A stretch of DNA of 64,000 nucleotides, from contig NZ_KB905379.1 of assembly GCF_000379085.1 (NCBI RefSeq), positions 473,198 to 537,197 of the forward strand, read 5' to 3'. Below the pieces are notes generated by a model that saw only the letters and a program-made list of their open reading frames with translations, ran no database searches and had not been told where the DNA came from. This document shows, piece by piece, positions 1 through 64,000 of the stretch (its first letter is position 1; the number at the start of each line of letters is the position of its first letter). The translations under genes and the position numbers were made by a program. The stretch is from Halomicrobium katesii DSM 19301. Its GTDB lineage: Archaea > Halobacteriota > Halobacteria > Halobacteriales > Haloarculaceae.

Positions 1-2
1 AC

Positions 3-809
3 CACGCGGACACGATCCGCGCGGTGAGCGCCTTCGACGAGGTCCGCGAGAGCTTCTGGAAAGAGGAGCCACACTTCAGGGAAGTGCTGCGGACCGTCGA
101 CGCCGACGAGGTCTATCTCGTGCCGCTCTTTATCAGTGAGGGGTACTTCACCGAGCAGGTGATCCCCCGCGAGTTCCGCCTCGAAGAGTGGGAGCCGGAG
201 CTGTGGGACTCGGACGGCACCAGCGCCGACACGGCGACGCTGACGGCCGAAGACACCGGGCAGACGATCCACTACTGTGGTCCCGCCGGCACCCACGACG
301 CGATGAGCGACGTGATCGTCCAGCGAGCCCAGTCCGTGACCGACGATCCGGATGTCGGCGACGGCTTCGGGCTCGCGGTCGTCGGTCACGGCACGGAGCG
401 CAACGAGAACTCCGCGAAGGCCATCGAGTACCACGCCGACCGCATCGGGGAGCGCGACCGCTTCGACGAGGTGCAGGCGCTGTTCATGGACGAGGACCCC
501 GAGATCGACGACGTGACGGAGTACTTCGAGAGCGACGACATCGTCGTCGTGCCGCTGTTCGTCGCCGACGGCTACCACACCGAGGAAGACATCCCCGAGG
601 ACATGAGGTTGACCGACGACTACCGGACCGGATACGACGTGCCCACGACGGTCGACGGCCACGACATCTGGTACTCCGGTGCCGTCGGGACCGAGCCCCT
701 GATGGCCGACGTGTTGCTCGAACGGGCCGCCGACGCGGGCGCGGACGTGGGCGACGCGATCCAGCGAGTGAAATCCGAGACCGGCGGGGCAGAGGCCAGC
801 GGCGACTGA
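3..809 (+). CDS. cbiX: Sirohydrochlorin cobaltochelatase CbiX (5' end outside window)
   Basis: This is the C-terminal part of a CbiX chelatase, which inserts cobalt into sirohydrochlorin at the start of anaerobic cobalamin synthesis. The frame is open from base 3 with no stop, and the residues before the GTG at 24 (HADTIRA) continue the family pattern, so the true start lies upstream of the window. Two half-domains are visible, each with the signature VPLF-x-(S/A)-(E/D)-GY-(F/H)-TE-(Q/E)-x-IP. VVGHGTERN gives the metal-binding histidine of the second half. This two-half layout fits the long CbiX form. The TGA stop overlaps the first base of a palindromic element, and a DR2241-family gene follows, a pairing often seen in haloarchaea. 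The family call is secure; metal specificity is inferred from the family. Confidence 0.9.
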   Translation, partial: HADTIRAVSAFDEVRESFWKEEPHFREVLRTVDADEVYLVPLFISEGYFTEQVIPREFRLEEWEPELWDSDGTSADTATLTAEDTGQTIHYCGPAGTHDAMSDVIVQRAQSVTDDPDVGDGFGLAVVGHGTERNENSAKAIEYHADRIGERDRFDEVQALFMDEDPEIDDVTEYFESDDIVVVPLFVADGYHTEEDIPEDMRLTDDYRTGYDVPTTVDGHDIWYSGAVGTEPLMADVLLERAADAGADVGDAIQRVKSETGGAEASGD

Positions 810-889
810 TACGGACGGTTGTAGGAATTTACCGGTGAGCGTCTACCCTGTGGCGACGCTCACCGGTAAGCAACTACAACTTTCCGTAT
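809..889. repeat. Palindromic intergenic element, copy 1
   Basis: An 81-bp near-palindrome starts inside the cbiX stop codon. The outer arms are 809-825 and 873-889 (ATACGGACGGTTGTAGG against ATACGGAAAGTTGTAGT). The inner arms 829-843 and 855-869 are perfect 15-bp inverted repeats around an 11-nt loop. It resembles the elements at 923-1002 and 36169-36248 in length, end sequence (ATAC...CGG-TGT) and design. It could act as a terminator in RNA form, or be a non-autonomous miniature element. Confidence 0.7.
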
Positions 890-922
890 GAGCCCCGAGT
901 ACTGGGGCCAAATGTCCCACTG

Positions 923-1002
923 ATACTGCCGGCTGTAACTTCGTGAAGATCTTCGCTACCCCGGGGTGGCGAAATCGTTCACAGATTTACAGCCGGTAGT
1001 AT
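923..1002. repeat. Palindromic intergenic element, copy 2
   Basis: An 80-bp element has outer arms ATACTGCCGGCTGTAAC (923-939) and its near-complement (986-1002), and a central palindrome at 953-972 around CCGG. Its ends nearly match those of the copy at 36169-36248. It fills the space just before the DR2241-family gene. Confidence 0.7.
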
Positions 1003-1043
1003 GAATCGCCCCACTTTTCTCGACAGAATCCGTCCGTTCGACC

Positions 1044-2123
1044 ATGCAGGGTGCCCACTTGGACGCACTGGTGACGACGGCAGCCGACGGCATCGCGTTC
1101 GACGGACTCGTCGTGGAACCGGACGACGGCGGTTACGTCGTCGAGGTCGACGGCGACAGTCACGCGGTCGAGACCGACGACGACCTCCGTCGCGTCGCGA
1201 CAGAGTACCCTGCGTACGTCTCGAACTGGTACTTCTGGCACGCGAGCGCGCCACAGAAGGCAGACCGGTGGGCGTTCCTCCGGTGGATCGAGGGGGCCGA
1301 AGAACGCACGGTGCCAGAGCGCTACAACGCGCTCGCCGAGGGCGTGACCCAGACCTGGGGACAGCTACGGATCACGGCCCGTATCGACGACGGCAATCGG
1401 CGCTACGACATCAGTCACGTCGACGACACGGCCGCGGACGCGACGCTCGAACGCTATGACGACCCGCTCGACGCGCGAACGCTCGTCAAACACGACGACG
1501 ACGGCAAGTACCGTCCGCTGAAGACGGCTCCGACGCTGCGGACCGGCTGGCAGTTCGTCGACCTCGACCCGGCCGATCTGGTCCAGACCGTCGAGTTCGT
1601 CTACCCCGCGACAGTGGCCAACTGGCACCGCGAACGGACCGGCGACCTCGACGTCAACCACTGGCGCGAGACGATGGAGCGCCAGAGCGGGATCTACGGC
1701 GTGGTCCAGACCTGGGATCGCGGCAAGGGGTACGAACACGTCAACTGGGTCGCCGAGGCCTGCTGTGACGACTCGCAGTGTCTGAAGCGTCGGGAGTGGG
1801 AGTACGACGACGAGACCGAACTCGACGTCGACGGCGGTGACGGCGAGTTCCCGTGTCGCGAACCGTGCTCGCTGGTGATTTCTGCCGCGCGCCGCTGGAC
1901 GAAGCTGGAGGGCGAACAGCCCCAGACCTACGAGTTCGAGCTCACCCCGAGCGAGAAAGAACAGGTCGAGCGGATCGTCGAGGCGGTGGCCGACGGCGAG
2001 ACCGAAGCGATCAGAGAGGCCGACGTGTACGACGGAGCCAACCGCTACCGGACGCGGTTCCTGCGGGCGAAGCTGTTCGACGACGAGGGGAACCTCTGTG
2101 GCGTCGAGACCGACGCGGAGTGA
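1044..2123 (+). CDS. DR2241 family iron-sulfur protein
   Basis: A 359-residue protein of the DR2241 family, which is often encoded beside or fused to CbiX. It is thought to act in tetrapyrrole or cobalamin metabolism, but its exact reaction is unknown to me. The likely cluster-binding cysteines are visible: CC at 240-241, C246, and CREPC at 271-275. They lie in a C-terminal domain after a long aromatic-rich N-terminal part. The start is the ATG after the promoter-like gap; earlier codons in this frame do not look coding. The gene follows cbiX on the same strand, separated by two palindromic elements, so co-transcription is uncertain. Confidence 0.8.
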   Translation: MQGAHLDALVTTAADGIAFDGLVVEPDDGGYVVEVDGDSHAVETDDDLRRVATEYPAYVSNWYFWHASAPQKADRWAFLRWIEGAEERTVPERYNALAEGVTQTWGQLRITARIDDGNRRYDISHVDDTAADATLERYDDPLDARTLVKHDDDGKYRPLKTAPTLRTGWQFVDLDPADLVQTVEFVYPATVANWHRERTGDLDVNHWRETMERQSGIYGVVQTWDRGKGYEHVNWVAEACCDDSQCLKRREWEYDDETELDVDGGDGEFPCREPCSLVISAARRWTKLEGEQPQTYEFELTPSEKEQVERIVEAVADGETEAIREADVYDGANRYRTRFLRAKLFDDEGNLCGVETDAE

Positions 2124-2126
2124 TCG

Positions 2127-2684
2127 TCACTCGCCGACTGCGAGCGCGGTCGCGACGGCGACGGCCGCGACGACGACGAACGCCCCGAGCCAGGCGGCCG
2201 TCCCACCGACCCAGGCTGCGACCACGAGCGCCAGCGCGACGGCGACGAGCCCGAGAGCCAGCAGCGGCCACGGAACCGCGCTCACGCCGGTCGCGTCGTC
2301 GCGCCCGTCCGACCGGGGCTGGGGCTTGGACAGCGACTCGTCGACCTGGACCGGCTCTTCGGTCTCGATTGGCTCGTCGATGTCGACGTCGACGTAGCGA
2401 GTCTCGGCCCCGTAGCTGGTCGCGATCTTGAGCTTGCCGAACGCCGAGCCGTGGCTGTGGACGGTGACGCGAACCCGCCGCTCGGACTCGCGCTCGACGT
2501 GGTGGTTCGGCGCTTCGATCGAGGCCAGTTCCGAGAGGGCGTCGTCTACGTGCAGGTGAACGTGGGTCGGCTCGCCGTGATTGATCAACAGGATCTCGAA
2601 GGAGTCGTCGGTCTCGAAGCGGTCGGCGACTTCGAGCGAGTGCAACGACGCCCTGTTGACGTGCACGGGTAACGTATCAGGCAC
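2127..2684 (-). CDS. Haloarchaeal membrane-anchored protein (DUF7524-like)
   Basis: A 185-residue protein starting with GTG. Residues 1-110 look like a soluble beta-rich domain (paired hydrophobic stretches, VHLHVDD, VRVTVHSHG). A short charged linker and two C-terminal membrane helices (about 135-183) follow, ending VATALAVGE. It matches my memory of the haloarchaeal family DUF7524, whose function is unknown. The stop lies 3 nt from the end of the convergent DR2241 gene, so the two transcripts meet here. Downstream genes on this strand are absent, so it may be monocistronic. Confidence 0.6.
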   Translation of the reverse strand: MPDTLPVHVNRASLHSLEVADRFETDDSFEILLINHGEPTHVHLHVDDALSELASIEAPNHHVERESERRVRVTVHSHGSAFGKLKIATSYGAETRYVDVDIDEPIETEEPVQVDESLSKPQPRSDGRDDATGVSAVPWPLLALGLVAVALALVVAAWVGGTAAWLGAFVVVAAVAVATALAVGE

Positions 2685-2734
2685 GCCAGAGAGTGGGCGA
2701 CGCCGGCAAAAAAAGGTTCACGTAGTGACAGCCA

Positions 2735-2929
2735 TCAGGCCGGCGCGTCCTCGCGCATGTCCGGCGGGAGGAGATTCGGGATCCCGTCTTCGATCGGGTA
2801 GCTCTCGCCACACTCCGTACAGACCAGCGAGCCGGCGAGCACTTCCTCGTCGTCGCGCTCGTCGACTTCGAGGTCGAGGTCGTGCTTGTCGAGCGGACAG
2901 CAGATGATGTCCATCAGATCCTCCTTCAT
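2735..2929 (-). CDS. Trm112-like methyltransferase activator
   Basis: A 64-residue protein starting MKEDLMDIICCPLDKHDL, with a zinc-ribbon pattern (CC near residue 10 and CTEC at 37-40) and the hallmark end GESYPIEDGIPNLLPPD. Trm112/UPF0434 proteins bind and stabilise SAM-dependent methyltransferases acting on tRNA, rRNA or release factors. In haloarchaea Trm112 is known to serve several methyltransferases. The length is typical. The gene sits just downstream of purA on the same strand, 49 nt away. Confidence 0.85.
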   Translation of the reverse strand: MKEDLMDIICCPLDKHDLDLEVDERDDEEVLAGSLVCTECGESYPIEDGIPNLLPPDMREDAPA

Positions 2930-2978
2930 ACACCCGTCTCCGGTCGGCGCTGTAAAAAACGTGCCGGGTGTCGACGGT

Positions 2979-4373
2979 CTAGAACGGCCGTTTGCAGACG
3001 ATCGTCTCCTCGCGGCCGGGACCGACGCCGACCGCGTAGATCGGAACGTCGAGTTCGTCGCTGACGTACTCCAGGTAGGTCCGAGCCGTCTCCGGGAGCG
3101 CGTCGTAGCCCTCGTCGGCGATCGCGGCCCAGTCCTGCTCGTCCCACCCCTCGAAGGTGCGGTAGTTGACCGCACACTCGCCCCACCGTTCGGTCGTCGG
3201 GGGCATCGAGAGCAGTTCGTCGCCGTCGAGCGTGTAGGAGTGGCCGACCCGGATCTCGTCCAGTCCCGCGAGCGTGTCGACGTGGTTGACGACGATCCCG
3301 GTGAAGCCGGAGGCCCGCGCGGCGTGGCGAAGCATGGGCATGTCGAGCCAGCCGACGCGGCGCGCGCGGCCGGTGACGGTCCCGTACTCGCCGCCCTCTT
3401 CGCGGATGTAGTGTGCCAGCTCCTCCTCGCTCTGGGGCTCGGTGATGTCGGCCGAGACATCCGGTGACTCACTGTCCTCGTAGCCGGGCGTGTGGCCCTC
3501 GACGCCCGCCAGCTCCGTCGGGAGCGGGCCGGTACCGACGCGTGAGAGGTACGCTTTCACGATTCCGATGACTTCGCCTTGGCCGACCGTGGTCGGACCC
3601 AGGCCGGTCCCGGTACAGGCCCCGCCGGCCGTCGGGTTCGAGGAGGTGACGTAGGGGTAGATGCCGTGGTCGATGTCGATCGAGGTGCCCTGAGCGCCTT
3701 CGAGCATGACGTTCTGGCCGCCGTCGATGGCGTCGTCGAGGAACGAGCCGGCGTTGACGACCATGCCTTCCTCTCGGAGTCGGCGGCCGTACTCGCGGTA
3801 CTGCTCGAAGAGCGGCTCGACCTCGAAGGCCTCGTCGGTCTCGATGCCGAACACGTCCGTCGCGAGGGCACGCTTCTGGGGGACGACGTACTCCAGTCGG
3901 GCCCGGAGGGTCTCGGGATCGAGCAGGTCGCCGACGCGAACGCCGCGCCGGCCCGCCTTGTCCTCGTAGGTCGGGCCGATACCGCGACCGGTCGTCGCCG
4001 CTTCGAGATCACCTTCCTCGCTCTTTGCGTCTTCTTCGATTCCGTCGAGAACGCGGTGGTAGGGGAAAATAACGTGGGCACGAGCAGCCACGCGAACGTC
4101 GGGTTCGATCCCCCGCTCGCGCAGCGCGTCGAGTTCGTCGAACAGCGTCTCGGGGTTGACGACACATCCGTTCCCGAGAACGCCGATCTTCCCGCGGATG
4201 GCTCCGCTCGGAACGAGGGAGAGCTTGTACTCCTCGCCGCCGTCGACGACGGTGTGGCCGGCGTTGTCGCCGCCCTGATAGCGGACGACGATGTCCGCCG
4301 CGTCGCCGTAGACGTCGACGATCCCGCCCTTCCCTTCGTCGCCGAGCTGCGAGCCGACGATGGTTACGGTCAT
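2979..4373 (-). CDS. purA: Adenylosuccinate synthetase
   Basis: This 464-residue enzyme joins IMP and aspartate using GTP, the first committed step from IMP to AMP. The N-terminal signature VGSQLGDEGKGGIVD (P-loop), RYQGGDNAGHTV, the IMP-binding TTGRGIGPTYEDKAGR, GAQGT, and a GTP-specificity loop near VNHVDTLAGLD are all present. The ATG at 4373 is preferred over the TTG one codon earlier because the family begins MTVTIVG. The length is slightly greater than bacterial PurA. The intergenic space to the divergent winged-helix gene holds both promoters. Confidence 0.96.
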   Translation of the reverse strand: MTVTIVGSQLGDEGKGGIVDVYGDAADIVVRYQGGDNAGHTVVDGGEEYKLSLVPSGAIRGKIGVLGNGCVVNPETLFDELDALRERGIEPDVRVAARAHVIFPYHRVLDGIEEDAKSEEGDLEAATTGRGIGPTYEDKAGRRGVRVGDLLDPETLRARLEYVVPQKRALATDVFGIETDEAFEVEPLFEQYREYGRRLREEGMVVNAGSFLDDAIDGGQNVMLEGAQGTSIDIDHGIYPYVTSSNPTAGGACTGTGLGPTTVGQGEVIGIVKAYLSRVGTGPLPTELAGVEGHTPGYEDSESPDVSADITEPQSEEELAHYIREEGGEYGTVTGRARRVGWLDMPMLRHAARASGFTGIVVNHVDTLAGLDEIRVGHSYTLDGDELLSMPPTTERWGECAVNYRTFEGWDEQDWAAIADEGYDALPETARTYLEYVSDELDVPIYAVGVGPGREETIVCKRPF

Positions 4374-4580
4374 CAATCCAGATTTTCAGCCACCGGGGTA
4401 AACAGATTACGGTACCGCGCGCGACGAGACTGTACGCACGCACCACGACAGCTTTATGCACACATTCGCTGTACGCTAAGGTAGCTCGCTGCCAGATGGT
4501 GGGGATCGGCGAAATATACCGGCAAACGGCCCCCCACGACAGCAACTTTTAAATCCTGCAAACACAAGTTAACAATTGCC
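4374..4580. promoter_or_regulatory. Divergent promoter region purA / winged-helix gene
   Basis: About 200 bp between two divergent starts. For the plus-strand gene, CTTTTAAATCC at 4546-4556 is a good archaeal TATA element about 27 nt before the ATG at 4581, implying a leaderless transcript. A TTTATGCAC stretch near 4452 may serve purA or an upstream start site. Confidence 0.5.
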
Positions 4581-4886
4581 ATGATAGACAGGCTTGAGAA
4601 GGAAGTAGATATGCTGGAGCGTCATCTGCAGGTTCTGCGGATGGTCATCGAGAACGAACCGATCGGTATCGTGAAGATGTCCAACGAGACGGGCTACCCG
4701 CACCACAAGGTTCGGTACTCGCTGCGCGTCCTCGAAGAGGAGAACCTCATCGAGCCGTCGAGCCAGGGTGCCATCACGACCGAACAGACCTCCGGGTTCG
4801 TCGACGACCTCGACGAGAAAGTCGACGAGATCATCGACAAGCTCGAAGGCATGAAGATCGAAGACGCCGCCGAAATCGAAGGCTGA
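4581..4886 (+). CDS. Small winged-helix transcriptional regulator
   Basis: A 101-residue protein with an N-terminal coiled segment (MIDRLEKEVDMLERHL), a winged-helix core (IVKMSNETGYPHHKVRYS as the helix-turn-helix, followed by LRVLEEENLIEPSS) and a C-terminal helix (LDEKVDEIIDKLEG). This is a widely conserved haloarchaeal regulator type; its targets cannot be read from the sequence. The start is supported by the TATA element 27 nt upstream. It stands alone between purA (divergent) and a large convergent gene. Confidence 0.75.
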   Translation: MIDRLEKEVDMLERHLQVLRMVIENEPIGIVKMSNETGYPHHKVRYSLRVLEEENLIEPSSQGAITTEQTSGFVDDLDEKVDEIIDKLEGMKIEDAAEIEG

Positions 4887-4956
4887 CGCTCCAGTCGGGT
4901 GGGGATCGGACAGCCACGTTCAGTTCTCCGGATCGAATCGCCGTTCGATCCGTCAG

Positions 4957-7527
4957 TTACAGTTCCGGGACCGCGAGGTGGAACTCCTGGTTGCGCGCCT
5001 CGACCAGACAGAGGTGATAGCCGTCCTTGCGCGAGAGGTTGACGAAGCTCTTTCGCTTGTCGCGGCTCAGCAGTCCGCTGGAAGTCGCCTCCTCGGCCGT
5101 TTCGAGCGCAGGCGGTTCGAAGAAGCTCTCGGTGACGAGGAAGGCACCGGCCAGTGACTCGTTCGATGACCCGACCCGTTCGGCCCGCGTGATCAGGTCG
5201 GTCATCATGTCGTCGGTCGCCGGATCGCGGGAGTCGTTGATGTTGGCGACGATCAGCGGATTCCCCATCCGGTCGCGCACGACCACGTCGAACTGCTCCT
5301 GGGAGCGGTGTTGCTCGCCGTCTTCCGTGTACTCGACGGCGATCTGTCCGTTGAGTTCCGCTCTGTCGATCTGTGGCAGCGCGTCGAACAGCTCCGACAT
5401 CGCTTCGGGGTTGCCGGTGTCGCGAATCTCGTAGAGGAGGTTCCTGACGAGCCAGTCGACGAAGCGGTACTGGATGCTCTCGGGCAGGAACGTCTCGAAC
5501 TCCGTGTCGCCGACCGCGGCCGTCGCCGCGTCGAACTGCGTGTGAAACTCCAGCCGGAGATTGTCGTCGACCGCAGATCGGTCGGCGTTCCCGGAGTGGA
5601 CGGCCGCGAGCGTCGCGTCGCCTTTCGAGTTGTAGCGAACGAAGAGGTTTGTCTGGTCGATGGCCTCTCGCTGGCTCAGCCGCGTCTCCGCGGCCGGCAC
5701 GTCGTCGTCTTCGACCGACAGCTCTTCGACGCGCTGTTCGAGCCGTTCGATCTCCGTGCGAGCCTCTTCGAGTTCGGACTGGAGTTGATCGCGCTCGTTC
5801 GCGAGCGTGTCGAGTTCGGACTGGAGCTGGTCGCGCTCGGCCTCGGTCTCTTCGAGAGCCTGTTCGAGCTCTGCGACGCGCTCCGCGTGGGGCTCTGTCG
5901 TGTCCGTCGGCTCGGGCGCTGGTTCGTCCGTCGGCTGGGCTGGCTGGCGATCTGGAGCGTCCGCCGACTGCTGGTCGGCCCATCCCGCCGACTGTCGTTC
6001 GGGCTCGTCTCCCGGCTGGGACCGGCGGCGCTCGGTCGCCTCGGCGGAGCGCTCGGGTTCGCGCGTTCGGTCCGGCTCCGGCTCAGCCGTCGCCGACTGC
6101 TGGTCGGCCGGTGCGCCGGGATGGCGGGACTGGCGACCCTCGGGCTCCGGGTCGCTCTCGACACCGCCGTTCGTCCCGGCCGACGGCTCCGGGTCCGAGC
6201 GCTCGTCGGCGGCCGCGGCCGCGCTCGCGGTGCCGGAGTGGGACGGATCGAGCGACGGGATCGAACGCGTTTCGAGGTCACCGGCACCCGCGGCCGACGG
6301 ATCGTTGGGCGCGGGCGCGACGCCAGTGCCACTCGCGGACTGCTCCGCTGGTTCGGGCTGTCTGCCCGCCTCGAATTCCTCCGAGACGCTGTCGGTGGGC
6401 TGAGGATCGACGGGCTCGCTGGACGCGCGTGTCGCGTTCTCGCCCGCCGGCCGGTCGGTCGCGGGCTGGCTCTGGGTCTCCCGTTCGCGCCGCGTCGGCT
6501 CCCCGGATCTGTCGCCGGCCGGCGTCTGATCGCTCTGGCGTCGGTCGCGGGGACGCTGGTGGCTGTCGGGCGACTGCTCGGGTGTTCGGTTCGGCGGCGA
6601 CTGCTCGGATTCCCCGGACTCGGAGGACGGCGCGGGCGAGTCCGCAGCCGCGTCCGACCGTTCGTCCGTCGACGACGACTCTGACCTGCGTGGCTCGGTC
6701 TGTTCGCGGGCGTCGGCGTCCGCTTCGTGCCGCCGTGTCGTCTCTGTCCCCGTCTTCGCGACGGGGTCCGTTCGGGTGTTCCCGCCGTGTCCCGCCGGCT
6801 CCGCACTCGCGTCGTCTGCGGTGGTGTCCGCTGGCCCGTCGTCGCCCGGCGCTGCCGGCTCGTCTGGGGTGTCCGGGTCCGGAGACGCAGCCGATTCCGG
6901 GGCGGGTTCGTCCGCTGGCGGCTCGTCTGCCGGCGCTTGGCCGGAGACGCTCGCCGTCTCCTCGCTCGACGCCGGCTCGGGCATCGTCGGTTCCGGCACG
7001 TCGACGATCTCGATGTCGACCGGCCGGACCTCGTAGATCCCGACTTCGTCGTTGGCCTGCTCGAAGGCCTCGTCTTCGGTCACGAGCTGGTCGCTGTTGC
7101 CCACCCAGGCGACGCTCATCGAGCGCCCCTGGTGGTAGATCTGGTAGTAGTCGCCCGAGAGGACGTTCTCCGAGAGCTCGACGAAGCCGGTGAATCCGCC
7201 ACTGGAGAGCGTCTGGTCGACCTCGGCGATTGGCGTGTCCTCGGTGTAGTACTTCGCCCTGACCTCGTCGGATCGCTCTTGCATGACTGCCAGCAACGGC
7301 AGTCCGGGATGCGGTGCCTTCCGTGCGGTCCCACCGGCGTCCTCGAAGTCCTCGATCGATCCGTCGAGGATTCCGACGACGTTGCCGTTGAGCATGAACA
7401 GCCGAGACGGACCGGCGACGACGACGCCGGAAAACTCCGAGTCGGCCAGCTCGTGGAGCCCCTCGTACCCACCCGAGAAGGGCACGGTGTCCCACGAGTC
7501 GATCTGCTCGACCGTGCGTGCACTCAT
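4957..7527 (-). CDS. Large protein with disordered core and coiled coil (DUF7527-like)
   Basis: An 856-residue protein in three parts. Residues 1-200 form a conserved globular domain (VVVAGPSRLFMLNGNVVGIL). Residues 210-590 are low-complexity, rich in Pro, Glu, Asp, Ser, Thr, Gln and Arg, and probably disordered. A coiled coil of heptad-like QLQSELDTLANERD repeats (about 590-660) leads to a C-terminal domain of some 200 residues with EQFDVVVRDRMGNPLIV, reminiscent of restriction-endonuclease-like folds. I recall this as the haloarchaeal family DUF7527, function unknown. The ATG at 7527 is chosen over one 29 codons upstream because the extra residues are not family-like. Many long antisense frames across the disordered part are artefacts of its codon bias. 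Confidence 0.7.
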   Translation of the reverse strand: MSARTVEQIDSWDTVPFSGGYEGLHELADSEFSGVVVAGPSRLFMLNGNVVGILDGSIEDFEDAGGTARKAPHPGLPLLAVMQERSDEVRAKYYTEDTPIAEVDQTLSSGGFTGFVELSENVLSGDYYQIYHQGRSMSVAWVGNSDQLVTEDEAFEQANDEVGIYEVRPVDIEIVDVPEPTMPEPASSEETASVSGQAPADEPPADEPAPESAASPDPDTPDEPAAPGDDGPADTTADDASAEPAGHGGNTRTDPVAKTGTETTRRHEADADAREQTEPRRSESSSTDERSDAAADSPAPSSESGESEQSPPNRTPEQSPDSHQRPRDRRQSDQTPAGDRSGEPTRRERETQSQPATDRPAGENATRASSEPVDPQPTDSVSEEFEAGRQPEPAEQSASGTGVAPAPNDPSAAGAGDLETRSIPSLDPSHSGTASAAAAADERSDPEPSAGTNGGVESDPEPEGRQSRHPGAPADQQSATAEPEPDRTREPERSAEATERRRSQPGDEPERQSAGWADQQSADAPDRQPAQPTDEPAPEPTDTTEPHAERVAELEQALEETEAERDQLQSELDTLANERDQLQSELEEARTEIERLEQRVEELSVEDDDVPAAETRLSQREAIDQTNLFVRYNSKGDATLAAVHSGNADRSAVDDNLRLEFHTQFDAATAAVGDTEFETFLPESIQYRFVDWLVRNLLYEIRDTGNPEAMSELFDALPQIDRAELNGQIAVEYTEDGEQHRSQEQFDVVVRDRMGNPLIVANINDSRDPATDDMMTDLITRAERVGSSNESLAGAFLVTESFFEPPALETAEEATSSGLLSRDKRKSFVNLSRKDGYHLCLVEARNQEFHLAVPEL

Positions 7528-7622
7528 TGTAACCCACAAGCCGCATGCGGGACAAATACTTTGCGCCCGGTCTGGCACGACGACTCCGACGGGACTATGT
7601 TTCCTCGCCCGCAAGCGCGCGT

Positions 7623-8018
7623 ATGAACGAGGAGCAGGGATTGAGCGATCAGTACGGTCGAGCGAGCCCGTGGCCGCTGTTCGTCGCTCTGGGACTGGTC
7701 GTCTCGGAGGTCGGGGTCTTCCTGGGCCTGTTTACCGTCGCAGTGTTCGGACTGGTGTTGTTCGGTGGCAGTATCGCCGGCATCCTGACGGAGTCGGGGT
7801 ACGCGTCCCGCCCGTGGCCGACGCTGCTGGGCTTCGGTGGGCTACTCGCCGTCGTCGGGCTCGGACTCGTCGTCTGGCAGGTGCCACTGTCGGCGGTGAC
7901 GCTGGAGGGGTTCGGACAGAACGGACTCCTCTCGCGCAGCGTCGCTATCGTGGCTGCCGGCGTGATCCTCGCGGCGGCCGGAAGCGTCGCCTCGGTCGCC
8001 GAGCAGACGACGGTCTGA
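7623..8018 (+). CDS. Cox-cluster membrane protein (DUF7541-like)
   Basis: A 131-residue protein starting MNEEQGLSDQYGRASPWPLF with four hydrophobic segments (roughly 18-38, 40-60, 70-95, 105-125). The N-terminal motif LSDxYxRASPWPLFVALG is typical of a small family found in haloarchaeal cytochrome oxidase clusters (DUF7541 as I recall). It probably acts as an accessory or assembly partner of the oxidase; this rests on gene position only. It is the first of four small membrane genes surrounding coxA. Confidence 0.7.
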   Translation: MNEEQGLSDQYGRASPWPLFVALGLVVSEVGVFLGLFTVAVFGLVLFGGSIAGILTESGYASRPWPTLLGFGGLLAVVGLGLVVWQVPLSAVTLEGFGQNGLLSRSVAIVAAGVILAAAGSVASVAEQTTV

Positions 8019-8067
8019 CCGACGGAAAATCAAAGAGCTATTAGTCGCCGTTCGCTAACGATCAAGT

Positions 8068-8313
8068 ATGTCACTGCTCGGTTTCGAGAAAGAGACGCTC
8101 CTGGATCTGACCGTCAACGCGATCCCACTGGGGATCCTCCTCTTTTTCATCGCGGCCTTCGCCGTCGTCCCGGCGTTCGGCGTCGATCCGGTGTTCAGTA
8201 CGATGCAGTTCGCGCTGATCGGCTCGATGTTCGCGGGGCTGGCAATTCTCTCGTACTACACCGGCAAAGCGATCGAAGGGGCCGAACAGCAGGGCGAAGA
8301 GCACGCCGAGTAA
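8068..8313 (+). CDS. Cox-cluster small membrane protein (DUF6684-like)
   Basis: An 81-residue protein with an N-terminal amphipathic start (MSLLGFEKETLLDLTVN) and two membrane helices (about 18-40 and 50-68), ending in an acidic tail. It matches the small haloarchaeal family DUF6684, found directly before coxA. A role in oxidase assembly or stability is inferred. The spacing to its neighbours (49 and 134 nt) allows co-transcription with coxA. Confidence 0.75.
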   Translation: MSLLGFEKETLLDLTVNAIPLGILLFFIAAFAVVPAFGVDPVFSTMQFALIGSMFAGLAILSYYTGKAIEGAEQQGEEHAE

Positions 8314-8447
8314 CGCCGTTTTTCTCGCGTTGCGCCGACAGTTCCGACTCCCGACTGCGTCGTGTTCGTCGCTCTCTTCGAATCCGTTCGGCCGCCCTTT
8401 CAAGTTGAACCGACCCTTTCATTATGCCCCAAACCTGAGGCACACCC

Positions 8448-10244
8448 ATGGCAGGAGAGCAGTTAGTACTGACCGGACTCATGGCCGTTCTCCTCGTCGT
8501 GATTGTCGGGGCCCTCGCGCGAGCCGAGGACTGGCGGTCGTACACGCCCCTTGCAGGCGGTGGGGGCTACGGCGAGGCGACGGGACACGGACACGCAGAG
8601 AAACCGGGTGGGCTCGTGCGCTGGCTCACGACGGTCGACCACAAAGACATCGGGATCCTCTATGGCGTCTACGCCGTGGTCGCCTTCGCCGTCGGTGGCA
8701 TTATGGCGATGTTGATCCGGGTGCAGCTGACGCTGCCGGGCGGCGTCATCGTCGGGAACAGCTACTACAACTCGCTCCTGACCAGCCACGGGATCACGAT
8801 GCTGTTCCTGTTCGGGACGCCGATCCTGGCCGCGTTCGCGAACTACTTCGTCCCGCTGTTGATCGGGGCCGACGACATGGCGTTCCCGCGGATCAACGCG
8901 ATCGCGTTCTGGTTGCTCCCGCCGGCCGCACTCCTGATCTGGGCGGGCTTTTTCACCGCGCCGCTGACGGGCAACGAGATCGAGCCCGCACAGACGGCCT
9001 GGACGATGTACACGCCGCTGTCGGCCGAACAGGCCAACCCCGGCGTCGACCTGATGTTGCTGGGCCTGCACCTCTCCGGGGTCGCGGCGACGATGGGGGC
9101 GATCAACTTCATCGCGACCATCTTCACCGAGCGCGGTGACGGCGTGAACTGGGCCAACCTCGACATCTTCAGCTGGACGGTCCTCACCCAGTCAGGACTG
9201 ATCCTCTTTGCGTTCCCGCTACTTGGCAGCGCGATGATCATGCTCCTGCTCGACCGGAATCTCGCGACGACGTTCTTCGCGACCGGGAACGGCGGGACGA
9301 TGCTGTGGCAACACCTGTTCTGGTTCTTCGGCCACCCCGAAGTGTACATCCTCGTGCTCCCGCCGATGGGACTGGTCAGCTACATCCTCCCGAAGTTCTC
9401 GGGCCGGAAGCTGTTCGGCTTCAAATTCGTCGTCTACTCCACGCTGGCGATCGGCGTGCTCTCCTTTGGCGTCTGGGCCCACCACATGTTCTCGACCGGG
9501 ATGGACCCGCGGCTGCGCGCCTCCTTCATGGCGGTCTCGTTGGCCATCGCGATCCCCAGCGCCGTCAAGACGTTCAACTGGATCACGACGATGTGGAACG
9601 GACAGCTTCGACTGACGACGCCGATGCTGTTCTGTATCGGCTTCGTCTCGAACTTCATCATCGGCGGTGTCACCGGCGTCTTCCTGGCGTCGATCCCCGT
9701 CGACCTCGTGCTCCACGACACCTACTACGTGGTCGGTCACTTCCACTACATCGTGATGGGTGCGATCGGCTTCGCCGTCTTCGCCGGCATCTACTACTGG
9801 TTCCCGATCGTCTCCGGGCGGATGTACCAGAAGACGCTCGGAAAGGCCCACTTCTGGCTGTCGATGATCGGCACCAACGTCACCTTCTTCGCGATGCTGG
9901 CGCTTGGCTACCTCGGCATGCCGCGCCGCTATGCGACCTACAACTTCGACGGTGCCATCGCACCGCTCGCGCAGGTGACGACGTTCCACCAGCTGGCGAC
10001 TGTGGGCGCGTTCATCCTGCTGGTCGGACAGCTCATCTTCGTCTGGAACGTCGTGACCTCCTGGCTCGAAGGTCGCCGCGTCGAGAGCCACGACCCGTGG
10101 AACCTCGAAGAGAACGACATGCTGGGCAACGAGTTCAGCTGGTTCAAAGAACAGCGTGCGACCGCCCTCGCCGACGGCGGCGAAGAGGACGAGTCCGTGA
10201 TGGCAGACGGCGGACAGCCCGGCCAGCAGTCTGACGAACGGTAG
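8448..10244 (+). CDS. coxA: Cytochrome c oxidase subunit I, A-type
   Basis: The catalytic subunit of the terminal haem-copper oxidase, 598 residues with about 12 membrane helices. Ligands are visible: H114 (low-spin haem), H296 and Y300 in HPEVY (CuB and the cross-linked tyrosine), H345-H346 (CuB), H431 (high-spin haem) and H433 (low-spin haem). The glutamate of HPEVY and the aspartate of GADDMAFPR mark a D-channel, and the lysine in SAVKTFNW marks a K-channel, so this is an A1-type enzyme. The long N-terminal helix before the core and the acidic C-terminal tail are usual for haloarchaea. Subunit II is not in this stretch and must be encoded elsewhere. Confidence 0.95.
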   Translation: MAGEQLVLTGLMAVLLVVIVGALARAEDWRSYTPLAGGGGYGEATGHGHAEKPGGLVRWLTTVDHKDIGILYGVYAVVAFAVGGIMAMLIRVQLTLPGGVIVGNSYYNSLLTSHGITMLFLFGTPILAAFANYFVPLLIGADDMAFPRINAIAFWLLPPAALLIWAGFFTAPLTGNEIEPAQTAWTMYTPLSAEQANPGVDLMLLGLHLSGVAATMGAINFIATIFTERGDGVNWANLDIFSWTVLTQSGLILFAFPLLGSAMIMLLLDRNLATTFFATGNGGTMLWQHLFWFFGHPEVYILVLPPMGLVSYILPKFSGRKLFGFKFVVYSTLAIGVLSFGVWAHHMFSTGMDPRLRASFMAVSLAIAIPSAVKTFNWITTMWNGQLRLTTPMLFCIGFVSNFIIGGVTGVFLASIPVDLVLHDTYYVVGHFHYIVMGAIGFAVFAGIYYWFPIVSGRMYQKTLGKAHFWLSMIGTNVTFFAMLALGYLGMPRRYATYNFDGAIAPLAQVTTFHQLATVGAFILLVGQLIFVWNVVTSWLEGRRVESHDPWNLEENDMLGNEFSWFKEQRATALADGGEEDESVMADGGQPGQQSDER

Positions 10245-10276
10245 TTCGAGCGGTCTCTTTTCGGTTCGCCGGTCGT

Positions 10277-10369
10277 CTACACGCCGCCCGAGATGAGAAT
10301 GATCCCGGTGATGAACATCAGCGACGCGATCCCGGCGAGCACGAGAAAGAGGAGGTCTTTTTCGGCCAT
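10277..10369 (-). CDS. 30-residue single-helix membrane peptide
   Basis: A tiny reading frame opposite to coxA encodes M-A-E-K-D-L-L then one hydrophobic helix ending ILISGGV. The charged N-terminus, the uninterrupted helix (residues 6-28) and its position between coxA and another small cox-cluster gene suggest a real peptide. No named family is known to me. It could be an oxidase micro-subunit. The A/T-rich stretch just before its ATG could hold a promoter. Confidence 0.5.
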   Translation of the reverse strand: MAEKDLLFLVLAGIASLMFITGIILISGGV

Positions 10370-10426
10370 AGCGGGTTTTGGCGCTGGAGCGAAAAAGGCT
10401 AATCGACTCACTCCCGAGAGGAAAGC

Positions 10427-10687
10427 GTGAGTGGCACGCTGCGTGGCGATCGACTCGTCGTCAGACTCTACCTGATCATCGTGGCGCTGACGGGCGTGAT
10501 GGGGTACGTACTGGCCTGGGCGACCGACGAGACGCTCGAACCGGAGCTGTTCGGCGTCGTCGCGCTGCCGCCGACGCCGGTCGGCGTCGCCGTCTTCGGG
10601 ATGGTAACTATCGGGACCGGGCTGGGAGTGTTGCTGGCGCTGGTGGTGTACGTCGCGAACAACTTCGACGACGCCAGAACGGAGTAG
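10427..10687 (+). CDS. Cox-cluster small membrane protein (DUF7520-like)
   Basis: An 86-residue protein from a GTG start, with two membrane helices (about 11-32 and 50-77) and a short charged tail. It resembles a haloarchaeal cox-cluster family (DUF7520 as I recall). Function unknown. It ends 12 nt before the convergent acetyl-CoA synthetase stop. Confidence 0.6.
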   Translation: MSGTLRGDRLVVRLYLIIVALTGVMGYVLAWATDETLEPELFGVVALPPTPVGVAVFGMVTIGTGLGVLLALVVYVANNFDDARTE

Positions 10688-10699
10688 GCAGTCGGGCGA

Positions 10700-12697
10700 T
10701 CAGTCGCCCTGGACCTGGTCGCGAATCTCCTCGGGGACGCTCGGGTCACGCAGCGTCGTCGTGTTGCCGAGTTCCTCGCCGTTGGAGATGTTTTCGAGGA
10801 TCCGGCGCATGATCTTGCCGGAGCGAGTCTTGGGCAAGTCGCCACAGAAGATGACGTTGGCCGGACGGGCGAACTTCCCGATCTCGTCTTCGACGGCCGA
10901 GACGATCCGGTCACGGACCGCTTCGCTCGGCTCGATGCCGTCTCGGAGGACGACGTACACGTCCGGCACCTCTCCTTTCTCGGCGTCTTCGCGGGAGGCC
11001 ACGGCGGCCTCGGCAGCGTCTTCGACCTCGGCGACCGCCGACTCCAGTTCCATCGTTCCGAGGCGGTGGCCCGCGACGTTCATCACGTCGTCGAGGCGAC
11101 CGAGGACGCGATAGTAGCTGTCCTGTCCGTGGACCGCGCCGTCGCCGGCTTTGTACACCCAGTCCTCGGGGTCGTCGGAGTCGGTGTCCGAGAAGTCCTG
11201 CCAGTACTCCTCGATGAACCGCTCGTCGTTGCCGTACACCGTCTGGAGCATGCCGGGCCAGGGCTTTTCGATGACGAGGTTGCCGGCGCGTCCCGACGCG
11301 GGTTCGATGGGGTCGCCGTTGTCGTCGTAGATAGCCGGCTGGATGCCCGGAACCGCCTTGCCGGCGGAGCCGGGTTTCATGTCGTCCAGCGCGGGCAGGT
11401 TCGTGATCAGGTGGCCGCCGGTCTCGGTCTGCCACCAGGTGTCAACGATGGCCGCGTCCTCGCCGCCGATGTACTTGTAGTACCACAGCCACGCTTCCGG
11501 CTGGATCGGTTCGCCCACCGTCGTCATGTGCCGGAAGTCGAAGTCGTAGTCCTGGACGTACTCTTCGCCCCACTTCATGAACATCCGGACAGCGGTCGGC
11601 GAGGTGTGGAAGATGTCCACGTCGTAGCGCTCGGCGATCTCCCAGATGCGACCTTTGTGGGGATGATCGGGCGTGTCCTCGTACATCACGCTGGTGGTCC
11701 CCAGCGAGAGGGGTCCGTAGACGATGTAGCTGTGGCCCGTGATCCAGCCGATGTCGGCGGCACACCAGTAGGTGTCCTCGGGTTTGATGTCGAGGACGTT
11801 CTTCGAGGTGGCCGTCACGTAGGAGAGATAGCCGCCGGTGCGGTGCTGACAGCCCTTCGGCTGGCCCGTCGTCCCGGAGGTGTACATCAGGAAGAGCGGG
11901 TCTTCGGCGTCACGCGAGACCGGGTCGACGCGCGCTCGCTCGTTGTCGGCAAGCAGGTCGTCGACGAGCACGTACGGATCGTCCTCGCCGATCTCGACGT
12001 CGGGGTGGAGTTCGTCTTCGCGCGTCCACAGCAGGACGGTGTCCACGTCGGACTCGGCGGCGTCCAGCGCCTCGTCGCACTTCTCCTTGTGGTTGAGGAA
12101 CTCGCCGCGTCGGTAGTAGCCGTCACAGGTGACGACCACGTCGCTGTCGGCGGAGTCGATCCGGTCGGCCAGTGCCTGGGCCGAGAAGCCGGCGAACACC
12201 TCCGAGTGCGGCGCGCCGATGCGGGCACAGGCCAGCATCGTCACCGGCAGCGCTGGGAGCATCGGGAGGTGACAGGTGACCACGTCGTCCTCGCGGACGT
12301 CGACGTCCTGCAGCGAGGCTGCCATCGCGTTGACCCGGTTGTACAGGTCCTGATAGGTGATCGTCTCGCTCTCGTCGGCGTCGGTGCCCTCCCAGATGAT
12401 CGCGGCCTGGTTCTTGCGCTCGTCGAGGTGGCGGTCGATGCAGTTGTGCGACGCGTTGAGCTTCCCACCGGTGAACCACTCGTAGAACGGCGGATTCGAG
12501 TCGTCGAGCACCTCGTCCCAGTGTTCGTCCCAGTCGAGCAGTTCTGCGTACTCCTCGAACGCCTCCGGATAGTTCTCGTCGAACCGTTCGTGGATCTCCG
12601 GATCGGTGACATTTGCCTGGCCGACGAAGTCCGTCGGCGGACGGAAGTACTCTTGCTCCGTCAGGCGAGCCTCAAGTTCAGGTCCCTCATCTGGCAT
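10700..12697 (-). CDS. acs: Acetyl-CoA synthetase (AMP-forming)
   Basis: A 665-residue enzyme that activates acetate to acetyl-CoA through acetyl-AMP in the cytoplasm. Motifs: LFLMYTSGTTGQPKG (ATP loop), DTWWQTETGG (A5), and near the C-terminus PKTRSGKIMRR, with the lysine that is acetylated in regulated Acs enzymes. Length and order match bacterial and archaeal Acs. The ATG at 12697 gives MPDEGPELEARL, the usual start; the 45 extra upstream codons have no family pattern. A TATA-like GGTATATTTAATC lies almost at the start, so the true promoter position is unclear. Some relatives act on propionate. Confidence 0.93.
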   Translation of the reverse strand: MPDEGPELEARLTEQEYFRPPTDFVGQANVTDPEIHERFDENYPEAFEEYAELLDWDEHWDEVLDDSNPPFYEWFTGGKLNASHNCIDRHLDERKNQAAIIWEGTDADESETITYQDLYNRVNAMAASLQDVDVREDDVVTCHLPMLPALPVTMLACARIGAPHSEVFAGFSAQALADRIDSADSDVVVTCDGYYRRGEFLNHKEKCDEALDAAESDVDTVLLWTREDELHPDVEIGEDDPYVLVDDLLADNERARVDPVSRDAEDPLFLMYTSGTTGQPKGCQHRTGGYLSYVTATSKNVLDIKPEDTYWCAADIGWITGHSYIVYGPLSLGTTSVMYEDTPDHPHKGRIWEIAERYDVDIFHTSPTAVRMFMKWGEEYVQDYDFDFRHMTTVGEPIQPEAWLWYYKYIGGEDAAIVDTWWQTETGGHLITNLPALDDMKPGSAGKAVPGIQPAIYDDNGDPIEPASGRAGNLVIEKPWPGMLQTVYGNDERFIEEYWQDFSDTDSDDPEDWVYKAGDGAVHGQDSYYRVLGRLDDVMNVAGHRLGTMELESAVAEVEDAAEAAVASREDAEKGEVPDVYVVLRDGIEPSEAVRDRIVSAVEDEIGKFARPANVIFCGDLPKTRSGKIMRRILENISNGEELGNTTTLRDPSVPEEIRDQVQGD

Positions 12698-12947
12698 GAT
12701 TAAATATACCTCATACAGGTGCTCACAGTGGAACCGTATTAAGTTATTCCAAGCGACATGATCTGTATAGATACTGGCATCTCGTTTCCCAAAGACAAAC
12801 GAATGGCAGGCAAGCACTGGGAATCCATTCACCTTACCACTCTGAAACGCCTGCGGCTCAGCCGACGGAATCTCCGGTCAAAAGCCGTCGTCGGTCCAGT
12901 GGAGGCGAACGGTCACTGGAGAGCAAAGACGGGAGTGTCGAGCGGCG

Positions 12948-13790
12948 TTACAGCTTGGTCGTGTCGGTCGCCGCCGACGAGGCGTCGCCGATCTCACGGT
13001 AGTAGGCGACGTAGTACGCGTACATGATCGATCCGACGACCGTACTGATCACGAGACTCGAACCGAGAAACAGGCCGACTTCGGTGGTCGACATGTAATC
13101 GAAGACCGAGACCATCCCGGTTCTGGACCGGGTGTCGAGTGCCATCGAGTCGAAACTACTGTAGAACAGGAACGCGGTCGGAGTCTGTACGAGCAGGCCA
13201 ATGACGAACGCGATCAGGTCGAACCCGACGACCGACACGGCGTTCGAGCGGACGAGCGAGACGCTTCGACGGAACGAGTCGGCGACGCCGTCGCCGTCAA
13301 GCACCATCGCCGCGGGGAAAAACTGCGAGAAGAACCACGGGACCAGCACGACGAGGAAACCGACCAGCGAGAGGAGCACGACCACCGGAAGGGTCGCGGC
13401 CCCCAACCCGGTGTTGAGCGCGGCCCCGAACACCAAGACGACTGCCACGAAGAAGACGATCGCGACGAGAACGTAGACGACGAGCGTGACGGCACCGAGG
13501 AGCAGTCCGCCCAGGAGGAGGCCGACGTAGTGGTCCCGGCCGGCCGCGAGGAACTGCTCGAACGACGGCGAATCCGTCATCGACGCCGCCACGTAGGCGA
13601 CGAGCCCGCCGACGAGGAACGGTAGCGACAGGTAGACGACGCCGGTCGCCGGATACACGAGCAGCGGATTGACGAACTGCACGGCGGACAGTCCGGTGCT
13701 CAGCAGCGAGAACGCGAAGAGGATCGCGACGATCTGGGGCTGTCTGCGGAGGGTGTCGATACCGGTCGAGAGGGCACCAGTGGGCTTCAC
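12948..13790 (-). CDS. Polytopic membrane protein (DUF7847-like)
   Basis: A 280-residue protein with about six membrane helices: FAFSLLSTGLSAV, VGGLVAYVAA, two long ones between 95 and 155, VIGLLVQ near 210 and VISTVVGSIM near 250. A loop with DSFRRSVSLVRSNAVSVVG resembles the glycerophosphoryl-type DUF7847 family of haloarchaea, function unknown. I chose the GTG at 13790 because a TATA-like GCTTATTCGC lies about 26 nt upstream, which fits a leaderless mRNA; a longer start at 13823 is possible. Confidence 0.6.
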   Translation of the reverse strand: MKPTGALSTGIDTLRRQPQIVAILFAFSLLSTGLSAVQFVNPLLVYPATGVVYLSLPFLVGGLVAYVAASMTDSPSFEQFLAAGRDHYVGLLLGGLLLGAVTLVVYVLVAIVFFVAVVLVFGAALNTGLGAATLPVVVLLSLVGFLVVLVPWFFSQFFPAAMVLDGDGVADSFRRSVSLVRSNAVSVVGFDLIAFVIGLLVQTPTAFLFYSSFDSMALDTRSRTGMVSVFDYMSTTEVGLFLGSSLVISTVVGSIMYAYYVAYYREIGDASSAATDTTKL

Positions 13791-13866
13791 GTCACAGACG
13801 ACCTGTCGGCAGCGAATAAGCATTCCGGGTGGCAATCGGCCGGGCAAACGGCGACAATACTCCGTA

Positions 13867-15570
13867 TCAGACCGCCCCGATCGTCTCCCGGTAGCTCCCG
13901 TACTCATCCTCGAAGACGCCCATGATCTCGCCCATCGTCGCCTCGGCTTTGACGGCCTCGACGATCGCGGGCATCACGTTCTCGCCGCCGACGGCCGCCT
14001 CGCGGACCCGTTCGAGCGCCGCGTCGACGGCCTCGTCGTCGCGTTCGGTCCGTACGTCTGCGAGGCGCTCGCGTTGCTGTTCTTGCACGCGGTCCTCGAC
14101 CTGCAGGAGATCGGGTTCGGTCTCTTCCTCGACCGCGTAGGCGTTGACGCCGACGACGGTCTCCTCGCCGTCCTCGACGCGTTCCTGGTACTCGTAGGCG
14201 GCGTCCTGTATCTCTCGCTGGAAGTACCCGTCCTCGATCCCCGCGAGGACGCCCGCTCGCATGGAGCCGTCGCCCAGTTCGTCCCTGACGTGTTCGATGT
14301 ACGCCATCGCGTCCGCCTCGATCTCGTCGGTCAGCGCCTCGACGGCGAAGCTCCCGCCCAGCGGATCGACGATGTCCGCAGCGCCGGACTCCTCGCCGAT
14401 GATCTGCTGGGTCCGCAGCGCGACCCGGACCGCCTTCTCGCTGGGCAGGGCGAGCGCCTCGTCGAAGCTGTTCGTGTGCAGGCTCTGGGTTCCGCCGAGC
14501 ACGCCGGCCAGCGCCTGGATCGTCACCCTGACGACGTTGTTCAGCGGCTGCTGGGCGGTCAGTGACTGGCCAGCGGTCTGGGTGTGGAACTTCAGTTGCT
14601 TGGCGGCCGGTTCGCTCGCGTCGTACCACTCGTCCATGACCCGCGCGTAGATCCGCCGCGCGGCCCGGAACTTCGCGACCTCCTCGAAGATCGAGTTGTG
14701 CGAGTTGAAGAAAAAGGAGAGCTGCGGGGCGAACGTGTCCACGTCGAGGCCCCGGTCGAGACAGTCTTCGACGTACGCGAAGCCGTCGGCGAGCGTGAAG
14801 GCCAGTTCCTGCGTGGCCGTCGATCCGGCCTCGCGGATGTGGTAGCCCGAGACCGAGACCGGCTTGAACGACGGCGTCTCCTCGGTGGCGAACTCGATTA
14901 CGTCGGTCACGAGCCGCAGCGACGGCTCCGGGGGGACGACCCACTCTTTCTGTGCGATGAACTCCTTGAACATGTCGTTCTGGAGGGTCCCGCGAAGCTC
15001 CGTGCGGTCGACGCCGCGGCGGTCCGCGAGCGCGACGTACATCGCGTAGATCACGGGTGCGCTGGGGTTGATGGTGAAACTCGTCGAGATCTCGGCGAGG
15101 TCGATCCCGTCGAAGAGGATCTCCACGTCCCGGAGCGTGTCGACGGCGACGCCCTCCTTGCCGACCTCGCCCTCGGCCATGCGGTCGTCCGAGTCGATCC
15201 CCATCAGCGTGGGCATGTCGAAGGCCGTCGAGAGCCCCGTCTGGCCCTCGTCGATCAGGTACTGAAAGCGCTCGTTGGTCTCCCGAGCCGTGCCGAAGCC
15301 GGCGAACTGGCGCATCGTCCACTGGCGGCCACGGTACATCGTCGGATAGACGCCGCGGGTGTACGGCTCCTCGCCGGGGAAGCCGAGATCGCGCTCGTAG
15401 TCGAGGTCGGCAACGTCGGCCGGCGTGTACAGCCTGTCGACCGCGCGATTCGAGACGGTGGCGAACCGCTCGGCTCGCTCGCCGTAGGCGTCCAGTACTG
15501 GATCGAGCGTCTCGGCCTCCCAGTCGGCTTTCGCCTCCCGGATGGCTGCCAGGTCGGCCTCGTCGTACAT
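13867..15570 (-). CDS. mcmA1: Methylmalonyl-CoA mutase, large (catalytic) subunit
   Basis: A 567-residue acyl-CoA mutase large chain, which interconverts methylmalonyl-CoA and succinyl-CoA with adenosylcobalamin. Landmarks: GxxPTMYRGRQWTMRQFAGF, the substrate loop around TGLSTAFDMPTLMGID, SVSGYHIREAGST, and NVVRVTIQALAGVLGGTQSLHTNSFDE. The B12-binding domain is absent, as in archaeal and some bacterial mutases where it is a separate small subunit. The ATG at 15570 has a TATA-like CTTATT about 30 nt before it; a TTG nine codons earlier is less likely. Relatives include isobutyryl-CoA mutases, so substrate is inferred. Confidence 0.9.
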   Translation of the reverse strand: MYDEADLAAIREAKADWEAETLDPVLDAYGERAERFATVSNRAVDRLYTPADVADLDYERDLGFPGEEPYTRGVYPTMYRGRQWTMRQFAGFGTARETNERFQYLIDEGQTGLSTAFDMPTLMGIDSDDRMAEGEVGKEGVAVDTLRDVEILFDGIDLAEISTSFTINPSAPVIYAMYVALADRRGVDRTELRGTLQNDMFKEFIAQKEWVVPPEPSLRLVTDVIEFATEETPSFKPVSVSGYHIREAGSTATQELAFTLADGFAYVEDCLDRGLDVDTFAPQLSFFFNSHNSIFEEVAKFRAARRIYARVMDEWYDASEPAAKQLKFHTQTAGQSLTAQQPLNNVVRVTIQALAGVLGGTQSLHTNSFDEALALPSEKAVRVALRTQQIIGEESGAADIVDPLGGSFAVEALTDEIEADAMAYIEHVRDELGDGSMRAGVLAGIEDGYFQREIQDAAYEYQERVEDGEETVVGVNAYAVEEETEPDLLQVEDRVQEQQRERLADVRTERDDEAVDAALERVREAAVGGENVMPAIVEAVKAEATMGEIMGVFEDEYGSYRETIGAV

Positions 15571-15622
15571 ACTGTGTTCGTTGACATCATGTGACAATAA
15601 GTCTTGTACGCGTCGAGGGACC

Positions 15623-16489
15623 CTACTCGTCTTCGCCCTGGAGGCGTTCGGTCGTCTCGACCAGCGGGTGGCGCGCGTAGTCGACCACTTCGATGTCGTT
15701 GATCGAAGTGAGGTCCGCGTCGTCGGCGGTGCGTGCCATCCCGAGGTCGACGGGGTCGTCCAGCACGATCACGTAGGCGTCCATCGTCTCGATGTCCAGC
15801 TGCTCGGCCGCTTTCACGCGGTGGTGCCCGTCGGCCAGCAACAGCTCGCGGGTCTGCTCCGGGCTCTCGCCGCCGGCGAACTCGGTGACGGTCGCCTGAT
15901 CGGGCGGCTGGAGCCCCCCGTTGTCGATGACCACGAGCGGCTCGGCGAGTCCGCGTTTGAGTTCGTAGGTCCGCCCCTCCAGTTCGTCCGCGTAGACGGT
16001 CCCCTGTGTCGGCACCAGCTCGTCGATGGCGACCTCGCGCCGTTCGTCCCGCGCGGACACGTCGTGGATCGACTCCAGGGTCCGGGTGAGCTTGTCGACC
16101 TTGTTCGGCGTCGCGCGCTCGATGTGCGAACGGATCACGTCCGCGTTCGAGATGATGCCGACGAGATGGCCCGCGTCGTCGACGACCGGGAGTTTCTGGA
16201 TGCCAGACCGGAGAATGACCCGCCCCGCGTCCTGAACGCCCATCTCCGGGTGGGCGACGAGGATGTCGTCGCTCATCACGCGAAACATCGGCTCGTGGTC
16301 CTCGGCCAGCAACAGGTCCCGGGCACTGACGAAGCCCTCGACACGACGCCCCTCACACACCGGAAAGCCGCTGTACTCGTCGCTTTCGGCGATTCGATAG
16401 GCTACCGCTTCGACCGTGTCGTCGGGCGACACCGTGGACACGTCGCTGGTCATGTACTCTCGAACGCGTGGTTCGCCGTCCGCTTCCAT
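15623..16489 (-). CDS. Two CBS domains plus ParB/sulfiredoxin-like domain
   Basis: A 288-residue protein. Residues 8-60 and 70-125 are two CBS domains (VREYMTSDVSTVSPDDTV and SGIQKLPVVDDAGHLVGII), which sense adenine nucleotides in other proteins. Residues 150-230 carry a ParB N-terminal-like domain with LLADGHHRVKAAEQL; such domains bind nucleotides and some hydrolyse CTP or phosphorylate serine. It is followed downstream by the mutase and preceded by an RCK_N-DHH protein, all on the minus strand. The biological role is unknown. Domain calls are firm. Confidence 0.8.
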   Translation of the reverse strand: MEADGEPRVREYMTSDVSTVSPDDTVEAVAYRIAESDEYSGFPVCEGRRVEGFVSARDLLLAEDHEPMFRVMSDDILVAHPEMGVQDAGRVILRSGIQKLPVVDDAGHLVGIISNADVIRSHIERATPNKVDKLTRTLESIHDVSARDERREVAIDELVPTQGTVYADELEGRTYELKRGLAEPLVVIDNGGLQPPDQATVTEFAGGESPEQTRELLLADGHHRVKAAEQLDIETMDAYVIVLDDPVDLGMARTADDADLTSINDIEVVDYARHPLVETTERLQGEDE

Positions 16490-16532
16490 GTGTTCGTGAA
16501 CGAGACCACGAGAGAAAAACCCCGGCGGTCCG

Positions 16533-18023
16533 TCACTCCTCGCCGTCCTCGACGTCGAGATACTCGTCGGTCGCCCCGTAGCGCGACGCGGTGTACACCG
16601 GGCTCAGGAGGTGGTTGGGGCGGGCCTGAACGGCGTCGAGGAACCGGTCGTCGACGACGGCGCGAACGACCTCGTGGAGCGACTCGTCCCGATCCTCGAT
16701 GGATTCGAGGACGCCCAGCGTGATCTGGGCACCGGCCATGTCGGCGTGGCCCCCCGCACTGCCGATCTGGCCGAACGCCTCGCGGAGCACTTCGCCGAGG
16801 TCGATCTCGGTCCCGCGAGCCCGCGCCGACGCGTAGATCGTTCCGTCCTTGACGCCGTAGACCAGCGTCGAGTTGATCCCCTGGAGGTCGAGCAGTCGAT
16901 CGGCGGCCTGTGCGAGCGCGTCGCGGTCCGAGAGCTCTCCCACGCAGCTCAGCAGCACCGATCCCTCCCGCTGGCGGTTCGCGATCGCGTGTCCGATCGT
17001 ATCGAGCGTGTCGGCGCTCATGCTCGGGTCCTCGATGCGCTGGAGGATGTCGAGGTCGGCGTGTGGCAGCAAGTAGGCCGCGGCCTCGAAGTCGTCGACC
17101 GACACCTCGCGTCGAAACTCGCGCGTGTCGACGCTGATGCCAAAGAGGAGTCCCGTCGCGATCGCCTCTTCGACGAGCGAGTCGAACCGGCGGAGATAGT
17201 CGGCAAGCAGCGTACTGGTCGCACCTACGTCGCTCCGGAGATCGACGAACCGCGCCTCGACGGGCGCGCGCGGCGGGTGGTGATCGACGACGATGTCGAT
17301 GGGCGTCTCGGGCGGGAGCTGATCGTTGACGCCGGGACGAGAGTGATCGACCAGCGCGAAGCCGTCGTACGCGTCGAGATCCGCGTCGGCGTCGAGGTTC
17401 TGGAGGTCGAACTCCAGTAGGTTCACGAACGCCCTGTTCTCCTGGTGGGTGATCTCGCCGTAGTAACACAGCTCCGTCTCACAGCCGACGGCCTGTGCCA
17501 GCCGCGACAGCGCGACCCCGCTCGCGATGGCGTCGGGATCCGGGTTGTCGTGCATGACGACCGCCAGCGTTCCGTCCACGTCGCGTAACACGCGCTGGAG
17601 CTGTCGGGTCCGCAGACCGGCCTCGCCGACGCGTTCCATGAGGTGGTCGGTGACCGCCGCGCCGGGATCGACGACCCGGTCGGCGACGTGTTCGAGCGCG
17701 TCGTCGACCGCCGGATCGGTCTCCAGCCCGCTGTAGGCGACGAGCATCGCAGAGGGAAAGACAGATCGCACCGCCTGCGCGACGGCCACGTTGCGCTTGG
17801 CGTCGCCGACAGCGACGAACACCGTCTCCGGCGTCCAGCCCAGCGACGACAGTACCGAGCGGTCGGCCGGATCCGCCAACTGCACCGTGATCGCGTCCGT
17901 ACGGAGCGTGTCGACCCGGTGTTCGTCCTCGGTGAGGACCGTCACCTCGCCACGGCCGGCTGCGAGTTCGTCGAGCAGTGACCGGACGAGCGGCCCCGCC
18001 CCCAACACCAGGCGAGAAGTCAT
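16533..18023 (-). CDS. RCK_N-DHH/DHHA1 phosphoesterase
   Basis: A 496-residue fusion. Residues 1-120 form a Rossmann-type RCK_N/TrkA-N domain (LVLGAGPLVRSLLDEL, VFVAVGD). Residues 145-330 are the DHH catalytic domain, with HDNPDPDAIASG, DHS and DHHPP as metal ligands. The end carries DHHA1 with the GSAGGHADMAGA substrate motif. DHH-DHHA1 enzymes of this type cleave short oligonucleotides, pAp or cyclic dinucleotides such as c-di-AMP. The fused nucleotide-binding RCK_N half suggests control by a dinucleotide ligand. The substrate cannot be read from the sequence. Confidence 0.85.
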   Translation of the reverse strand: MTSRLVLGAGPLVRSLLDELAAGRGEVTVLTEDEHRVDTLRTDAITVQLADPADRSVLSSLGWTPETVFVAVGDAKRNVAVAQAVRSVFPSAMLVAYSGLETDPAVDDALEHVADRVVDPGAAVTDHLMERVGEAGLRTRQLQRVLRDVDGTLAVVMHDNPDPDAIASGVALSRLAQAVGCETELCYYGEITHQENRAFVNLLEFDLQNLDADADLDAYDGFALVDHSRPGVNDQLPPETPIDIVVDHHPPRAPVEARFVDLRSDVGATSTLLADYLRRFDSLVEEAIATGLLFGISVDTREFRREVSVDDFEAAAYLLPHADLDILQRIEDPSMSADTLDTIGHAIANRQREGSVLLSCVGELSDRDALAQAADRLLDLQGINSTLVYGVKDGTIYASARARGTEIDLGEVLREAFGQIGSAGGHADMAGAQITLGVLESIEDRDESLHEVVRAVVDDRFLDAVQARPNHLLSPVYTASRYGATDEYLDVEDGEE

Positions 18024-18058
18024 ACGCGAGAGTGAGCGATGGAGCGTCTAAAAACCAC

Positions 18059-18487
18059 TTACTTGAGCCGCTCCTGGAGAAACGAGGGATGTGCCGCCGT
18101 GACTCCCTCCGTCGAGAGGATCTCGTCTTCGATGATCTCGCCGACTTCGCCGCCGTCGGCGGCCCGCACTTCCGCCATGAGCATGTGGTCGCCACTGGAC
18201 GTGTACAGCGACTCGACGGCGTCGATCGAGGAGAGTCCTCGGGTCACCTCGACGTAACAGTCGCTCGCGACGTCCATCCCGACCAGTGCGATCGACTGGC
18301 TCGATAGCTTCTTCGGGTTCACGTCGGCCGAGTAGCCGACGATGACGCCTTCCTCTTCGAGTTTGTTGATGTACTTGCGAACGGTCGGTTTCGAAACGTC
18401 CGCCCGTTCGGCGATCTCCGCGTACGATGCCTGTGCATCGTCCTCTAAGACAGAGAGAATGCGGCGCTCCGTAGAATCGACGCTCAT
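18059..18487 (-). CDS. Lrp/AsnC family regulator
   Basis: A 142-residue regulator. Residues 1-60 are the winged helix (TERRILSVLEDDAQASYAEI, then SKPTVRKYINKLEEEGVI). The rest is an Lrp ligand-binding/oligomerisation domain (VTRGLSSIDAVESLYTSSGD). It lies next to porB-porA on the same strand, so control of pyruvate oxidation is plausible but not shown. A TATA-like GTATTTTTTCG sits about 25-30 nt before the ATG, and the gene likely has its own leaderless transcript. Confidence 0.85.
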   Translation of the reverse strand: MSVDSTERRILSVLEDDAQASYAEIAERADVSKPTVRKYINKLEEEGVIVGYSADVNPKKLSSQSIALVGMDVASDCYVEVTRGLSSIDAVESLYTSSGDHMLMAEVRAADGGEVGEIIEDEILSTEGVTAAHPSFLQERLK

Positions 18488-18560
18488 AGACGTTTCTTTG
18501 CCACGGACGAAAAAATACCTTCCGAATCCACAAACGAGGATCTAGTCGCGTCGAGCGGCG

Positions 18561-19499
18561 TTACTTGTGGTGTTCGAGCAGGGAGTCGGCAGTGCGCTCC
18601 CACTCGTAGTCCTCGTCGAAGTACCGCTCTGCGAGCGGTTCTTCGGGCATCTCACCGGTGGCCTGCTTCTCCTCCTGGTAGGAGGGGCTCTCGTCGTCGA
18701 CGTAGTAGCGTCCGGTCAGGACTTCGCCCTCGTAGAGTTTGTTCTCCGTCTCGAACATCATCTGCTGGGCTTCCTCGCGGTTCGAGGTGTCGAAGTCGTG
18801 GTCGTCGGACTGCTGGATGTCCGTGTACGGGACGTAGTGCTTCGCGTCCTTGTTCCAGGTCGGGCACTGGGTGAGGAAGTCGACGTGTGCGAAGCCGTCG
18901 TGTTCGATCGCTTCCGCGATGATCTCCTTTGCCTGGTTGGGGTTGACCGCCGCGGTCCGGGCGACGTACGTCGCGCCGGAGGTCAGCGCGAGGCTGAGCG
19001 GACGGATCGGGGACTTCGCCGAGCCCGAGGGCTGGGTCTTTGACTTGTGGCCCTTCGGGGAGGTCGGCGAGGTCTGGCCCTTCGTGAGGCCGAAGATCTC
19101 GTTGTTGAACACGATGTAGGTCATGTCGTGGTTCTCGCGGGCGGTGTGCATGAAGTGGTTCCCGCCGATCCCGTAGCCGTCGCCGTCACCGCCGGCCGCG
19201 ATGACCTCGACGTCGGGGTTCGCGAGCTTTGCCGCACGTGCGACGGGCAGCGAGCGCCCGTGGATGGTGTGGAAGCCGTAGCTGTTGAAGTAGCTGTTGA
19301 GCTTGCCAGAACAGCCGATACCGGTAAACAGCGCGACCTCGTCGGGGTTGCGGCCGACCTCCGGCATGGCCTGCTTGAGCGCCTTCAGGACGCCGAAGTC
19401 GCCACAGCCGGGACACCACGTCGCCTGTGGTTCGATACCGGGCGTAAACTCGTCGCGGTCAACCTCGCGTTCGTCGCCGATTGCTGAGAATGCACTCAT
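18561..19499 (-). CDS. porB: Pyruvate:ferredoxin oxidoreductase beta subunit
   Basis: The 312-residue thiamine-diphosphate subunit of the two-chain halobacterial enzyme that oxidises pyruvate to acetyl-CoA and reduces ferredoxin. Key features: ATWCPGCGDFGVLKAL (cluster cysteines), GGDGDGYGIGGNHF with the later FNNEIFGLTKGQTSPTS (TPP/Mg loop). The length equals my memory of the Halobacterium PorB rather than the shorter 2-oxoglutarate homologue KorB, which is why pyruvate is favoured. It starts 3 nt after porA, so the two are one operon. Confidence 0.85.
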   Translation of the reverse strand: MSAFSAIGDEREVDRDEFTPGIEPQATWCPGCGDFGVLKALKQAMPEVGRNPDEVALFTGIGCSGKLNSYFNSYGFHTIHGRSLPVARAAKLANPDVEVIAAGGDGDGYGIGGNHFMHTARENHDMTYIVFNNEIFGLTKGQTSPTSPKGHKSKTQPSGSAKSPIRPLSLALTSGATYVARTAAVNPNQAKEIIAEAIEHDGFAHVDFLTQCPTWNKDAKHYVPYTDIQQSDDHDFDTSNREEAQQMMFETENKLYEGEVLTGRYYVDDESPSYQEEKQATGEMPEEPLAERYFDEDYEWERTADSLLEHHK

Positions 19500-19502
19500 A
19501 GC

Positions 19503-21404
19503 TTAGTCACCTGCCGCTGGGAGGTACTTCATGTTGCTCGCGGCGAGATCCTCGCCGTTGATGCTGGTCTCGAAGCCCTCGACGATCTCCGCCGGTTCGA
19601 ACGGGTTCCCGTTGTACTTCAGCAGACTGGAGAGTTTCGGACCGAAGCGGCCGATCTCCTTCTGCGTGAGGCCGCGGAACTGTGCGCTGGCGTTCATCTC
19701 GACGACGAGCGCCTCGTCGACGGATTCGAGCCACGCCGAGACCTCTTCGACGGGGTAGGGTGCCATATCGGAGACGCCGAGTGCCTTCACCGAGTGGCCG
19801 TCGTCGTTGAGACGGTCGACGGCCTCGAAGACGGTGTCCTGGTGGCTGCCCCACACGAGGATGCCGTAGTCGGCGTCCTCCGGACCGTGGTAGGTCTGGT
19901 GGGACGTGTGCTCGTCTAAGTCAGCACGGATGTCGTCGAGCTTGTCCAGCCGACGGTTCATCTGTGCGATCCGGTTGTCGGGGTCCTCGCTGATGTGACC
20001 CGACGGGTTGTGTTCGTTGCCGGTCGCGAGGTAGCGGCCGTCCTTCTGGCCGGGCACCGAGCGCGGGCTCACGTTGGAGCCGTCCTCCGGTTCGTGCTGG
20101 AAGCGCTGGAACTTGCCCGAAGCGTGGTGGGCCGCGTCGGCGATCTCCTCTTCGGTGAGCACCGAGCCGGGGTCGGCGTTTGGCTCGCGGTCGAAGAAGC
20201 TCTCGTCGACGTTGCGAAGCTCGCCCTGGAGCTTCTGGTCGTAGATCACGATCGACGGGATCTGGTACTCGTAGGCGATCCGGAAGGCCGCTCGCGTCTG
20301 GTCGTAGCACTCCCGGATGTTGGCGGGTGCGAAGACGACGCGAGCCGAGTCGCCCTGACTCGTGTACAGGACGTGTTCGAGGTCGGCCTGCTCGGGCTTG
20401 GTCGGCATCCCGGTCGAGGGACCGGCACGCATCGCCTCGACGAGCACGACCGGCGTCTCGGTCATCTCGGCGAGGCCCAGCGGCTCGCTCATGAGCGCGA
20501 ATCCGCCGCCGGAAGAGCCGGACATCGACTTGACGCCAGCGTGGCTGGCACCGAGCGCCAGCGCCGCCGCGGCGATCTCGTCTTCGACCTGCTCGGAGAT
20601 CCCGCCGAACTTCGGCAGGTGCTGGGACATGATCGTGAACACGTCGGTCCACGGCGTCATGGGGTAGCCAGCGATGAAGCGACAGCCCTCGTCGAGGGCA
20701 CCGTAGGCGATGGCGTTCGAGCCGGAGAGCAGCACCTGCTCGTCGTCGTGGTCCTCCGCTTCCGGCATCGTGAGGTCGTGGGTGTGTTCGAGTTCCTCGG
20801 CTCGCTCGTAGGCGTCTTCGAGCACCGCGAGGTTGTCTTCGAGGATGTCGCCCGACATGTTCTCTCGCATGAGCGCCTCGAAGAAGGCCGGGTCCGTATC
20901 CAGCAGCGCCGCCGTGACGGCGACGCCAGCGGTGTTGCGCATGACCTCGCGACCGTGTTCGCGGGCCATCTCGCGGAGGTTCATCGGGTAGACGTGCCAG
21001 TCGTTCTCCTCGGCGCGCGCTTCGAGGTTCAGCTCGGCGATGGCGTCCTCGTCGAGGAGTCCCTCGTCGTAGACGACGACGCCGCCCTCTCGGAGATCGT
21101 GGAGGTTCTCCGAGAGCGGCTTGACTTCCTCGTCGCCGTAGTAGGCTTCGTCCTGTGGGTTCCGTGCGAAGGAGTCACCGAGGGCGAGGAGGAAGTTGTA
21201 GCCGTCACCGCGCGAGCGTACGTCTTCGTCGCCCGCGCGCACCTCTACGAACGTGTGGCCGCCTCGGATGCGCGAGGGATAGTGACGATGTGTGAAAACG
21301 TCAAGTCCCGAGCGCATCAGGGCCTTTGCGAAGTTTTGGCTCGTCGAGTCGATCCCGTCACCGGAACCGCCAGCGATTCGCCAGATTAGTTCATTATCTG
21401 TCAT
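19503..21404 (-). CDS. porA: Pyruvate:ferredoxin oxidoreductase alpha subunit
   Basis: The 633-residue partner of the beta chain, a fusion of gamma and alpha domains. The N-terminal third is the gamma-type CoA-binding region (WRIAGGSGDGIDSTSQNFAKAL, RGGHTFVEVR). The middle holds the alpha domain with GYPMTPWTDVF and SGSSGGGFALMSEPLGLAEM, and the C-terminal part has the transketolase-like domain (LVWGSHQDTVFEAVDRL). The size fits the 68-kDa chain known for halobacterial PorA. KorA, the 2-oxoglutarate enzyme, is shorter; substrate is thus inferred from length. Confidence 0.85.
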   Translation of the reverse strand: MTDNELIWRIAGGSGDGIDSTSQNFAKALMRSGLDVFTHRHYPSRIRGGHTFVEVRAGDEDVRSRGDGYNFLLALGDSFARNPQDEAYYGDEEVKPLSENLHDLREGGVVVYDEGLLDEDAIAELNLEARAEENDWHVYPMNLREMAREHGREVMRNTAGVAVTAALLDTDPAFFEALMRENMSGDILEDNLAVLEDAYERAEELEHTHDLTMPEAEDHDDEQVLLSGSNAIAYGALDEGCRFIAGYPMTPWTDVFTIMSQHLPKFGGISEQVEDEIAAAALALGASHAGVKSMSGSSGGGFALMSEPLGLAEMTETPVVLVEAMRAGPSTGMPTKPEQADLEHVLYTSQGDSARVVFAPANIRECYDQTRAAFRIAYEYQIPSIVIYDQKLQGELRNVDESFFDREPNADPGSVLTEEEIADAAHHASGKFQRFQHEPEDGSNVSPRSVPGQKDGRYLATGNEHNPSGHISEDPDNRIAQMNRRLDKLDDIRADLDEHTSHQTYHGPEDADYGILVWGSHQDTVFEAVDRLNDDGHSVKALGVSDMAPYPVEEVSAWLESVDEALVVEMNASAQFRGLTQKEIGRFGPKLSSLLKYNGNPFEPAEIVEGFETSINGEDLAASNMKYLPAAGD

Positions 21405-21637
21405 TTGAGATCATCGGCCCCAGTTGGGAAGCCGTGTATCCACCGTTGGAGGGCCGTGACTAAAGATTTTCCACTACGTCGCACCCCATTAATCATGAAC
21501 GTCGCGCAGATACCACTCAGATGGCCGTTTTCGACATGTCAAGTGGTCGGCTAGCACACGGAATACCATGAACAACGGGCAGACGGAGACGAGGCACAAC
21601 CCCTAAGCCGACCCGGACCGTTGCTACCGTAGACGCG

Positions 21638-22357
21638 ATGTCGCTTTCGGAACTCATCGCCGGGGTCGAAGACCACGAGAAACGACTCATCGTGTTCAAC
21701 GCCGGAGATGACGCGATTGCCGACCTTCAGCGGCAGTTTTCCGACCGAAACGTCGCCGTCACGACCGAGGAGACGGTCAGTGGACGGCCGGGAGAGTTCG
21801 TCACTCTGAGTGACGAGGACGGGGTGATCGCGGCGGCCAGCCTCGAACAGTTCACCGATCGACTCGCTCGAAACGACCGGCCCATCGGCGTCGAACAGAG
21901 CCCGTATCGTCCGATCCTCGACGAACTCGACGAGACGATGTTCACGTCCTGGAGCATCGGACAGATGATGGCCGCGACCAGAGAGATCGAAGACCGGGCG
22001 TTCCGCGTCGGTCGCGGCTCGCTCCACGCCGGTTTCCAGACGGTGTCGACGCTGGCGGGGGAACTCGACAGGTACGAGAAGTTGGGCGACGGCGCGATAG
22101 ACGTACACGCCTACGCCGCGCCCGACGAGGAGCGCCCAGAGACCGACAACTTCACGCTCCACATCGAGCGTGCGACCGAGATCGAGGAGTCGTGGTTCGT
22201 CGTCTTCGACGGCGGCGGCGACGACGGTCAGAAGTGCGCGTTGCTGGCCGAAGAACGGGCCCCGAGAGAGTTCTACGGCTTCTGGACGTACGACGCGGAC
22301 ACCGTCGACTGGATCCTCGAACACCTGTGCTCGACGTACGGCTACGTCGAGCAGTGA
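21638..22357 (+). CDS. DICT sensory domain protein
   Basis: A 239-residue protein whose first part (MSLSELIAGVEDHEKRLIVFNAG) and central SWSIGQMMAATREIEDRAFRVGRG segment match the DICT domain, a predicted light- or ligand-sensing module common in haloarchaea. The C-terminal half (FTLHIERATEIEESWFVVFDGGG...CALLAEERAPREFYGFWTYD) is typical of the haloarchaeal form. No output domain is attached, so it may act through a partner. It has no operon partner on this strand. Confidence 0.75.
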   Translation: MSLSELIAGVEDHEKRLIVFNAGDDAIADLQRQFSDRNVAVTTEETVSGRPGEFVTLSDEDGVIAAASLEQFTDRLARNDRPIGVEQSPYRPILDELDETMFTSWSIGQMMAATREIEDRAFRVGRGSLHAGFQTVSTLAGELDRYEKLGDGAIDVHAYAAPDEERPETDNFTLHIERATEIEESWFVVFDGGGDDGQKCALLAEERAPREFYGFWTYDADTVDWILEHLCSTYGYVEQ

Positions 22358-22403
22358 GCGGACGGCCGGAAAACGAAAAACTGGGGCTCGGAACCGCGAC
22401 GCG

Positions 22404-23558
22404 TTACTGGGGCGTCTGACTGTAGATGAGATTGCGCTGGATGTCGTTCGCGCCCTCGTAGATGACCGGGATGCGCACGTCGCGGTAGACCCGAGAGATC
22501 CGGTTCTCGGTCAGGACCGAACGGCCGCCGTGGAGCTGCATCCCCTTCTCGGCACACTGGGTCGACACTTCGGTCGCCTTCGTCTTGGCCATGGCCGCCC
22601 AGAATCCCGCGTCCTCCTGGTTGGCCACCTTGTCGGCCGCGCGCCACGTGAGCGCACGGGCGGACTCGAACTCCATGCGCATGTCCGCGAGCTTGTGCTG
22701 GACCGCCTGGAACTCGTCGACGGACTTGCCGAAGGCTTCGCGGTCGTGGACGAACTCCCACGCCTCCTCGATGGCGGCCGCGGCCAGTCCGAGGCCGTGG
22801 CCGGCGACGATCACGCGGCCGTGGTTGAAGAACTCCGCGAGCATGTAGAAGCCAGCGCCCTCGTGGCCGATGACGTTCTCCTCGGGAACCCGGCAGTCGT
22901 CGAAGACGATGTGGGCCTGTTTGGACGCACGAAAGCCCATCTTCTCCGGGATGTGCTCGGCGTCGTAGCCGTCGGTGTCGGTCGGGACGATGAACAGCGA
23001 GTAGTTGTCGTAGCGGTTGTTGGGGTCGTCGCCGGTCTTGGCGTAGACCGTGACCCAGTCGGCTTCGACGCCGTTGCCGATCCAGTACTTCTCACCGTTG
23101 AGGACGTACTCGTCGCCGTCTTTCTCCGCCGTCGTCTGCATCCCCGCCATGTCGCTCCCGGTCTCGGGCTCCGAGACGGCCAGTCCGGTGAGCTGTTCGT
23201 TCTCCGCGACCGGACGGAGGTACTCCTCTTTCTGTTCCTCGTCGCCGTGGTCTTCGAGCATCTCCGCGCCGAAGCTCGCGAGCTGTAGGGTCAGGGCGAT
23301 GCCGGCGTCGGCCTTGTAGAACTCCTCGGCCATCGCGAGGACCTGCTGGAGGGAGAGCCCGCGCCCGCCGTACTCCTCGCCGATGTCCTGTGCGACCAGC
23401 CCGGCCTCCATCCCCTTCTCCAGGATGTCGACCGGGTACTCGCCGCGCTCGTAGTACTCCTGGGCGTTCGGTTCGATGTGTTCCGCTGCGAACTCACGGG
23501 CTTCCTGTTTGATGTCCCGTGCTCCTTCGGGAACGACTGTCTCTTCTAGGAGATCCAT
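22404..23558 (-). CDS. Acyl-CoA dehydrogenase
   Basis: A 384-residue FAD enzyme that makes the trans-2 double bond in acyl-CoA. Visible are the FAD/substrate loops LTGLAVSEPETGSDMAGMQT, WIGNG, GFRASKQAHIVFDDCRVP, and the C-terminal GGRSVLTENRISRVYRDVRI with the usual YEGANDIQRNLI end. The catalytic glutamate is expected in YEGAND. I place the start at the ATG at 23558; a TATA-like CTATTTGTG lies about 30 nt upstream, and the GTG four codons earlier is too close to it. Chain-length preference is unknown. Confidence 0.9.
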   Translation of the reverse strand: MDLLEETVVPEGARDIKQEAREFAAEHIEPNAQEYYERGEYPVDILEKGMEAGLVAQDIGEEYGGRGLSLQQVLAMAEEFYKADAGIALTLQLASFGAEMLEDHGDEEQKEEYLRPVAENEQLTGLAVSEPETGSDMAGMQTTAEKDGDEYVLNGEKYWIGNGVEADWVTVYAKTGDDPNNRYDNYSLFIVPTDTDGYDAEHIPEKMGFRASKQAHIVFDDCRVPEENVIGHEGAGFYMLAEFFNHGRVIVAGHGLGLAAAAIEEAWEFVHDREAFGKSVDEFQAVQHKLADMRMEFESARALTWRAADKVANQEDAGFWAAMAKTKATEVSTQCAEKGMQLHGGRSVLTENRISRVYRDVRIPVIYEGANDIQRNLIYSQTPQ

Positions 23559-23627
23559 GTACAGTGTCACGGGCCGCGTTCACAAATAGCTCGTGGAACA
23601 CCGGCAAACGATAGTGAGGTTTACGGC

Positions 23628-24230
23628 CTATACTTCGATCTCCTGCATCAGTTCGACCAGTTCGTCGAGTTCGGGGAAGGTGTACACCTTGACGTTGATG
23701 TCTGACTCCAGCGCGTGAACGCGAGAGTCGAACATCAGCGCCATGTCCGTCTCGCGGTCGCCGACGAGCTCGTCGACCATCCCGCTGCCGGGGCCGAAGG
23801 TGAAGTTCGGCGTCGAGATGTCGATGGTCGTCTCCAGGACGTTCGCCCAGCCGTCGATGAAGCCGCTGGTCATGATGTTGCCGATCTCCTGGATCGCGGA
23901 CCGCTCCATGTCGGTGAAGCCGTCGGTGGCGTCGCTGGTCTCGCCCATGTCGCCGATCATCCCGCTGGCCAGCTTCTTCGCGTTCTCGGCGTTGAACAGG
24001 AAGAGGATGTAGCCGTGTGGGGGTTCGAGCATCCGGATCGAGATCCCGATCTGGCGTTCGTCGCCGATGTGGGTCTTGATGTCGGGGATGTCGATGAAGT
24101 TGATCTTGGTGATCTCCATCTCCGTCTCCATCCCGGTCATCTGGCTCAGGTGGTTCGCGACGGTGTTGCCCCCCTCCTTCGCCATCTTGTTGAACAGCCC
24201 CAGCTTCCGGATATCGATCATCAGGCTCAT
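23628..24230 (-). CDS. cheC: CheC family chemotaxis phosphatase
   Basis: A 200-residue protein of the CheC/CheX/FliY class, which removes phosphate from CheY-P in archaeal and Gram-positive chemotaxis. The paired family motif (D/E)RSAIQEIGNIMTS...N is visible at 108-121 (MERSAIQEIGNIMTSGFIDGW). The second EN-type motif near the end is less clear. It is alone here, away from a che operon, which is unusual but seen in haloarchaea with several CheC copies. Whether it is active or a scaffold cannot be decided from the sequence. Confidence 0.85.
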   Translation of the reverse strand: MSLMIDIRKLGLFNKMAKEGGNTVANHLSQMTGMETEMEITKINFIDIPDIKTHIGDERQIGISIRMLEPPHGYILFLFNAENAKKLASGMIGDMGETSDATDGFTDMERSAIQEIGNIMTSGFIDGWANVLETTIDISTPNFTFGPGSGMVDELVGDRETDMALMFDSRVHALESDINVKVYTFPELDELVELMQEIEV

Positions 24231-24364
24231 GAGTAGTCGATCGTTGGACAGGGGTTACCCGGCCTCACACATAAGCTATGCACCCTCATTTTCGGAGACG
24301 AGAATTGGGGAACGAATCCGAGGCCGAGCGGGGACGAACCACGGCGCGTCCGACGGCCGTCCGA

Positions 24365-25030
24365 TCAGACCCGGACCGAGACGGCCATCCCCTCACCGAG
24401 CGGGAGCAGACTCGTCTCGAAGTCGGGATCGTCACGCACCGTCGTCAGGTAGTCGGCGATCCCGTGGCTCGACGCGGTCGCGTCGACGGCGTCGCCCGCC
24501 AGGAGCGCGCGCACGTCCTCGAAGTCGATCGGCCCCGCTTCGATGGCGTTGTCGGCGGCGACGATCCCGCCGGGCGCGACCTTCTCTCGAACGGCCTCGA
24601 AGGCCTCGGCGTAGCGGTCCTTCTCGTTGTCGATCAACACGAGGTCGAAGGGGCCGTCGTACGCGTCGACGGTCTCGATGGCGTCGCCGTGTTCGAAGCG
24701 TGCGCGGTCCTCGAACCCGCCCGCCGCGAGGTTCTCGCGCGCGTCGTCCAGTTCGTCGGCGTCGATCTCGGTCAGGACGACCTCGCCGTCCGCCGGGATC
24801 GCCGACGCGACCCAGTACGCCGAGTAGCCGTAGCCAGAGCCGAACTCGAAGACGCGCTCGGCGTCGACGGCCCGAGCGAGCAGGCGGAGCCACCCCCCGA
24901 CTGCCGGGCCGACGGTGGGAAAGCCCTCGCGATCGGCGCGCTCGTCCATCCGTTCGATGACGCCGTCGCGGTCGGGTGCCAGCGTTCGCGCGAACTCCTC
25001 GGTCACGTCGGGCAGCGGATCTTCGGACAT
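24365..25030 (-). CDS. SAM-dependent O-methyltransferase (family 3)
   Basis: A 221-residue class I methyltransferase. Motif I is VFEFGSGYGYSAYWVA, motif II has VVLTEIDADELDDARENL, then GPFDLVLIDNEKDRYAEAFE with the catalytic/metal aspartate, and VAPGGIVAADNAI. These belong to the catechol/caffeoyl-CoA O-methyltransferase-like group. The small-molecule substrate is unknown. It ends 134 nt from cheC on the same strand. Confidence 0.85.
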   Translation of the reverse strand: MSEDPLPDVTEEFARTLAPDRDGVIERMDERADREGFPTVGPAVGGWLRLLARAVDAERVFEFGSGYGYSAYWVASAIPADGEVVLTEIDADELDDARENLAAGGFEDRARFEHGDAIETVDAYDGPFDLVLIDNEKDRYAEAFEAVREKVAPGGIVAADNAIEAGPIDFEDVRALLAGDAVDATASSHGIADYLTTVRDDPDFETSLLPLGEGMAVSVRV

Positions 25031-25099
25031 GGAGCGACGTTCGACACCGACCGTGAAAAACGCCCGCTACCGGTTCCGGCTGACCACGAAGCGGACGTA

Positions 25100-25266
25100 G
25101 TCCGGGGGACGAAACCGTTGAGACCGACCAGCGCGTCGCCGCCCATATCTGCCAGCGCGTGTTCCCGGACCGTCGCTCGGTCCGCGAAGCCGGGCGTGCC
25201 GGGCAGTGCCGGCAGGTGGACCATCCCGACGAGCGGTCGGATCGCTCCGAGTGCAGTTTCGGTCAT
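25100..25266 (-). pseudogene. Remnant of a BtpA-like TIM-barrel gene
   Basis: From an ATG at 25266 the frame encodes M-T-E-T-A-L-G-A-I then RPLVGMVHLPALPGTPGF, the N-terminal signature of the BtpA/SgcQ family. After ALAD the sequence jumps to GGDALVGLNGF and loses similarity; a full BtpA is about 270 residues. In another frame just beyond, a plausible C-terminus RPPDYVRFVVSRN-R-stop can be read, as if two genes were joined by deletion. It is best read as a deletion scar. Confidence 0.5.
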
Positions 25267-25313
25267 GCCGGTCGTTCGGCCGACCGGGAGAAAAGGGCGC
25301 TGGACGACCCGTG

Positions 25314-25904
25314 CTACGCGTCCCAGTAGTCGGGTTCGTTGCCCGGCTTCCACTTGATCGAACAGCCGCGCGACGGCTTCGCTTCGGCCGTGATCTCCTC
25401 GCCGGCCAGCAGCGTCTCGATGTGGGCCTTCATCTCGCGCTCGGTGGGGTCGTCGTCGGGGTCGGTCGCGTCGTCGAGGCGACCGTGGTAGGCCAGCCGG
25501 AAGGTCCCACCGTCGTCGACGAAGAGGAACGGATCGGGCGTACAGCGAGCGCCGTAGGCCGCCGCCGTCCCCTGAGACTCGTCGAAGAGATACGCGTCGT
25601 AGTCGACGGTCCCGTCGTCGACGAGTTCCCGCATCTTCTCGAAGGAGTCGTCGGGGTACTCCTCGGGATCGTTCGCGTTGATCCCGACGACGGCGACCCC
25701 GTCGTACGCCGCCGCGAGGCGGTTCAGCTCGTCGAACTTCGCCTGTGCGTACGGGCAGTGGTTGCAGGTGAAGACGACGAGCAGCGCCTCGCGGTCGGCG
25801 AACGCGTCGAGGGTGTAGCTCTCGCCGTCCGTCCCTGGCAGTTCGAAGGCCGGTGCCTCGTCGCCACGCTGGAGGACGTCGTCCTCCGAATCGAGTGCGA
25901 CCAT
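25314..25904 (-). CDS. Thioredoxin-fold redoxin (peroxiredoxin-like)
   Basis: A 196-residue redoxin with DEAPAFELPGTDGESYTLDAF and the active-site stretch VVFTCNHCPYAQAKFDEL, whose CxxC cysteines are at about 47 and 50. The cis-proline loop RCTPDPFLFVDDGG follows. The end GCSIKWKPGNEPDYW is typical of a conserved family often annotated thioredoxin family protein. It may be a thiol reductase or peroxidase. It is preceded by a small winged-helix gene on the same strand. Confidence 0.85.
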   Translation of the reverse strand: MVALDSEDDVLQRGDEAPAFELPGTDGESYTLDAFADREALLVVFTCNHCPYAQAKFDELNRLAAAYDGVAVVGINANDPEEYPDDSFEKMRELVDDGTVDYDAYLFDESQGTAAAYGARCTPDPFLFVDDGGTFRLAYHGRLDDATDPDDDPTEREMKAHIETLLAGEEITAEAKPSRGCSIKWKPGNEPDYWDA

Positions 25905-25949
25905 CTCACCGACAGTTGGTCGGGACCGCCCAAGAAACCTCGCCAGTCG

Positions 25950-26270
25950 TTACGGGTCCGTCGACGCCGCCGCTCGGATGACGTTGCCGAACGACCGGGC
26001 CGCCGCGAAGGCGTCGCTGTCGTCGGCGACCGAGTACAGCGGCTCTTCGCCGTCGCGCTCGCGCTTCTCCAGCAGGCCGAGCTCCGTGATCGCGTCCAGC
26101 GTTCCGTTGAGATACAGCGACTTGAGCGGCACGTCCGCCCGGTCGCTCAGTTCTGTCTTCGTGAACGACGCCTCGGAGTCGAGTTCGAGGAGCGTGTCTA
26201 TCAGTGCCGCAGCGTCGTCGTGCTCCGCGACGACGTGCCACGCGGTGTCGTCGCTGTCGGGGCCGTCCAT
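25950..26270 (-). CDS. Small winged-helix regulator
   Basis: A 106-residue protein: an N-terminal acidic stretch, then ALIDTLLELDSEASFTKTEL and a helix-turn-helix around DRADVPLKSLYLNGTLDAI, then the wing region LGLLEKRERDGEEPLYSV. The ATG at 26270 has a TATA-like TTTATCTTA about 26 nt upstream; a longer GTG start is not supported. Its target is unknown. It may form a unit with the redoxin gene 45 nt downstream. Confidence 0.65.
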   Translation of the reverse strand: MDGPDSDDTAWHVVAEHDDAAALIDTLLELDSEASFTKTELSDRADVPLKSLYLNGTLDAITELGLLEKRERDGEEPLYSVADDSDAFAAARSFGNVIRAAASTDP

Positions 26271-26368
26271 ATCCGGTCGTCGGTCTGGAATAAGATAAAC
26301 GTGTCCGAGCGTGCGTCGACCCACCACGGTGTAGCAACGCTTTAGTCGGCCCCAGCGCGGGTATACGT

Positions 26369-26863
26369 ATGAGCAATCGGAAGGACGTGCTGGCGGTCCT
26401 GCGCGAGAACGCCCGCCAGTCGAACGCGGACATCGCCCGCCAGACCGGCCTGACCGAGCCAGAGGTCGAGCGTATCGTCGACGAACTCGAATCCGAGGGC
26501 GTCGTCAAGGGGTACACGGCGATCGTCGACTGGGAGGCCGTCGAGGAGGGCGACGAGCCCGTGCGTGCGACCGTCGAACTGAACGTCACACTGGATCGCG
26601 AGACCAACTACATCGACATCGCCGATCGGATCGCCAAGTTCCCGCAGGTGAAGTCGCTGCGCCTGATCAGCGGGGACTACGACTTCGACATGGAGGTGGA
26701 AGGCGACTCGATGAGCGAGGTGTCACACTTCGTCAGCGACAAGATCGCGCCGATCCCGGAGATCACCCAGACCGTGACACACTATATCATGGAGTCGTAC
26801 AAGGAACAGGGCATCGAGTTCGGCGACGGCAACGACGACGATCGACTCTCGATCTCGCCATGA
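26369..26863 (+). CDS. Lrp/AsnC family regulator
   Basis: A 164-residue regulator with an N-terminal helix-turn-helix (DVLAVLRENARQSNADIARQ, TEPEVERIVDELESEG) and an Lrp-type C-terminal domain (IAKFPQVKSLRLISGDYDF). It overlaps the following aminotransferase by 4 nt (ATGA), so the two are translated together. In haloarchaea this pair is common, and the regulator probably controls the aminotransferase in response to an amino acid. Confidence 0.9.
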   Translation: MSNRKDVLAVLRENARQSNADIARQTGLTEPEVERIVDELESEGVVKGYTAIVDWEAVEEGDEPVRATVELNVTLDRETNYIDIADRIAKFPQVKSLRLISGDYDFDMEVEGDSMSEVSHFVSDKIAPIPEITQTVTHYIMESYKEQGIEFGDGNDDDRLSISP

Positions 26864-28011
26864 CGTTCGAGCCAGCCGACCGCGTCGATCAAGTCCCCCC
26901 CTCCGGAATCCGGCGGTTCTTCGAGCTGGCCGAAGAGATGGACGACATCATTTCGCTCGGCGTCGGCGAGCCGGACTTCTCGACGCCGTGGAGCGCGCGC
27001 GAGGCGGCGATCGCCTCGCTCGAACAGGGCAAGACCTCCTACACCGCCAACCGCGGCAAGCGCGAGCTGCGCGAGCGAATCGCCGACGACGTGGCCGAGC
27101 GGTACGGCCTCGACTACGATCCCGACGAGGAGATCCTCGTGACGACCGGGGCCAGCGAGGGCGTCGACCTGGCCTTTCGCGCACTGCTGAACCCCGGCGA
27201 TCAGGTCGCCGTGTCCCAGCCCTGCTACGTCTCCTACAAACCGGGGGTCACCTTCGCCGGAGCCGACGTGATCGACGTGCCCACGCGCGTCGCGGACGAC
27301 TTCAAGCTCACCCGGGAGGTCCTGGAAGACAGCGGCGCGGCCGAGGCGGACGCGCTGATCTTCTGTTACCCGAACAACCCGACCGGGGCGACGATGACAG
27401 AGGCGGAGCTGCGCCCGGTCGCCGAGTTCGCCCGAGAGCACGACCTGCTCGTCTTCGCCGACGAGATCTACTCGGAGCTGTCCTACGAGCACGATCACAC
27501 GTCGATCGCCACCCTCCCGGGGATGCGCGAGCGGACCGTCGTCTTCAACGGCTTCTCGAAGGCGTACGCGATGACCGGCCTGCGCCTCGGCTACGCGCTG
27601 GCCCCGCCCGAGGCGATCACGGCGATGAATCGGATCCACCAGTACACGATGCTGTCGGCCCCGACGACGCCTCAGTACGCGGCGATCGAGGCGCTGGACA
27701 ACTGCGAGAGCGAACTCCGGGAGATGCGCGAGCAGTACGACCGCCGTCGACAGCTCGTCCTCTCGCGGTTCGACGAGATGGGTCTGGACTGCTTTACCGC
27801 CAAGGGCGCGTTCTACGCGTTCCCGGAGTGTCCCTGGGACGACGTCGACGCGTTCGCCGAGGCGTTGCTCGAAGCCAAACGGGTCGCCGTCGTGCCGGGC
27901 TCTGCCTTCGGCGTGGGCGGGGACGGCCACCTCCGCGTGTCGTACGCGACCGGGATGTCGGACCTGAAGACGGCGATGGACCGAATCGAGTCGTTCCTCG
28001 CCGACCAGTAG
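26860..28011 (+). CDS. Class I/II PLP aminotransferase
   Basis: A 383-residue fold-type I aminotransferase, probably aspartate or alanine type. ISLGVGEPDF starts the family pattern; YTANRGKRELRERIA, the NNPTGATM loop, and the Schiff-base lysine in FNGFSKAYAMTGLRLGY are present, as is the carboxylate-binding arginine in HLRVSYAT. It is coupled to the upstream Lrp gene by a 4-nt overlap. Substrate range cannot be fixed by eye. Confidence 0.9.
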   Translation: MTFEPADRVDQVPPSGIRRFFELAEEMDDIISLGVGEPDFSTPWSAREAAIASLEQGKTSYTANRGKRELRERIADDVAERYGLDYDPDEEILVTTGASEGVDLAFRALLNPGDQVAVSQPCYVSYKPGVTFAGADVIDVPTRVADDFKLTREVLEDSGAAEADALIFCYPNNPTGATMTEAELRPVAEFAREHDLLVFADEIYSELSYEHDHTSIATLPGMRERTVVFNGFSKAYAMTGLRLGYALAPPEAITAMNRIHQYTMLSAPTTPQYAAIEALDNCESELREMREQYDRRRQLVLSRFDEMGLDCFTAKGAFYAFPECPWDDVDAFAEALLEAKRVAVVPGSAFGVGGDGHLRVSYATGMSDLKTAMDRIESFLADQ

Positions 28012-28120
28012 CGCTCCCGCGATCGAGCCACCGGCATCGCGGTGGCGACGGCGGGCCGAGTATCAGCGACCACCATCGATGGCGTAAAGCTTTTTCACCG
28101 GTAGGGGCAGAGGAAACACA

Positions 28121-30610
28121 ATGGCAATTGATGACACGGGGGAGAGCCGGTCCGAGGTCACTCGGGGAGAGGTGACCGAGGAGCCGCCGGCCATCGTCGG
28201 TGAGTACACCTGGGAAGATCTTCGGCGGGACCACCACAGCGGGGGTCGGTTCGATCGAAGCCAGTATCTGGGCTTCGACCCGAACGACATCGAATCGGTA
28301 CTGACCGATGCCGCGAGCAACGCCAAGACGCTGAAACAGCCCTTCGACGCCTACGTCGATCCGGCGGCGACGCCGGTCGCGAAAGGGGTCTACACGTGGG
28401 AACACTTCAAGCAAGAGTACTACTACGAGGAAGACAGTACGCCGCCGACGGACGGCGAGAAGATCCCGTTCGACCCCGCCGAGTATCTCGGCTTCGAGCC
28501 CGAGGAAGTCGGGAGCGAACTGTCGGCGGCCGACGGGGCCGCAGAGCTACTCGACAACCTCGTCGAGCAGCGAACCGTCGACGTCAATCCGGAACTGGAC
28601 GAAGACGCCTTCTTCTCGACACAGGACGGTCACACGACTGTCGTCAACCGCTACGATCTGGAGAAGGCCGTCCCGCTGAAGAAAAAGACGCACTTCACGG
28701 AGATCGAGCGCTACTGGGTCAACAAACCCTACGGCTGCGTGATCATCTTCCACTCTCGGAAGGAAAACGAGAAGAAGTACTACGTCATCGAGCCCTACCA
28801 CAACGAGATCGAGGACGATCTCAAGGGGTTCCTCTCGAACAAGCTGAAGACCGCGATCAAGTACTCCGAGGACGACGTGATCGTACAGGGGTCAGAGGCC
28901 GACCGGGCCGACGTGATCCAGCGAGAGGCCGAGCAGCTGCTGGACCGCTACGATCTGTACAGCGGCCCCGTGGGCAGCGCCAAACGGGGAGTGCTCGATC
29001 AGTTCAAGGAGTTTCTGGACATGGAGGTCGAAGACCAGGCAGTCGGGACCGGCCAGCTCGACGGCATCAGTGCCCGGCCCGAGCCGGCCGTCCTCGAAGA
29101 CGACCCCGAGCAACTCTCCGAGTACCAGGTCGAGAAGCTGCTGTACGTCCTCAAGCGGGACTTCATCGGCTACCAGAAGATCGACCCGGTGAAACACGAC
29201 ATCAACGTCGAGGACATCTCCTGTGACGGCTACGACTCGCGCGTGTTCGTCTACCACACCGACTACGAACAGATCATCTCGAACGTCGAGCACGGTCGAG
29301 AGAGCCTCGACGACTTCGTCGTCAAGCTCGCCCAGCGCTCGGGCAAGGGCATCTCGAAGCGCCAGCCACAGGTCGACGCGACCCTGCCGGACGGCTCGCG
29401 CGCGCAACTGACGCTCGGCCGGGAAGTGTCGGACCACGGGACGAACTACACGATCCGGCAGTTCAAGGACGTTCCCTTCACGCCAATCGACCTCATCAAC
29501 TGGAACACCTTCTCGCTCGACGAGATGGCGTTTCTCTGGCTCTGTATCGAGAACAACAAGAGCCTCATCTTCGCTGGCGGGACCGCGTCGGGGAAGACGA
29601 CCAGCCTGAACGCCGTCTCGCTTTTCATCCCGTCGAACTCGAAGATCGTCTCCATCGAGGACACCCGCGAGGTCGAACTGCCCCAGCGCAACTGGGTCGC
29701 CAGCGTCACCCGGCCCTCGTTCGGCGACGACGACAAGGGCGACGTCGACGAGTTCGACCTGCTTGAGGCCGCGCTCCGCCAGCGCCCGGACTACATCGTC
29801 ATGGGCGAGATCCGCGGCGAGGAAGGTCGTGTCCTCTTTCAGGTCATGTCGACGGGCCACACCACCTACACCACCTTCCACGCCGACTCCGTCGGCGAGG
29901 TCATCAAGCGGTTCACCACCGATCCGATCAACGTCTCGAAGACGCTGTTTACCGCCCTCGACCTCGTTTCGATCCAGACCCAGACCCGCGTCGACGGCAG
30001 CAAGGTCCGCCGAAACAAGACCCTGACCGAGATCAACGAGTACTCCGCCGAGAACGACGAGATCAACGTCCGAGACGTCTACGAGTGGCGCGCCGAGACC
30101 GACGAGTACATCCAGATGGGCAACTCAAACACCCTCGAAGAGATCAAGTTCGACCGCGGGTGGACCCAGGAGAAACTCGACGAGGAGCTGTTCAAGCGCA
30201 AGGTCGTGCTGGCTCACCTCATCGAGAACGGGCTCAACACCTACACGCAGGTGGCGGCGACGATCCAGGCGTTCATCAACGATCCCGGAACGATCCTCAC
30301 GCTGATCGCCAACGACGACCTGGAGAGTTCGCTGGAGGACCTCCGAGAGATGGAGTCGGTCAAGATCGACATCGACGAGGCCAAAGAGGAGATGGTCCCC
30401 AGACCCGAGGCACCGCCGGAGATGCTCGACGAGACCGGCGACATCCTCGACAACGCCGGCCCGCTGTTCGAGAAGTTCCAGGAGCGTGAGACGCCGGACA
30501 TCGTCTCGGCGCTGATGAGCGGCGACGAGGACAGCGAGCCGACGGACGACGAGGAGGTGGACTTCGGACAGTTCGTACCCAAAGCCGGCGCGGAGGCCGA
30601 AGGCGAATGA
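28121..30610 (+). CDS. pilB: Type IV pilus assembly ATPase (PilB/ArlI-like)
   Basis: An 829-residue secretion ATPase that drives assembly of type IV pilus-like fibres at the membrane. The N-terminal 330 residues are a haloarchaea-specific region with two similar segments (YTWEDLRRDH and YTWEHFKQEY). The ATPase core carries Walker A AGGTASGKTTS at about 486, an Asp box SIEDTREVELPQRNW, Walker B YIVMGEIRGEEG at about 560 and a His box GHTTYTTFHADS. The C-terminal acidic tail is long. It overlaps the next gene by 4 nt. In haloarchaea the PilB3/PilC3 pair has this order, with small pilin-like genes behind. Confidence 0.92.
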   Translation: MAIDDTGESRSEVTRGEVTEEPPAIVGEYTWEDLRRDHHSGGRFDRSQYLGFDPNDIESVLTDAASNAKTLKQPFDAYVDPAATPVAKGVYTWEHFKQEYYYEEDSTPPTDGEKIPFDPAEYLGFEPEEVGSELSAADGAAELLDNLVEQRTVDVNPELDEDAFFSTQDGHTTVVNRYDLEKAVPLKKKTHFTEIERYWVNKPYGCVIIFHSRKENEKKYYVIEPYHNEIEDDLKGFLSNKLKTAIKYSEDDVIVQGSEADRADVIQREAEQLLDRYDLYSGPVGSAKRGVLDQFKEFLDMEVEDQAVGTGQLDGISARPEPAVLEDDPEQLSEYQVEKLLYVLKRDFIGYQKIDPVKHDINVEDISCDGYDSRVFVYHTDYEQIISNVEHGRESLDDFVVKLAQRSGKGISKRQPQVDATLPDGSRAQLTLGREVSDHGTNYTIRQFKDVPFTPIDLINWNTFSLDEMAFLWLCIENNKSLIFAGGTASGKTTSLNAVSLFIPSNSKIVSIEDTREVELPQRNWVASVTRPSFGDDDKGDVDEFDLLEAALRQRPDYIVMGEIRGEEGRVLFQVMSTGHTTYTTFHADSVGEVIKRFTTDPINVSKTLFTALDLVSIQTQTRVDGSKVRRNKTLTEINEYSAENDEINVRDVYEWRAETDEYIQMGNSNTLEEIKFDRGWTQEKLDEELFKRKVVLAHLIENGLNTYTQVAATIQAFINDPGTILTLIANDDLESSLEDLREMESVKIDIDEAKEEMVPRPEAPPEMLDETGDILDNAGPLFEKFQERETPDIVSALMSGDEDSEPTDDEEVDFGQFVPKAGAEAEGE

Positions 30611-32646
30611 GCCTCGACACGCGCGGCCAGCGGCAGCTCTCGGGTGGCGCGCTCGGGGACACGTTCTATCCCCTCTTCCAGTGGCTGTTCAACGAGGACG
30701 GCGACTTCGTCAGGAACGTCGAGAAGAAGCTCGCACAGGCCCGGATGGCCGACAACGTCGAGATGTTCCTCGCACGCGCGCTGGCGATCGGCGTCATCTC
30801 GGGACTGGCGCTGTGGCTCGTGGGCACGCTGATCGGCTACCTCGGCGTCACCTTCCTGCTGGGCGGCACTGGGGCCGAGGCACCGACGTTCATCGGGATT
30901 CCACTGCCAGAGGGGGTCTCGGCCGTGCTCGACGTGATCAAGATCCCGGCGCTGATTCTGGTCACCGGGCTGGTGTTCGGTGTCATCGGCTTCGGCATCG
31001 GCTTCGGATCGCTGGTCTCGATCCCGTACTTCCGGGCCAACGCACGCGAGCGAGAGGTGAACGTCCTGCTGTCGGACTCGATCTCGTTCATGTACGCGCT
31101 GTCGGTCGGGGGGCTCAATCAGCTGGAGATCCTCCAGGCGATGGCCAAGGCCGACGACACCTACGGGGAGTGTGCCAAGGAGTTCCAGTCGATCGTGCTG
31201 GAGACGGAGTACTTCGACACTGACTACCGGACCGCGATCCGCAATCAGGCACTCGAGACGCCCTCGGACGAGCTCTCGCAGTTCCTGACGGACATGCTCT
31301 CGATCATCAACTCCGGCGGGGACATGACCTCCTTCCTCGAAGATCAGAAGGACAAGCACATGCGGACCGCAAAGCAGGAACAGCAGAAGATGCTCGACAC
31401 CCTCGAACTGTTCGGGGAGATGTACATGACCCTGTCGCTGTTTCCGCTCTTGCTCATCATCATCCTCGTCATCATGTCGATGATGGGCGACGCGCAGAAC
31501 CGGCTCCTCTATGGCACGGTCTACGGGCTGATCCCGCTGACCGGTGCCGGCTTCCTCGTGCTCGTCTCAACGGTGACCCGAGACGAGGTCGGCGACGGCT
31601 ACTTGCGGCCCGACGGCAAGGACGACGACTTCGTCGTCGACGACGGGCTGGGCTTTCTGAACCTCGGACTGGTCGAGAACTACACCGGACAGTACACGAT
31701 CTTCGACCGCATCAAGAGCCGCGAAGGGACCTACGAGTTCATGCAGGTGCTCAAGCGCCCGGACCTGTTCTTCCGCGATCACCCGCTGTTCGTGCTCGGC
31801 GTGACGGTCCCCGTGACGATCGTCGCGTTGCTGCTGGTCGTCGTGTTCGATCTCGCACCGATGAGCCTCGACGGGATGATCGCTCGACCGGTGCTCGGGA
31901 CGTTCTTCTGGGTGTACGTGCCACTGTACATCAACCTGCTCCCGCTGGCGATCTTCTACGAGTGGAACGTCCGCTCGCGCAAGACGATCATCGGCAGTCT
32001 CTCGGAGAACCTCAGGAAACTCGCCAGCGCGAACGACACGGGTATGACGCTGCTGGAGTCGGTACAGGTGGTCTCGACGACATCGGGAGGCAAGCTCTCG
32101 GAGGAGTTCGAGATCATGCACGCGAAAGTCAACTACGGCACCAGCCTCAAAGACGCCCTCAGGGAGTTCAACAACAAGTACCACGTCCCGCGACTCGCCC
32201 GGACGGTCAAGCTCATCAGCGAGGCACAGGAAGCGTCCAGCCAGATCCAGAACGTGCTCTCGACGGCCGCACAGGCCTCGGAGAATCAGGACGACATCGA
32301 CCGCGAGCGGATCGCCCGGACCCGAATGCAGGTCGTCATCATCCTCATGACGTACCTGACGCTGCTCGGCGTGATGGCACTGCTGAAGACCCAGTTCCTC
32401 GACGTGATGGCAGGGCTGTCCGAGAGCGCGGCCAGTGCGGGCGGCAGTGGTGCGACCGGGCAGAGCTTCGGTGGCAACGTCGACACGGACCTGCTCTCGC
32501 TGCTGTTCTTCCACGCCGTCACGCTGCAGGCGCTCCTCTCGTCGTTCATCGCGGGGTACATTCGGGACGTGAACATCATCTCGGGGGTGAAGTTCGCGGT
32601 GATCCTGCCGACGATCGCGCTCATCACCTGGATCGCGGTGGGATAG
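30607..32646 (+). CDS. pilC: Type IV pilus membrane core protein (PilC/ArlJ-like)
   Basis: A 679-residue polytopic protein with two T2SSF domains. Each holds a soluble helical part, e.g. LSVGGLNQLEILQAMAKADD and GMTLLESVQVVSTTSGGKLS, flanked by membrane helices (about 60-85, 115-145, 275-300, 305-325, 395-420, 430-455, 575-600, 640-675). PilC proteins anchor the ATPase and pilin subunits. The ATG lies inside the stop region of pilB, so the two are co-translated. Confidence 0.92.
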   Translation: MSLDTRGQRQLSGGALGDTFYPLFQWLFNEDGDFVRNVEKKLAQARMADNVEMFLARALAIGVISGLALWLVGTLIGYLGVTFLLGGTGAEAPTFIGIPLPEGVSAVLDVIKIPALILVTGLVFGVIGFGIGFGSLVSIPYFRANAREREVNVLLSDSISFMYALSVGGLNQLEILQAMAKADDTYGECAKEFQSIVLETEYFDTDYRTAIRNQALETPSDELSQFLTDMLSIINSGGDMTSFLEDQKDKHMRTAKQEQQKMLDTLELFGEMYMTLSLFPLLLIIILVIMSMMGDAQNRLLYGTVYGLIPLTGAGFLVLVSTVTRDEVGDGYLRPDGKDDDFVVDDGLGFLNLGLVENYTGQYTIFDRIKSREGTYEFMQVLKRPDLFFRDHPLFVLGVTVPVTIVALLLVVVFDLAPMSLDGMIARPVLGTFFWVYVPLYINLLPLAIFYEWNVRSRKTIIGSLSENLRKLASANDTGMTLLESVQVVSTTSGGKLSEEFEIMHAKVNYGTSLKDALREFNNKYHVPRLARTVKLISEAQEASSQIQNVLSTAAQASENQDDIDRERIARTRMQVVIILMTYLTLLGVMALLKTQFLDVMAGLSESAASAGGSGATGQSFGGNVDTDLLSLLFFHAVTLQALLSSFIAGYIRDVNIISGVKFAVILPTIALITWIAVG

Positions 32647-32942
32647 TCACCAGTCCTCGCGAATCGTAGATTCAACACGAGCAGTTCCCTTTCACATCGC
32701 TATGGTAACAAAACACTAATAATCCGACGGGCGAATTCTGAATCAACTCGAACGCATCTTCTGGGTGCGTGACAACAGGCCCCCCGTCGTGGATAGAATA
32801 TGTCGAGAGTACAATGCTGGCTCGGGACGCTGTGCAGAAGTTGCGGACAGTTGTTGAGAGAGTTCAGCAGCCAGCAGAACTGCGACGGGGGGCAGCTACA
32901 AAACGAGCGGTACGACGGCGGATCAGCCATCCGCTCGCATTT

Positions 32943-33503
32943 GTGGGGGGAGTAAGATTGACAGTACGGAAAGACAAGCCGACGAACGACCGTGGACAGA
33001 CACCGCAGGACTTTGCGGTTGGGGTTGCGGTTCTGTTGCTGACGATCATTGCGACCTTCGTTTTCATACAGAACAGCGTCGTAACGACGTACGACCGCCC
33101 GGTCAGCGGAGACGTACAAGAGTCCGCGGACCGAGTCGCCTCCTACGTCGTCGAGAACTACAGCGTCGAAGACAAAGACAATATCTTGCGGTACGATTCG
33201 TCTGACGGGATCGAGCAATCACTCAACCGGGATACCGACTCTCTGGACCGGTTGCGAGCCGGTGCTGGGCTAGACGTGGCCACAGACCGACGCATCAATC
33301 TATCGATCAACGTCACAGTCGTCGGCAGCGACGCTCTTGCGGATGGTTCTCGAAAACCAGCCACGGGAGTATCTGGAGAACTGACTTGGGGTGAAGCTTA
33401 TAAGAATCAGGACGGGGCAGCCAGTACAGCGAGGGTGGTTACCCTCGAAGACGAGAGCACAATCTGTTCGAGCAACTGTCTGCTAGTCGTGAGGGTCTGG
33501 TAA
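32943..33503 (+). CDS. Pilin-like protein (DUF7287-like)
   Basis: A small pilin-like protein with a class III-type signal: a positive stretch VRKDKPTNDRGQTPQDF then a hydrophobic helix VAVLLLTIIATFVFIQ, and a globular part with two cysteines near the end (CSSNC). The family DUF7287 comes to mind. The start is uncertain: GTG 32943, TTG 32958 and a distant GTG 32769 are all in frame; the 58 residues from 32769 look basic and unlike an archaeal protein, so I prefer 32943. The prepilin peptidase site would be R-G before QTPQDF. A TATA-like CACTAATAATCC lies near 32716. Confidence 0.6.
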   Translation: MGGVRLTVRKDKPTNDRGQTPQDFAVGVAVLLLTIIATFVFIQNSVVTTYDRPVSGDVQESADRVASYVVENYSVEDKDNILRYDSSDGIEQSLNRDTDSLDRLRAGAGLDVATDRRINLSINVTVVGSDALADGSRKPATGVSGELTWGEAYKNQDGAASTARVVTLEDESTICSSNCLLVVRVW

Positions 33504-33505
33504 CG

Positions 33506-34084
33506 ATGGAACGGGGACAGGCGTACACGCTGGAAGGGACAATCGGTGCCATCATCGTCGTAATCGCTGTGTTGATCGGCCTCCAAGCAGTCGACACGGG
33601 ACAGTTGAACAGTCAACAGGATCAAGTCTCGGAGCAACTCAGTACCCAGAGCGAAGACGTGCTGACCGTAGGTGCCGAAACAGGTGCGCTGTCGGAAGTC
33701 GTTCGGTGTTGGGGTGCAGACAAATCAGTTGTCGACGGGACGGTCGAGAGCGACAGGAACGCTCGCTTTGAGAAGATGCTGAATCACACCTTCGATAGGC
33801 AAAACCGAAACTACAACCTCTATCTGAGCTACTGGAACGACTCTGTCGACGATCGCACGGAACAGGTGATCTCGACCAGTGAGAACCAGGCGCTCGCTTC
33901 GCCCGGCCGGACCACCGCGGTCGGGACCCAGCGGATCACTCTCTACGACGATCAGACGATCCAGTTCGGGAACGGCTGTGGGACAGCAGGATACGAGATT
34001 AGTGAGGGAGCGTTCAAGATCCCAGATGTCGACGAGGACTCCCCACTATACAACATCGTGGAGGTTCGACTGGTCGTATGGTAG
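33506..34084 (+). CDS. Pilin-like protein (DUF7288-like)
   Basis: A 192-residue protein starting MERGQAYTLEGTIGAII, a class III signal followed by a helix of about 20 residues. The extracellular part contains CW and CGTAGYE with two cysteines. The ERG motif matches the others in this operon, and the gene begins 2 nt after its predecessor's stop. It is probably a minor pilin or fibre component. Confidence 0.7.
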   Translation: MERGQAYTLEGTIGAIIVVIAVLIGLQAVDTGQLNSQQDQVSEQLSTQSEDVLTVGAETGALSEVVRCWGADKSVVDGTVESDRNARFEKMLNHTFDRQNRNYNLYLSYWNDSVDDRTEQVISTSENQALASPGRTTAVGTQRITLYDDQTIQFGNGCGTAGYEISEGAFKIPDVDEDSPLYNIVEVRLVVW

Positions 34085-34989
34085 CCGAACGTGGCCAGCT
34101 CTTGCTCGTCGGAGCAATCCTCTTTTCGGTCGTCATCGTCGGCGTCGTAATCCAACTGAATGATCTCCAGTACACCGACACCATAGGATCTAACGCTCAG
34201 ACTGACGCCATCGACCAGGCAGCACAGGCGGAAGCCGAGACGCGGGCTGCCCTCTATGGGCTCGATCTGAGAGTCCGAAACGGAACAGACCGATCGGAGT
34301 ATCAGGAGGCGCTACGCGAGAACGTCTCGACGTACCAGAACTACTCAGAGAACATGACGGCGGCAGGCGGGGCAACGTACACAAACGTCACGCTCAACCT
34401 GGCGGCGTCGGTCAACGAAACAGTAATGACACAGTCGGATGACCCGTACCGGAAACAAACGAGTCCCAGGCGGCCTGGCTGGGACTTGGTCACCGATGCG
34501 GAAACCGTGTCACAGTTCTGGCTCAACGAGTCTTCCGTCAAAACTGGCGGAACGTCGTTCCAAGTCGTCGTCAGCAACCCTGCGGGAGACGAATGGAGAC
34601 TCAAGCTCGAGGGAGTGCCAGTAGCTGGGCCAGGCCCAGACGATGTTGATGTCGTCGTCGAAACGCCGACATCGACGAATACAGCATGTAGACGGTCGGA
34701 TGCCGACGATATCGAACTGAACTTGATCGATGGCGAAGATGCCATGACACCCCCCAGTTGTACGTTCACGTCGTTCGCTGATGCGCTAGACGGTCCGTAC
34801 ACTATCGAGTTCGAAAAGGGTAACAGAGCCGAAGGTGGATACGAGATTGCCGTCGTCGGTGGCTCAGTCAATACAGGTAACTTTGCAGGCACCCGTGAAC
34901 GGATTCTGTATCCGGGCATCGATTACAAGTATCGTAGCCCGTCGACGGCGTACAACCGCACTTTCGCCGTTGGGGAGGCGGGATCTTGA
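34078..34989 (+). CDS. Pilin-like protein (DUF7261-like)
   Basis: A 303-residue protein starting MVAERGQLLLVGAILF, a short charged stretch then one hydrophobic helix. The rest is a Thr/Asn-rich exported domain with many N-x-S/T sites (e.g. NVSTYQNYSENMT), fitting an N-glycosylated surface protein. It overlaps the previous gene by 7 nt and the next by 1 nt. This fits the haloarchaeal DUF7261 family in pil operons. Confidence 0.7.
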   Translation: MVAERGQLLLVGAILFSVVIVGVVIQLNDLQYTDTIGSNAQTDAIDQAAQAEAETRAALYGLDLRVRNGTDRSEYQEALRENVSTYQNYSENMTAAGGATYTNVTLNLAASVNETVMTQSDDPYRKQTSPRRPGWDLVTDAETVSQFWLNESSVKTGGTSFQVVVSNPAGDEWRLKLEGVPVAGPGPDDVDVVVETPTSTNTACRRSDADDIELNLIDGEDAMTPPSCTFTSFADALDGPYTIEFEKGNRAEGGYEIAVVGGSVNTGNFAGTRERILYPGIDYKYRSPSTAYNRTFAVGEAGS

Positions 34990-35435
34990 TGGACAACCGT
35001 GCAGTGACGCCGGCCGTCACACACGCTCTGACGATCGGCATTTCGGCAATCATGATCACGGGCTTACTCGTAGGTGCTGGTGGGCTACTAGACGACCAGC
35101 GATCATACGTCGTCGAAAACGGGCTCGAGAATGTTGGTAGCGCAGTCACGAGTGAACTCGTCAGTATGGACCAGTTCAACACCACTGGTGTCGATGCGGA
35201 CCTGAGCTACACTACTACTCATCCAGCGCGGGTCGGAGGGCGGACCTACGACGTGGTTCTAGAACCAGACTCCCCGAAGTCGACTCTAGTACTCGAAGCG
35301 ACCGGTGAGTCACAACGCACCGTCGTCTATCGGTTCGAGAACGAGAGCAGTGTCTGTGCGAGTGCTGTTGATGGCGGGAAAATCAACGTCGTTTTCGACG
35401 TTTCGGAACCGTGTCTCGAACTGAGGGATCCCTAA
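34989..35435 (+). CDS. Pilin-like protein (DUF7266-like)
   Basis: A 148-residue protein starting MDNRAVTPAVTHALTIGI, the class III form with R-A in place of R-G, then a membrane helix to about residue 38. The exported part is short and ends CASAVDGG...PCLELRDP with a probable disulfide. The ATG at 34989 shares its A with the preceding TGA. Confidence 0.7.
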   Translation: MDNRAVTPAVTHALTIGISAIMITGLLVGAGGLLDDQRSYVVENGLENVGSAVTSELVSMDQFNTTGVDADLSYTTTHPARVGGRTYDVVLEPDSPKSTLVLEATGESQRTVVYRFENESSVCASAVDGGKINVVFDVSEPCLELRDP

Positions 35436-35437
35436 TT

Positions 35438-36169
35438 ATGACCGGAACCGACCGCGCCGTCTCGGATACGTTAGCATTTACTCTCGTGTTCACGATCATT
35501 ATTACGTCAGTCGGCTTCACCGGAGTCTACGGTGTCGAAGCCGTCGAAGATATCAGTGATAGTGCACAGGCGAACACAGCAGAGCGATCGATGACCAGTT
35601 TTGCGAGGGGAGTCGGGGCGGTTCGAGACAACAGAGCCCCACAGCACGTCCAGCGGCTAGAGCTCAGCGGCGATCGACTCCAGACTGCCGACGCCGAGAT
35701 ACGAATCGAGATCGGCTACGAGGACGACAGCTACACCAACGAAACCGTGCCAGTCGAGAGCTTCGTCCGTCGAACCGACAGTGGGACACGGTTTATATAC
35801 ACGGCTGGTGCCACGTTCCGCAGCCAACCGAACGGCGAAGTCGTGACGGGTACACCGGCACTGCGCTGTGGGAGTGACACGGCTCACGTCTCGTTGGTCA
35901 GGATCAACGGTCAGGTGAGTCAGAGTAGCGACGGTCCCGTAACAGTTCGAGCGAACGCACAGAACCGCGAGTCGATCACGCCGCTAAGTCCAGATAAAGG
36001 TGTAAAGAACGTGAGTGTAAACGTTCGAAACACACGACACACCGACGCCTGGGAGCGTCTGTTCGAGTCGGAACTTCCGAGATGGAACGGCGGGAACGGA
36101 CGATACACCTGTGACGGGATTGACCGAGCTGTCGTCCACAATACGACCGTCGGAATAGCTGTAAACTGA
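35438..36169 (+). CDS. Pilin-like protein (DUF7289-like)
   Basis: A 243-residue protein with signal MTGTDRAVSDTLAFTLVF and a helix to about residue 35. The exported part has RGVGAVRDNRAPQHVQRLEL and several N-x-T/S sites. It is the last gene of the pilus operon. The ATG at 35438 is preferred over a codon nine earlier that overlaps the preceding gene. Its TGA overlaps the first base of a palindromic element. Confidence 0.75.
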   Translation: MTGTDRAVSDTLAFTLVFTIIITSVGFTGVYGVEAVEDISDSAQANTAERSMTSFARGVGAVRDNRAPQHVQRLELSGDRLQTADAEIRIEIGYEDDSYTNETVPVESFVRRTDSGTRFIYTAGATFRSQPNGEVVTGTPALRCGSDTAHVSLVRINGQVSQSSDGPVTVRANAQNRESITPLSPDKGVKNVSVNVRNTRHTDAWERLFESELPRWNGGNGRYTCDGIDRAVVHNTTVGIAVN

Positions 36170-36248
36170 TACTGTCGGCTGTCACTATTGCAAGGGATTT
36201 CGGGATCTCGGAGTCGAGAAACGCTTCATAACGGATTGCCGGCAGTAT
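36169..36248. repeat. Palindromic intergenic element, copy 3
   Basis: An 80-bp element starting inside the stop codon of the last pilin-like gene. The ends ATACTGTCGGCTGT and its near-complement at 36236-36248 match copy 2 at 923-1002. The middle differs from copy 2, so the shared part is the termini. The remaining bases to 36496 hold nothing I can name. Confidence 0.65.
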
Positions 36249-36496
36249 GATGCAGTCGATGTCGCTCAACAGAGAGATGATATCGTGCTTTCGTTGTCCG
36301 AGACGCCGTGCTGCTGTGACGAGACAGCGAGCTAGCGGTTCGGGTACCGATGACACTGGCGTACTGTAGTAGTGCATTCTGTCGATCAGTCGCTTCTGAC
36401 GTGACAGTAGCTGTGAGCGGGGGCATCAGGCCACGACGCAGAGGAGCATCGAAAAGAGCATCAGAAACAAGGACAACAGCCAACCGCTTCGAGTGC

Positions 36497-39400
36497 TCAG
36501 CTGCCGACTTCGATCTGTCCAGAGTCGACGTTGATTGGCGAGTCAGAGTCAGACGATTGTTCGACCGTCCCATCTTCGTGAACGAATAGTTCACCCGTCC
36601 AGTAGTCCTCGCGAGCCCCGTCGTCTTCAACCTCGATCGAGTAACTGTAGTAGCCTTCAGAGATCCCCATCGAGGAAGTGTCGAACGTAGCATACCCGGG
36701 GTACAGTGGCTTTATTTCCCCGTCTCCGACACTTACGGTAGTCGTGTCAGAGTGAGTAGTGCCGTCGGACTGGTTCGTGATTGTTAATTTGACATCACGG
36801 TCGTCTCCCAGTCCGCCACGATTGTTCAGTTTCACGGTCATCCGTGGCACTGACTTTCGTTCGATGAGTTCACTCTCGTTGTAGGTACTCAGCCCAACCT
36901 CAGTCTGATTGATCTTAACGTGCGATTCGTTGACGTATGCTCGCTGTGGGATCGCACGGTCGTCCTCAGTCGATACCGTATACCGGATGGTCCCATTGGT
37001 GTGTGTCGGAAGGTCAAGAGGGAGTGTGGTGTCGGCGTTGCCCGCCAGAGACACGCCAGATACTGTGTCGACGACCGTGTCGTTGCTACCAGTGACGTTG
37101 CGCAGTTCGACAGTTTGAGTGTCGCTTGTGGCGCCGACATTGGTGATCGTCGTCTCGATCCCGACCGTCTCACCCCGTTCAACAGCGGTTGCGTCGGGAG
37201 TGAACTGGGTGACTTGGAAGTGGGGCGATCGTGGCACACCGACGGTCAATTGTCCTGCCCGATTTTCCGTCGGCTCGTCTGCGACAGTTACGGTGTATCC
37301 GAAGGTCCCAGTCGATCCCGTGGGAACGTCGAAGGTTACGGTCGTCTTCTCACCGGGTTCGAGTTCTCCAGTCGATTCTGTCTCGACAGTCGTACCGCCG
37401 AATGCAAACTGGATGTCTGTCTCACCTTCCTGTCCCCCGGTGTTGTTGATGGTCGCTGTAATCGTCTCGGAGTCGCCGCGTCGAACGCTCGCCGGTGCGC
37501 TAAGATCGGTAATCTCGTAGGATGCCGGCGGCGAGAGAGTGCGGTTCTTCGACAGGACTTTGAACAGTACGAGGGCGTCGTTGTAGTCGGGATCGCCTGA
37601 CTGGCTTGCTTGCTCAATGGTCGCGTCTCGGTCGGAGAGTTCGTAAATCAGCACTCGTTCGCCGGGCGACAGGTCAAGGTGGCCGGTCTCGTTCAGGCGA
37701 CCCTGCAACATCTGCTTGACGTTGCGCTGGTAGTTTGCCGCCTGAGGTTCAAACTCCTCGCCGCCGCGGATGCTCTCTCCGTCCTTCCTTATGACGACTC
37801 TGTCGTCTTCGCCATTCCCGTTTATCGAAAGCCGTGTCCTCCCACGGTTGGCGCACTCTTTGCCGACGGCGTCTTGCTCGGTGTTACCCAACGTGATGAG
37901 GTCGGGGAACCGTACATCCGTGTACTGGTAATAACTACAGCGGTACGATGTTGCAGTCACGATTGCCCGATCGTCTTTCTCTAGGGTGGCTGTCTCGTTG
38001 TACGGGTTCTGACCGTTCAGAAGTTCCTGTTCGGCTTCAGGGTGATTCACATCGCCATCACCCGGCAGTGACTGCCAGAGATCACTCTCCGTTTGGCCGT
38101 TAATCAGGAGTGCCATTTCGACGGGATCGTTGATGATACCGTAACGCTGGTAGCCACGGTTTGTCTGGAAGCTGCCGAGACACGAGCTGTATCTGGGATT
38201 GCACCATTCTCTGTTGCTCCCTTCCAGTTCTGCTCCGAGGAGTCTGACGCTAACGTCTAGACGTTCGTTGGCGATGATCTGTCCGTCGTCGCTCTCGCCG
38301 ATGGGCTCTTGGGCCAATACCTCCAGATTCTGAGCGACGGTATTGTTGTCGGTCTCGACGGTGATTTCGTTGGCCTCTCCGAGGACGAACGTCGGTGACG
38401 CGACGTCGACAGTAGTACTAACTGTCACTACGTCGCCAGGATCGACGTGTCGGTTAGGTGCCGTCAAGATATCGCGCTCGGTCGAAATCCTGACAGGCTG
38501 TGTGTCATCTACACGGCCAGTATTCTTGATGTCTGCTTCGATGGTGACTTGATCACCTTTCACGACGGGATCGTCGGAGAAGCGCAGGGACGTGACGATG
38601 AAATTCGGGTACCGTGCCGGTCCGACAGTGAAACCGCCGGTCTGGACCATATCTCCCGTGTCGATTTTGTACTCGTAAGTCCCTGGTGTGGTGATTGTTC
38701 CCGAGGCGTTGACCGTCGCCTCGTCGCTGCTGTCAGCGATCGTGCCGTTGATGCTGACAGTTTGATCTTCGTCCGTGACGACATTCCCGTTAGTGTCGTT
38801 CCGGATCGTGAGGTTGATATCACGCGTGCCGTTGAGTTGACCAGTATTGCCAACCGTGGCATTGAGCCAGAAGGTGTTGCCAGCGCCCGCATGTTTCGGT
38901 GCGTCCGTATGACTGATGGTGAACGTCGGTCCCGTCCCCACAAAGACAGTTCCTTGCTCGGAAGTGCCATCGGTCTGGACCGTCCAGTCGTGGCTTCCGT
39001 CTGTAGTCGTCGACAGGGGGTAACTCAGAGTCTTCGTCTGGCCGGGATGGAGGCGCAACATTGTCGTATTCTCTGTCGACCCGTCGAACCCGTAGGCGAC
39101 TGCTCGCGTCCCGGTCATACTTCCGCGGTTCTCGACAGTCACATCAACTGTCAGGTCGTCGCCGACCTGTCCCTGTGACGGGGCTGAAACAGAAGTGATC
39201 TGGAACTCTGGCACGTGATTCCCAGACGTGAACTGAACTGCCCTGGATTCTGACTCGTCTTCCGTCTCGATCGTTGCGTCGTACGTCCCAGCGGTGACCG
39301 AACTCAAGTCGCTAGCAGGGACTTCGAACTTCATTCGCTTTGACTCACCACCGTTGAGCGAAACATCCCTCGAATCGGTCGAGACTTCGTTACCGCCCGG

Positions 39401-40339
39401 GTCTTCGAAGGTGAACGTCACCGTTTGCTCACTGCTCAGTCCACCCTCGTTCTGGACGGTGCCGTTGACGTACAGTGGGCCCGTATCACTGTATCGTTTC
39501 GTGGTCACGTTCCGAGCAGAGAATTCTGGCAGCGACACATCACCGAGTTCGAAGGTGATCGAAACGTTCTGGCGTGGACTCACTGAGTCGCTGGGTTGGA
39601 CATCGACACGGCGGTCATTAAAACGGTCCTCTGCGTAGCGTGCCCACCCGCCAGCGAACTGACTGTCATTGATGAACACAGTGGCGTTCTGAAGTCGTGC
39701 CGGCGCACACGTCAGACTGTACGACGTTGCACTGCTGATGTTCGACGGTGTGAGATTCGTGTACAGTAGTACCGAGAGTTCGTCATTGAGCGCGCGCTCG
39801 TCCGTAGCGTTGACTTGTGCAGTAATTTCGTTGGAGTCAGTGATGTTTCCAGACACACGCTGGAACTGGACGTTGAGGCTTCCGTCCTTGTACGTGAGTG
39901 CCGGCGGCGACTCCATCACTGTACTACCCTCTCTGGACTCCCAGACGCCCCCTCCTTCGTAGCCGACTACCGTGCCATCCTCCTCGTACTGCATTGATCC
40001 CAGTGGTTGTACACCTGTGTCACAGGTCGGATTATCGTTCAGTCGTATCCTATATGTCGTATCGTTGTTCGCCTTTACTGACCCCTGAACACTCTCTGGA
40101 ACCGCAACCGATCGTGATCCAGAGTTGCTCTCATTTCGTGGTACCGACTGGAACATCGAGTCGACCTGTTTGAACATGTCCGATACGACTTCCGCGTTCT
40201 GCTCGTTTTGAGTGTCCTGGATTGTCGTTTGACCCGCTGTAAGGATCAGTAACGCCCCCGTTATGGAAATTGCTACTAGCAGGATAACACCCACAAGATT
40301 CGAGACACCGCGTTCGTCCAGTTCGTATTGACCCCACAT
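36497..40339 (-). CDS. Giant pilin-like protein with CARDB-like repeats
   Basis: A 1280-residue exported protein. The N-terminus MWGQYELDERGVSNLVGVIL carries a class III prepilin signal (R-G) and one helix (to about residue 45). A Ser/Asn-rich region of some 200 residues follows. Then come about seven CARDB/Ig-like modules of 90-110 residues, each with a NTG or NRG turn (VENRGSM, VGNTGQL, IKNTGRV, INNTGGQ, ITNVGAT, LNNRGG). A cysteine-rich insert between the fourth and fifth modules (CNPRYSSCLG, CANRG) may bind or cross-link. Many N-x-S/T sites suggest glycosylation. The ATG at 40339 is chosen because a TATA-like TTTATTCTC lies about 40 nt upstream, too near for the earlier codon. It is convergent with the pilus operon and may be its adhesin. 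Confidence 0.8.
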   Translation of the reverse strand: MWGQYELDERGVSNLVGVILLVAISITGALLILTAGQTTIQDTQNEQNAEVVSDMFKQVDSMFQSVPRNESNSGSRSVAVPESVQGSVKANNDTTYRIRLNDNPTCDTGVQPLGSMQYEEDGTVVGYEGGGVWESREGSTVMESPPALTYKDGSLNVQFQRVSGNITDSNEITAQVNATDERALNDELSVLLYTNLTPSNISSATSYSLTCAPARLQNATVFINDSQFAGGWARYAEDRFNDRRVDVQPSDSVSPRQNVSITFELGDVSLPEFSARNVTTKRYSDTGPLYVNGTVQNEGGLSSEQTVTFTFEDPGGNEVSTDSRDVSLNGGESKRMKFEVPASDLSSVTAGTYDATIETEDESESRAVQFTSGNHVPEFQITSVSAPSQGQVGDDLTVDVTVENRGSMTGTRAVAYGFDGSTENTTMLRLHPGQTKTLSYPLSTTTDGSHDWTVQTDGTSEQGTVFVGTGPTFTISHTDAPKHAGAGNTFWLNATVGNTGQLNGTRDINLTIRNDTNGNVVTDEDQTVSINGTIADSSDEATVNASGTITTPGTYEYKIDTGDMVQTGGFTVGPARYPNFIVTSLRFSDDPVVKGDQVTIEADIKNTGRVDDTQPVRISTERDILTAPNRHVDPGDVVTVSTTVDVASPTFVLGEANEITVETDNNTVAQNLEVLAQEPIGESDDGQIIANERLDVSVRLLGAELEGSNREWCNPRYSSCLGSFQTNRGYQRYGIINDPVEMALLINGQTESDLWQSLPGDGDVNHPEAEQELLNGQNPYNETATLEKDDRAIVTATSYRCSYYQYTDVRFPDLITLGNTEQDAVGKECANRGRTRLSINGNGEDDRVVIRKDGESIRGGEEFEPQAANYQRNVKQMLQGRLNETGHLDLSPGERVLIYELSDRDATIEQASQSGDPDYNDALVLFKVLSKNRTLSPPASYEITDLSAPASVRRGDSETITATINNTGGQEGETDIQFAFGGTTVETESTGELEPGEKTTVTFDVPTGSTGTFGYTVTVADEPTENRAGQLTVGVPRSPHFQVTQFTPDATAVERGETVGIETTITNVGATSDTQTVELRNVTGSNDTVVDTVSGVSLAGNADTTLPLDLPTHTNGTIRYTVSTEDDRAIPQRAYVNESHVKINQTEVGLSTYNESELIERKSVPRMTVKLNNRGGLGDDRDVKLTITNQSDGTTHSDTTTVSVGDGEIKPLYPGYATFDTSSMGISEGYYSYSIEVEDDGAREDYWTGELFVHEDGTVEQSSDSDSPINVDSGQIEVGS

Positions 40340-40752
40340 ATTTTCCCAGTGATCGCTAGCACAGCATTGTATCATAGAGAATAAAAACCCACCGGATAGA
40401 TAGGATTAAATCTATCGGGTGGCATAGCTGTGCTCTCACAGAGTGATCACGGTACTTCCCAGATTGTCTCCGCAATATGCTCGCACTCTGGCTCGTGGAC
40501 GTCTCGGCCGGATCGCTCATGGCCAGCACCTTCCATTGGGGAGAGCCGGGCAATCGATATACTCGTCGACAGACGAGCCATACTAGCGACGGACTTCCCT
40601 TTCAGGAACCGCCAGACTGCGGGACCTCCGCTTGCTCTCCTTAGCATCTCCGTTTTCTGAAGGACCATTCGAAAACGCCAATCGCTCCGCTAAAGACGTT
40701 ATTTCAGCGAAAATGCGATTCAAGATGGCACCAGCATCCGTTTAGTTACAGA

Positions 40753-40899
40753 TGGACTCGCCGGGATTTGAACCAGAGGAAGACGGTCACCTCGCTGCGC
40801 TCGGCGCTGCGACTTCCAGGGGTTCAAATCCGGGCGTCGACGACGATTCGCGCCGCTCGCGGATTTTGCTCGCGATGCAGAATAGTGGACTCGCCGGGA
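40753..40899. repeat. tRNA T-arm-like fragments, possible attachment-site scar
   Basis: The 14-bp direct repeat TGGACTCGCCGGGA occurs at 40753-40766 and 40886-40899. On the minus strand the first reads GGTTCAAATCCCGGCGAGTCC, like a T-arm plus 3' acceptor half. A third T-loop-like GGTTCAAATCC lies at about 40820. No complete tRNA fits. They are plausible leftovers of integration at a tRNA 3' end. The stretch from 40340 to 41024 otherwise shows no gene I trust. Confidence 0.5.
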
Positions 40900-41024
40900 G
40901 AACCGATTTGAAGGTGTTTCGCACGGTCTTATCTGGCTGGCTGTTCTCGGTCCCTCTACCGAGGGCGTCGTGGTTGCTCATGGATTGGAGAGTTTCGAAT
41001 TCGATCGGTTGAACGGCTATACCC

Positions 41025-42032
41025 CTACGCATCGTCGAGAAAGTCTCGGCGTCGCTCCGCGCGTTCCCGCTCGGAGCGCTCGTCGTAGTGCTGCTCGAGG
41101 ACATCCGGGGTCGCGTTCGACCGGTCGGACACGACCTCCTCGGGAACGCCCTCCCGTAGCATCCGGGTGATGGCACCACGCCGGACGCTGTGGGGAGACC
41201 GCGACGAGGGGCACTGAGAACCTTGGTACGGTTCCAGTGCCTCGCACTCGTCCTCGTCACGGTCGTGAGGGCAGTCACGACCGACAATACACGGACGAGA
41301 GAGTCGATAGATCGTGTTCCGAATCGTCGCGTTCGCGATCCGGCCGAACCGCGTCGTGATCAGCGGCGATCGTCCGGCATCATCCGTCGTATCCTCACGG
41401 TTGTATTCGATGAAGTCGTCGATCGCCTCGCCGTAGTGTTCGCCGACGACTATCGAGCGCTCCGCGGCGGTCCCGTTCTTGAGCGGCGTGTCAGAATCCG
41501 GGTCGTGGCGAACCTTCAGGAGCAGCGCTTCACTGTCCCAGTCCGAGACGTCCATCGAGCGGAGTGTCCCGATCCGAATACCAGTGTGCCAGAGGATCGC
41601 CATGATGACGTGATCCCGACTCGCGTACCGGAACTTCTCGCAGAACTCCAGGATCCGCTCGGCGCGGTCCTCTTCGAGCTGGACGCTCCGGGACTCGTCT
41701 TCGGCGTCGACGTCCGGGAGCACGACCTTCTCGCGCATCCCTTGCTCGACGGCGTCGATCGTCGCGCAGAACTCCAGAAACACGCGTAGCGTCGCGAGGT
41801 TACTCTTGAGAGTCAGCGTCGTCAGATCCTCACCACGCCAGACGCGGTACGCGTGGAGATCGCGACCCGTGAGTTCGTTCAGGTCGTCGATGTCCTCGAT
41901 CTCGCAGAACTCGACGAACGTGTCGAGTCGGTACTTGTGATTCTGGATCGACTTCTTGGACAGCTCGTGCTTGCGATGTTCGAGATACATCTCCACCGCT
42001 TTGCGCGGCGAGATCGGCTCCAGATCGGTCAC
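41025..42032 (-). CDS. Tyrosine recombinase/integrase (XerC/D-like)
   Basis: A 335-residue integrase. Residues 1-105 form a SAM-like core-binding domain (AVEMYLEHRKHELSKKSIQN). The catalytic domain has the first arginine in LWHTGIRIGTLRSMD, H-x-x-R in SPHSVRRGAITRML and the nucleophile tyrosine in VLEQHYDERS. A CxxD/CEALE zinc-like insertion (CIVGRDCPHDRDEDECEAL) is typical of haloarchaeal integrases. The start is a GTG that overlaps a 20-codon frame by 3 nt. It probably integrates or excises the element at the tRNA-like sequences on either side. Confidence 0.9.
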   Translation of the reverse strand: MTDLEPISPRKAVEMYLEHRKHELSKKSIQNHKYRLDTFVEFCEIEDIDDLNELTGRDLHAYRVWRGEDLTTLTLKSNLATLRVFLEFCATIDAVEQGMREKVVLPDVDAEDESRSVQLEEDRAERILEFCEKFRYASRDHVIMAILWHTGIRIGTLRSMDVSDWDSEALLLKVRHDPDSDTPLKNGTAAERSIVVGEHYGEAIDDFIEYNREDTTDDAGRSPLITTRFGRIANATIRNTIYRLSRPCIVGRDCPHDRDEDECEALEPYQGSQCPSSRSPHSVRRGAITRMLREGVPEEVVSDRSNATPDVLEQHYDERSERERAERRRDFLDDA

Positions 42033-42091
42033 TCGCCGTCACCTCTGCCGGGTCCGAAACTACCAACGTGGTCGTCTGTGTTGTCGTACAT
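42029..42091 (-). CDS. 20-codon leader frame coupled to the integrase
   Basis: M-Y-D-N-T-D-D-H-V-G-S-F-G-P-G-R-G-D-G-E is encoded directly before the integrase, and its TGA overlaps the integrase GTG (GTGA). Haloarchaeal genes are often coupled this way, and a short frame could set the integrase level. A strong hairpin lies just upstream. No homologue is known to me. Confidence 0.4.
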   Translation of the reverse strand: MYDNTDDHVGSFGPGRGDGE

Positions 42092-42105
42092 GGGTCTCTG
42101 TTGGT

Positions 42106-42149
42106 GACAGCGGCCGCGCCCGGGTTCCAAGCGAGACGCGGCCGCTGTC
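42106..42149. promoter_or_regulatory. Strong GC hairpin upstream of the integrase
   Basis: A perfect 13-bp inverted repeat, GACAGCGGCCGCG at 42106-42118 and its complement at 42137-42149, with an 18-nt loop. It could be an operator, a recombination arm site or a stem in the integrase leader mRNA. Confidence 0.6.
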
Positions 42150-42151
42150 GA

Positions 42152-42177
42152 GAGACCTCCGGGGACTCGAACCCCGG
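42152..42177 (-). other. tRNA T-arm-like sequence, possible att site
   Basis: On the minus strand CCGGGGTTCGAGTCCCCGG (42159-42177) is a perfect 5-bp-plus T-stem and T-loop, followed by AGGTCTC, like an acceptor 3' strand. The matching 5' half (GAGACCT) is not found upstream, so this is not a whole tRNA. Its place beside the integrase suggests attP or a tRNA-derived core. Confidence 0.45.
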
Positions 42178-42219
42178 TCCACACACCTGCAGGCCCACTC
42201 CGCGAGTGTATTTTCCGCG

Positions 42220-42774
42220 CTATACGTCGCCGCTGTGTCGCCTCTCGTGGAACTGAAGCAGGAGTGCGCCCAGATCGTCCAGTTCCTCGTCGACGCGGTC
42301 GGGATCCCCGTCCTCGTCGCGAGCTTCCAGGTGGGCCTGGGTCAGCTCGCCGAGTTCCTCCTGGATCGCCAGCAGTAGCGTGACCTCATCCTGGAGGCCC
42401 CACTCCTCGATGTTCCGGTCGGCCTGCGCAATCCAGCGGTCGAACACGGCCGAGGACGCCTCCGGTTCCTCAGAACCACCGTCGGCCCGAATCTGTGGAT
42501 CGACGTCGACGGTCAGAGTCACTGGATCCGCTCCCTGTGGCTTGATCTTCACACGCTGGGGAGCGAGGTCGGGATTCTTGGCGTCCCGCATTTCGTCGGG
42601 ATCACCGAACTGGTCCGCGCGGATCATGCCGTAGTAGGCCTCCAGCGGACGACTTCCGAAGTGCTGAATCGTCGACCACGGGGTCCGAAAGACGATCTGG
42701 GCGTCGAACTCCCGCAGGTCCTCCGGGATGAACAGCCCCCGCTCGTCGTCGACGTGGGTCTCACGGTCAGTCAT
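42220..42774 (-). CDS. MazG-like nucleotide pyrophosphatase domain protein
   Basis: A 184-residue protein. The first 120 residues are of unknown type (FRTPWSTIQHFGSRPLEAYY). The C-terminal part LLLAIQEELGELTQAHLEA...VDEELDDLGALLLQFHER has the E-E-x-x-E ... E-x-x-D pattern of all-alpha NTP pyrophosphatases (MazG/dUTPase-like), which remove unwanted nucleotides. Such genes are common in viruses and plasmids. It is the last gene of the overlapping operon, sharing 8 nt with the gene before. Confidence 0.6.
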   Translation of the reverse strand: MTDRETHVDDERGLFIPEDLREFDAQIVFRTPWSTIQHFGSRPLEAYYGMIRADQFGDPDEMRDAKNPDLAPQRVKIKPQGADPVTLTVDVDPQIRADGGSEEPEASSAVFDRWIAQADRNIEEWGLQDEVTLLLAIQEELGELTQAHLEARDEDGDPDRVDEELDDLGALLLQFHERRHSGDV

Positions 42775-43066
42775 CGCGGACCCCCAGCGCTTCGAGCGCG
42801 GCGCGAAGGCCGTTCTTGTCGGCCCCGTTCACTGCGTGGACGACCTGCCGGGCCAGCCGTTCCTCTTCGGCGTCGTGCTGCTCGGCGAAGGGCCAGGGGA
42901 CGCCGCGCGTCTCGATCCAGAGGTCGTACATCGCCTGTTCGTCCAGGGCGATCTCGACGCGTCCCTCGGACTCGGTGGTCACCGCCAGGATCCACGGGCC
43001 GTCGGTCCCGGCCGGGCCGTAGGAGATCGCCGGGCGATCGTCGGCGACGCGGTAGTAGTCGATCAC
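42767..43066 (-). CDS. Hypothetical operon protein
   Basis: A 99-residue protein with GTG start, rich in acidic residues. Residues 1-55 (VIDYYRVADDRPAISYGPAG, WILAVTTESEGRVEIALDE) look beta-rich; the second half is helical (LARQVVHAVNGADKNGLRAAL). No family is known to me. It overlaps both neighbours. Confidence 0.6.
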   Translation of the reverse strand: MIDYYRVADDRPAISYGPAGTDGPWILAVTTESEGRVEIALDEQAMYDLWIETRGVPWPFAEQHDAEEERLARQVVHAVNGADKNGLRAALEALGVRDD

Positions 43067-43236
43067 CGTCGGTCACCCCAGAAGCAGCCCATACAGAGGT
43101 CGTGGGACGCGACGTAGTATCGCGGCTCGACGCGGTCGCCACAACGGGTGCAGAGCCGCGTGTCGGCGAACGTCTCGAAATCGTCGGGCAGTCCGTCAGC
43201 GCCGAGACTCACGGTCCGGTGGTGCTCACTCGCCAT
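43063..43236 (-). CDS. Small zinc-finger protein
   Basis: A 57-residue protein: MASEHHRTVSLGADGLPDDF, then CTRCGD about residues 29-34 and CMGCF at 48-52, a four-cysteine zinc site. It overlaps the J-domain gene by 11 nt and the next gene by 4 nt. It may bind nucleic acid or a partner protein; this is inferred from its type. Confidence 0.65.
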   Translation of the reverse strand: MASEHHRTVSLGADGLPDDFETFADTRLCTRCGDRVEPRYYVASHDLCMGCFWGDRR

Positions 43237-43804
43237 CGGTCAGTACCTCCTTCGCCTGGCGAACCTCGCGCAGTTCGGCCTCGCTGCCGCCCTGGTCGGG
43301 ATGCGCTTCTTTGACGCGCTCACGGTAGGCGCGCTTCACCGTGGCCGGGTCCGCGTCGGCGTCGACGCCCAGTACCGTGTGCGCGGCTCGTTCGGTGACG
43401 ATCGCGTCCTCGTCGCCGCTGGGGAGGCGTGCGTTGGCGAACTCGCTCGCGCCGGAGACGACCGGTCGTCCCTCCATCTTGCGCTTCTCGCGAAGGTAGA
43501 GCCCGACCGCCCGGACGTTGCTGAGAAAACGCACGTAGCGATCGCAGGCCAGCGCGAACTGGTCGCCGTCCATCGTCCACCGGAGGACGAAGCCGGAGTC
43601 GTCGGGGTTCGCGTTGGCGTAGGGACGACTATCGCGCTTGCGCTCCTTGGCGTCGAACTCGAAGTGGTAGTCGTCGACGCCGATGCGGTCGAGCTCGTTC
43701 ACCAGCTCGTCGAACGCGCGGGTCAGCCCGACCCGGAAGTCGTTCTTGCGCTTGCGGTCCCGTTTGGGGGTGCGTTCGAAGTCCGGCGGCCAGTCGAGGC
43801 TCAT
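43226..43804 (-). CDS. J-domain (DnaJ-like) protein
   Basis: A 192-residue protein. The C-terminal 60 residues, HTVLGVDADADPATVKRAYR through EAHPDQGGSEAELREVRQAK, are a J domain with the HPD motif that stimulates Hsp70 ATPases. The N-terminal 130 residues (DELVNELDRIGVDDYHFEF) are of unknown fold. A J-domain protein in a plasmid or virus operon suggests recruitment of host DnaK, e.g. for replication. It overlaps its neighbours by 4 and 11 nt. Confidence 0.8.
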   Translation of the reverse strand: MSLDWPPDFERTPKRDRKRKNDFRVGLTRAFDELVNELDRIGVDDYHFEFDAKERKRDSRPYANANPDDSGFVLRWTMDGDQFALACDRYVRFLSNVRAVGLYLREKRKMEGRPVVSGASEFANARLPSGDEDAIVTERAAHTVLGVDADADPATVKRAYRERVKEAHPDQGGSEAELREVRQAKEVLTDGE

Positions 43805-44007
43805 CGCAGCACCTCCCGGCGCTCGATCGTGACCGCGCTGACGTGGTCCTCACGGCGGAACTGCTCGTAGTAGTCCTCGACGGTCGGGAAGTCGGCCGTC
43901 CACTCGCTGAAGTGGGTCAGCTCGCCGACCGCGTAGCGGAGCCGCCACTGACACTCCTCGACCGTCGGGCCGCTGTGTGCGCCGTCACGGGCGTCGGCCT
44001 CGCTCAT
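43801..44007 (-). CDS. Small hypothetical operon protein
   Basis: A 68-residue acidic protein with VEECQWRLRYAVGELTHFSE and a C-terminal FRREDHVSAVTIERREVLR. No family is recognised. It overlaps the PadR-like gene before it and the J-domain gene after it by 4 nt each, so it is a genuine member of the operon. Confidence 0.55.
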   Translation of the reverse strand: MSEADARDGAHSGPTVEECQWRLRYAVGELTHFSEWTADFPTVEDYYEQFRREDHVSAVTIERREVLR

Positions 44008-44348
44008 CGCCCATCGCCCCCGTCGGCGCGGGCCTGCGGCTCAGCGCTCGACTCGCGGCCGCAGATCGCCGCCACGCGGTCGGCGTGGGTATCGATCGCT
44101 CCGCGGCCCGCGTCGGTCAGCCGGTAGGCGTTCGTCCGGTCGTCGACGGCCTCGGTCTCGATCAGGCCCGCCTCCTCCAGCGTGTTGAGGTTCTGGTACA
44201 GCCGGCTGTGGTTCACGGGGTCGCTGTAGCGCTCGCCCAGCCACGCCCTGATGGCGAGCCCGTAGGGAAGCTCGTCGTCGGCGTCGAGGGCGGCGATGGC
44301 GTGCAGGAGATCGCGCTGGAACCCCGTGCGGTCGAACCACGTCGTCAT
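44004..44348 (-). CDS. PadR-like winged-helix regulator, copy 1
   Basis: A 114-residue regulator. GFQRDLLHAIAALDADDELP, then YGLAIRAWLGE, and the helix-turn-helix NHSRLYQNLNTLEEAGLIET match the PadR pattern. The wing is RTNAYRLTDAG. It is the first gene of the overlapping operon and is nearly identical in its N-terminal 90 residues to the protein at 47043-47378. Its upstream region carries the two-part repeat shared by three loci, which makes self-control or control of the other two loci likely. Confidence 0.8.
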   Translation of the reverse strand: MTTWFDRTGFQRDLLHAIAALDADDELPYGLAIRAWLGERYSDPVNHSRLYQNLNTLEEAGLIETEAVDDRTNAYRLTDAGRGAIDTHADRVAAICGRESSAEPQARADGGDGR

Positions 44349-44425
44349 GCTGCCCCTCCTGTTTCTTGCATACCAGGAGCCTGAACGAGGACGCTTGAAG
44401 GGCTGCGGCGGGCGGGTGACCGAAT
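44128..44425. repeat. Direct repeat copy 1 (partner 47158-47455)
   Basis: Coding and promoter DNA of the PadR-like gene matches the second copy without gaps at a constant offset of 3030 bp. The match is near-perfect over 44170-44425 and fades in the 3' part of the gene. It flanks, with the partner copy, the winged-helix and PIN toxin region. Confidence 0.7.
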
Positions 44426-44521
44426 AGGGGGTTTGTGATGGTCGAATCCGGGGAGCGCCGTTTTACGGTCGGTATTCAGCCGTCCTAGCGGTGACTGAAT
44501 CGTGACCGAATGTGATCGAAT
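44402..44521. promoter_or_regulatory. Two-part repeat promoter, locus 1
   Basis: The proximal part GCTGCGGCGGGCGGGTGAC plus CGAAT is at 44402-44425, 54 nt from the start of the gene at 44348. The distal part at 44491-44521 is three near-tandem units, GTGACTGAAT-C-GTGACCGAAT-GTGATCGAAT. The parts are 89 bp apart. The same design occurs at 47432-47551 and 56949-57066. Confidence 0.75.
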
Positions 44522-44630
44522 TGGGTTCGATCTGGGCGATTGCGGCGTCGTTTGTGGTCGATACGTCGTCTGTCGGACGGGGTCTTGAAGTACCCCGCGC
44601 GAATCTTTCAACATGGCTTGCGTGCCTTGA

Positions 44631-44731
44631 TCACGGAAGCCCACGCGGACCCGCTGGCTCCAACAGCGGGGTCCGCAGATTCTCAGAGTGGACCCGACGA
44701 CCAGCGACGGGTCCGCGAAGTGCTTCCGTGA
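44631..44731. repeat. 101-bp inverted-repeat element
   Basis: The ends 44631-44657 and 44704-44731 are imperfect inverted repeats (TCACGGAAGC at both tips). Inside, 44645-44676 forms a smaller hairpin (GCGGACCC...GGGTCCGC). It stops one base before the operator palindrome at 44732. It could be a miniature element or a transcription end for the minus-strand side. Confidence 0.55.
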
Positions 44732-44779
44732 ATGCAACAGATGGTAGCAGGTATATAATTCTAACCCTATCTGTTGCAT
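44732..44779 (+). promoter_or_regulatory. Palindromic operator around a TATA box
   Basis: Perfect 11-bp inverted arms ATGCAACAGAT (44732-44742) and ATCTGTTGCAT (44769-44779) enclose TATATAAT (44752-44759). The predicted transcription start is near 44782, shortly before the winged-helix gene. A bound dimer would cover the TATA box, so repression by the gene's own product is the natural reading. Confidence 0.7.
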
Positions 44780-44811
44780 ACTGCACCATTTAGTGTCGAG
44801 TTATCAGATTC

Positions 44812-45120
44812 GTGAATATTAACTCCGGGAGTGCTCTTCTTCAAGATGTGCAACCATCCTGGTGGGGAAAATATGATGACATCATTCTGCGGCTCTTAGA
44901 CGATACTGGTGCTGCCCTGCCGCCCCGGGTCGTCGGATTTAACCTCGAATATCGAGAGATAGCATCTCCGCACAGATCGACTGTTAAACGTCGTCTCCAA
45001 CGTCTAGAGGAGAATGGGTATGTTGAGAAAGTCGGTGACGGTGGATACTATATGATTTCCGACAATGGTCGTAAGTATCTACGAGACCATTTTGACTACG
45101 GGCCAGAGACGAAAGCTTAA
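44812..45120 (+). CDS. Phage-type winged-helix regulator (PhiH1-repressor-like)
   Basis: A 102-residue protein in the style of halovirus PhiH1-repressor-like regulators: YDDIILRLLDDTGAALPP, helix-turn-helix around HRSTVKRRLQRLEENGYVE and a wing GDGGYYMISDNGRKYLRD. A GTG at 44848 (VQPSWWGKYDD) would give the usual family N-terminus and is the main alternative start. Its promoter lies between palindromic arms. It is similar to the protein at 48026-48316. Confidence 0.75.
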   Translation: MNINSGSALLQDVQPSWWGKYDDIILRLLDDTGAALPPRVVGFNLEYREIASPHRSTVKRRLQRLEENGYVEKVGDGGYYMISDNGRKYLRDHFDYGPETKA

Positions 45121-45289
45121 ACCTGGAATTCAACCTCTCCACGTATTTCTATCACTACGGCCACCCGTCGGTCGTAGTACTTCACCCCTGCATCCTTCAT
45201 TAATCATTATGGCCCTGTTTGAGAGCTTGAGTCGTACTTGAGGTGCCAGACGAGAAGATTTATACATGGAACCCCAAAATTGAGTTACC

Positions 45290-46282
45290 ATGACTAATCC
45301 CCATTATGGGGAAGCAGAGTTCCTCTGCTACCAAGTGATTAAGCAAGTCCGCGAGAGGTACGGACAATCATGGGACTTGCCGAAAACGGAATTCTACAAA
45401 CTCTGCTATATTGTCGATAGGCGGCTTCAGGAAGAAGATATTGACATTGAGCTATCCACTCACTGGTACCGGTATGGTGGGGTACTGACCACTGATGCCA
45501 TGAATACTGGCTTCTATTCGCTTGAAGAACAGACATGGGGGGAAAACGCGGGTAGCAATGTGCTTATCGCCGACGGCGTAGAAGATTCTGACTTTGACAC
45601 CGACGAAGAAGTAGAACGAGCGATATCAGAGATGTCCGAATCCGTAGTTGATGAATTGGGCCAAGGTTACGGTATCTCTGTCTCACAGGACTACCAATAC
45701 AAGGAGTACGCACCAGATGACTTTGTCCGGAGTCTCCACGAATTTAGAAGTTTTATTCAAGACATTGACGAAGACGATGCTCTAAACAGTGAAGATTATA
45801 TTAGCGGTGTGGATGTCGGATTCAAAGATATAATTGGAGATTCATCACCCGATAAGACTGGCTCTTCAGCATCCTCAGAGACAAATAACCGAATTCGAGA
45901 CCATCTAGATGCTCTATTGGCTGAATATCCCGAGGACAAGTATTCACAGATGGAAGGCTTGTTCCTTGACTGGGAAAACCTCTCATGGCAAATGGCGAAG
46001 AACGGCTTTTACAGCCGCCTTCAGGATTTCATGGAATCTTTCTGGACGACATTTAGCAGGGTAGAACTCCGACCAAAGAACAATCAGCATGTGCCGCTAA
46101 GTATTCGGAGCCAGTGGAATAACCAGATCTCAGACGAGATGGAGTCGTTCGAAAACGAGATCCAAGAGAAGCGTGAAGTCGTGCTGAACAACCGCAGAGA
46201 AACAAATGAGTTAGATATTATTAGCGAGAGCTACAGTGACACAGCACGAGATCTCTTCGACCAACCGCTACAGAACGAATGA
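45290..46282 (+). CDS. Panacea/SocA-like antitoxin candidate
   Basis: A 330-residue protein. The first 170 residues fit a Panacea-type antitoxin domain: EFLCYQVIKQVRERY, FYKLCYIVDRRLQ and HWYRYGGVLTTDAM resemble the family's LYYAD and YGP-x-x-x elements. A long helical C-terminal part (GLFLDWENLSWQMAKNGFY, then ENEIQEKREVVLNNRRETNE) may bind the toxin. A TATA element TTTATAC lies about 26 nt before the ATG (leaderless). It overlaps the PIN gene by 4 nt. I am fairly sure of the domain's general type, less so of its function. Confidence 0.5.
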   Translation: MTNPHYGEAEFLCYQVIKQVRERYGQSWDLPKTEFYKLCYIVDRRLQEEDIDIELSTHWYRYGGVLTTDAMNTGFYSLEEQTWGENAGSNVLIADGVEDSDFDTDEEVERAISEMSESVVDELGQGYGISVSQDYQYKEYAPDDFVRSLHEFRSFIQDIDEDDALNSEDYISGVDVGFKDIIGDSSPDKTGSSASSETNNRIRDHLDALLAEYPEDKYSQMEGLFLDWENLSWQMAKNGFYSRLQDFMESFWTTFSRVELRPKNNQHVPLSIRSQWNNQISDEMESFENEIQEKREVVLNNRRETNELDIISESYSDTARDLFDQPLQNE

Positions 46283-46974
46283 CAGGCAGTACGCAAGTTC
46301 TTGATACTGGTGTCCTCGTCGGTATCGCAGTGGCTCATGATCAACATCATGGAAAATGTTTGGAGTTCGTCCTTGAGACCGATGAAGTCTCGTACGCTAC
46401 TCCGACTGTCGGGAATGAATTTCGGAGTAAGCTACCAGAGGTCCGTGACAGATTAAGCAGGGATATCAAACGCCACAGGAGTTCTTTGGCGAAACAAATC
46501 AGCAAAAAGCGTCTGAACAGAACCGACCTGGTACAGATCCGTGAGCAAATATTAGATACTGCTCTAGATGCTCATCGGTTCCTCTTTGAGTTTTATGATC
46601 AATTAGCTCAGCAAGGAGAGATCAAGCGAGAAGACCTCATGGACCGACTCTCAGACATGGCGACAGAGGTACATGAGGATGCCGCAAAGGAGCATGGAGG
46701 GTTCAACACCCTAGTTTCTGCATGGTCGGGAGGGGTAGATAACTATAGTAAAATAGAGGAAGAGCTGCTGATCTGTGAGGGTGACGATCCTGATGTGTGT
46801 TTAGAGGCCCACCATATTGCTGTAACTCTCGGAGGCGAAACTGAACTGGGTACAACAAACCCAAACGATTTTATCAAACAGCAAAAGGGAGAACCAGAAG
46901 AAAGAAAAGAAAATATTCTCCGTCTCACAGCCCTGTCGGATGTTCGAGATCTGTCAATAGGTAGGTACCCGTAA
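46279..46974 (+). CDS. PIN-domain-like nuclease, candidate toxin
   Basis: A 231-residue protein with PIN-fold signs: VLDTGVLVGIAVAHDQHHGK (first acidic site and H/D following), ATPTVGNEF (second acidic site), a long helical insert, and VCLEAHHIAVTLGGETELGT followed by NPNDF (third and fourth acidic sites, with Glu where Asp is common). PIN proteins are Mg-dependent ribonucleases and frequent toxins. The helical insert (about 60-150) is longer than in VapC. The ATGA overlap with the Panacea-like gene points to a toxin-antitoxin pair. Confidence 0.55.
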   Translation: MTGSTQVLDTGVLVGIAVAHDQHHGKCLEFVLETDEVSYATPTVGNEFRSKLPEVRDRLSRDIKRHRSSLAKQISKKRLNRTDLVQIREQILDTALDAHRFLFEFYDQLAQQGEIKREDLMDRLSDMATEVHEDAAKEHGGFNTLVSAWSGGVDNYSKIEEELLICEGDDPDVCLEAHHIAVTLGGETELGTTNPNDFIKQQKGEPEERKENILRLTALSDVRDLSIGRYP

Positions 46975-47042
46975 TTTTGGAAAACCCAATCTGGAAAGGT
47001 TTGGTAGGTTCTTTTACTAATTCGGGACATCAACCATCACCG

Positions 47043-47378
47043 CTAACTACCCCCGGTTAGTGGTCGCAGTTCGCGCTGTGACGTTCCGAACGAGATCGCA
47101 GCCACGCGCTGGACGTGGCGCTCGAATAGATCGCGTCCCTCTTCGGTCAGGCGGTAGGCGTTCGTCCGGCCGTCGGCGGCCGCTGTTTCGACGAGGCCCG
47201 CCTCTTCCAGCGCGTTGAGGTTCTGGTACAGCCGGCTGTGGTTCACGGGGTCGCTGTAGCGCTCGCTCAGCCACTCCTTGAGCGCGAGCCCGTAGGGCAG
47301 CTCGTCGTCGGCGTCGAGGGCGGCGACGGCGTGCAGGAGATCGCGCTGGAACCCCGTGCGGTCGAACCACGTCGTCAT
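47043..47378 (-). CDS. PadR-like winged-helix regulator, copy 2
   Basis: A 111-residue paralogue of the regulator at 44004-44348: same start MTTWFDRTGFQRDLLHA, same HTH (NHSRLYQNLNALEEAGLVET), but a different C-terminus (RELRPLTGGS). It is not followed by the operon that copy 1 leads. The start is the ATG at 47378; the longer frame upstream runs through repeat DNA. Copies were probably made by recent duplication. Confidence 0.75.
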   Translation of the reverse strand: MTTWFDRTGFQRDLLHAVAALDADDELPYGLALKEWLSERYSDPVNHSRLYQNLNALEEAGLVETAAADGRTNAYRLTEEGRDLFERHVQRVAAISFGTSQRELRPLTGGS

Positions 47379-47455
47379 GCTGCCACTCCTGTTGCGTGCA
47401 TACCAGGAGCCTGAACGAGGACGCTTGAAAGGCTGCGGCGGGCGGGTGACTGAAT
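47158..47455. repeat. Direct repeat copy 2 (partner 44128-44425)
   Basis: It aligns with copy 1 at a constant +3030 bp offset, including the promoter CCAGGAGCCTGAACGAGGAC. Between the copies lie the palindromic operator, the winged helix and the Panacea-like/PIN pair. Confidence 0.7.
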
Positions 47456-47551
47456 GGCCGTGTCGAGACGGGTGGATCGACGGAGAGCGATTCTCCGGCC
47501 GCTTGGCGTCGGTTTCAGCAGTGACCGAATCGTGACCGAATGTGATCGAAT
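47432..47551. promoter_or_regulatory. Two-part repeat promoter, locus 2
   Basis: The proximal part (GGGCGGGTGACTGAAT) is at 47432-47455, 54 nt from the gene start. The distal triple GTGACCGAAT-C-GTGACCGAAT-GTGATCGAAT is at 47521-47551, again 89 bp further. The stretch between the parts is not conserved with locus 1. Confidence 0.75.
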
Positions 47552-47607
47552 CGGGTGCTGGGTGCGTCCGGTCGAGCGGTGCGACTGTCGGTGCATCAGT
47601 GTCCTGG

Positions 47608-47783
47608 TCATGCAGAATCACGCGCGAGTGCGCTGACGGTCAGCTGGCCGAGCGAGTGGCCGCAGGGGTCGGCCGTGTAGCCAGTCGGCCCATCGCAGGC
47701 GATCCCGTCGAGCGGGGTCCCACAGACGGGGCACTGGCCGGCGGTCGTAGACTGTGCGTCGGTCGGTTGAGACCTACTAAGTC
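47608..47783 (-). pseudogene. Zinc-ribbon frame without a start codon
   Basis: Between two stops the minus strand encodes a protein-like stretch with QCPVCGTPLDGIACDG, TGYTADPCGH and SLGQLTVSALARDSA, a four-cysteine ribbon typical of small haloviral proteins. No ATG, GTG or TTG is in frame upstream, so it looks decayed. It could be intact only if it starts at an unusual codon. Confidence 0.35.
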
Positions 47784-47907
47784 CCTAGAGTGCGTCGGTT
47801 TGCATGCGTTGGTGCGGCCAACGCGATGCCTGTGCTGTGACACGGGCATCGACCCCCGTTTTCAGGGAAGTCGTGAGCCCCGAGAGGCATCGCGTTGTCC
47901 GTGGTGA

Positions 47908-47974
47908 GCAGATATCTGGCCACATTAAAATAGTTTTGGGTAGATATATGGCTATAGATATAAGATATCTGCCC
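47908..47974 (+). promoter_or_regulatory. Operator-like AGATAT repeats
   Basis: The motif (G/T)AGATAT(C/A)TG(G/C)C is present three times: GCAGATATCTGGC (47908-47920), GGGTAGATATATGGC (47938-47952) and AAGATATCTGCCC (about 47962-47974). The last two form an imperfect inverted pair. They lie upstream of a TATTTTAC element near 48001 that could start a leaderless mRNA at the GTG 48026. Confidence 0.6.
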
Positions 47975-48025
47975 AAAGTGATTTGAAACAGGTGGGATTA
48001 TTTTACGTCGAAATGACGAACGACT

Positions 48026-48316
48026 GTGTCACGCCGCCATCGAGCAAAGTGGATGACTGGTAGAGACGATATCATCCTCGAATTCCTCGACGAGAGCGGC
48101 GCAATTCTGAACAAGAAGGCGCTGGAGATCAATCTTAACGCAGAGGAAGCTGGAATCTCGTACTCTACGATTCAGCGACGACTTCCTAAACTGGAGGAAA
48201 CTGGGCTCGTCGAACTGGTGATCGAAGAGGGGACTTGGTATCGGATCACGGACCGTGGCCGGTCGTATCTACAGGGCGAGGCCGATCTGCGGGACGAGTC
48301 CGAGCCGGAGAGCTAA
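48026..48316 (+). CDS. Phage-type winged-helix regulator, second
   Basis: A 96-residue protein of the same kind as 44812-45120: TGRDDIILEFLDESGAILNK, helix-turn-helix SYSTIQRRLPKLEETGLVE, wing EEGTWYRITDRGRSYLQGE. The GTG at 48026 has the better TATA distance; ATG 48053 is an alternative. It is the natural local regulator of the unknown gene cluster that begins 118 nt downstream. Confidence 0.75.
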   Translation: MSRRHRAKWMTGRDDIILEFLDESGAILNKKALEINLNAEEAGISYSTIQRRLPKLEETGLVELVIEEGTWYRITDRGRSYLQGEADLRDESEPES

Positions 48317-48433
48317 ACAGTGATCGCAGTTCTGAAGGCGGATTCGCCAAATAACTGGCAATCATGAGGCTGATCTGGCACCTTCAAACAATTATCCGAA
48401 AGACACTTTTTGCAACCAAATTATTACCACGTT

Positions 48434-49123
48434 ATGAAAGCTGGGATTGTCGGACTCTTGGATTCGCCTTCAGAGACTATTGAAGCAGTAGACGGAATCA
48501 CGACACAAGACGGTCGTGAGTACCGGTACTGTATCGAACCACGAGAGACGTTTACTGATGCTCCGGTAAATGGCGTGATCCAGACAGGAGAGGCAGCGAT
48601 GGAAATCCCGAAAGAAGTGGAGCGTGTCGAGATTGAAGACGGAACAATCACTCGGAAGACAACTGTAAGAACCGAAACCAAGCATACAGAATGGCTCTTG
48701 ATTCCTGACGAAATCGTCGTCGTGGAAAACAGTGAGGGTCGTTTCTTCCATGATCTGCTTGCGAGTGAATTCGGATGGCGTGCCAACCGAGCACAATTCG
48801 ATCTAACTTCGATGCGCTCGGATTACGAGGAAACCCAGCTGTGGCAAGTTGGGTTCTACGATCACTTGGGCGAAGCTCAGAAAGGTGTTGTATACGGTGA
48901 AGACGTACTTGATGATCAGGATCTTGGAAGCGCTTTGGATGATTCTCAGATCAACCAGTTAGGACTGGTCTACCAGCGTGACGGCGATACTGTAAAGGTG
49001 ACACTCGCAGAGAGTGGTTACGTAGAATTATATCAGCCATCTGGTTTTGATGCCGATGATTTTGCTGTGTATATCCAAGAAGAAATTAGGAAATACGTCA
49101 GTGGAATCCATACTGAAAAGTAG
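48434..49123 (+). CDS. Unknown protein, first gene of AT-rich cluster
   Basis: A 229-residue protein starting MKAGIVGLLDSPSETIEAVD. It looks soluble and mixed alpha/beta; features are EHTEWLLIPDEIVVVE-like strands (KHTEWLLIPDEIVVVENSEG), FHDLLASEFGWRAN and a helical end YIQEEIRKYVSG. No family is recognised. The codon use is clearly more AT-rich than in chromosomal genes. The ATG is 24 nt inside a frame that begins with TTG. A defence role is only a possibility from its setting. Confidence 0.6.
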   Translation: MKAGIVGLLDSPSETIEAVDGITTQDGREYRYCIEPRETFTDAPVNGVIQTGEAAMEIPKEVERVEIEDGTITRKTTVRTETKHTEWLLIPDEIVVVENSEGRFFHDLLASEFGWRANRAQFDLTSMRSDYEETQLWQVGFYDHLGEAQKGVVYGEDVLDDQDLGSALDDSQINQLGLVYQRDGDTVKVTLAESGYVELYQPSGFDADDFAVYIQEEIRKYVSGIHTEK

Positions 49124-49179
49124 TTCCAGATAGAAAACAAATAATAAATGTTTAGTTATCTCAGTATAGTCTTCACTCT

Positions 49180-50262
49180 ATGAGTGACGCCTCGGACCTA
49201 GACGAGAAATTTGAGTATGACGGTCGGCTGGTTTTCAATGGACTGTACTTAGATGCTGAGGACCAAGCACCGTTTAGCTCAAAAGAAGATTTACTCAATG
49301 AACTTCCTGAATTTGAGCAAGGAGTCCCACGAAAACCAGGTAGAGGTTTCAAAGATCTGAGCCTTGAGGAGTGGAACGAACGCTACAGTGAACTTCCAAG
49401 AGAGCTTGAGGAAGTCCTTGACCAGTCATGGGATGTTGAGTACAAGCACGAAAAGTTCGATACACCGGACGACTTAGTGGATACTGATGGTAATCCCGTT
49501 AAGGGGTGGGTCGCCGAGGACTGGTCAGCATATGTATACTGGTATCCGGGAGAGTTTTTAATCATCCAGGCTAGCCAATCGAAACTAAATGAAGTTGAGG
49601 ATAAACTATTCCCTGTTGTTGGTCGCACAAACTTCGAAGTGAATGACAGCGGAGCAGAAAATGGCGATGACGGAAACAGTGATAGCAATGGTGCAGAAGA
49701 GGGACTTTTCAGCCCAGAGTTCCTGCAGTGGCTAGTCTGGAAATACGACACCCTTGGTAGTGCCTCGAAATTGGGAATAAATGAACTCACAGACGCAGCT
49801 ATGTCTGGAAATCTAGGGGATTTCGGTCGTACAAATGAAGTAAGCGAATCAGATAATATTACAAACTCTCATCCAATCATCGCTGGGATGCTAGAGAACA
49901 GAAAATTCGAAGAAATTGAGGGTGTATTCGAGATTCATGATCACGAGATAGATGCTCAAATTTACAGAGACGGTAGTATCCGGGTTATGGCACAGGAGGC
50001 CATTGGGGATGCTACGCAATACGTACGGATCCTGTTGGCTAATTTGTTCATGAAGCGCGTGCTTGAAGTCTATCTTCAGTGGCGATCCATGCCACCAGAG
50101 GAAAAGTACGTTGATCCGGAGTACTTCAAAGATCTGCATGAGAAGGCAAAGGATATGCCCGAAGCAGCGACATACGACTTTGGGTTTGAATCGTTAGTAC
50201 TTCACTACGCAAACCTCCGGAATGAAGATCCAGGAGACTACGACTGGGATTTCGAGACGTAA
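49180..50262 (+). CDS. Unknown protein, second gene of AT-rich cluster
   Basis: A 360-residue acidic protein. Residues 1-150 hold WSAYVYWYPGEFLIIQAS and a strand-rich pattern. Residues 155-180 are a low-complexity acidic linker (NDSGAENGDDGNSD). The C-terminal half begins FSPEFLQWLVWKYDTLGSAS and ends FESLVLHYANLRNED, suggesting a helical second domain. No motif names a function. It has a TATA-like AATAATAAATG upstream, so it may have its own promoter. Confidence 0.6.
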   Translation: MSDASDLDEKFEYDGRLVFNGLYLDAEDQAPFSSKEDLLNELPEFEQGVPRKPGRGFKDLSLEEWNERYSELPRELEEVLDQSWDVEYKHEKFDTPDDLVDTDGNPVKGWVAEDWSAYVYWYPGEFLIIQASQSKLNEVEDKLFPVVGRTNFEVNDSGAENGDDGNSDSNGAEEGLFSPEFLQWLVWKYDTLGSASKLGINELTDAAMSGNLGDFGRTNEVSESDNITNSHPIIAGMLENRKFEEIEGVFEIHDHEIDAQIYRDGSIRVMAQEAIGDATQYVRILLANLFMKRVLEVYLQWRSMPPEEKYVDPEYFKDLHEKAKDMPEAATYDFGFESLVLHYANLRNEDPGDYDWDFET

Positions 50263-50319
50263 CAAAAAACTATCGCAACTGGTATGCGTATCGCAGTCTA
50301 AAGCTTAAATCAGCTACCC

Positions 50320-50973
50320 ATGGCAGTTGACAGCGTCCGCCGTCTTTCGGAACGCGGGGTTCAACAGCAACTGCCATTTGAACGGAATACTCAGTTTGAT
50401 TTGGTGGAGGAAGATTCGGTTACGGCAATTGATCTAATTGGCAACACAGACATTGGTCCGTATCCATTTGTAAACCAAGCGCGAAGATACTGGAGTTTTG
50501 AGTTTACAACGGATCCGATGTTTGGTTCCCCGAAGTCGGTCTCTGGTGTGCTTGAAGTTCGCGAAGGTTCAGGATTCGTGTTCTTGATCCTTGATCAAGA
50601 TACACCGAAACCAGATACTATCTTTTCGGAGCTTCGCGATTCTACACAAACAGATTTTCCGATAGAAACAGACTTCTCACCCACCTACAAATCGGTTTGT
50701 GATTTTATTAGAAGTTCAAGCAGCATTGTCAAGGTAGATTCTCCAACGTCAAGGAATCCCAAAGAAAGGATCCAACAAGGAGAGAATATTCCGGTAGAAG
50801 TGGCTCGCCTCCGATTCGAACATGAGGAAAGTCACTCAATCACCTATTCAGATGCTCAACTCAGTATTCCAATAGACACTGAAGAGGGAGCATTAGTAGA
50901 AAGTGTGGCAAGAGAATATTCATTTCGAGAATATGTAGTTCAAAAGTTTGAATCAGCATTCACTCAAGAATAG
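50320..50973 (+). CDS. Unknown protein, third gene of AT-rich cluster
   Basis: A 217-residue protein, MAVDSVRRLSERGVQQQLPF, with mostly strand-like composition (YWSFEFTTDPMFGSPKSVSG, VLEVREGSGFVFLILDQDTP). The end is helical (SFREYVVQKFESAFTQE). It has no membrane segment or signal. It is followed by the next gene after 3 nt, so those two form one unit. Confidence 0.6.
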   Translation: MAVDSVRRLSERGVQQQLPFERNTQFDLVEEDSVTAIDLIGNTDIGPYPFVNQARRYWSFEFTTDPMFGSPKSVSGVLEVREGSGFVFLILDQDTPKPDTIFSELRDSTQTDFPIETDFSPTYKSVCDFIRSSSSIVKVDSPTSRNPKERIQQGENIPVEVARLRFEHEESHSITYSDAQLSIPIDTEEGALVESVAREYSFREYVVQKFESAFTQE

Positions 50974-50976
50974 TCG

Positions 50977-51417
50977 ATGTTTTTTCGATTTGATTTTTCG
51001 AAAGATGTTCTATCTTCGTCCCAAACTTTGCCAGATATATGTGCTGAAATAGAGCCTCGAAGGACCCCACCGAACAGTGTAGAGGAATTGTTGGTTCAAT
51101 CCAGTGCAAAATTTGTCTTGAGACTGAAAACGAGTAACGATGCTGGGTACAGTGGCCAAATAGGATTTGAAACACCAGATCCCTTTGAGGTCCGTAATGA
51201 TGGTCTTGGCCTTCCAGAGTTCATACAGTGGAACTATGATGAACAGATCCTAAATGTCGATGAACTGTCTGGGAATGCAGAGATTGTGATGAAAGTCTTA
51301 CTCCCCGGAAAGTATAGAGGAGAATACCATGGGACAATAGCGATTACTGAAAAAGTATCTTCAAAAGTGGTGTGCACCCATAGTTTGAAATCTGATCCTC
51401 CTATTCATTATAAGTAG
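50977..51417 (+). CDS. Unknown protein, fourth gene of AT-rich cluster
   Basis: A 146-residue protein, MFFRFDFSKDVLSSSQTLPD, with an immunoglobulin-like strand pattern in its second half (SAKFVLRLKTSNDAGYSGQI, VLLPGKYRGEYHGTIAITE). It probably partners the third protein, which ends 3 nt upstream. Its 3' end overlaps the convergent membrane gene by 17 nt. Confidence 0.55.
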   Translation: MFFRFDFSKDVLSSSQTLPDICAEIEPRRTPPNSVEELLVQSSAKFVLRLKTSNDAGYSGQIGFETPDPFEVRNDGLGLPEFIQWNYDEQILNVDELSGNAEIVMKVLLPGKYRGEYHGTIAITEKVSSKVVCTHSLKSDPPIHYK

Positions 51418-52222
51418 TTTGAGGAGCACGGAGGGTATTATCTTTTGATTTCAGAATTGACTGAACTTCATTGTGGACATCTGAATCACCGTTCAAGATA
51501 TCTTCCAATTGTTGCCCCTTATCAAGAGTGATCTTCATAGGGGGAAGAAATTGTCTTCCGATCCCCTTATCTGGTATTCGATGGTCGTACTGTATCTCAA
51601 ATTGCATATACACATCTTCTGTAGAAATTGAATCGTTATCATCCAACCGCCTCAGCACTGATGAAAACACCTCATCAAAATCGTCAAATTCCTGACTGGG
51701 TAAATAGAGTTCCGCTGAGAAATCTGCTTCACTACCAGATTTGACAGATCTGATAAACGAGCCCTTTGTTTTATTCAATTGGTTATCATATCTCGGCTCA
51801 CCAATGGAAATTGAGTCGCTATCATCATCGTGGCTTGGAATATAAATATGAGAAACAATTGATAGCTGGTCTGCTAGACCAGCCCCAATATTCTCAAGAG
51901 TGACCGTTGCAATATCTCCATCTGCCTTGATAGCTTTGACGTTAATCAATGGCTCTCTCTCTGCACGATCTAACTTCATTTGCGTTTTCTGAATACTTGA
52001 TTGTTCCTTCTGTATTTTACTCATATTAAAATACAACACCACAAGCGAGGCGGAGAATAATCCTGGAATAATGACCCGCAAAAGATCCATCGGCTTTGCA
52101 GATTCCTTAGATATTTGGGAGGGCCAAAACGGGTGGATATATATAATCAGTCCTGCTGCTGCAAGTAAAAATATAATGAGTATAGAGTATATAATCAAAG
52201 TGCCCGTTGATCGTTCCCCCAT
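51401..52222 (-). CDS. Unknown membrane protein, AT-rich
   Basis: A 273-residue protein with two N-terminal membrane helices (LIIYSILIIFLLAAAGLII at about 9-29, and VIIPGLFSASLVVLYF near 50-66), a short coiled stretch (SKIQKEQSSIQKTQMKLDRA) and a strand-rich cytoplasmic domain of about 190 residues. It is convergent with the four-gene cluster and shares its low GC. An origin in the same import is likely; whether it acts with them is open. Confidence 0.55.
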   Translation of the reverse strand: MGERSTGTLIIYSILIIFLLAAAGLIIYIHPFWPSQISKESAKPMDLLRVIIPGLFSASLVVLYFNMSKIQKEQSSIQKTQMKLDRAEREPLINVKAIKADGDIATVTLENIGAGLADQLSIVSHIYIPSHDDDSDSISIGEPRYDNQLNKTKGSFIRSVKSGSEADFSAELYLPSQEFDDFDEVFSSVLRRLDDNDSISTEDVYMQFEIQYDHRIPDKGIGRQFLPPMKITLDKGQQLEDILNGDSDVHNEVQSILKSKDNTLRAPQTTYNE

Positions 52223-52315
52223 GTCATCTCTGCTTTTGTTGCATATTTGTATAATATTTTCGAAGGTGAAGGCAATCGTGATTTGGATCTATTATATTAT
52301 AGGAAATAGCGGATT

Positions 52316-53113
52316 TCAGGCCACTCGCTTAGCCCCTATTAACCGACCGAACCGCTCCAACAGCTCCACCCCTTGCTCGGCTGTCGTCGTCAGTTCGTAC
52401 CCATCCTCACCTTCGACCACAACCCCGAGACTCGGGTGTGACAGCAGCACGAGCGACGACTCGATCCGTGCCACACCGGGCACGTCACCGTCGCGCATCC
52501 CGATCAGGACGTGCCGTAGCTCCCCCGCCGTATACGCCCCCACACCGCGCTCCAGGGCGTCCATCATCGACACCAGCTCACCGGCGGCGGCCCGCCGGTC
52601 CGCGATCCGCTCGTCGATCTCGTCCAGACGGTCGTCCTGGAACGCGCCAGGCTCGAACAGCACATCGGCAACGAACTCCGGTCGAAGACCGAACGTCTCG
52701 TTGCGCTCGACCAGCCCCCGCAGCCGGTCCGCGCTCACCAGCACCAGCCCGTCCCGGTTGGCGTCGTCGATCGCGGCGGGCATGAAGCCGGGGGCGACGA
52801 CGACGGCGTACTCGGCACCCCGGGCCTCCTGGTGGCCGCGAATCCGGCTCGCGTCGGGCGACTGGAGTTGCCCGTTGCCACGGGCCTTGACCTCGACGAT
52901 CGCCTCGACCGGCTCGGTCAGCTGCACGTCCGTGTCGTCGCCGCCCTCGATCCACTGCACGTCGAACCCGAGCCGCGAGAACGCTTCGGCGACCAGCTCC
53001 TCGAACTCGTCGTAGGCCGCGCCGTTCTCGCTCGCCGCGACCAGGCGCTCGCCGAAGTCCATCGCCGTCTCCTCCTCGTCGTCATCGTCTGGATCATCGT
53101 CGACGACATGCAC
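52316..53113 (-). CDS. Mrr-like PD-(D/E)xK restriction endonuclease part
   Basis: A 265-residue protein. Residues 35-120 carry the nuclease core: YDEFEELVAEAFSRLGFDV, then IEGGDDTDVQL and AIVEVKARGNGQ (the D...EVK motif), and RIRGHQEARGAEYAVVVAPG. The rest is helical with a winged-helix-like end (TTAEQGVELLERFGRLI). The frame continues upstream through a methyltransferase-like tail, so it may be a piece of a larger gene. The GTG at 53113 is a nominal start. Confidence 0.55.
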   Translation of the reverse strand: MHVVDDDPDDDDEEETAMDFGERLVAASENGAAYDEFEELVAEAFSRLGFDVQWIEGGDDTDVQLTEPVEAIVEVKARGNGQLQSPDASRIRGHQEARGAEYAVVVAPGFMPAAIDDANRDGLVLVSADRLRGLVERNETFGLRPEFVADVLFEPGAFQDDRLDEIDERIADRRAAAGELVSMMDALERGVGAYTAGELRHVLIGMRDGDVPGVARIESSLVLLSHPSLGVVVEGEDGYELTTTAEQGVELLERFGRLIGAKRVA

Positions 53114-53392
53114 CCGCGGCCCGGAGTCAGTCAGTTCGTTGATCGCCGTCTCGGACGAGTCGTGCTCCGCAGCAACGCGCTCGATGCGATCGTCGGCGAC
53201 GCGAGTGAACCCCTGGGGCCGATAGCCGGGCTCGTAGCCGACGAGGGCGTTGAACGGCGCTACGTCGATGTCGATCTCCCCGTCGGTCAGTCCGTAGAGT
53301 TCGTAGACGATCTCGTCGATCAGGTCATCCGTTCTCTCGATCTTCGCTTACAGTTCCTCGCGCACGTCGTCGATGGCCGGAAACATGACCCG
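53114..53392 (-). pseudogene. Methyltransferase C-terminal remnant with in-frame stop
   Basis: Upstream of the nuclease the same frame reads AKIERTDDLIDEIVYELYGL-TDGEI, the characteristic C-terminal helix of Eco57I/PglX-type DNA methyltransferases. Just before it, in the same frame, lies VMFPAIDDVREEL, and a TAA at 53348-53350 separates the two. This looks like a nonsense-broken or deleted restriction-modification fusion gene. Confidence 0.55.
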
Positions 53393-53411
53393 TATCTTGA
53401 ATCGCCAGCGC

Positions 53412-54785
53412 TTACAGAGTCGCTTGGAACGTCTCGGCCCATTCCTTCGGCACCGGCAAATCACGAAGGACACGCGACTGCAGCCGGTAATACCCATTAT
53501 GTGCCTTTTGGCAATGTGCTTCCATCCACATGCGGGCTTCTGGACTGTTGAGGTGAGCGAGAAGCTCATCGAACGGCACACCGTCTTGTGGGACGGCGTA
53601 ATACACTGAGTGCTTCGGTACGACAGTTCCCTCCGATTCAGCCCAGAACTGTGGTACCTTCGCGATATCGCGGAACACGATCTTTGGCTGCAGTATGTCT
53701 TGCATCGGCGGGTTCTCGTGCCACCCGTACCAGGCCTTGCCGTTCTCGACGCACGACCGGTCCTCCAACCGTTCACGGTGATCTTCTAACCACTCATAGA
53801 ACCTGTCGAGTTCGTCCTCGTCTGCTAGCTCACCTGTCGATGTGTACGGGCACACGAATACCGAATCAGTGTATGGCCCGTCAAAATCCCGCAATTGACT
53901 CCCGCTGACGGTCGGATATACCCACTGTTCGTCGATCTCGTCCGGAACGTCGTCGGCATCAAGAACGAACACTTTGTCCGCACCGGTCGCCAGACCCGGG
54001 CTGATTCGTTCTGTAATGTCACCGAGCGTCGCACCGGTCTGCATGTCTTCCAGGTCGGCTCCGCGCACGTTTGACGCCCAGCTGTCCCCGGTGACGGGAA
54101 GCGTGGTAGTGTGAGTGGTACCATCCCGAAGCGTTACGTGCGTCTCACGAGGTACATCTGGATTCTCGATGCGACGAACCGTCGTTATACATGGGAACGT
54201 GATGAGCCCCGTAAATGCGTCTTCTGGAATGTGTTCGATTTCTTCGATCCGGATGTCGCCACTCCTCAGCAAGCGTCGGAGCGGTGCTGCAGTGTCCACA
54301 TACTCGTATTTTTCCGGCGTCACGAACGACAACACACCAGTCGGTGCGAGCATGGACAGCGCCCGTTCGAAGAACAAAAGATACAGATCGAAACGTTCGA
54401 CTGCAGTTTGGAACGTCGCTCGATACCGCTCTTTCTCGTCCTCTGAGAGGCCTTCGATCGGCACGTACGGCGGGTTCCCGACAATATAGTCGAACGTCCC
54501 CGCATCGAGCATCTCGTCGGCTAAGAAGTCTCGTTCTTCGAATGTGACGTGTGTCAGTCCGCGGTCTCGTGCCTGTGCCAAGTGCTCTGGATCCGTCTCG
54601 ACCGCGACGCCATCCGGATACTCCCAGCCCTCCTCGTCGCAGACGCGCTCGACTGCGGCAGCGAATGGTGCGTCACCTGCGCCTGGGTATAGAATATGAT
54701 CGGCACCGGCTGGTGGATCGTCACGAAACGCTCGCTGAACCGTTTTCTCGGCGAGCGCGTCCGGCGTCGGCACGTGCCCTTTCAT
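53412..54785 (-). CDS. N6-adenine DNA methyltransferase (PaeR7I/XhoI type)
   Basis: A 457-residue methyltransferase. Motif I is ILYPGAGDAPFAAAVERV, the catalytic NPPY is in YIVGNPPYVPIEGL at about 111, and a target-recognition part follows, with LPVPKEWAE at the end. It modifies adenine in DNA. The adjacent PaeR7I-type endonuclease makes CTCGAG the expected target. The endonuclease gene is upstream on the same strand, 46 nt away, so both are probably transcribed together. Confidence 0.85.
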   Translation of the reverse strand: MKGHVPTPDALAEKTVQRAFRDDPPAGADHILYPGAGDAPFAAAVERVCDEEGWEYPDGVAVETDPEHLAQARDRGLTHVTFEERDFLADEMLDAGTFDYIVGNPPYVPIEGLSEDEKERYRATFQTAVERFDLYLLFFERALSMLAPTGVLSFVTPEKYEYVDTAAPLRRLLRSGDIRIEEIEHIPEDAFTGLITFPCITTVRRIENPDVPRETHVTLRDGTTHTTTLPVTGDSWASNVRGADLEDMQTGATLGDITERISPGLATGADKVFVLDADDVPDEIDEQWVYPTVSGSQLRDFDGPYTDSVFVCPYTSTGELADEDELDRFYEWLEDHRERLEDRSCVENGKAWYGWHENPPMQDILQPKIVFRDIAKVPQFWAESEGTVVPKHSVYYAVPQDGVPFDELLAHLNSPEARMWMEAHCQKAHNGYYRLQSRVLRDLPVPKEWAETFQATL

Positions 54786-54831
54786 CTACCTTCGACTGGT
54801 GCGTGTTCGGACTTTAATCTACGCACATGCA

Positions 54832-55572
54832 CTACTCACCGAGGGTGTCCTGTTCGTAATCGATGTGCCCCGAAACATGTGACGCGAGGGACTGTGCGAA
54901 CCGCTTGAATCGAAGTTCCTCATTCGGTTCCCAGAATTCACCGTCCAAACCCTGTTCTTCGTCACTCAACAGGAACGCTGACTCATTCACAAGTCGCTTC
55001 CGAACCATGCGAAGACACAAGACCTCCATCCGATCGACATACGTCGCACCGCGGAACTCGTCGTCAACCTCGAAGTTCGTTTCGCGCACCGACGGGACGT
55101 TCCGAGATTTTTCGTTATCCGCCATGAGCATCAAGTATCCAATCCAGGGCTGTGGACTCGGAGCGAACACTCCCTCCTCATATGCTTCGATAATGTCGGT
55201 GTTGTTCCCGATCGCTTCCTCAGCCCGGTTATTGAGGTTGTTTCCGAAACTCGATGCCTGGCTCTTGTACTCGACAACTGCGAGGAGTTCTCCCTCATGC
55301 ACGACTGCCGTATCCCACTCTTTTTCGTGTCTGTAGTACCCAGGCAGCGTCGCATAGTAATCGTGTTTCACGGCATCTCTCGGCACACCAGCTTCAACGA
55401 CGATATCCTCAATGAGCCCAGCAAATGAATCCATTTGCTGCCCCCCGAGGACTTCGGCTCGTCTCCCACGTGTAGAATCTTCGGATTCGCGTTGTGCTTC
55501 GCCTTGCCCGGACCGCGTTTCCCAGTACCACTGCACTGCATCTGAGACTTCAGAATCGAGATCCTCAATCAT
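54832..55572 (-). CDS. PaeR7I/XhoI-type type II restriction endonuclease
   Basis: A 246-residue endonuclease of the PaeR7I family, which cuts CTCGAG. Landmarks: GRRAEVLGGQQMDSFAGLIE, YYRHEKEWDTAVVHEGELL and AVVEYKSQASSFGNNLNNRA (the D...E-x-K catalytic triad area). The length matches PaeR7I (about 246 residues). The ATG at 55572 starts MIEDLDSEVSDAVQWYW, which also fits. The neighbouring methyltransferase protects the DNA. Confidence 0.85.
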   Translation of the reverse strand: MIEDLDSEVSDAVQWYWETRSGQGEAQRESEDSTRGRRAEVLGGQQMDSFAGLIEDIVVEAGVPRDAVKHDYYATLPGYYRHEKEWDTAVVHEGELLAVVEYKSQASSFGNNLNNRAEEAIGNNTDIIEAYEEGVFAPSPQPWIGYLMLMADNEKSRNVPSVRETNFEVDDEFRGATYVDRMEVLCLRMVRKRLVNESAFLLSDEEQGLDGEFWEPNEELRFKRFAQSLASHVSGHIDYEQDTLGE

Positions 55573-55597
55573 ACCTGGAGTGGTTATTCGCGTGTTG

Positions 55598-55789
55598 TTA
55601 TTGTATCGATTCAGTCACGAATTCCACGCTTTCCAAGACACTCATCGCTCCCGGGTATCCACAAATCCCTCCACAACTCCGACAGTTCACAGTCGATCCT
55701 TGCTTATCCCGAATATCGACGTGGCCCTTCGGACACCGCGTGGTCCACCCGTTCTCGATCAGGTCGGGAATCTCAGATAGCTGGGCCAT
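55598..55789 (-). CDS. Small zinc-ribbon protein
   Basis: A 63-residue protein with TRCPKGHVDIRD and NCRSCGGICGYPG, a probable zinc site. It lies between the restriction endonuclease and the Dam-like gene, all on the minus strand. It may be a control protein for one of them, but no such role is known to me. Confidence 0.55.
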   Translation of the reverse strand: MAQLSEIPDLIENGWTTRCPKGHVDIRDKQGSTVNCRSCGGICGYPGAMSVLESVEFVTESIQ

Positions 55790-55841
55790 CCATCAACGAT
55801 GTTGAGGCCTTCTGTGAGTGGATCGACCGGAACTTGCAGCG

Positions 55842-56636
55842 TCACATACCGATCGGCGACGGTTCGAAGTTCAGTAGCAACCGCTCGCGGGTCTCGTTCG
55901 CCGAACCGCTCGTTCCACTGTTGATGTAGTTCTTGCTGTCACGAGCCAGTACTTCTAGATCATCGGCACCTTCCGGGAGCTCCTGATACGAGCAGATCCC
56001 GTAGCCGTCCAGGTCGCCGATCGCGTCGACGAGCTCGCCGTGGACGATCTCGCTGGTCGGGTAGTAGTCCTCGGTGCCGACGTAGGGCGGGTCGAAGTAG
56101 AACACCGTCTCCTCGCTGTCGTACTTTTCGACCAGCTCCCGCCAGTGGAGGTTCTCGACGACCACGTCGTCGAATCGCTCTGCGAACTCGCGAAGTCGAT
56201 CGATCTTGTTCGAGAAACTGAGGGCACTATTCGAGACCTTGCTGGTCGCAAAGCCGTTTTCACCACTGTAGCCAGCACCCCACTGTGCATAGCGGAGATA
56301 GAAGAACTGGCCGGCCCGCTTGACGTCGTCTTTCGGCCGGTAGCCCTGGTAGTATGCTTCGGCCCAATCGGTGTGGACAGTCCGCGAGTACGGTACGGAC
56401 GAGAGCCACTGCACCAGCTCGTCGGGCTGCTCACGGAGCACTTCGAAGAAGTGGACGAGATCCTCGTCGAGGTCGTTGTACACCTCCACAGAGCTTGTCT
56501 CGGGATCTTTGTTCGCCAGCACACCTGCAGCGCCGCCGAAGGCCTCGACGAAACACTCGTGCTCCGGGACGTGCTCCAGGATCCACGACGCGAGTCGACT
56601 CTTCCCACCGGGGAACGGAAAGACTGCGTCGGGCAT
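55842..56636 (-). CDS. Dam-like N6-adenine DNA methyltransferase
   Basis: A 264-residue enzyme of the D12/Dam class. FPFPGGKSRLASWILEHV (SAM site), FVEAFGGAAGVLANK and the catalytic DPPY in VFYFDPPYVGTEDYY at about 180 are present. No endonuclease partner adjoins it, so it is an orphan as commonly found in haloviruses, where it protects DNA or marks replication. The target sequence is not readable. Confidence 0.85.
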   Translation of the reverse strand: MPDAVFPFPGGKSRLASWILEHVPEHECFVEAFGGAAGVLANKDPETSSVEVYNDLDEDLVHFFEVLREQPDELVQWLSSVPYSRTVHTDWAEAYYQGYRPKDDVKRAGQFFYLRYAQWGAGYSGENGFATSKVSNSALSFSNKIDRLREFAERFDDVVVENLHWRELVEKYDSEETVFYFDPPYVGTEDYYPTSEIVHGELVDAIGDLDGYGICSYQELPEGADDLEVLARDSKNYINSGTSGSANETRERLLLNFEPSPIGM

Positions 56637-56638
56637 CG

Positions 56639-56917
56639 TCAGTGCGCCCTCCGTGTCTCGATATCGACGACGCCGAACCCGACGAGGATCTCCTCGATCC
56701 AGCCAGGGACATCTGGATCACAGACCAGGTCCGTGAGCGCCGTCGGCGTCAGCAGCGTGGCGATACTCTCCCCGTCGATGCCGAACACCCACTTCTCTGT
56801 CGCCACGATCTCGATACGAGCTGCGAACTCCGGATCCGAACGCCACAGACGGAGACGGACGTCTTCACCGTCGACACACTCGCGGGCGGTCCTGTCTGGT
56901 CGCTGTGTTCGCGACAT
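56639..56917 (-). CDS. Hypothetical protein under the third repeat promoter
   Basis: A 92-residue protein with strand-like VRLRLWRSDPEFAARIEIVA and TEKWVFGIDGESIATLLTP, ending DIETRRAH. No family is recognised. It starts 2 nt upstream of the Dam-like gene's start region and probably heads the Dam operon. The ATG at 56917 is chosen; the longer frame begins within the repeats. Confidence 0.55.
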   Translation of the reverse strand: MSRTQRPDRTARECVDGEDVRLRLWRSDPEFAARIEIVATEKWVFGIDGESIATLLTPTALTDLVCDPDVPGWIEEILVGFGVVDIETRRAH

Positions 56918-56948
56918 ACCAGAATCGACTAGACGGATGGTAAAATCC

Positions 56949-57066
56949 CTGCGGCGGGCGGGTGACCGAATCACTTCGATCGACGGTCCGGTCGGGGTAT
57001 TCGAACAATACAGGCCCGATAACAGTCGATCAGGACTGACCGAATAGTGAACGAATGTGATCGAAT
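56949..57066. promoter_or_regulatory. Two-part repeat promoter, locus 3
   Basis: The proximal part CTGCGGCGGGCGGGTGACC (56949-56971) is 32 nt from the gene start. The distal part is TGACCGAAT-A-GTGAACGAAT-GTGATCGAAT (57037-57066), 88 bp from the proximal part. The distal part lies 15 nt beyond the Orc gene's stop at 57081. Confidence 0.75.
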
Positions 57067-57080
57067 CGACGAGTCGTTGA

Positions 57081-58076
57081 TCAATCGAGTGACCGATACC
57101 GCATATCCTGCGTGCTGCCGTCGCGTTCGACGAGGTCGGACCGGATCAGGCTACGCAGATACCGCCGTCGAGTCGGACGGGATTTCGGCGACTGGACGCG
57201 GTCTTCGTAGCGCGCGTGCAGTGTTCCGCTGTCGATCTCGTCGGCTTCTTCGATGATCCGGAGCAGGAGACGGTGATGCGATCCCAGAGACCGGATGTTC
57301 CGGTCACGGATTTCGCTCGCGGCGTCGTCGGCAATAGCGTCCACGACCGGCTCGGTGAGCTGGTGCATGTCGTGTCGATCGACGTGGAGGGCAGCCTGCC
57401 GAAGCAGTGCGATCGCGTAGCGTGCGTCGCCGGCGGCGAGATCTGCGATGTAATCGATGACGCCGTCGTCGAGACGCGACCCGACCAGCCCGTGAACGAC
57501 GCGGCTGTCGAGGATATCGACGAGTTCGGTGTGTCTGTACTTGTCCATTCGGACAGTTTCAGCGCTCTGCATCCGGGATTTTGCCTTCGAACTGAGTGCA
57601 GTGAACCACTCGTCTTCGTCGATCGTGATACAGATGAGCGAGACGTTCGGGACGTTCCAGAGGGCGAGCAGTGGTTGTTCGTCGAGAGATCCGACCTCGT
57701 CGAGGACCGCGATGATATGGTCGTCACACTCGCGGAGCCGGTGTATGGCCTCCGACGACGCCGTTCCCTCGCGCTTGATATCTGCGCCGAGCCCGGTCTC
57801 GCGAACGATCTCGAAGAGGACTGCTGCGGGCGTGTTGTCGGCCATGCAGTTGACGTACGCCCAGTGCAGGTCCAGCGCTTCTTTTTCTAACTGGTCGAGC
57901 GTGTACTTCGCGATCGTCGTCTTCCCCGCGCCGCTGGGGCCGAAGATACAGACGTTCTCGGGGCGATCGACCCTCGTCGGGTCGAGAACCGACGACAAAT
58001 GGTCGAGCTGTCCCTCGCGGTGGTGCAGGTCTCGTGGTGGGTGTTCGGGTCGGAAGACCTTCGCGTTGGTAATCAC
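57081..58076 (-). CDS. Orc1/Cdc6-type replication initiator
   Basis: A 331-residue AAA+ protein that binds replication origins and loads helicase in archaea. VITNAKVFRPEHPPRDLHHR starts the family pattern, followed by Walker A FGPSGAGKTTIAKY at about 38-47, Walker B IIAVLDEVGSL, sensor 1 VSLICITIDEDEW, and a winged-helix C-terminus (SPKSRPTRRRYLRSLIR). It is shorter than chromosomal Orc1 and probably serves the element. The GTG at 58076 matches the family start. It sits between a zinc-finger gene and the third repeat promoter. Confidence 0.85.
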   Translation of the reverse strand: MITNAKVFRPEHPPRDLHHREGQLDHLSSVLDPTRVDRPENVCIFGPSGAGKTTIAKYTLDQLEKEALDLHWAYVNCMADNTPAAVLFEIVRETGLGADIKREGTASSEAIHRLRECDDHIIAVLDEVGSLDEQPLLALWNVPNVSLICITIDEDEWFTALSSKAKSRMQSAETVRMDKYRHTELVDILDSRVVHGLVGSRLDDGVIDYIADLAAGDARYAIALLRQAALHVDRHDMHQLTEPVVDAIADDAASEIRDRNIRSLGSHHRLLLRIIEEADEIDSGTLHARYEDRVQSPKSRPTRRRYLRSLIRSDLVERDGSTQDMRYRSLD

Positions 58077-58083
58077 GCTTCGA

Positions 58084-58470
58084 TCACCTCGAGTACCACT
58101 GGGTTGGTGAGGTGCAGAGTGCTCTCGGAAGGACGACGTAGCGTTCAGCACCCACGACATCGCCGTCGATACTGAATCCCCCACAGTTGTCACAGTCGAA
58201 TCGCCATTCTGTCGGTCTGTCTGGTTCGTCGTCGTGGGGCAACCAGCCGGTGAACTCGATCGAATCAGAGCCACAGAACGGGCAGTATTCGATATCTTCG
58301 TGGTCTCGGTATCCTCGAACGATCTGCTCATCTGGTGCATCGACGAGATACGTCATGTGTGCGTGGCGAAGGAGATCGATTGCAGCATCTCGATCCCAGC
58401 GGCCACTTTCGTATCGGTCGACGGCCTTCGATCGAATCTCACGATACACCTCTCGGTTGGTATCTGCCAT
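58084..58470 (-). CDS. Zinc-ribbon protein upstream of orc
   Basis: A 128-residue protein with helical N-terminal part (VYREIRSKAVDRYESGRWDR) and a CPFCGSDSIEF ... FDCDNCGGFSIDG zinc ribbon at about 66-105. The stop is 8 nt before the Orc start, so the two are co-transcribed and it may assist replication. Confidence 0.65.
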   Translation of the reverse strand: MADTNREVYREIRSKAVDRYESGRWDRDAAIDLLRHAHMTYLVDAPDEQIVRGYRDHEDIEYCPFCGSDSIEFTGWLPHDDEPDRPTEWRFDCDNCGGFSIDGDVVGAERYVVLPRALCTSPTQWYSR

Positions 58471-58557
58471 ACTCGAGGGATGAGAGAGATAGGAAATAGG
58501 TGGTCGCCACGTCCGCGGTGGAAGTGAAAGTAGTTCTTTGAGTAGTGAAACGAGAGT

Positions 58558-58622
58558 ACCGGCTTGTTATACAAGTCAATCAGTAACAGATCCAGTGATT
58601 TTCACTCGATAGACGGGGTGTC
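58558..58622. repeat. Direct repeat A (partner 60204-60263)
   Basis: ACCGGCTTGTTATACAAGTC, then CAGTAACAGATCC, then GATTTTCACTCGATAGACGG and GGTG. It shares nearly all of this with the partner upstream of the small integrase, with one 4-bp gap. The first part is a near-palindrome around TGTTATACA. The two copies bracket 1.58 kb with three small plus-strand genes. Confidence 0.7.
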
Positions 58623-58820
58623 GGATGCAAGTGCAGACGGTCACACGTCACGAATCTAATTCATAGAAATATGAATAGGTGCCGAATCGCGGCGTGTTCG
58701 CGAGAGCGGGTCCCGGTTGGTCCCGTCACTGTAATCACGCCCAAGACCACACCTAGATACGGGCACTATTATTAAAGAAGCCCTCCGTCAGTCACCACGA
58801 AAACTCAGGAATAGCGGCGT

Positions 58821-59111
58821 ATGTTCACGAGCATAGCATCTGATCCACCCGGATCGATTCGGATCCGAACCGACGAAGGGAACAGATACCGCTTTGACGC
58901 GATCAAGAGAGCCTGCGATTTCTACGATGCGAATTGGTCAGGTGCCGTCGCCTACGCTTGCGACAAGTTAGTCCGAATCGCCGGCGCCGTCAAGGACATC
59001 CTCAACTTGTTTGACTCCATCGAAAAGCGTCGTGAGATCGACAATCGTCTTGATCGGGCCGCGAGTTTTGAGGTTGATCTCAATCACAAGAACGTGGTGG
59101 GTGTGGAATAG
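58821..59111 (+). CDS. DUF7692-like small protein
   Basis: A 96-residue protein with SIRIRTDEGNRYRFDAIKRA and CDFYDANWSGAVAYACDKL, the pattern of a haloarchaeal family (DUF7692 as I recall), probably a ribbon-helix-helix-like DNA-binding fold. The ATG is 45 nt from the nearest TATA-like ATTATTAAAG, so a short leader is likely. It stands first in the repeat-flanked cassette. Confidence 0.6.
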   Translation: MFTSIASDPPGSIRIRTDEGNRYRFDAIKRACDFYDANWSGAVAYACDKLVRIAGAVKDILNLFDSIEKRREIDNRLDRAASFEVDLNHKNVVGVE

Positions 59112-59232
59112 AAAGAATTCTTGATCATTCTCAAAACAAGAGACAACACCAACAGCAACCCGGCTTAGTGAGGGATCATAGATCGGCAGTCAAACAAAAG
59201 ATATAAATCTACCTGTCACGTTCTTCACTTCC

Positions 59233-59424
59233 ATGCTACTCAGCAGCTTCCTGTATTTCATCGGTGTTGTCGGGGGAATAGGAGGGATAATCGTCGCGAT
59301 GAAGGAGACGATATCTGTAAGTCCAACTATCGGGATCTTGACTCTACTAGTATCTATTGCCATTCTTTGGATTGGCGTGTTGTTAGAATCTATTGAGGAG
59401 AGCTATTTTGCCGCTGGGGCATGA
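59233..59424 (+). CDS. Small two-helix membrane protein
   Basis: A 63-residue protein, MLLSSFLYFIGVVGGIGGII, with two membrane helices (5-23 and 33-52). A TATA element TATAAATC lies about 27 nt before the ATG, a leaderless design. It overlaps the next gene by 4 nt. No family is recognised. AT-rich. Confidence 0.6.
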   Translation: MLLSSFLYFIGVVGGIGGIIVAMKETISVSPTIGILTLLVSIAILWIGVLLESIEESYFAAGA

Positions 59425-60050
59425 CAGGAAGTCCAGTAATTGTTCTTGGAATTGCTGGATCGGTCATATCGTTGGGAATGGTGATTTCTGCTAATATATT
59501 TTATACCAAGATTGGGACATATCATCCAGTGAACTCACTCCATGATGAGAACAAACCGAATACTGAACCAGGATATCTCAAAATACTAAAATTATCTATA
59601 TATAACTTCATCATTGCAATTTCAGTCACCGGATTGATTTTTATATATACTGCGTTTCCAATTGGTGGTGAAAGTCTGTTTGGGCTCACTCAGGGAAAGG
59701 CACTAATAATGGCATCAATAGTCATGAATTTTTCAATCCGTGTTTGTTCCCTGAGCGAGCTTACGTCCAACACTATATTTGACAGATCTATCAGCTTCGG
59801 ATATTCATTTATACTAAGCATCTATTTCCTATCTTTCTTTGCAGCTAGTGTTTATTTATTAGAGAATAACTTCTCTGTTGATCGACTTGTGATTAATTCT
59901 ATACCTTCAGGAGAACTGTCTGTCATATTATTATTAGTAATCTTCGGACCTATAGTCTCTTCAGTCGCTAGTGAATTGATATTGGCTATTACTGGTGTTG
60001 ATGACGATAGAAAAGATGAATTTTCAAGAGAAGATATGAGCATCCTCTAA
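59421..60050 (+). CDS. Polytopic membrane protein, AT-rich
   Basis: A 209-residue protein with about five membrane helices (VIVLGIAGSVISLGMVISAN; FIIAISVTGLIFIYTAF; ALIMASIVMNFSI; SFILSIYFLSFFAASVYLL; LSVILLLVIFGPIVSSVAS) and a charged C-terminal tail DDDRKDEFSREDMSIL. No family is recognised. The strict pairing with the small membrane gene suggests a complex, for instance an immunity, holin-like or defence effector; nothing in the sequence decides this. Confidence 0.6.
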   Translation: MTGSPVIVLGIAGSVISLGMVISANIFYTKIGTYHPVNSLHDENKPNTEPGYLKILKLSIYNFIIAISVTGLIFIYTAFPIGGESLFGLTQGKALIMASIVMNFSIRVCSLSELTSNTIFDRSISFGYSFILSIYFLSFFAASVYLLENNFSVDRLVINSIPSGELSVILLLVIFGPIVSSVASELILAITGVDDDRKDEFSREDMSIL

Positions 60051-60203
60051 GAGTCGAGCCTGTACGACTACTTGCTCTCCTCAGTATATACGGTAGAAAA
60101 TTATTCGTCGTTCGGAGACCCGAACAGCATCGTGATCACAAGGATAGTCTGATCATAAACATAGATCTCCACTCACTTCCTGAAACGAGCCCGCTACAGT
60201 CTT

Positions 60204-60263
60204 ACCGACTTGTTAAACAAGTCGTAACAGACTCCCCGATTTTCACTCGGTACACGGGGTGCC
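60204..60263. repeat. Direct repeat B beside the small integrase
   Basis: It starts ACCGACTTGTTAAACAAGTC; positions 60207-60223 are a perfect palindrome, GACTTGTTAAACAAGTC. GTAACAGACTCC and GATTTTCACTCGGTACACGG then follow, as in copy A. It ends 58 bp before the integrase start, a position fit for a core or arm binding site. Confidence 0.7.
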
Positions 60264-60320
60264 GCCGGCCCGATCACGCCGTTCGCTATTGTTTTAGTAA
60301 CGGATCCTGAAGGAACCGTT

Positions 60321-60911
60321 ATGCGAATCGAAGCGACAGCGGGCAACGAACACAAGGTCTGGCTCACTGACAGCGAGATCGAGGACCTTCGGCGGGCAAC
60401 GAACAGCCAGCGCGACGACCTCATCATCCAACTCGGCGCGTTCGTCGGCCTGCGCGCCTTCGAGATCCCGCAGGTCCGGCCCGTCGACGTCAAGCAAAGC
60501 GAAAGCGGCCAGTACCGCCTCCGGGTACGGGCAGGAAAGGACACGGCCGGCAACGGTGGGAAGCCTCGTGATGCCTATCTGCCCGATCGCGTCGAGCGAG
60601 ACCTTCAGCGCTTCCAGAATGAGCACAACATCGCACCGAAAGACCCCTTCGTCGACCTCACCCAGCCCGGCGTCCGGGCAGTAATCCGACGGACAGCCCA
60701 ACGTGCAGCTGACGCGACCGGCGACGCGGACTTCGAGAAGGTCTCGACGCACGATCTCCGACGGCGCTTCGCACAGAGACTCCTGGTCGACCAGCAAATG
60801 AACCCACGCGTCGTGATGGCAGTGGGGGGCTGGGATAGCTTCGCCGCTATCGAGCCGTATCTCAACGCGCCGAGCGAGGAAGTGATCGACGAGGCATTTG
60901 CGGATTTATAG
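60321..60911 (+). CDS. Small tyrosine integrase (SNJ2-type candidate)
   Basis: A 196-residue tyrosine recombinase that consists almost only of the catalytic domain: first arginine in FVGLRAFEIPQVRPVDV, H-x-x-R in VSTHDLRRRFAQRLL and the tyrosine in AIEPYLNAPSEEV. The core-binding domain of larger integrases is missing. Short integrases of this kind are known from haloarchaeal elements, and the pleolipovirus SNJ2 enzyme comes to mind, but I cannot confirm that relation. It would act on repeats A and B or on a tRNA outside the window. Confidence 0.75.
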   Translation: MRIEATAGNEHKVWLTDSEIEDLRRATNSQRDDLIIQLGAFVGLRAFEIPQVRPVDVKQSESGQYRLRVRAGKDTAGNGGKPRDAYLPDRVERDLQRFQNEHNIAPKDPFVDLTQPGVRAVIRRTAQRAADATGDADFEKVSTHDLRRRFAQRLLVDQQMNPRVVMAVGGWDSFAAIEPYLNAPSEEVIDEAFADL

Positions 60912-60979
60912 CTTTCAACACTGTCAGCAGGTGATCTGGTTGGAAAGATACAACTATTTTCAACGTGATTTAGTTGTCA

Positions 60980-61420
60980 ATGTCTGTTGGAAATCTCAAG
61001 GCCGCAAAAGATTTTCATCGGGTCGTGTATTTGCCTGCATTTGGATTTGGACTAGTATACCAAAGTACAACGAACAAATTGCTAATTCTTGCTGCTGTAC
61101 TTTATTTGATGATTGCTGCTTATCTTGACCCATGGATAAGACAAATTGAGAACACAATCAAAAAAAGCAGTGTGCGGAGGCTAGAGGAATTATTTGATGA
61201 AGTTTCTGCTAAACTCACCAGAAATAGGAATATCGCAGTTGTTCTGGTACTAATTGGGTATTTTGGATCGTTCGTGTTGTATGCATTCTTCCTAACCAGA
61301 ACGGCGATCATAATCTTGGCAGTGTTTCAGGCGATCTTCGCTTTCCGACTTTTTTATATGATGATAGGAATAGCAACTTCTATCGACATAATTCAGAATG
61401 TCCGGGACGATCGTAATTGA
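60980..61420 (+). CDS. Small polytopic membrane protein
   Basis: A 146-residue protein with two paired membrane helices near the N-terminus (VVYLPAFGFGLVYQ; LLILAAVLYLMIAAYL), a charged middle (IENTIKKSSVRRLEELFDEV) and two more helices (VVLVLIGYFGSFVLYAFFL; IIILAVFQAIFAFRLFYMM). AT-rich and unlike the integrase before it. A TATA-like ACTATTTT is 25 nt from the ATG. Function unknown. Confidence 0.55.
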   Translation: MSVGNLKAAKDFHRVVYLPAFGFGLVYQSTTNKLLILAAVLYLMIAAYLDPWIRQIENTIKKSSVRRLEELFDEVSAKLTRNRNIAVVLVLIGYFGSFVLYAFFLTRTAIIILAVFQAIFAFRLFYMMIGIATSIDIIQNVRDDRN

Positions 61421-61618
61421 GGAGATTTCCTACCGAAGATTCATTACTTGGAGGGACAGTCTGCAACACGGAAAGGCCGCCTCGCGACGTCTCTTTCGTG
61501 GATCGGTCGATGCCTACTCGCGGACTGCCACATCCCACAGTGACAACCGCCGATCGGGACCGTCGAGGCGGTGGCTATGCGGTTGGCGACTGTCCTGAAA
61601 GGTTTTCTGGAGAAGGGG

Positions 61619-61780
61619 TCAGTCGAGCCGGACGATGAAGGTTCCCTCGTCGGAGTCGTGGTCGATCGCGACTTCGTCTCCCTGGTCGACGTCGAACTGT
61701 TCGAGGAGACCTTTCGGGATCGAGACGCCGGCACACCCGTTCCCCAGGTCGGTGACGGTCCGCGAGTAGGGCTTCTGCAT
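61619..61780 (-). CDS. AbrB/SpoVT-type DNA-binding protein
   Basis: A 53-residue protein: KPYSRTVTDLGNGCAGVSIP followed by LLEQFDVDQGDEVAIDHD, the swapped-hairpin AbrB fold (also used as antitoxin). Such proteins bind as dimers or tetramers upstream of their own genes; a row of tandem repeats lies 49-113 nt before its start. The ATG at 61780 gives the family N-terminus. It is divergent from the small-gene module. Confidence 0.75.
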   Translation of the reverse strand: MQKPYSRTVTDLGNGCAGVSIPKGLLEQFDVDQGDEVAIDHDSDEGTFIVRLD

Positions 61781-61828
61781 AGACAGGTATGCTGTTGCGA
61801 TACTGAACAAAAAGCATTGTCACCGGAA

Positions 61829-61893
61829 TCAGCTAATCCTCAGCGGATTACCAGCGAATCCTCAGCTGATCCTCAGCTAACTAACAGCTAATT
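61829..61893. repeat. Tandem TCAGCTAATCC-like repeats
   Basis: Six degenerate units of about 11 bp in a row: TCAGCTAATCC, TCAGCGGATTACC, AGCGAATCC, TCAGCTGATCC, TCAGCTAACTA, ACAGCTAATTA. They lie between the AbrB-type gene and the divergent small genes and could be AbrB operator sites or iterons. Confidence 0.65.
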
Positions 61894-61968
61894 ATTTCGA
61901 TGCTTTATCCACGGGGCCAGTGGCCCGCGGTGTCCGCGGCCGTTGGTCGCGGAGGTGTACCCCTACCC

Positions 61969-62148
61969 ATGCGACACGACGACTCTGGTGGCGAAGATCC
62001 ACCGGACGGCGCGGCTCGATCCGCGCTGCGGAACTGGCGTATCGACTGGTTCAACATCGACGAGCGTCGCCGCGCGCGGTCTCGTCGAGAGGCCGGCGGC
62101 GCGAGCCGCGACCTCGCCGGCGAGATGCTGGCCGGAGGCGGTCTGTGA
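61969..62148 (+). CDS. Small charged protein of the terminal module
   Basis: A 59-residue protein, MRHDDSGGEDPPDGAARSAL, then RNWRIDWFNIDERRRARSRR, very basic in the middle. It overlaps the next gene (CTGTGA). The ATG at 61969 is preferred to a longer frame that runs through the repeats. Function unknown. Confidence 0.5.
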   Translation: MRHDDSGGEDPPDGAARSALRNWRIDWFNIDERRRARSRREAGGASRDLAGEMLAGGGL

Positions 62149-62642
62149 CTCTCGTCTCCGTCGACGGCGTTCGCCGATCGGATCTCTCAGTTCTCGGCTG
62201 GGCGGCAATCGCGGGCGCGAGCTGTCTCGCGCTCTGGACGCTCGTGGCTGGCGTCGAGGTCCTACTCTACGGCGACAGAGTCGGAGATCTCGTGATCGGC
62301 GGCGTACTGACGGTGGTCCTCCTGGGCTTCGCCCAATCTGAGGCAGCTCCGGAAATCGAAGGGACGTGTCAGCACTGCGGCGAGAGCATCCGCACGCAGT
62401 CCAACCGCGATGGCGTCGACGAAGTCGTCGAGGTCATGTCGACCGTATCGCCCCGTCGGGCGGCGATCGGTCCGCTCTCGGTCGTACTGCAGACGAGGAC
62501 TGGCGAGTGGCTCTATTGCTGTGGCGACTGCGCCCAAGCAGACCAGGACCGACGGCAACTGACCGAGCGGCCTGACGACGGCCACGAACAGACAGACGAC
62601 CAGGGCACGCTCCGGCCCGCAACGGAGCACTCAGATTCATGA
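62145..62642 (+). CDS. Membrane protein with zinc ribbon
   Basis: A 165-residue protein from a GTG. Two membrane helices (LGWAAIAGASCLALWTLVAG; GDLVIGGVLTVVLLGFAQS) are followed by a zinc ribbon (CQHCGES about 78-84, CCGDC near 127-131) and a charged tail. The overlaps on both sides (4 nt) mark it as part of one operon. No family is recognised. Confidence 0.6.
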   Translation: MTLVSVDGVRRSDLSVLGWAAIAGASCLALWTLVAGVEVLLYGDRVGDLVIGGVLTVVLLGFAQSEAAPEIEGTCQHCGESIRTQSNRDGVDEVVEVMSTVSPRRAAIGPLSVVLQTRTGEWLYCCGDCAQADQDRRQLTERPDDGHEQTDDQGTLRPATEHSDS

Positions 62643-63226
62643 TCGGACACACTACGGACGGCTCGAATCGCTCTCAAACGCTTGCGGTGCTGCTGGCAAC
62701 GCTCGTCGGCCTCAGCATGGTGGTGATGGCCGGCGGTGCCGTCGCCCAGACGACCGAGACGGCAACGCCAACGCCAACCTCGAACTCGGATGAACTGGCT
62801 GACGAAACTGTCTCAGTCGACAACGACACGCAGGAAGTCTACCTCAAGGTGACCAACACGAGTGGTGACACGGTCGACTACGTCGTCTACGGTATCGACG
62901 AAGGGATCACCACCGAGGTCAACACCGGGACAATCTCGGCGACCGCGGGCAACTCGACCGAAACGACGTTCGCGGCCGACACGGACTCCTACGACTCCTA
63001 CCGGTTCGTCGTGAACCAGGACCCGGACGACGGTGACAACGAATCGGTCGAGTCAGTCGAAGTGGGCGAGATCGTCACCCAGTCGTCTGATGGCGGCGGC
63101 GCGATCTTCGCTGGTGGCGGTGGCGGACTCCTCACGCCGATGAACCTCCTGATCGCGGTACTCATCTTCGCCGGAGCGTACCTCCTCGGGGTCTTCGACC
63201 CGGTGAAACGACGGATCTCGGGGTGA
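62639..63226 (+). CDS. Exported protein with signal peptide and C-terminal anchor
   Basis: A 195-residue protein. The N-terminus, QTLAVLLATLVGLSMVVMAG then GAVAQTTETATPTPTS, is a Sec-type signal peptide and Thr/Pro-rich linker. A strand-rich domain follows (VYLKVTNTSGDTVDYVVYGI), then a glycine stretch (IFAGGGGGL) and one C-terminal helix before RRISG. This single-pass layout resembles small virion or surface proteins of pleolipovirus-like elements; that link is tentative. Confidence 0.6.
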   Translation: MIGHTTDGSNRSQTLAVLLATLVGLSMVVMAGGAVAQTTETATPTPTSNSDELADETVSVDNDTQEVYLKVTNTSGDTVDYVVYGIDEGITTEVNTGTISATAGNSTETTFAADTDSYDSYRFVVNQDPDDGDNESVESVEVGEIVTQSSDGGGAIFAGGGGGLLTPMNLLIAVLIFAGAYLLGVFDPVKRRISG

Positions 63227-63232
63227 TCGCGG

Positions 63233-63718
63233 ATGTCTTCGTCAGATGACGCTGAGCTGAAGTTGGGCGAAGGAGGCGGGACTGAAACCCTGACTGGGAT
63301 CACCAACTTCCTCCAGGACGACGGGAGTGCTGGGAAGGTCCTGAGCGCGTCGTTTATCGGTCTCGTGGTCTCGCCGTTCGTCGCGTTCGCGGATGTCGTC
63401 CAGGCGATCGGGACGTTCTTCGCCAAGCCGTTCTCGGGCGCTGGAGAGGCGATCAGCGCACTCCTCGCAGGGCTGTTCGAGGCACCGGGAGACCTGCTCG
63501 ATGCCGGCGCGGACATCACGGAGACCGCGTTACGGACGGCACTGGGCGAGACACTGGCAGGGATCATCGCGTTCCCGCTGACAGTCGGTCTGGTGGTGCT
63601 CGGTCTCTACATAGTCACACTGTACCTCCGCGAAGATGAGACCGGAGATACCCTTCCGGGTGTGCCGGTAGATATCCCGTTCGTGGGGGTCGAAGAGGAG
63701 GACACGGTCGACGAATGA
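63233..63718 (+). CDS. Membrane protein, possible pleolipovirus-like virion protein
   Basis: A 161-residue protein with three or four hydrophobic segments: VLSASFIGLVVSPFVAFADV, an amphipathic middle (FSGAGEAISALLAGLFEAP), and LAGIIAFPLTVGLVVLGLYI. Glycine- and alanine-rich with a short acidic tail. It starts 6 nt after the exported protein. Its size and type suggest an internal virion membrane protein, low confidence. Confidence 0.55.
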   Translation: MSSSDDAELKLGEGGGTETLTGITNFLQDDGSAGKVLSASFIGLVVSPFVAFADVVQAIGTFFAKPFSGAGEAISALLAGLFEAPGDLLDAGADITETALRTALGETLAGIIAFPLTVGLVVLGLYIVTLYLREDETGDTLPGVPVDIPFVGVEEEDTVDE

Positions 63719-63758
63719 AAACTCCCCAGCCCCACCACGCCGGTCGAGGTGACCCTCG

Positions 63759-64000
63759 ATGAGCGACAGCGACGGGGGGCTGACGGACTACCTCAACGAA
63801 CAGGAAGGCGACAGTACGTTCTCCGTCAACGGGACTGAGTACACACTCGTCGACACGAACAACCCGGTGAACTGGGCACGAGTCGGGACGGCGATCACGC
63901 TGTCCGGCATCGCGACGATCTCGGTGATCTTCCAGGAGTTCGTCGACACCTGGTTCGGCGGCATCGAGGACATCATCAGAGGTGCGGCGAGCTGGGTCGG
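63759..64000 (+). CDS. Membrane protein, C-terminus beyond the window
   Basis: The N-terminal 80 residues, MSDSDGGLTDYLNEQEGDST, FSVNGTEYTLVDTNNPVNWA and a hydrophobic part VGTAITLSGIATISVIFQEF, continue past position 64000. It belongs to the same run of small membrane genes. Confidence 0.5.
   Translation, partial: MSDSDGGLTDYLNEQEGDSTFSVNGTEYTLVDTNNPVNWARVGTAITLSGIATISVIFQEFVDTWFGGIEDIIRGAASWV

Follow-up and report, generated by a model that had tools for sequence, protein, structure and literature searches.

The Panacea domain (DUF4065, PF13274 SocA_Panacea) is known for dozens of unrelated toxin partners. VapC toxins are RNases that stop translation. The PanA antitoxins of the PanAT systems were collected by Kurata et al. 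2022 using the Pfam gathering cut-off, according to the available part of that paper (PMC8832971). In the accessible sections of PMC10440598, characterised PanA proteins neutralise their toxins either via the Panacea domain or via an added domain, the Panacea domain being thought in the latter case to act as a sensor, and MqsR with PanA is described there as a Panacea antitoxin paired with a nuclease toxin. Here we compare with these systems a pair of genes, A and B, found in the window, i.e. the whole analysed stretch of 64,000 nucleotides from Halomicrobium katesii DSM 19301. From sequence comparisons we consider it probable that A-B is a type II toxin-antitoxin module with a predicted PIN toxin, B, held by A; both the toxicity of B and its neutralisation are predictions.

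Like PanAT, A-B combines a Panacea-like domain in the first gene with a tightly packed second gene, is mobile and scattered, and keeps its two genes as an adjacent pair. Extra antitoxin domains are a further likeness, since they occur in the characterised PanA proteins covered by the accessible sections of PMC10440598. A-B differs from PanAT in that A has its own C-terminal helical domain and a PIN-like partner, and in that, throughout the loci read, the A family stays with a single family of toxins whereas PanAT swaps partners. None of the 24 A proteins scanned is matched by PF13274, so these would be missed by a collection made as described in the available part of PMC8832971.

The two open reading frames are where the first-pass annotation had placed them and overlap by ATGA as it had reported (Table 1). 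A chance overlap of two reading frames is ruled out by their conservation and linkage. The contig carrying the pair measures 644 kb and the genome 3.6 Mb. In 500-base windows the GC content over A and B is 45–48%, as against 68–69% just upstream of the pair and 64% just downstream; another low-GC stretch starts near position 48000. Two 300-nt direct repeats, 89% identical, flank the pair (44063–44362 and 47093–47392) and contain copies of a PadR-like gene.

Table 1. Features of the A-B locus (positions in the window; residue counts from the alignment of 26 B proteins).
Feature	Position	Strand	Length or distance	Remark
TATA-like hexamer TTTATA	45259..45264	+	31 to 26 nt before A start codon	putative promoter element
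Gene A	45290..46282	+	330 aa	predicted antitoxin, Panacea-like N-terminal and C-terminal helical domain
A residues 6-158, Panacea-like domain	45305..45763	+		hhalign, VIA-align, Panacea profile
A residues 164-192, low-confidence linker	45779..45865	+		pLDDT below 50
A residues 192-304, conserved helical C-terminal domain	45863..46201	+		model helices, C-domain HMM
A residues 300-330, C-terminal tail (L-D-x-x-S-x-S-Y-S)	46187..46279	+
ATGA overlap	46279..46282	+		A stop, B start
Gene B	46279..46974	+	231 aa	PIN-like nuclease, predicted toxin
B Asp9, PIN motif I	46303..46305	+		Asp in 26/26
B Glu47, PIN motif II	46417..46419	+		Glu 15/26, Ile 7/26
B residues 55-150, helical insert	46441..46728	+		absent from VapC-type PIN domains
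B Glu176, PIN motif III	46804..46806	+		Asp 23/26, Glu 3/26
B Asn194, PIN motif IV	46858..46860	+		Asn 13/26, Asp 13/26

A TATA box driving a leaderless operon had also been proposed. The hexamer TTTATA does begin 31 nt 5' of the A start codon, the spacing expected for a leaderless haloarchaeal transcript; this part of the proposal stands, and the hexamer may be a working leaderless promoter of A-B. Upstream of A in other loci, taking the first start codon of each frame, a looser TATA pattern was found for two of 29 starts (L002 and L028), at different distances.

The curated models do not recognise the A protein of the window: it has no match to SocA_Panacea (PF13274) at E up to 1, nothing above the cut-off in Pfam or NCBIfam, and nothing in PADLOC. 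Nor does a scan of 24 A proteins with PF13274 yield any match at E up to 0.1. The Panacea motif Y-G-P-x-S, which follows the second helix, is absent from the window protein; where the consensus has Y-G-P it has W59-Y60-R-Y62-G63-G, and the motif reads Y-R-Y-G-G-V. The classical Y-G-P-Y-S is present at this position in two distant homologues, L164 and L165.

The profile of the 24 A proteins (A1) was compared by hhalign with that of 22 Panacea proteins of haloarchaea, gathered by means of PF13274 (A3; three of the 25 Panacea loci were omitted, two as duplicates and the third for its long N-terminal extension). They match at 93.6% (E 2.1e-7) across the first half of A, whereas the reversed profile gives 0.2% and 50 column shuffles at most 2.0%. 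Taken separately, the main and distant A subfamilies match Panacea at 92.9% and 58.5%. With four distant homologues added to the A profile, three of them from outside the class, the N-terminal half reaches 96.6% and the C-terminal half 0.1%. Two distant homologues, L168 (36.4 bits) and L171 (45.7 bits), exceed the Pfam Panacea cut-off of 25.7; each adjoins a relative of B, and they match the A family mainly via the C-terminal domain. The profile of the N-terminal half of the A family does not find the N-terminal half of L171.

A model of A (AlphaFold2, 13 sequences) has a pLDDT of 74.7 and a pTM of 0.65. Residues 6–158 of this model best match chain D of the M. tuberculosis structure 7yk3 (Z 10.1, rmsd 4.7, 147 residues aligned), a value below the 13 advised by the tool for helical models, under which a match may reflect only a common arrangement. 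The second-best row has Z 7.9, and most of the lower rows cover residues 142–269. Foldseek with the same model gives an E of only 0.32, and at rank 4 in BFVD stands a Panacea protein, weakly (E 1.4). The Panacea profile A3, built without A, finds 7yk3_B at E 6.8e-6. The fold match of A and the Panacea profile thus reach the same 7yk3 chain, so that sequence and structure together suggest one fold. We take this chain, named DNA ADP-ribosyl glycohydrolase, to be the C-terminal half of DarG. The homologue L164 also matches the PADLOC DarG model weakly over residues 171–239 of 329 (E 0.0027). The likeness to DarTG ends there: Pfam finds no macrodomain in A, and the partner is PIN-like and not DarT. 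Taken together, these comparisons firmly assign the N-terminal half of A to a divergent Panacea-like domain, in agreement with the SocA/Panacea-like N-terminus first read from the sequence; of the checks suggested at that time, the profile searches support Panacea firmly and PIN less firmly, and structure prediction gave for A a best fold match below the advised Z and for B a poor model.

PDC-M19, a candidate defence system of PADLOC, resembles the family in that the N-terminal part of PDC-M19A matches L164 and L165. Its C-terminal part and its partner gene differ in three loci, and the A and B profiles match no open reading frame in six PDC-M19 loci. PDC-M19 was thus rejected as the same system, only the N-terminal part matching.

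Behind the linker the model of A forms four helices (192–212, 219–237, 241–263 and 270–304), a second domain that the by-eye reading had left out. The HMM of this C-terminal domain recovers four of five distant homologues tested, and the C-terminal half of L171 is found by the corresponding A-family profile at E 1.3e-6, the best of 1000 decoys being at 0.42. Within the main group, A proteins that have a partner keep the tail that follows, and the solitary A proteins L007, L008 and L013 lack it. The loss is thus seen in three proteins only, of which two come from one genus; the solitary L110 retains the tail despite having no B. As the C-terminal half is specific to the family and its tail is lost in three solitary A proteins (with L110 as the exception), this helical domain, and not the Panacea-like half, is probably the likelier neutraliser of B.

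For B the assignment is more delicate. The window protein has nothing above the Pfam or NCBIfam cut-off; PIN_8 (14.1 bits versus 26.1) and PIN_3 (14.8 versus 27) stay below the Pfam thresholds, and PADLOC returns a weak QatA match only (E 0.022). The B homologues reach E 0.001 at best against PIN families, and elsewhere 20.2 bits for a cut-off of 23.6. With respect to the classical D, E, D, D of PIN domains the window protein has D9, E47, E176 and N194. The Glu noted early on in a site that is normally Asp is residue 176, and the observation holds: the same Glu is found in L002 and L011 and, outside the 26-protein alignment, in L118 and L111. The truncated L003 was excluded from the B profile used for the motif counts and for the insert-free and PIN-family comparisons.

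The B profile (A2) matches a set of 15 haloarchaeal PIN/VapC proteins (A4) at 89.4% (E 2.1e-6), with shuffles no higher than 0.9%. This set represents 15 of the 22 PIN-type proteins extracted, and four of the 15 had been recruited by B itself. Without these four (11 proteins left) the match falls to 63.8% (E 6.6e-5), and without a fifth close relative as well (10 left) to 37.3% (E 3.5e-4); a wider B profile gives 58.2% and 48.2% with the two reduced sets, 50 shuffles reaching at most 0.3% and 0.4% respectively. Separately, the main B subfamily matches PIN at 51.3% and the distant one at 9.3%. The match is limited to the first half of B because of the approximately 95 residues inserted ahead of motif III: when the insert columns are omitted it spans all motifs, at 88.7–92.3% for four choices of the cut. 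The insert-free profile retains 73.9% with the PIN set lacking the four recruited proteins and, over the N-terminal part only, 48.6% when the fifth is also left out. The C-terminal part alone gives 1.1%, which is not above shuffles (up to 2.9%). Profile likeness to the long PIN domains PIN_12 and PIN_8 is weak (56.7% and 43.9%), and an origin of B from HARP-type RNase P (PIN_5) was rejected (0.7% in the comparison with 17 PIN_5 proteins, where shuffles reach 1.1%).

The insert lies between motifs II and III. In a model of B that is otherwise poor (pLDDT 55), residues 61–130 form a block of pLDDT 69–91 that is mostly helical, which bears out the unusual helical insert described in the first-pass annotation. 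The fold-search lists show no PIN domain, a result uninformative either way at this model quality. The PIN-like nature of B is retained on the profile match, above shuffles, while the PIN fold was not seen; we assign B to PIN-like proteins less firmly than A to Panacea. Compared with VapBC, B shares the Asp of motif I and acidic residues or Asn at motifs III and IV, and the presumed antitoxin likewise comes first. It differs by its size, as most of the haloarchaeal PIN proteins read have 126–144 aa, and by a partner that is large and Panacea-like and no VapB-type antitoxin.

The host class is Halobacteria, judged by its named members. In 391 genomes of this class, searches with a limit of E 1e-3 located A in 47 genomes and B, together with some ordinary PIN proteins, in 35; the profile of the 24 A proteins has matches in 60 (E up to 1e-5), and A is spread over 34 of the 86 genera. 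In the phylum searched, presumably GTDB's Halobacteriota, the A profile, at E up to 1e-3, has matches in 27 of 294 genomes, and 16 of these 27 lie beyond the class. This spread well beyond Halobacteria had also escaped the by-eye reading. We examined every A locus from both profile searches: 83 loci from 76 genomes, of which 65 loci belong to the class and 18 do not. B is directly downstream on the same strand at 74 of them (61 of the 65 and 13 of the 18), a count that includes damaged or partial B genes (L003, L241, and L250 with a partial B), a split A (L029) and a B whose last residues are, by eye, out of frame relative to its relatives (L010). In L168, roughly the first 90 codons of the B frame contain no ATG, GTG or TTG. 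The remaining nine are the solitary L007, L008 and L013, one locus at a contig edge (L248), four from a single genus outside the class (L166, L251, L252 and L258), and L163, where an unrecognised small open reading frame follows A. The latter looked PIN-like by eye, but it scored 3.6 bits with five shuffles higher and was not counted as B. In a named collection, several members of which overlap with the 83 loci, B accompanies A at 11 of 12 loci, the exception being L110.

The reverse search began from B. In the 391 genomes, strong matches (E up to 1e-9) were found at 24 places. Each of the 21 intact ones is accompanied by A. The three broken ones are L172 (G175), a fragment without A, L003, which adjoins an intact A, and L010. 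Six of the 13 weaker matches were read: five are ordinary VapC-like proteins and one is a real pair (G232, L174). Thus no intact strong B was seen without A, yet A occurs without B, and this one-sided loss fits a harmful B.

The two genes also diverge together. Pairwise distances in A correlate with those in B (Mantel r 0.976 over 25 pairs), a value reached in none of 5000 permutations; these pairs, near-identical copies among them, all come from the window's class, with L003, L007, L008, L013 and L029 omitted. No exchange of partners is therefore visible among these pairs. In seven loci, representing at least three families, a cassette of 1.77–1.97 kb containing A-B is 90–94% identical in all 21 pairwise comparisons, and no other common block exceeds 150 nt (for L018 and L022 the comparison covered flanks of only 1.5 kb). 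The A-B unit thus moves between haloarchaea as a two-gene cassette. Among the same seven loci the mean dN/dS is 0.16 for A and 0.14 for B: both genes are under purifying selection.

Linkage, gene order, co-divergence, mobility and one-sided loss of the partner fit a toxin-antitoxin pair. In such a module B would be a ribonuclease of the PIN family that carries a helical domain as an insert; when free, B would cleave an RNA of the translation machinery and so stop growth. A would be translated first from the shared message and bind B, the ATGA overlap coupling translation so that A is available ahead of B. The C-terminal helical domain of A, with its tail, would probably cover the active site or the insert of B, and the Panacea-like half would probably serve as a folded platform or as a sensor of a trigger. 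The pair could then act as an accessory addiction element or, possibly, in defence against viruses.

Defence could also be organised the other way round, with A the sensor of a two-protein virus-defence effector that switches on a B inactive by itself. Such an arrangement would suit the large, two-domained A and the scattered, mobile, low-GC accessory unit, and the authors of PMC10440598 favour, in its accessible sections, a sensory Panacea where a separate domain neutralises. The absence of any intact strong B without A among the 24 places in 391 genomes is nevertheless what a harmful B would leave behind, and PADLOC, silent on A, offers for B nothing beyond the weak QatA match already mentioned; we judge a sensor-effector pair unlikely. 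The purifying selection on both genes, and a solitary A found in a common setting on two Halorussus plasmids, would be compatible with a regulated RNA-processing pair having a housekeeping or stress role, neither selfish nor defensive. This seems very improbable given the patchy presence of A in the class (60 of 391 genomes, 34 of 86 genera), the movement of the cassette and its low GC beside high-GC flanks.

We also considered that the resemblances to Panacea and PIN, or to PIN alone, are convergent matches of helices and short motifs in a module of another function. The A and B proteins of the window do lack a curated family match, the score of B depends partly on the PIN proteins chosen, the C-terminal motifs of B do not reach significance by themselves, and the fold search with its model lists no PIN. 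But the shuffled and reversed controls are low, the Panacea match falls in the N-terminal and not the C-terminal half of A, L168 and L171 exceed the Pfam Panacea cut-off, and in B Asp9 is invariant while positions 176 and 194 are always Asp, Glu or Asn (26/26). Convergence thus appears to us highly unlikely, and we keep to the toxin-antitoxin reading.

Within the toxin-antitoxin reading, a more specific proposal, which we hold tentatively and rate slightly short of an even chance, is that A-B represents a hidden Panacea lineage, distributed across one archaeal phylum and loyal to an insert-bearing PIN protein where Panacea otherwise exchanges toxins freely, in which the C-terminal domain neutralises the toxin, explaining the loyalty, and the Panacea domain is a sensor. 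Its members mostly score under the Pfam cut-off, which would explain why the lineage has been overlooked. A nuclease toxin as the partner of a Panacea antitoxin is in itself already known; the combination with PIN is new within the literature searched. A pair of Panacea and an extended PIN-like protein was not found in the open-licence literature searched, though the supplementary toxin tables of PMC8832971 could list it, nor were the C-terminal domain of A, its archaeal breadth or its loyalty to a single toxin family. A large archaeal branch that keeps one partner across great sequence distance offers a natural comparison for the promiscuity of Panacea, and the family would allow a clean test of whether Panacea is a sensor in proteins where neutralisation falls to another domain. 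With it, the list of candidate toxin-antitoxin or defence modules grows by one.

Mobile elements were searched as well. No relative of A-B was found in viral contigs (four scans), nor any B relative in phage records, which were searched with B only. Among 72,556 plasmid records A was found in 4 and B in 1, and in four plasmid records the module is annotated as hypothetical. The setting of the solitary A on the two Halorussus plasmids is transporter - A - Rieske. On a plasmid of Halobacterium hubeiense the gene after A is a relative of B (G067) that was missed at the threshold used.

The A-B module, a candidate toxin-antitoxin pair formed by the Panacea-like A and the PIN-like B, is bracketed by two direct repeats that share 89% identity (see table). 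A third copy of this repeat, 73% identical, lies on the other contig. These repeats could act as recombination sites for cassettes such as A-B. Two low-GC stretches of the window are each headed by a gene for a small winged-helix protein, and the Pfam matches of the two proteins are alike. This suggests a repeated plan in the window i.e. PadR gene, winged helix, cargo. The cargo of the second stretch constitutes, besides A-B, another cassette without explanation: none of its three genes reaches the Pfam cut-off, nor do they match PADLOC at E-values up to 0.1.

Features of the window and of related loci
Feature	Location	Strand	Size	Remark
Tyrosine integrase gene	window 41025-42032			some kilobases from the three-gene cassette
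Direct repeat	window 44063-44362		300 nt	one side of A-B; PadR-like gene inside (minus strand)
Winged-helix gene	window 44812-45120			heads low-GC stretch with A-B
Direct repeat	window 47093-47392		300 nt	other side of A-B; PadR-like gene inside (minus strand)
Winged-helix gene	window 48026-48316			heads low-GC stretch with three-gene cassette
Three genes	window 48410-50973	plus	237, 360, 217 aa	low-GC stretch
B frame, open, full-length	L118 6896-7591			Halococcus dombrowskii plasmid
Solitary A	L120 4980-5930			Halorussus plasmid
Solitary A	L121 4977-5906			Halorussus plasmid
ORF after A	L163 3203-3643	reverse	147 aa	

In one clade of B (loci L012, L014, L015, L017, L019, L020 and L024) PIN motif I reads Asp-Lys-Gly and the Glu of motif II is replaced by Ile or Val. 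The proteins may therefore use a different catalytic set or be inactive, even though purifying selection acts on close copies. In the L118 plasmid record the full-length B is not annotated, only a shorter hypothetical protein (7250-7594) being given in its place.

The two solitary A genes belong to two Halorussus species and share the same setting, between an oligopeptide transporter and a Rieske protein; the antitoxin-like A is thus present there and its partner B absent. At L163, the ORF that follows A may be a swapped partner: it appears PIN-like to the eye, but it did not pass the test against shuffles. PDC-M19A, from a candidate defence system of PADLOC, combines a Panacea-type N-terminal part with a domain which, by eye, looks of the DUF488 type. 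It is followed by a conserved partner gene at three loci (L261, L264 and L267), and the two form a further candidate system linked to Panacea.

Follow-up and report, generated by a model that had tools for sequence, protein, structure and literature searches.

Genes B, C, and D of Halomicrobium katesii DSM 19301 belong to a gene unit that recurs among haloarchaea, and there is good support for reading this unit as a mobile archaeal cassette, whose products are a pair of subunits with a predicted RdgC fold and a partner linked to the membrane. The best explanation of its function, held with a probability of about 0.55, is a mobile archaeal RexAB-like system, in which a two-subunit DNA clamp and a membrane-linked effector would together have an antiviral role. 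The cassette may be an unrecognised antivirus alarm in which the sensing of DNA is linked to the cell membrane. As named here, it goes unrecognised by PADLOC, Pfam, NCBIfam, and PHROGs, and a sensor split in two subunits within a transferable three-gene boundary would be a new system for separating DNA sensing from the membrane effect.

The window, i.e., the whole 64,000-nt stretch of the H. katesii genome that was analysed and not the cassette alone, carries on its plus strand a PhiH1-repressor-like winged-helix regulator with a GTG start (48026-48316), followed by gene A (48434-49123), gene B (49180-50262), gene C (50320-50973), and gene D (50977-51417; 146 aa). Gene A ends at 49123 and starts either at TTG 48410 or, by alignment with its relatives, at ATG 48434. 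The GC content is 0.557 for the regulator and 0.477, 0.462, 0.436, and 0.410 for A, B, C, and D, respectively, against a reference of 0.651 (window positions 1-30000). A preliminary description of this DNA had reported four same-strand genes of clearly lower GC, the last two of them 3 nt apart, and both statements hold (0.410-0.477 against 0.651; D starts 3 nt after C). It had also assigned the four genes to no recognisable family, which is upheld for B, C, and D, for which Pfam, NCBIfam, PADLOC, and PHROG gave nothing noteworthy (all E > 0.3); they also had no match to the PADLOC 2.0.0 profiles at E ≤ 1 and nothing significant in a sequence search of the PDB with their profiles. The statement fails for gene A, which matches phrog_18169, a family of unknown function (E 7e-33).

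The unit proposed at first was the regulator with four genes; the conserved unit is instead B-C-D. Relatives of B were found in 30 of 391 haloarchaeal genomes, and about 20 kb was fetched around each B, after which the genes were called and clustered. The gene order was followed through these haloarchaea and is kept as B-C-D at 28/28 C-bearing loci, with a same-strand B as the immediate upstream neighbour of every C gene (gap of 32-95 nt) and a D-type gene next after C (-4 to +11 nt). The earlier impression that the third and fourth genes are a pair is likewise borne out, since C and D lie at most 11 nt apart or overlap at every locus. By its profile, C is present in 27 of the 30 B-bearing genomes, and the nine C-bearing genomes in a draw of 126 all carry B as well; C was found only in genomes having B. 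The three proteins co-evolve (r = 0.89-0.93), with protein-distance correlations of 0.93 for B-C, 0.90 for C-D, and 0.89 for B-D (permutation p 0.0005), to which related lineages contribute.

The boundary of the unit is visible in the DNA shared between hosts of different families. For example, locus L040 (9411-11840) aligns with locus L051, from a different family, over 2,433 columns that are 87% identical, and the aligned stretch runs from about 55 bp before B to the end of D. The pairs L056/L060 and L032/L033 show the same pattern, hardly any DNA beyond the cassette being alignable. Since the DNA shared between different families is bounded by B-C-D, these genes are a transferable unit, and gene A and the regulator lie outside it. 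Computation thus supports B-C-D as a discrete, horizontally transferred archaeal cassette. Viral and phage records searched with three different B proteins gave no match, and no relatives came out of scans of viral and genome contigs that used as single queries B, two further B proteins, or the B relative of G598, which lies outside the haloarchaea. Among the plasmids, 2 of 72,556 records carry B. With no viral relatives and only two plasmids, the cassette looks like a cellular accessory system.

Gene A is an optional upstream gene. It lies directly upstream of B in 10/28 cassettes, is common elsewhere without B, and has relatives in 69/391 haloarchaeal genomes; its place as a core gene, implied by the first proposal, is without support on these counts and was rejected. 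The comparison of the A and B profiles (hhalign) gave a P of 0.006 over 109 columns, the best among A, B, C, and RdgC though not significant alone, and from this weak sequence likeness A is possibly a third, diverged RdgC-like protein. An N-terminal match of A inside proteins of about 760 aa was taken as chance, as those proteins are elongation factor G. A-family genes that occur without B-C-D (loci L105-L124) sometimes directly follow an integrase-family gene.

The fold of the two larger cassette proteins was predicted with AlphaFold2 models built from alignments of the fetched loci. B, a two-domain protein, was modelled with a pLDDT of 85.6 and a pTM of 0.86, and the smaller C with 82.0 and 0.82. 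In Foldseek searches against the PDB, the model of B found E. coli RdgC at ranks 1-2 (best 2owl, E 4.6e-7, probability 1.00) and that of C found RdgC at ranks 1-3 (best E 3.1e-5, probability 1.00). CENP-L came after RdgC for B (E 0.048, probability 0.72) and CENP-N at rank 5 for C (E 0.064, probability 0.30), both as weak matches. Lambda RexA (8twq), which is present in the PDB, was absent from the 50 listed structural matches of B or C. Against viral models, the eight best matches of B all had a probability of 1.00; the name is recombination-associated protein for three, of which one is RdgC, and exonuclease for another three, the last two being nameless. The global TM-scores of about 0.43 suggest that the domains are arranged differently from those in the crystal, or are flexible. 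The sequence profiles of B and C (hhalign) detected neither RdgC nor each other significantly; among B, C, A, and RdgC no comparison was significant alone, and most alignments ran in a similar register. Pfam RdgC (PF04381) had no match in this genome or in 19 relatives, with a positive E. coli control, and 41 B proteins had no Pfam match except one weak TPR. Since the sequence profiles fall short of significance, the RdgC-fold claim rests on predicted structure. At that level, the computation supports the RdgC three-dimensional fold for both proteins; B is a predicted DNA-binding clamp subunit and C its predicted partner.

The third position of the cassette is conserved and is usually occupied by a membrane protein. 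An N-terminal hydrophobic segment was found in D at 25/28 loci, the exceptions being the window, L042, and L058; outside the window, D usually consists of an N-terminal membrane segment and a C-terminal domain. The strong hydrophobic segments number at most two per D, and the soluble D of the window has none. It ranked about tenth against 150 decoys when compared with the D family by profile, which is not significant, so that it is kept as D by position only. Gene E (51401-52222, minus strand) is convergent with D, overlaps its end by 17 nt, and encodes a membrane protein for which hydropathy shows two hydrophobic segments at the N-terminus; its relatives elsewhere are scattered. A membrane-protein gene comes next after D at 3/3 loci with a soluble D against 6/25 of the others (chance about 0.026 by counting combinations). 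Because a membrane gene follows every soluble D, the feature was extended to 52222, and gene E is probably a membrane partner in its own right here, so that the B-C-D unit of this genome probably includes it.

RdgC homodimers and the CENP-N/CENP-L heterodimer close around DNA. For the cassette, we infer a pairing of B with C, DNA binding, an antiviral function, and an effector mechanism of the following kind: B and C would pair into a clamp closing around DNA; D, here D together with gene E, would connect the clamp to the membrane; and once the clamp has sensed a replication intermediate or viral DNA, growth would be stopped or the cell permeabilised by the membrane component. Lambda RexA, a protein of the RdgC fold, binds DNA whatever its sequence and has the membrane partner RexB (PMC11077077). 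In P. putida, the triggering of RexB by RexA leads to membrane damage and a growth stop (PMC12894663). The RexAB-like reading draws on these published findings, the integrity and transfer of the cassette, the membrane segments in most D proteins, and the predicted RdgC fold of B and C.

The antiviral part of this reading draws on the neighbours of the cassettes. Shedu lies directly after D, and a type IV nuclease, a DrmD-like helicase, TmtA, and a type IIG restriction gene are found near cassettes, as is the XhoI-type system in the window; type I restriction genes stand beside the distant three-gene operon of G598. The TmtA match was made with PADLOC to the product of L047 1317-7778 (E 1.7e-298, tested in L047). 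These neighbours were seen in selected loci, and no enrichment is claimed; since recognised defence genes lie close to several loci, a defence role is plausible. The preliminary description had raised an undescribed defence or counter-defence system, and it is partly supported, the defence side being made plausible by such neighbours. The checks on conserved gene order and on housekeeping or virion homologues did not refute it, for the order was kept at 28/28 loci and no virus or phage record matched. A TmtA-like gene of about 2,150 aa stands directly after D in two cassettes (L047, and L051 from 12052 onward) and has been co-transferred with them.

The surroundings in the window were also described earlier as holding a toxin-antitoxin candidate, restriction-modification, and an orphan methylase, and restriction-modification genes and a D12 methylase are indeed present. 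A restriction island on the minus strand (52316-56636) is made up of an Mrr-type nuclease (52316-53113), an Eco57I-class methylase (53412-54785), an XhoI-type nuclease (54832-55572; PF04555, E 3.6e-56), and the D12 methylase (55842-56636). The toxin-antitoxin candidate comes down to a weak PIN-like pair: two overlapping plus-strand genes (45290-46974; 330 and 231 aa) stand behind a PhiH1-like regulator (44812-45120), and the second has weak PIN-domain matches only (E about 0.05); the layout is like that of a toxin-antitoxin pair, which the two genes may be. Two closely similar PadR-like regulator genes (44004-44348 and 47043-47621, minus strand) flank this pair. Integrase-family genes (41025-42032, minus strand; 60321-60911, plus strand) stand on either side of the low-GC region, which may thus be an integrated element; the window was found to hold no tRNA gene.

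It is conceivable, though doubtful, that the cassette encodes a heterodimeric RdgC-fold clamp which acts as a membrane-tethered antiviral sensor and is the prokaryotic counterpart of CENP-N/CENP-L. If so, it could show the origin of the inner-kinetochore clamp and how a DNA clamp drives a membrane effector. The orthologues of CENP-N/L resemble RdgC (PMC4080450), and the yeast pair, whose domains are related, assembles as a heterodimer on DNA (PMC11077077; PMC4080450; PMC5095916). The same likeness lends itself to a membrane-tethered clamp that segregates or stabilises mobile DNA, B-C encircling it in the way of CENP-N/L at centromeres and D anchoring it to the membrane so that a replicon or island persists. 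The CENP-L and CENP-N chains do rank behind RdgC in the fold searches, in yeast the orthologues are related subunits that sit on DNA as a heterodimer (PMC11077077), and the cassette is mobile and present on two plasmids. However, the CENP matches are weak (E 0.05-0.6), no more than 2 of 72,556 plasmid records carry B, integrases lie within 4 kb of B at 6/32 loci, and the loci are patchy with no consistent partition or replication gene seen alongside, which makes the segregating clamp unlikely.

Rather unlikely as well is a modulator of recombination or repair, in which B-C would coat DNA and restrain RadA, the archaeal RecA homologue, in the manner of bacterial RdgC. RdgC is the best fold match and restrains RecA (PMC11077077), but such a role leaves unexplained both the D gene, always adjacent and usually encoding a membrane protein, and the patchy, transferred distribution of the cassette.

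The regulator bears on a further explanation, namely that these genes stem from a decayed provirus, or that they encode a viral function, for exclusion or counter-defence, next to a repressor of phage type. The preliminary description of a PhiH1-repressor-like regulator with repeated AGATAT sites proved correct: the protein of 48026-48316 matches the regulator family phrog_2440 (E 1e-21), and the regulator has four copies in the genome. Upstream of it lies a candidate operator (47910-47970) with 6 AGATAT matches, both strands counted; it holds two perfect AGATATCT palindromes (47910-47917 and 47963-47970, 53 nt apart) and, between them, single half-sites at 47942 and 47956. In the window as a whole, AGATAT occurs 28 times against 10.5 +/- 3.4 expected from shuffles, i.e., 2.7 times. 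A PhiH1-type repressor with candidate operators, a gene A that belongs to a PHROG, and integrases nearby are in keeping with a provirus. Yet the three different B proteins had no match in viral contigs or phages, and the regulator is absent near most cassettes: a related one lies within 2 kb of B at 8/32 loci, against 1/16 of the loci with A only. A proviral origin is accordingly improbable. On the same count, the regulator is an optional neighbour that lacks support as a core part, and its association was rejected as a hallmark of the cassette. Least probable of all is a toxin-antitoxin-like module whose membrane component and RdgC-fold part hold each other in check, for although C and D are tightly coupled and phage Butters is reported to have a RexA/RexB-like pair with reversed roles (PMC12894663), by sequence neither component is similar to a known toxin, and a silencer would presumably need less than two large subunits of the RdgC fold.

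B also has relatives with other partners, and one such B lineage, mostly found with a membrane protein, counts in favour of the RexAB-like reading. Four B relatives are followed by a D-type gene, without C. Seven others are followed by a Schlafen AlbA_2 protein (PF04326, E 2e-15), and six of the seven also have a small membrane protein close by; these paralogous loci are L031 (9497-11391), L033 (9505-11349), L040, L043, L046, L050, and L055, and several of them adjoin a B-C-D cassette. The type of partner tracks the B tree, in which the AlbA_2-paired B proteins (B') are a separate group with weak support. Outside the haloarchaea, the B relative of G598 (E 6.4e-7) belongs to an operon of three genes; the other two encode a membrane protein and a protein the size of C, but their equation with D and C does not reach significance. 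The operon stands beside type I restriction genes, so named from their sequence.

Among known and newly found systems, the B'-AlbA_2-membrane operons of haloarchaea found here are like B-C-D in that a paralogous B has a second protein as its partner and, in most cases, a small membrane protein too; they differ in having an AlbA_2 domain protein in place of C. RexAB, as known from lambda, P. putida (RexABpp), Sbash, and CarolAnn, shares with B-C-D an RdgC-fold soluble protein beside a membrane protein, and the RexA-type soluble subunit finds its likeness in the predicted B and C. The rexAB genes of lambda and P. putida are downstream of a repressor, and so is the window cluster, with its operator palindromes; however, this trait is true of the window, whereas the regulator family lies within 2 kb of B at only 8/32 loci. 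RexB has four transmembrane helices, whereas D has two segments or none and gene E has two, and D is unlike RexB in sequence as well as in helix number. Similarly, the two genes rexA-rexB stand against three genes at 28/28 loci, with two different predicted RdgC-fold subunits in an archaeal cassette that was not found in viruses. As the cassette has neither a four-helix RexB nor the two-gene layout, it is not counted among the members of RexAB.

Bacterial RdgC (PF04381) is the best structural match of the predicted B and C (probability 1.00), but it is a homodimer with no membrane partner, whereas the cassette has two subunits, unrecognised by Pfam RdgC. CENP-N/CENP-L (Chl4/Iml3) of the inner kinetochore belongs to the same published fold class and is a heterodimer of two related subunits; it differs in that the structural matches are weak, the cassettes have no kinetochore context, and the archaeal heterodimer is putative. 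Set beside these systems, the cassette would add an archaeal two-subunit case to the fold of bacterial RdgC, phage RexA, and the eukaryotic inner kinetochore.
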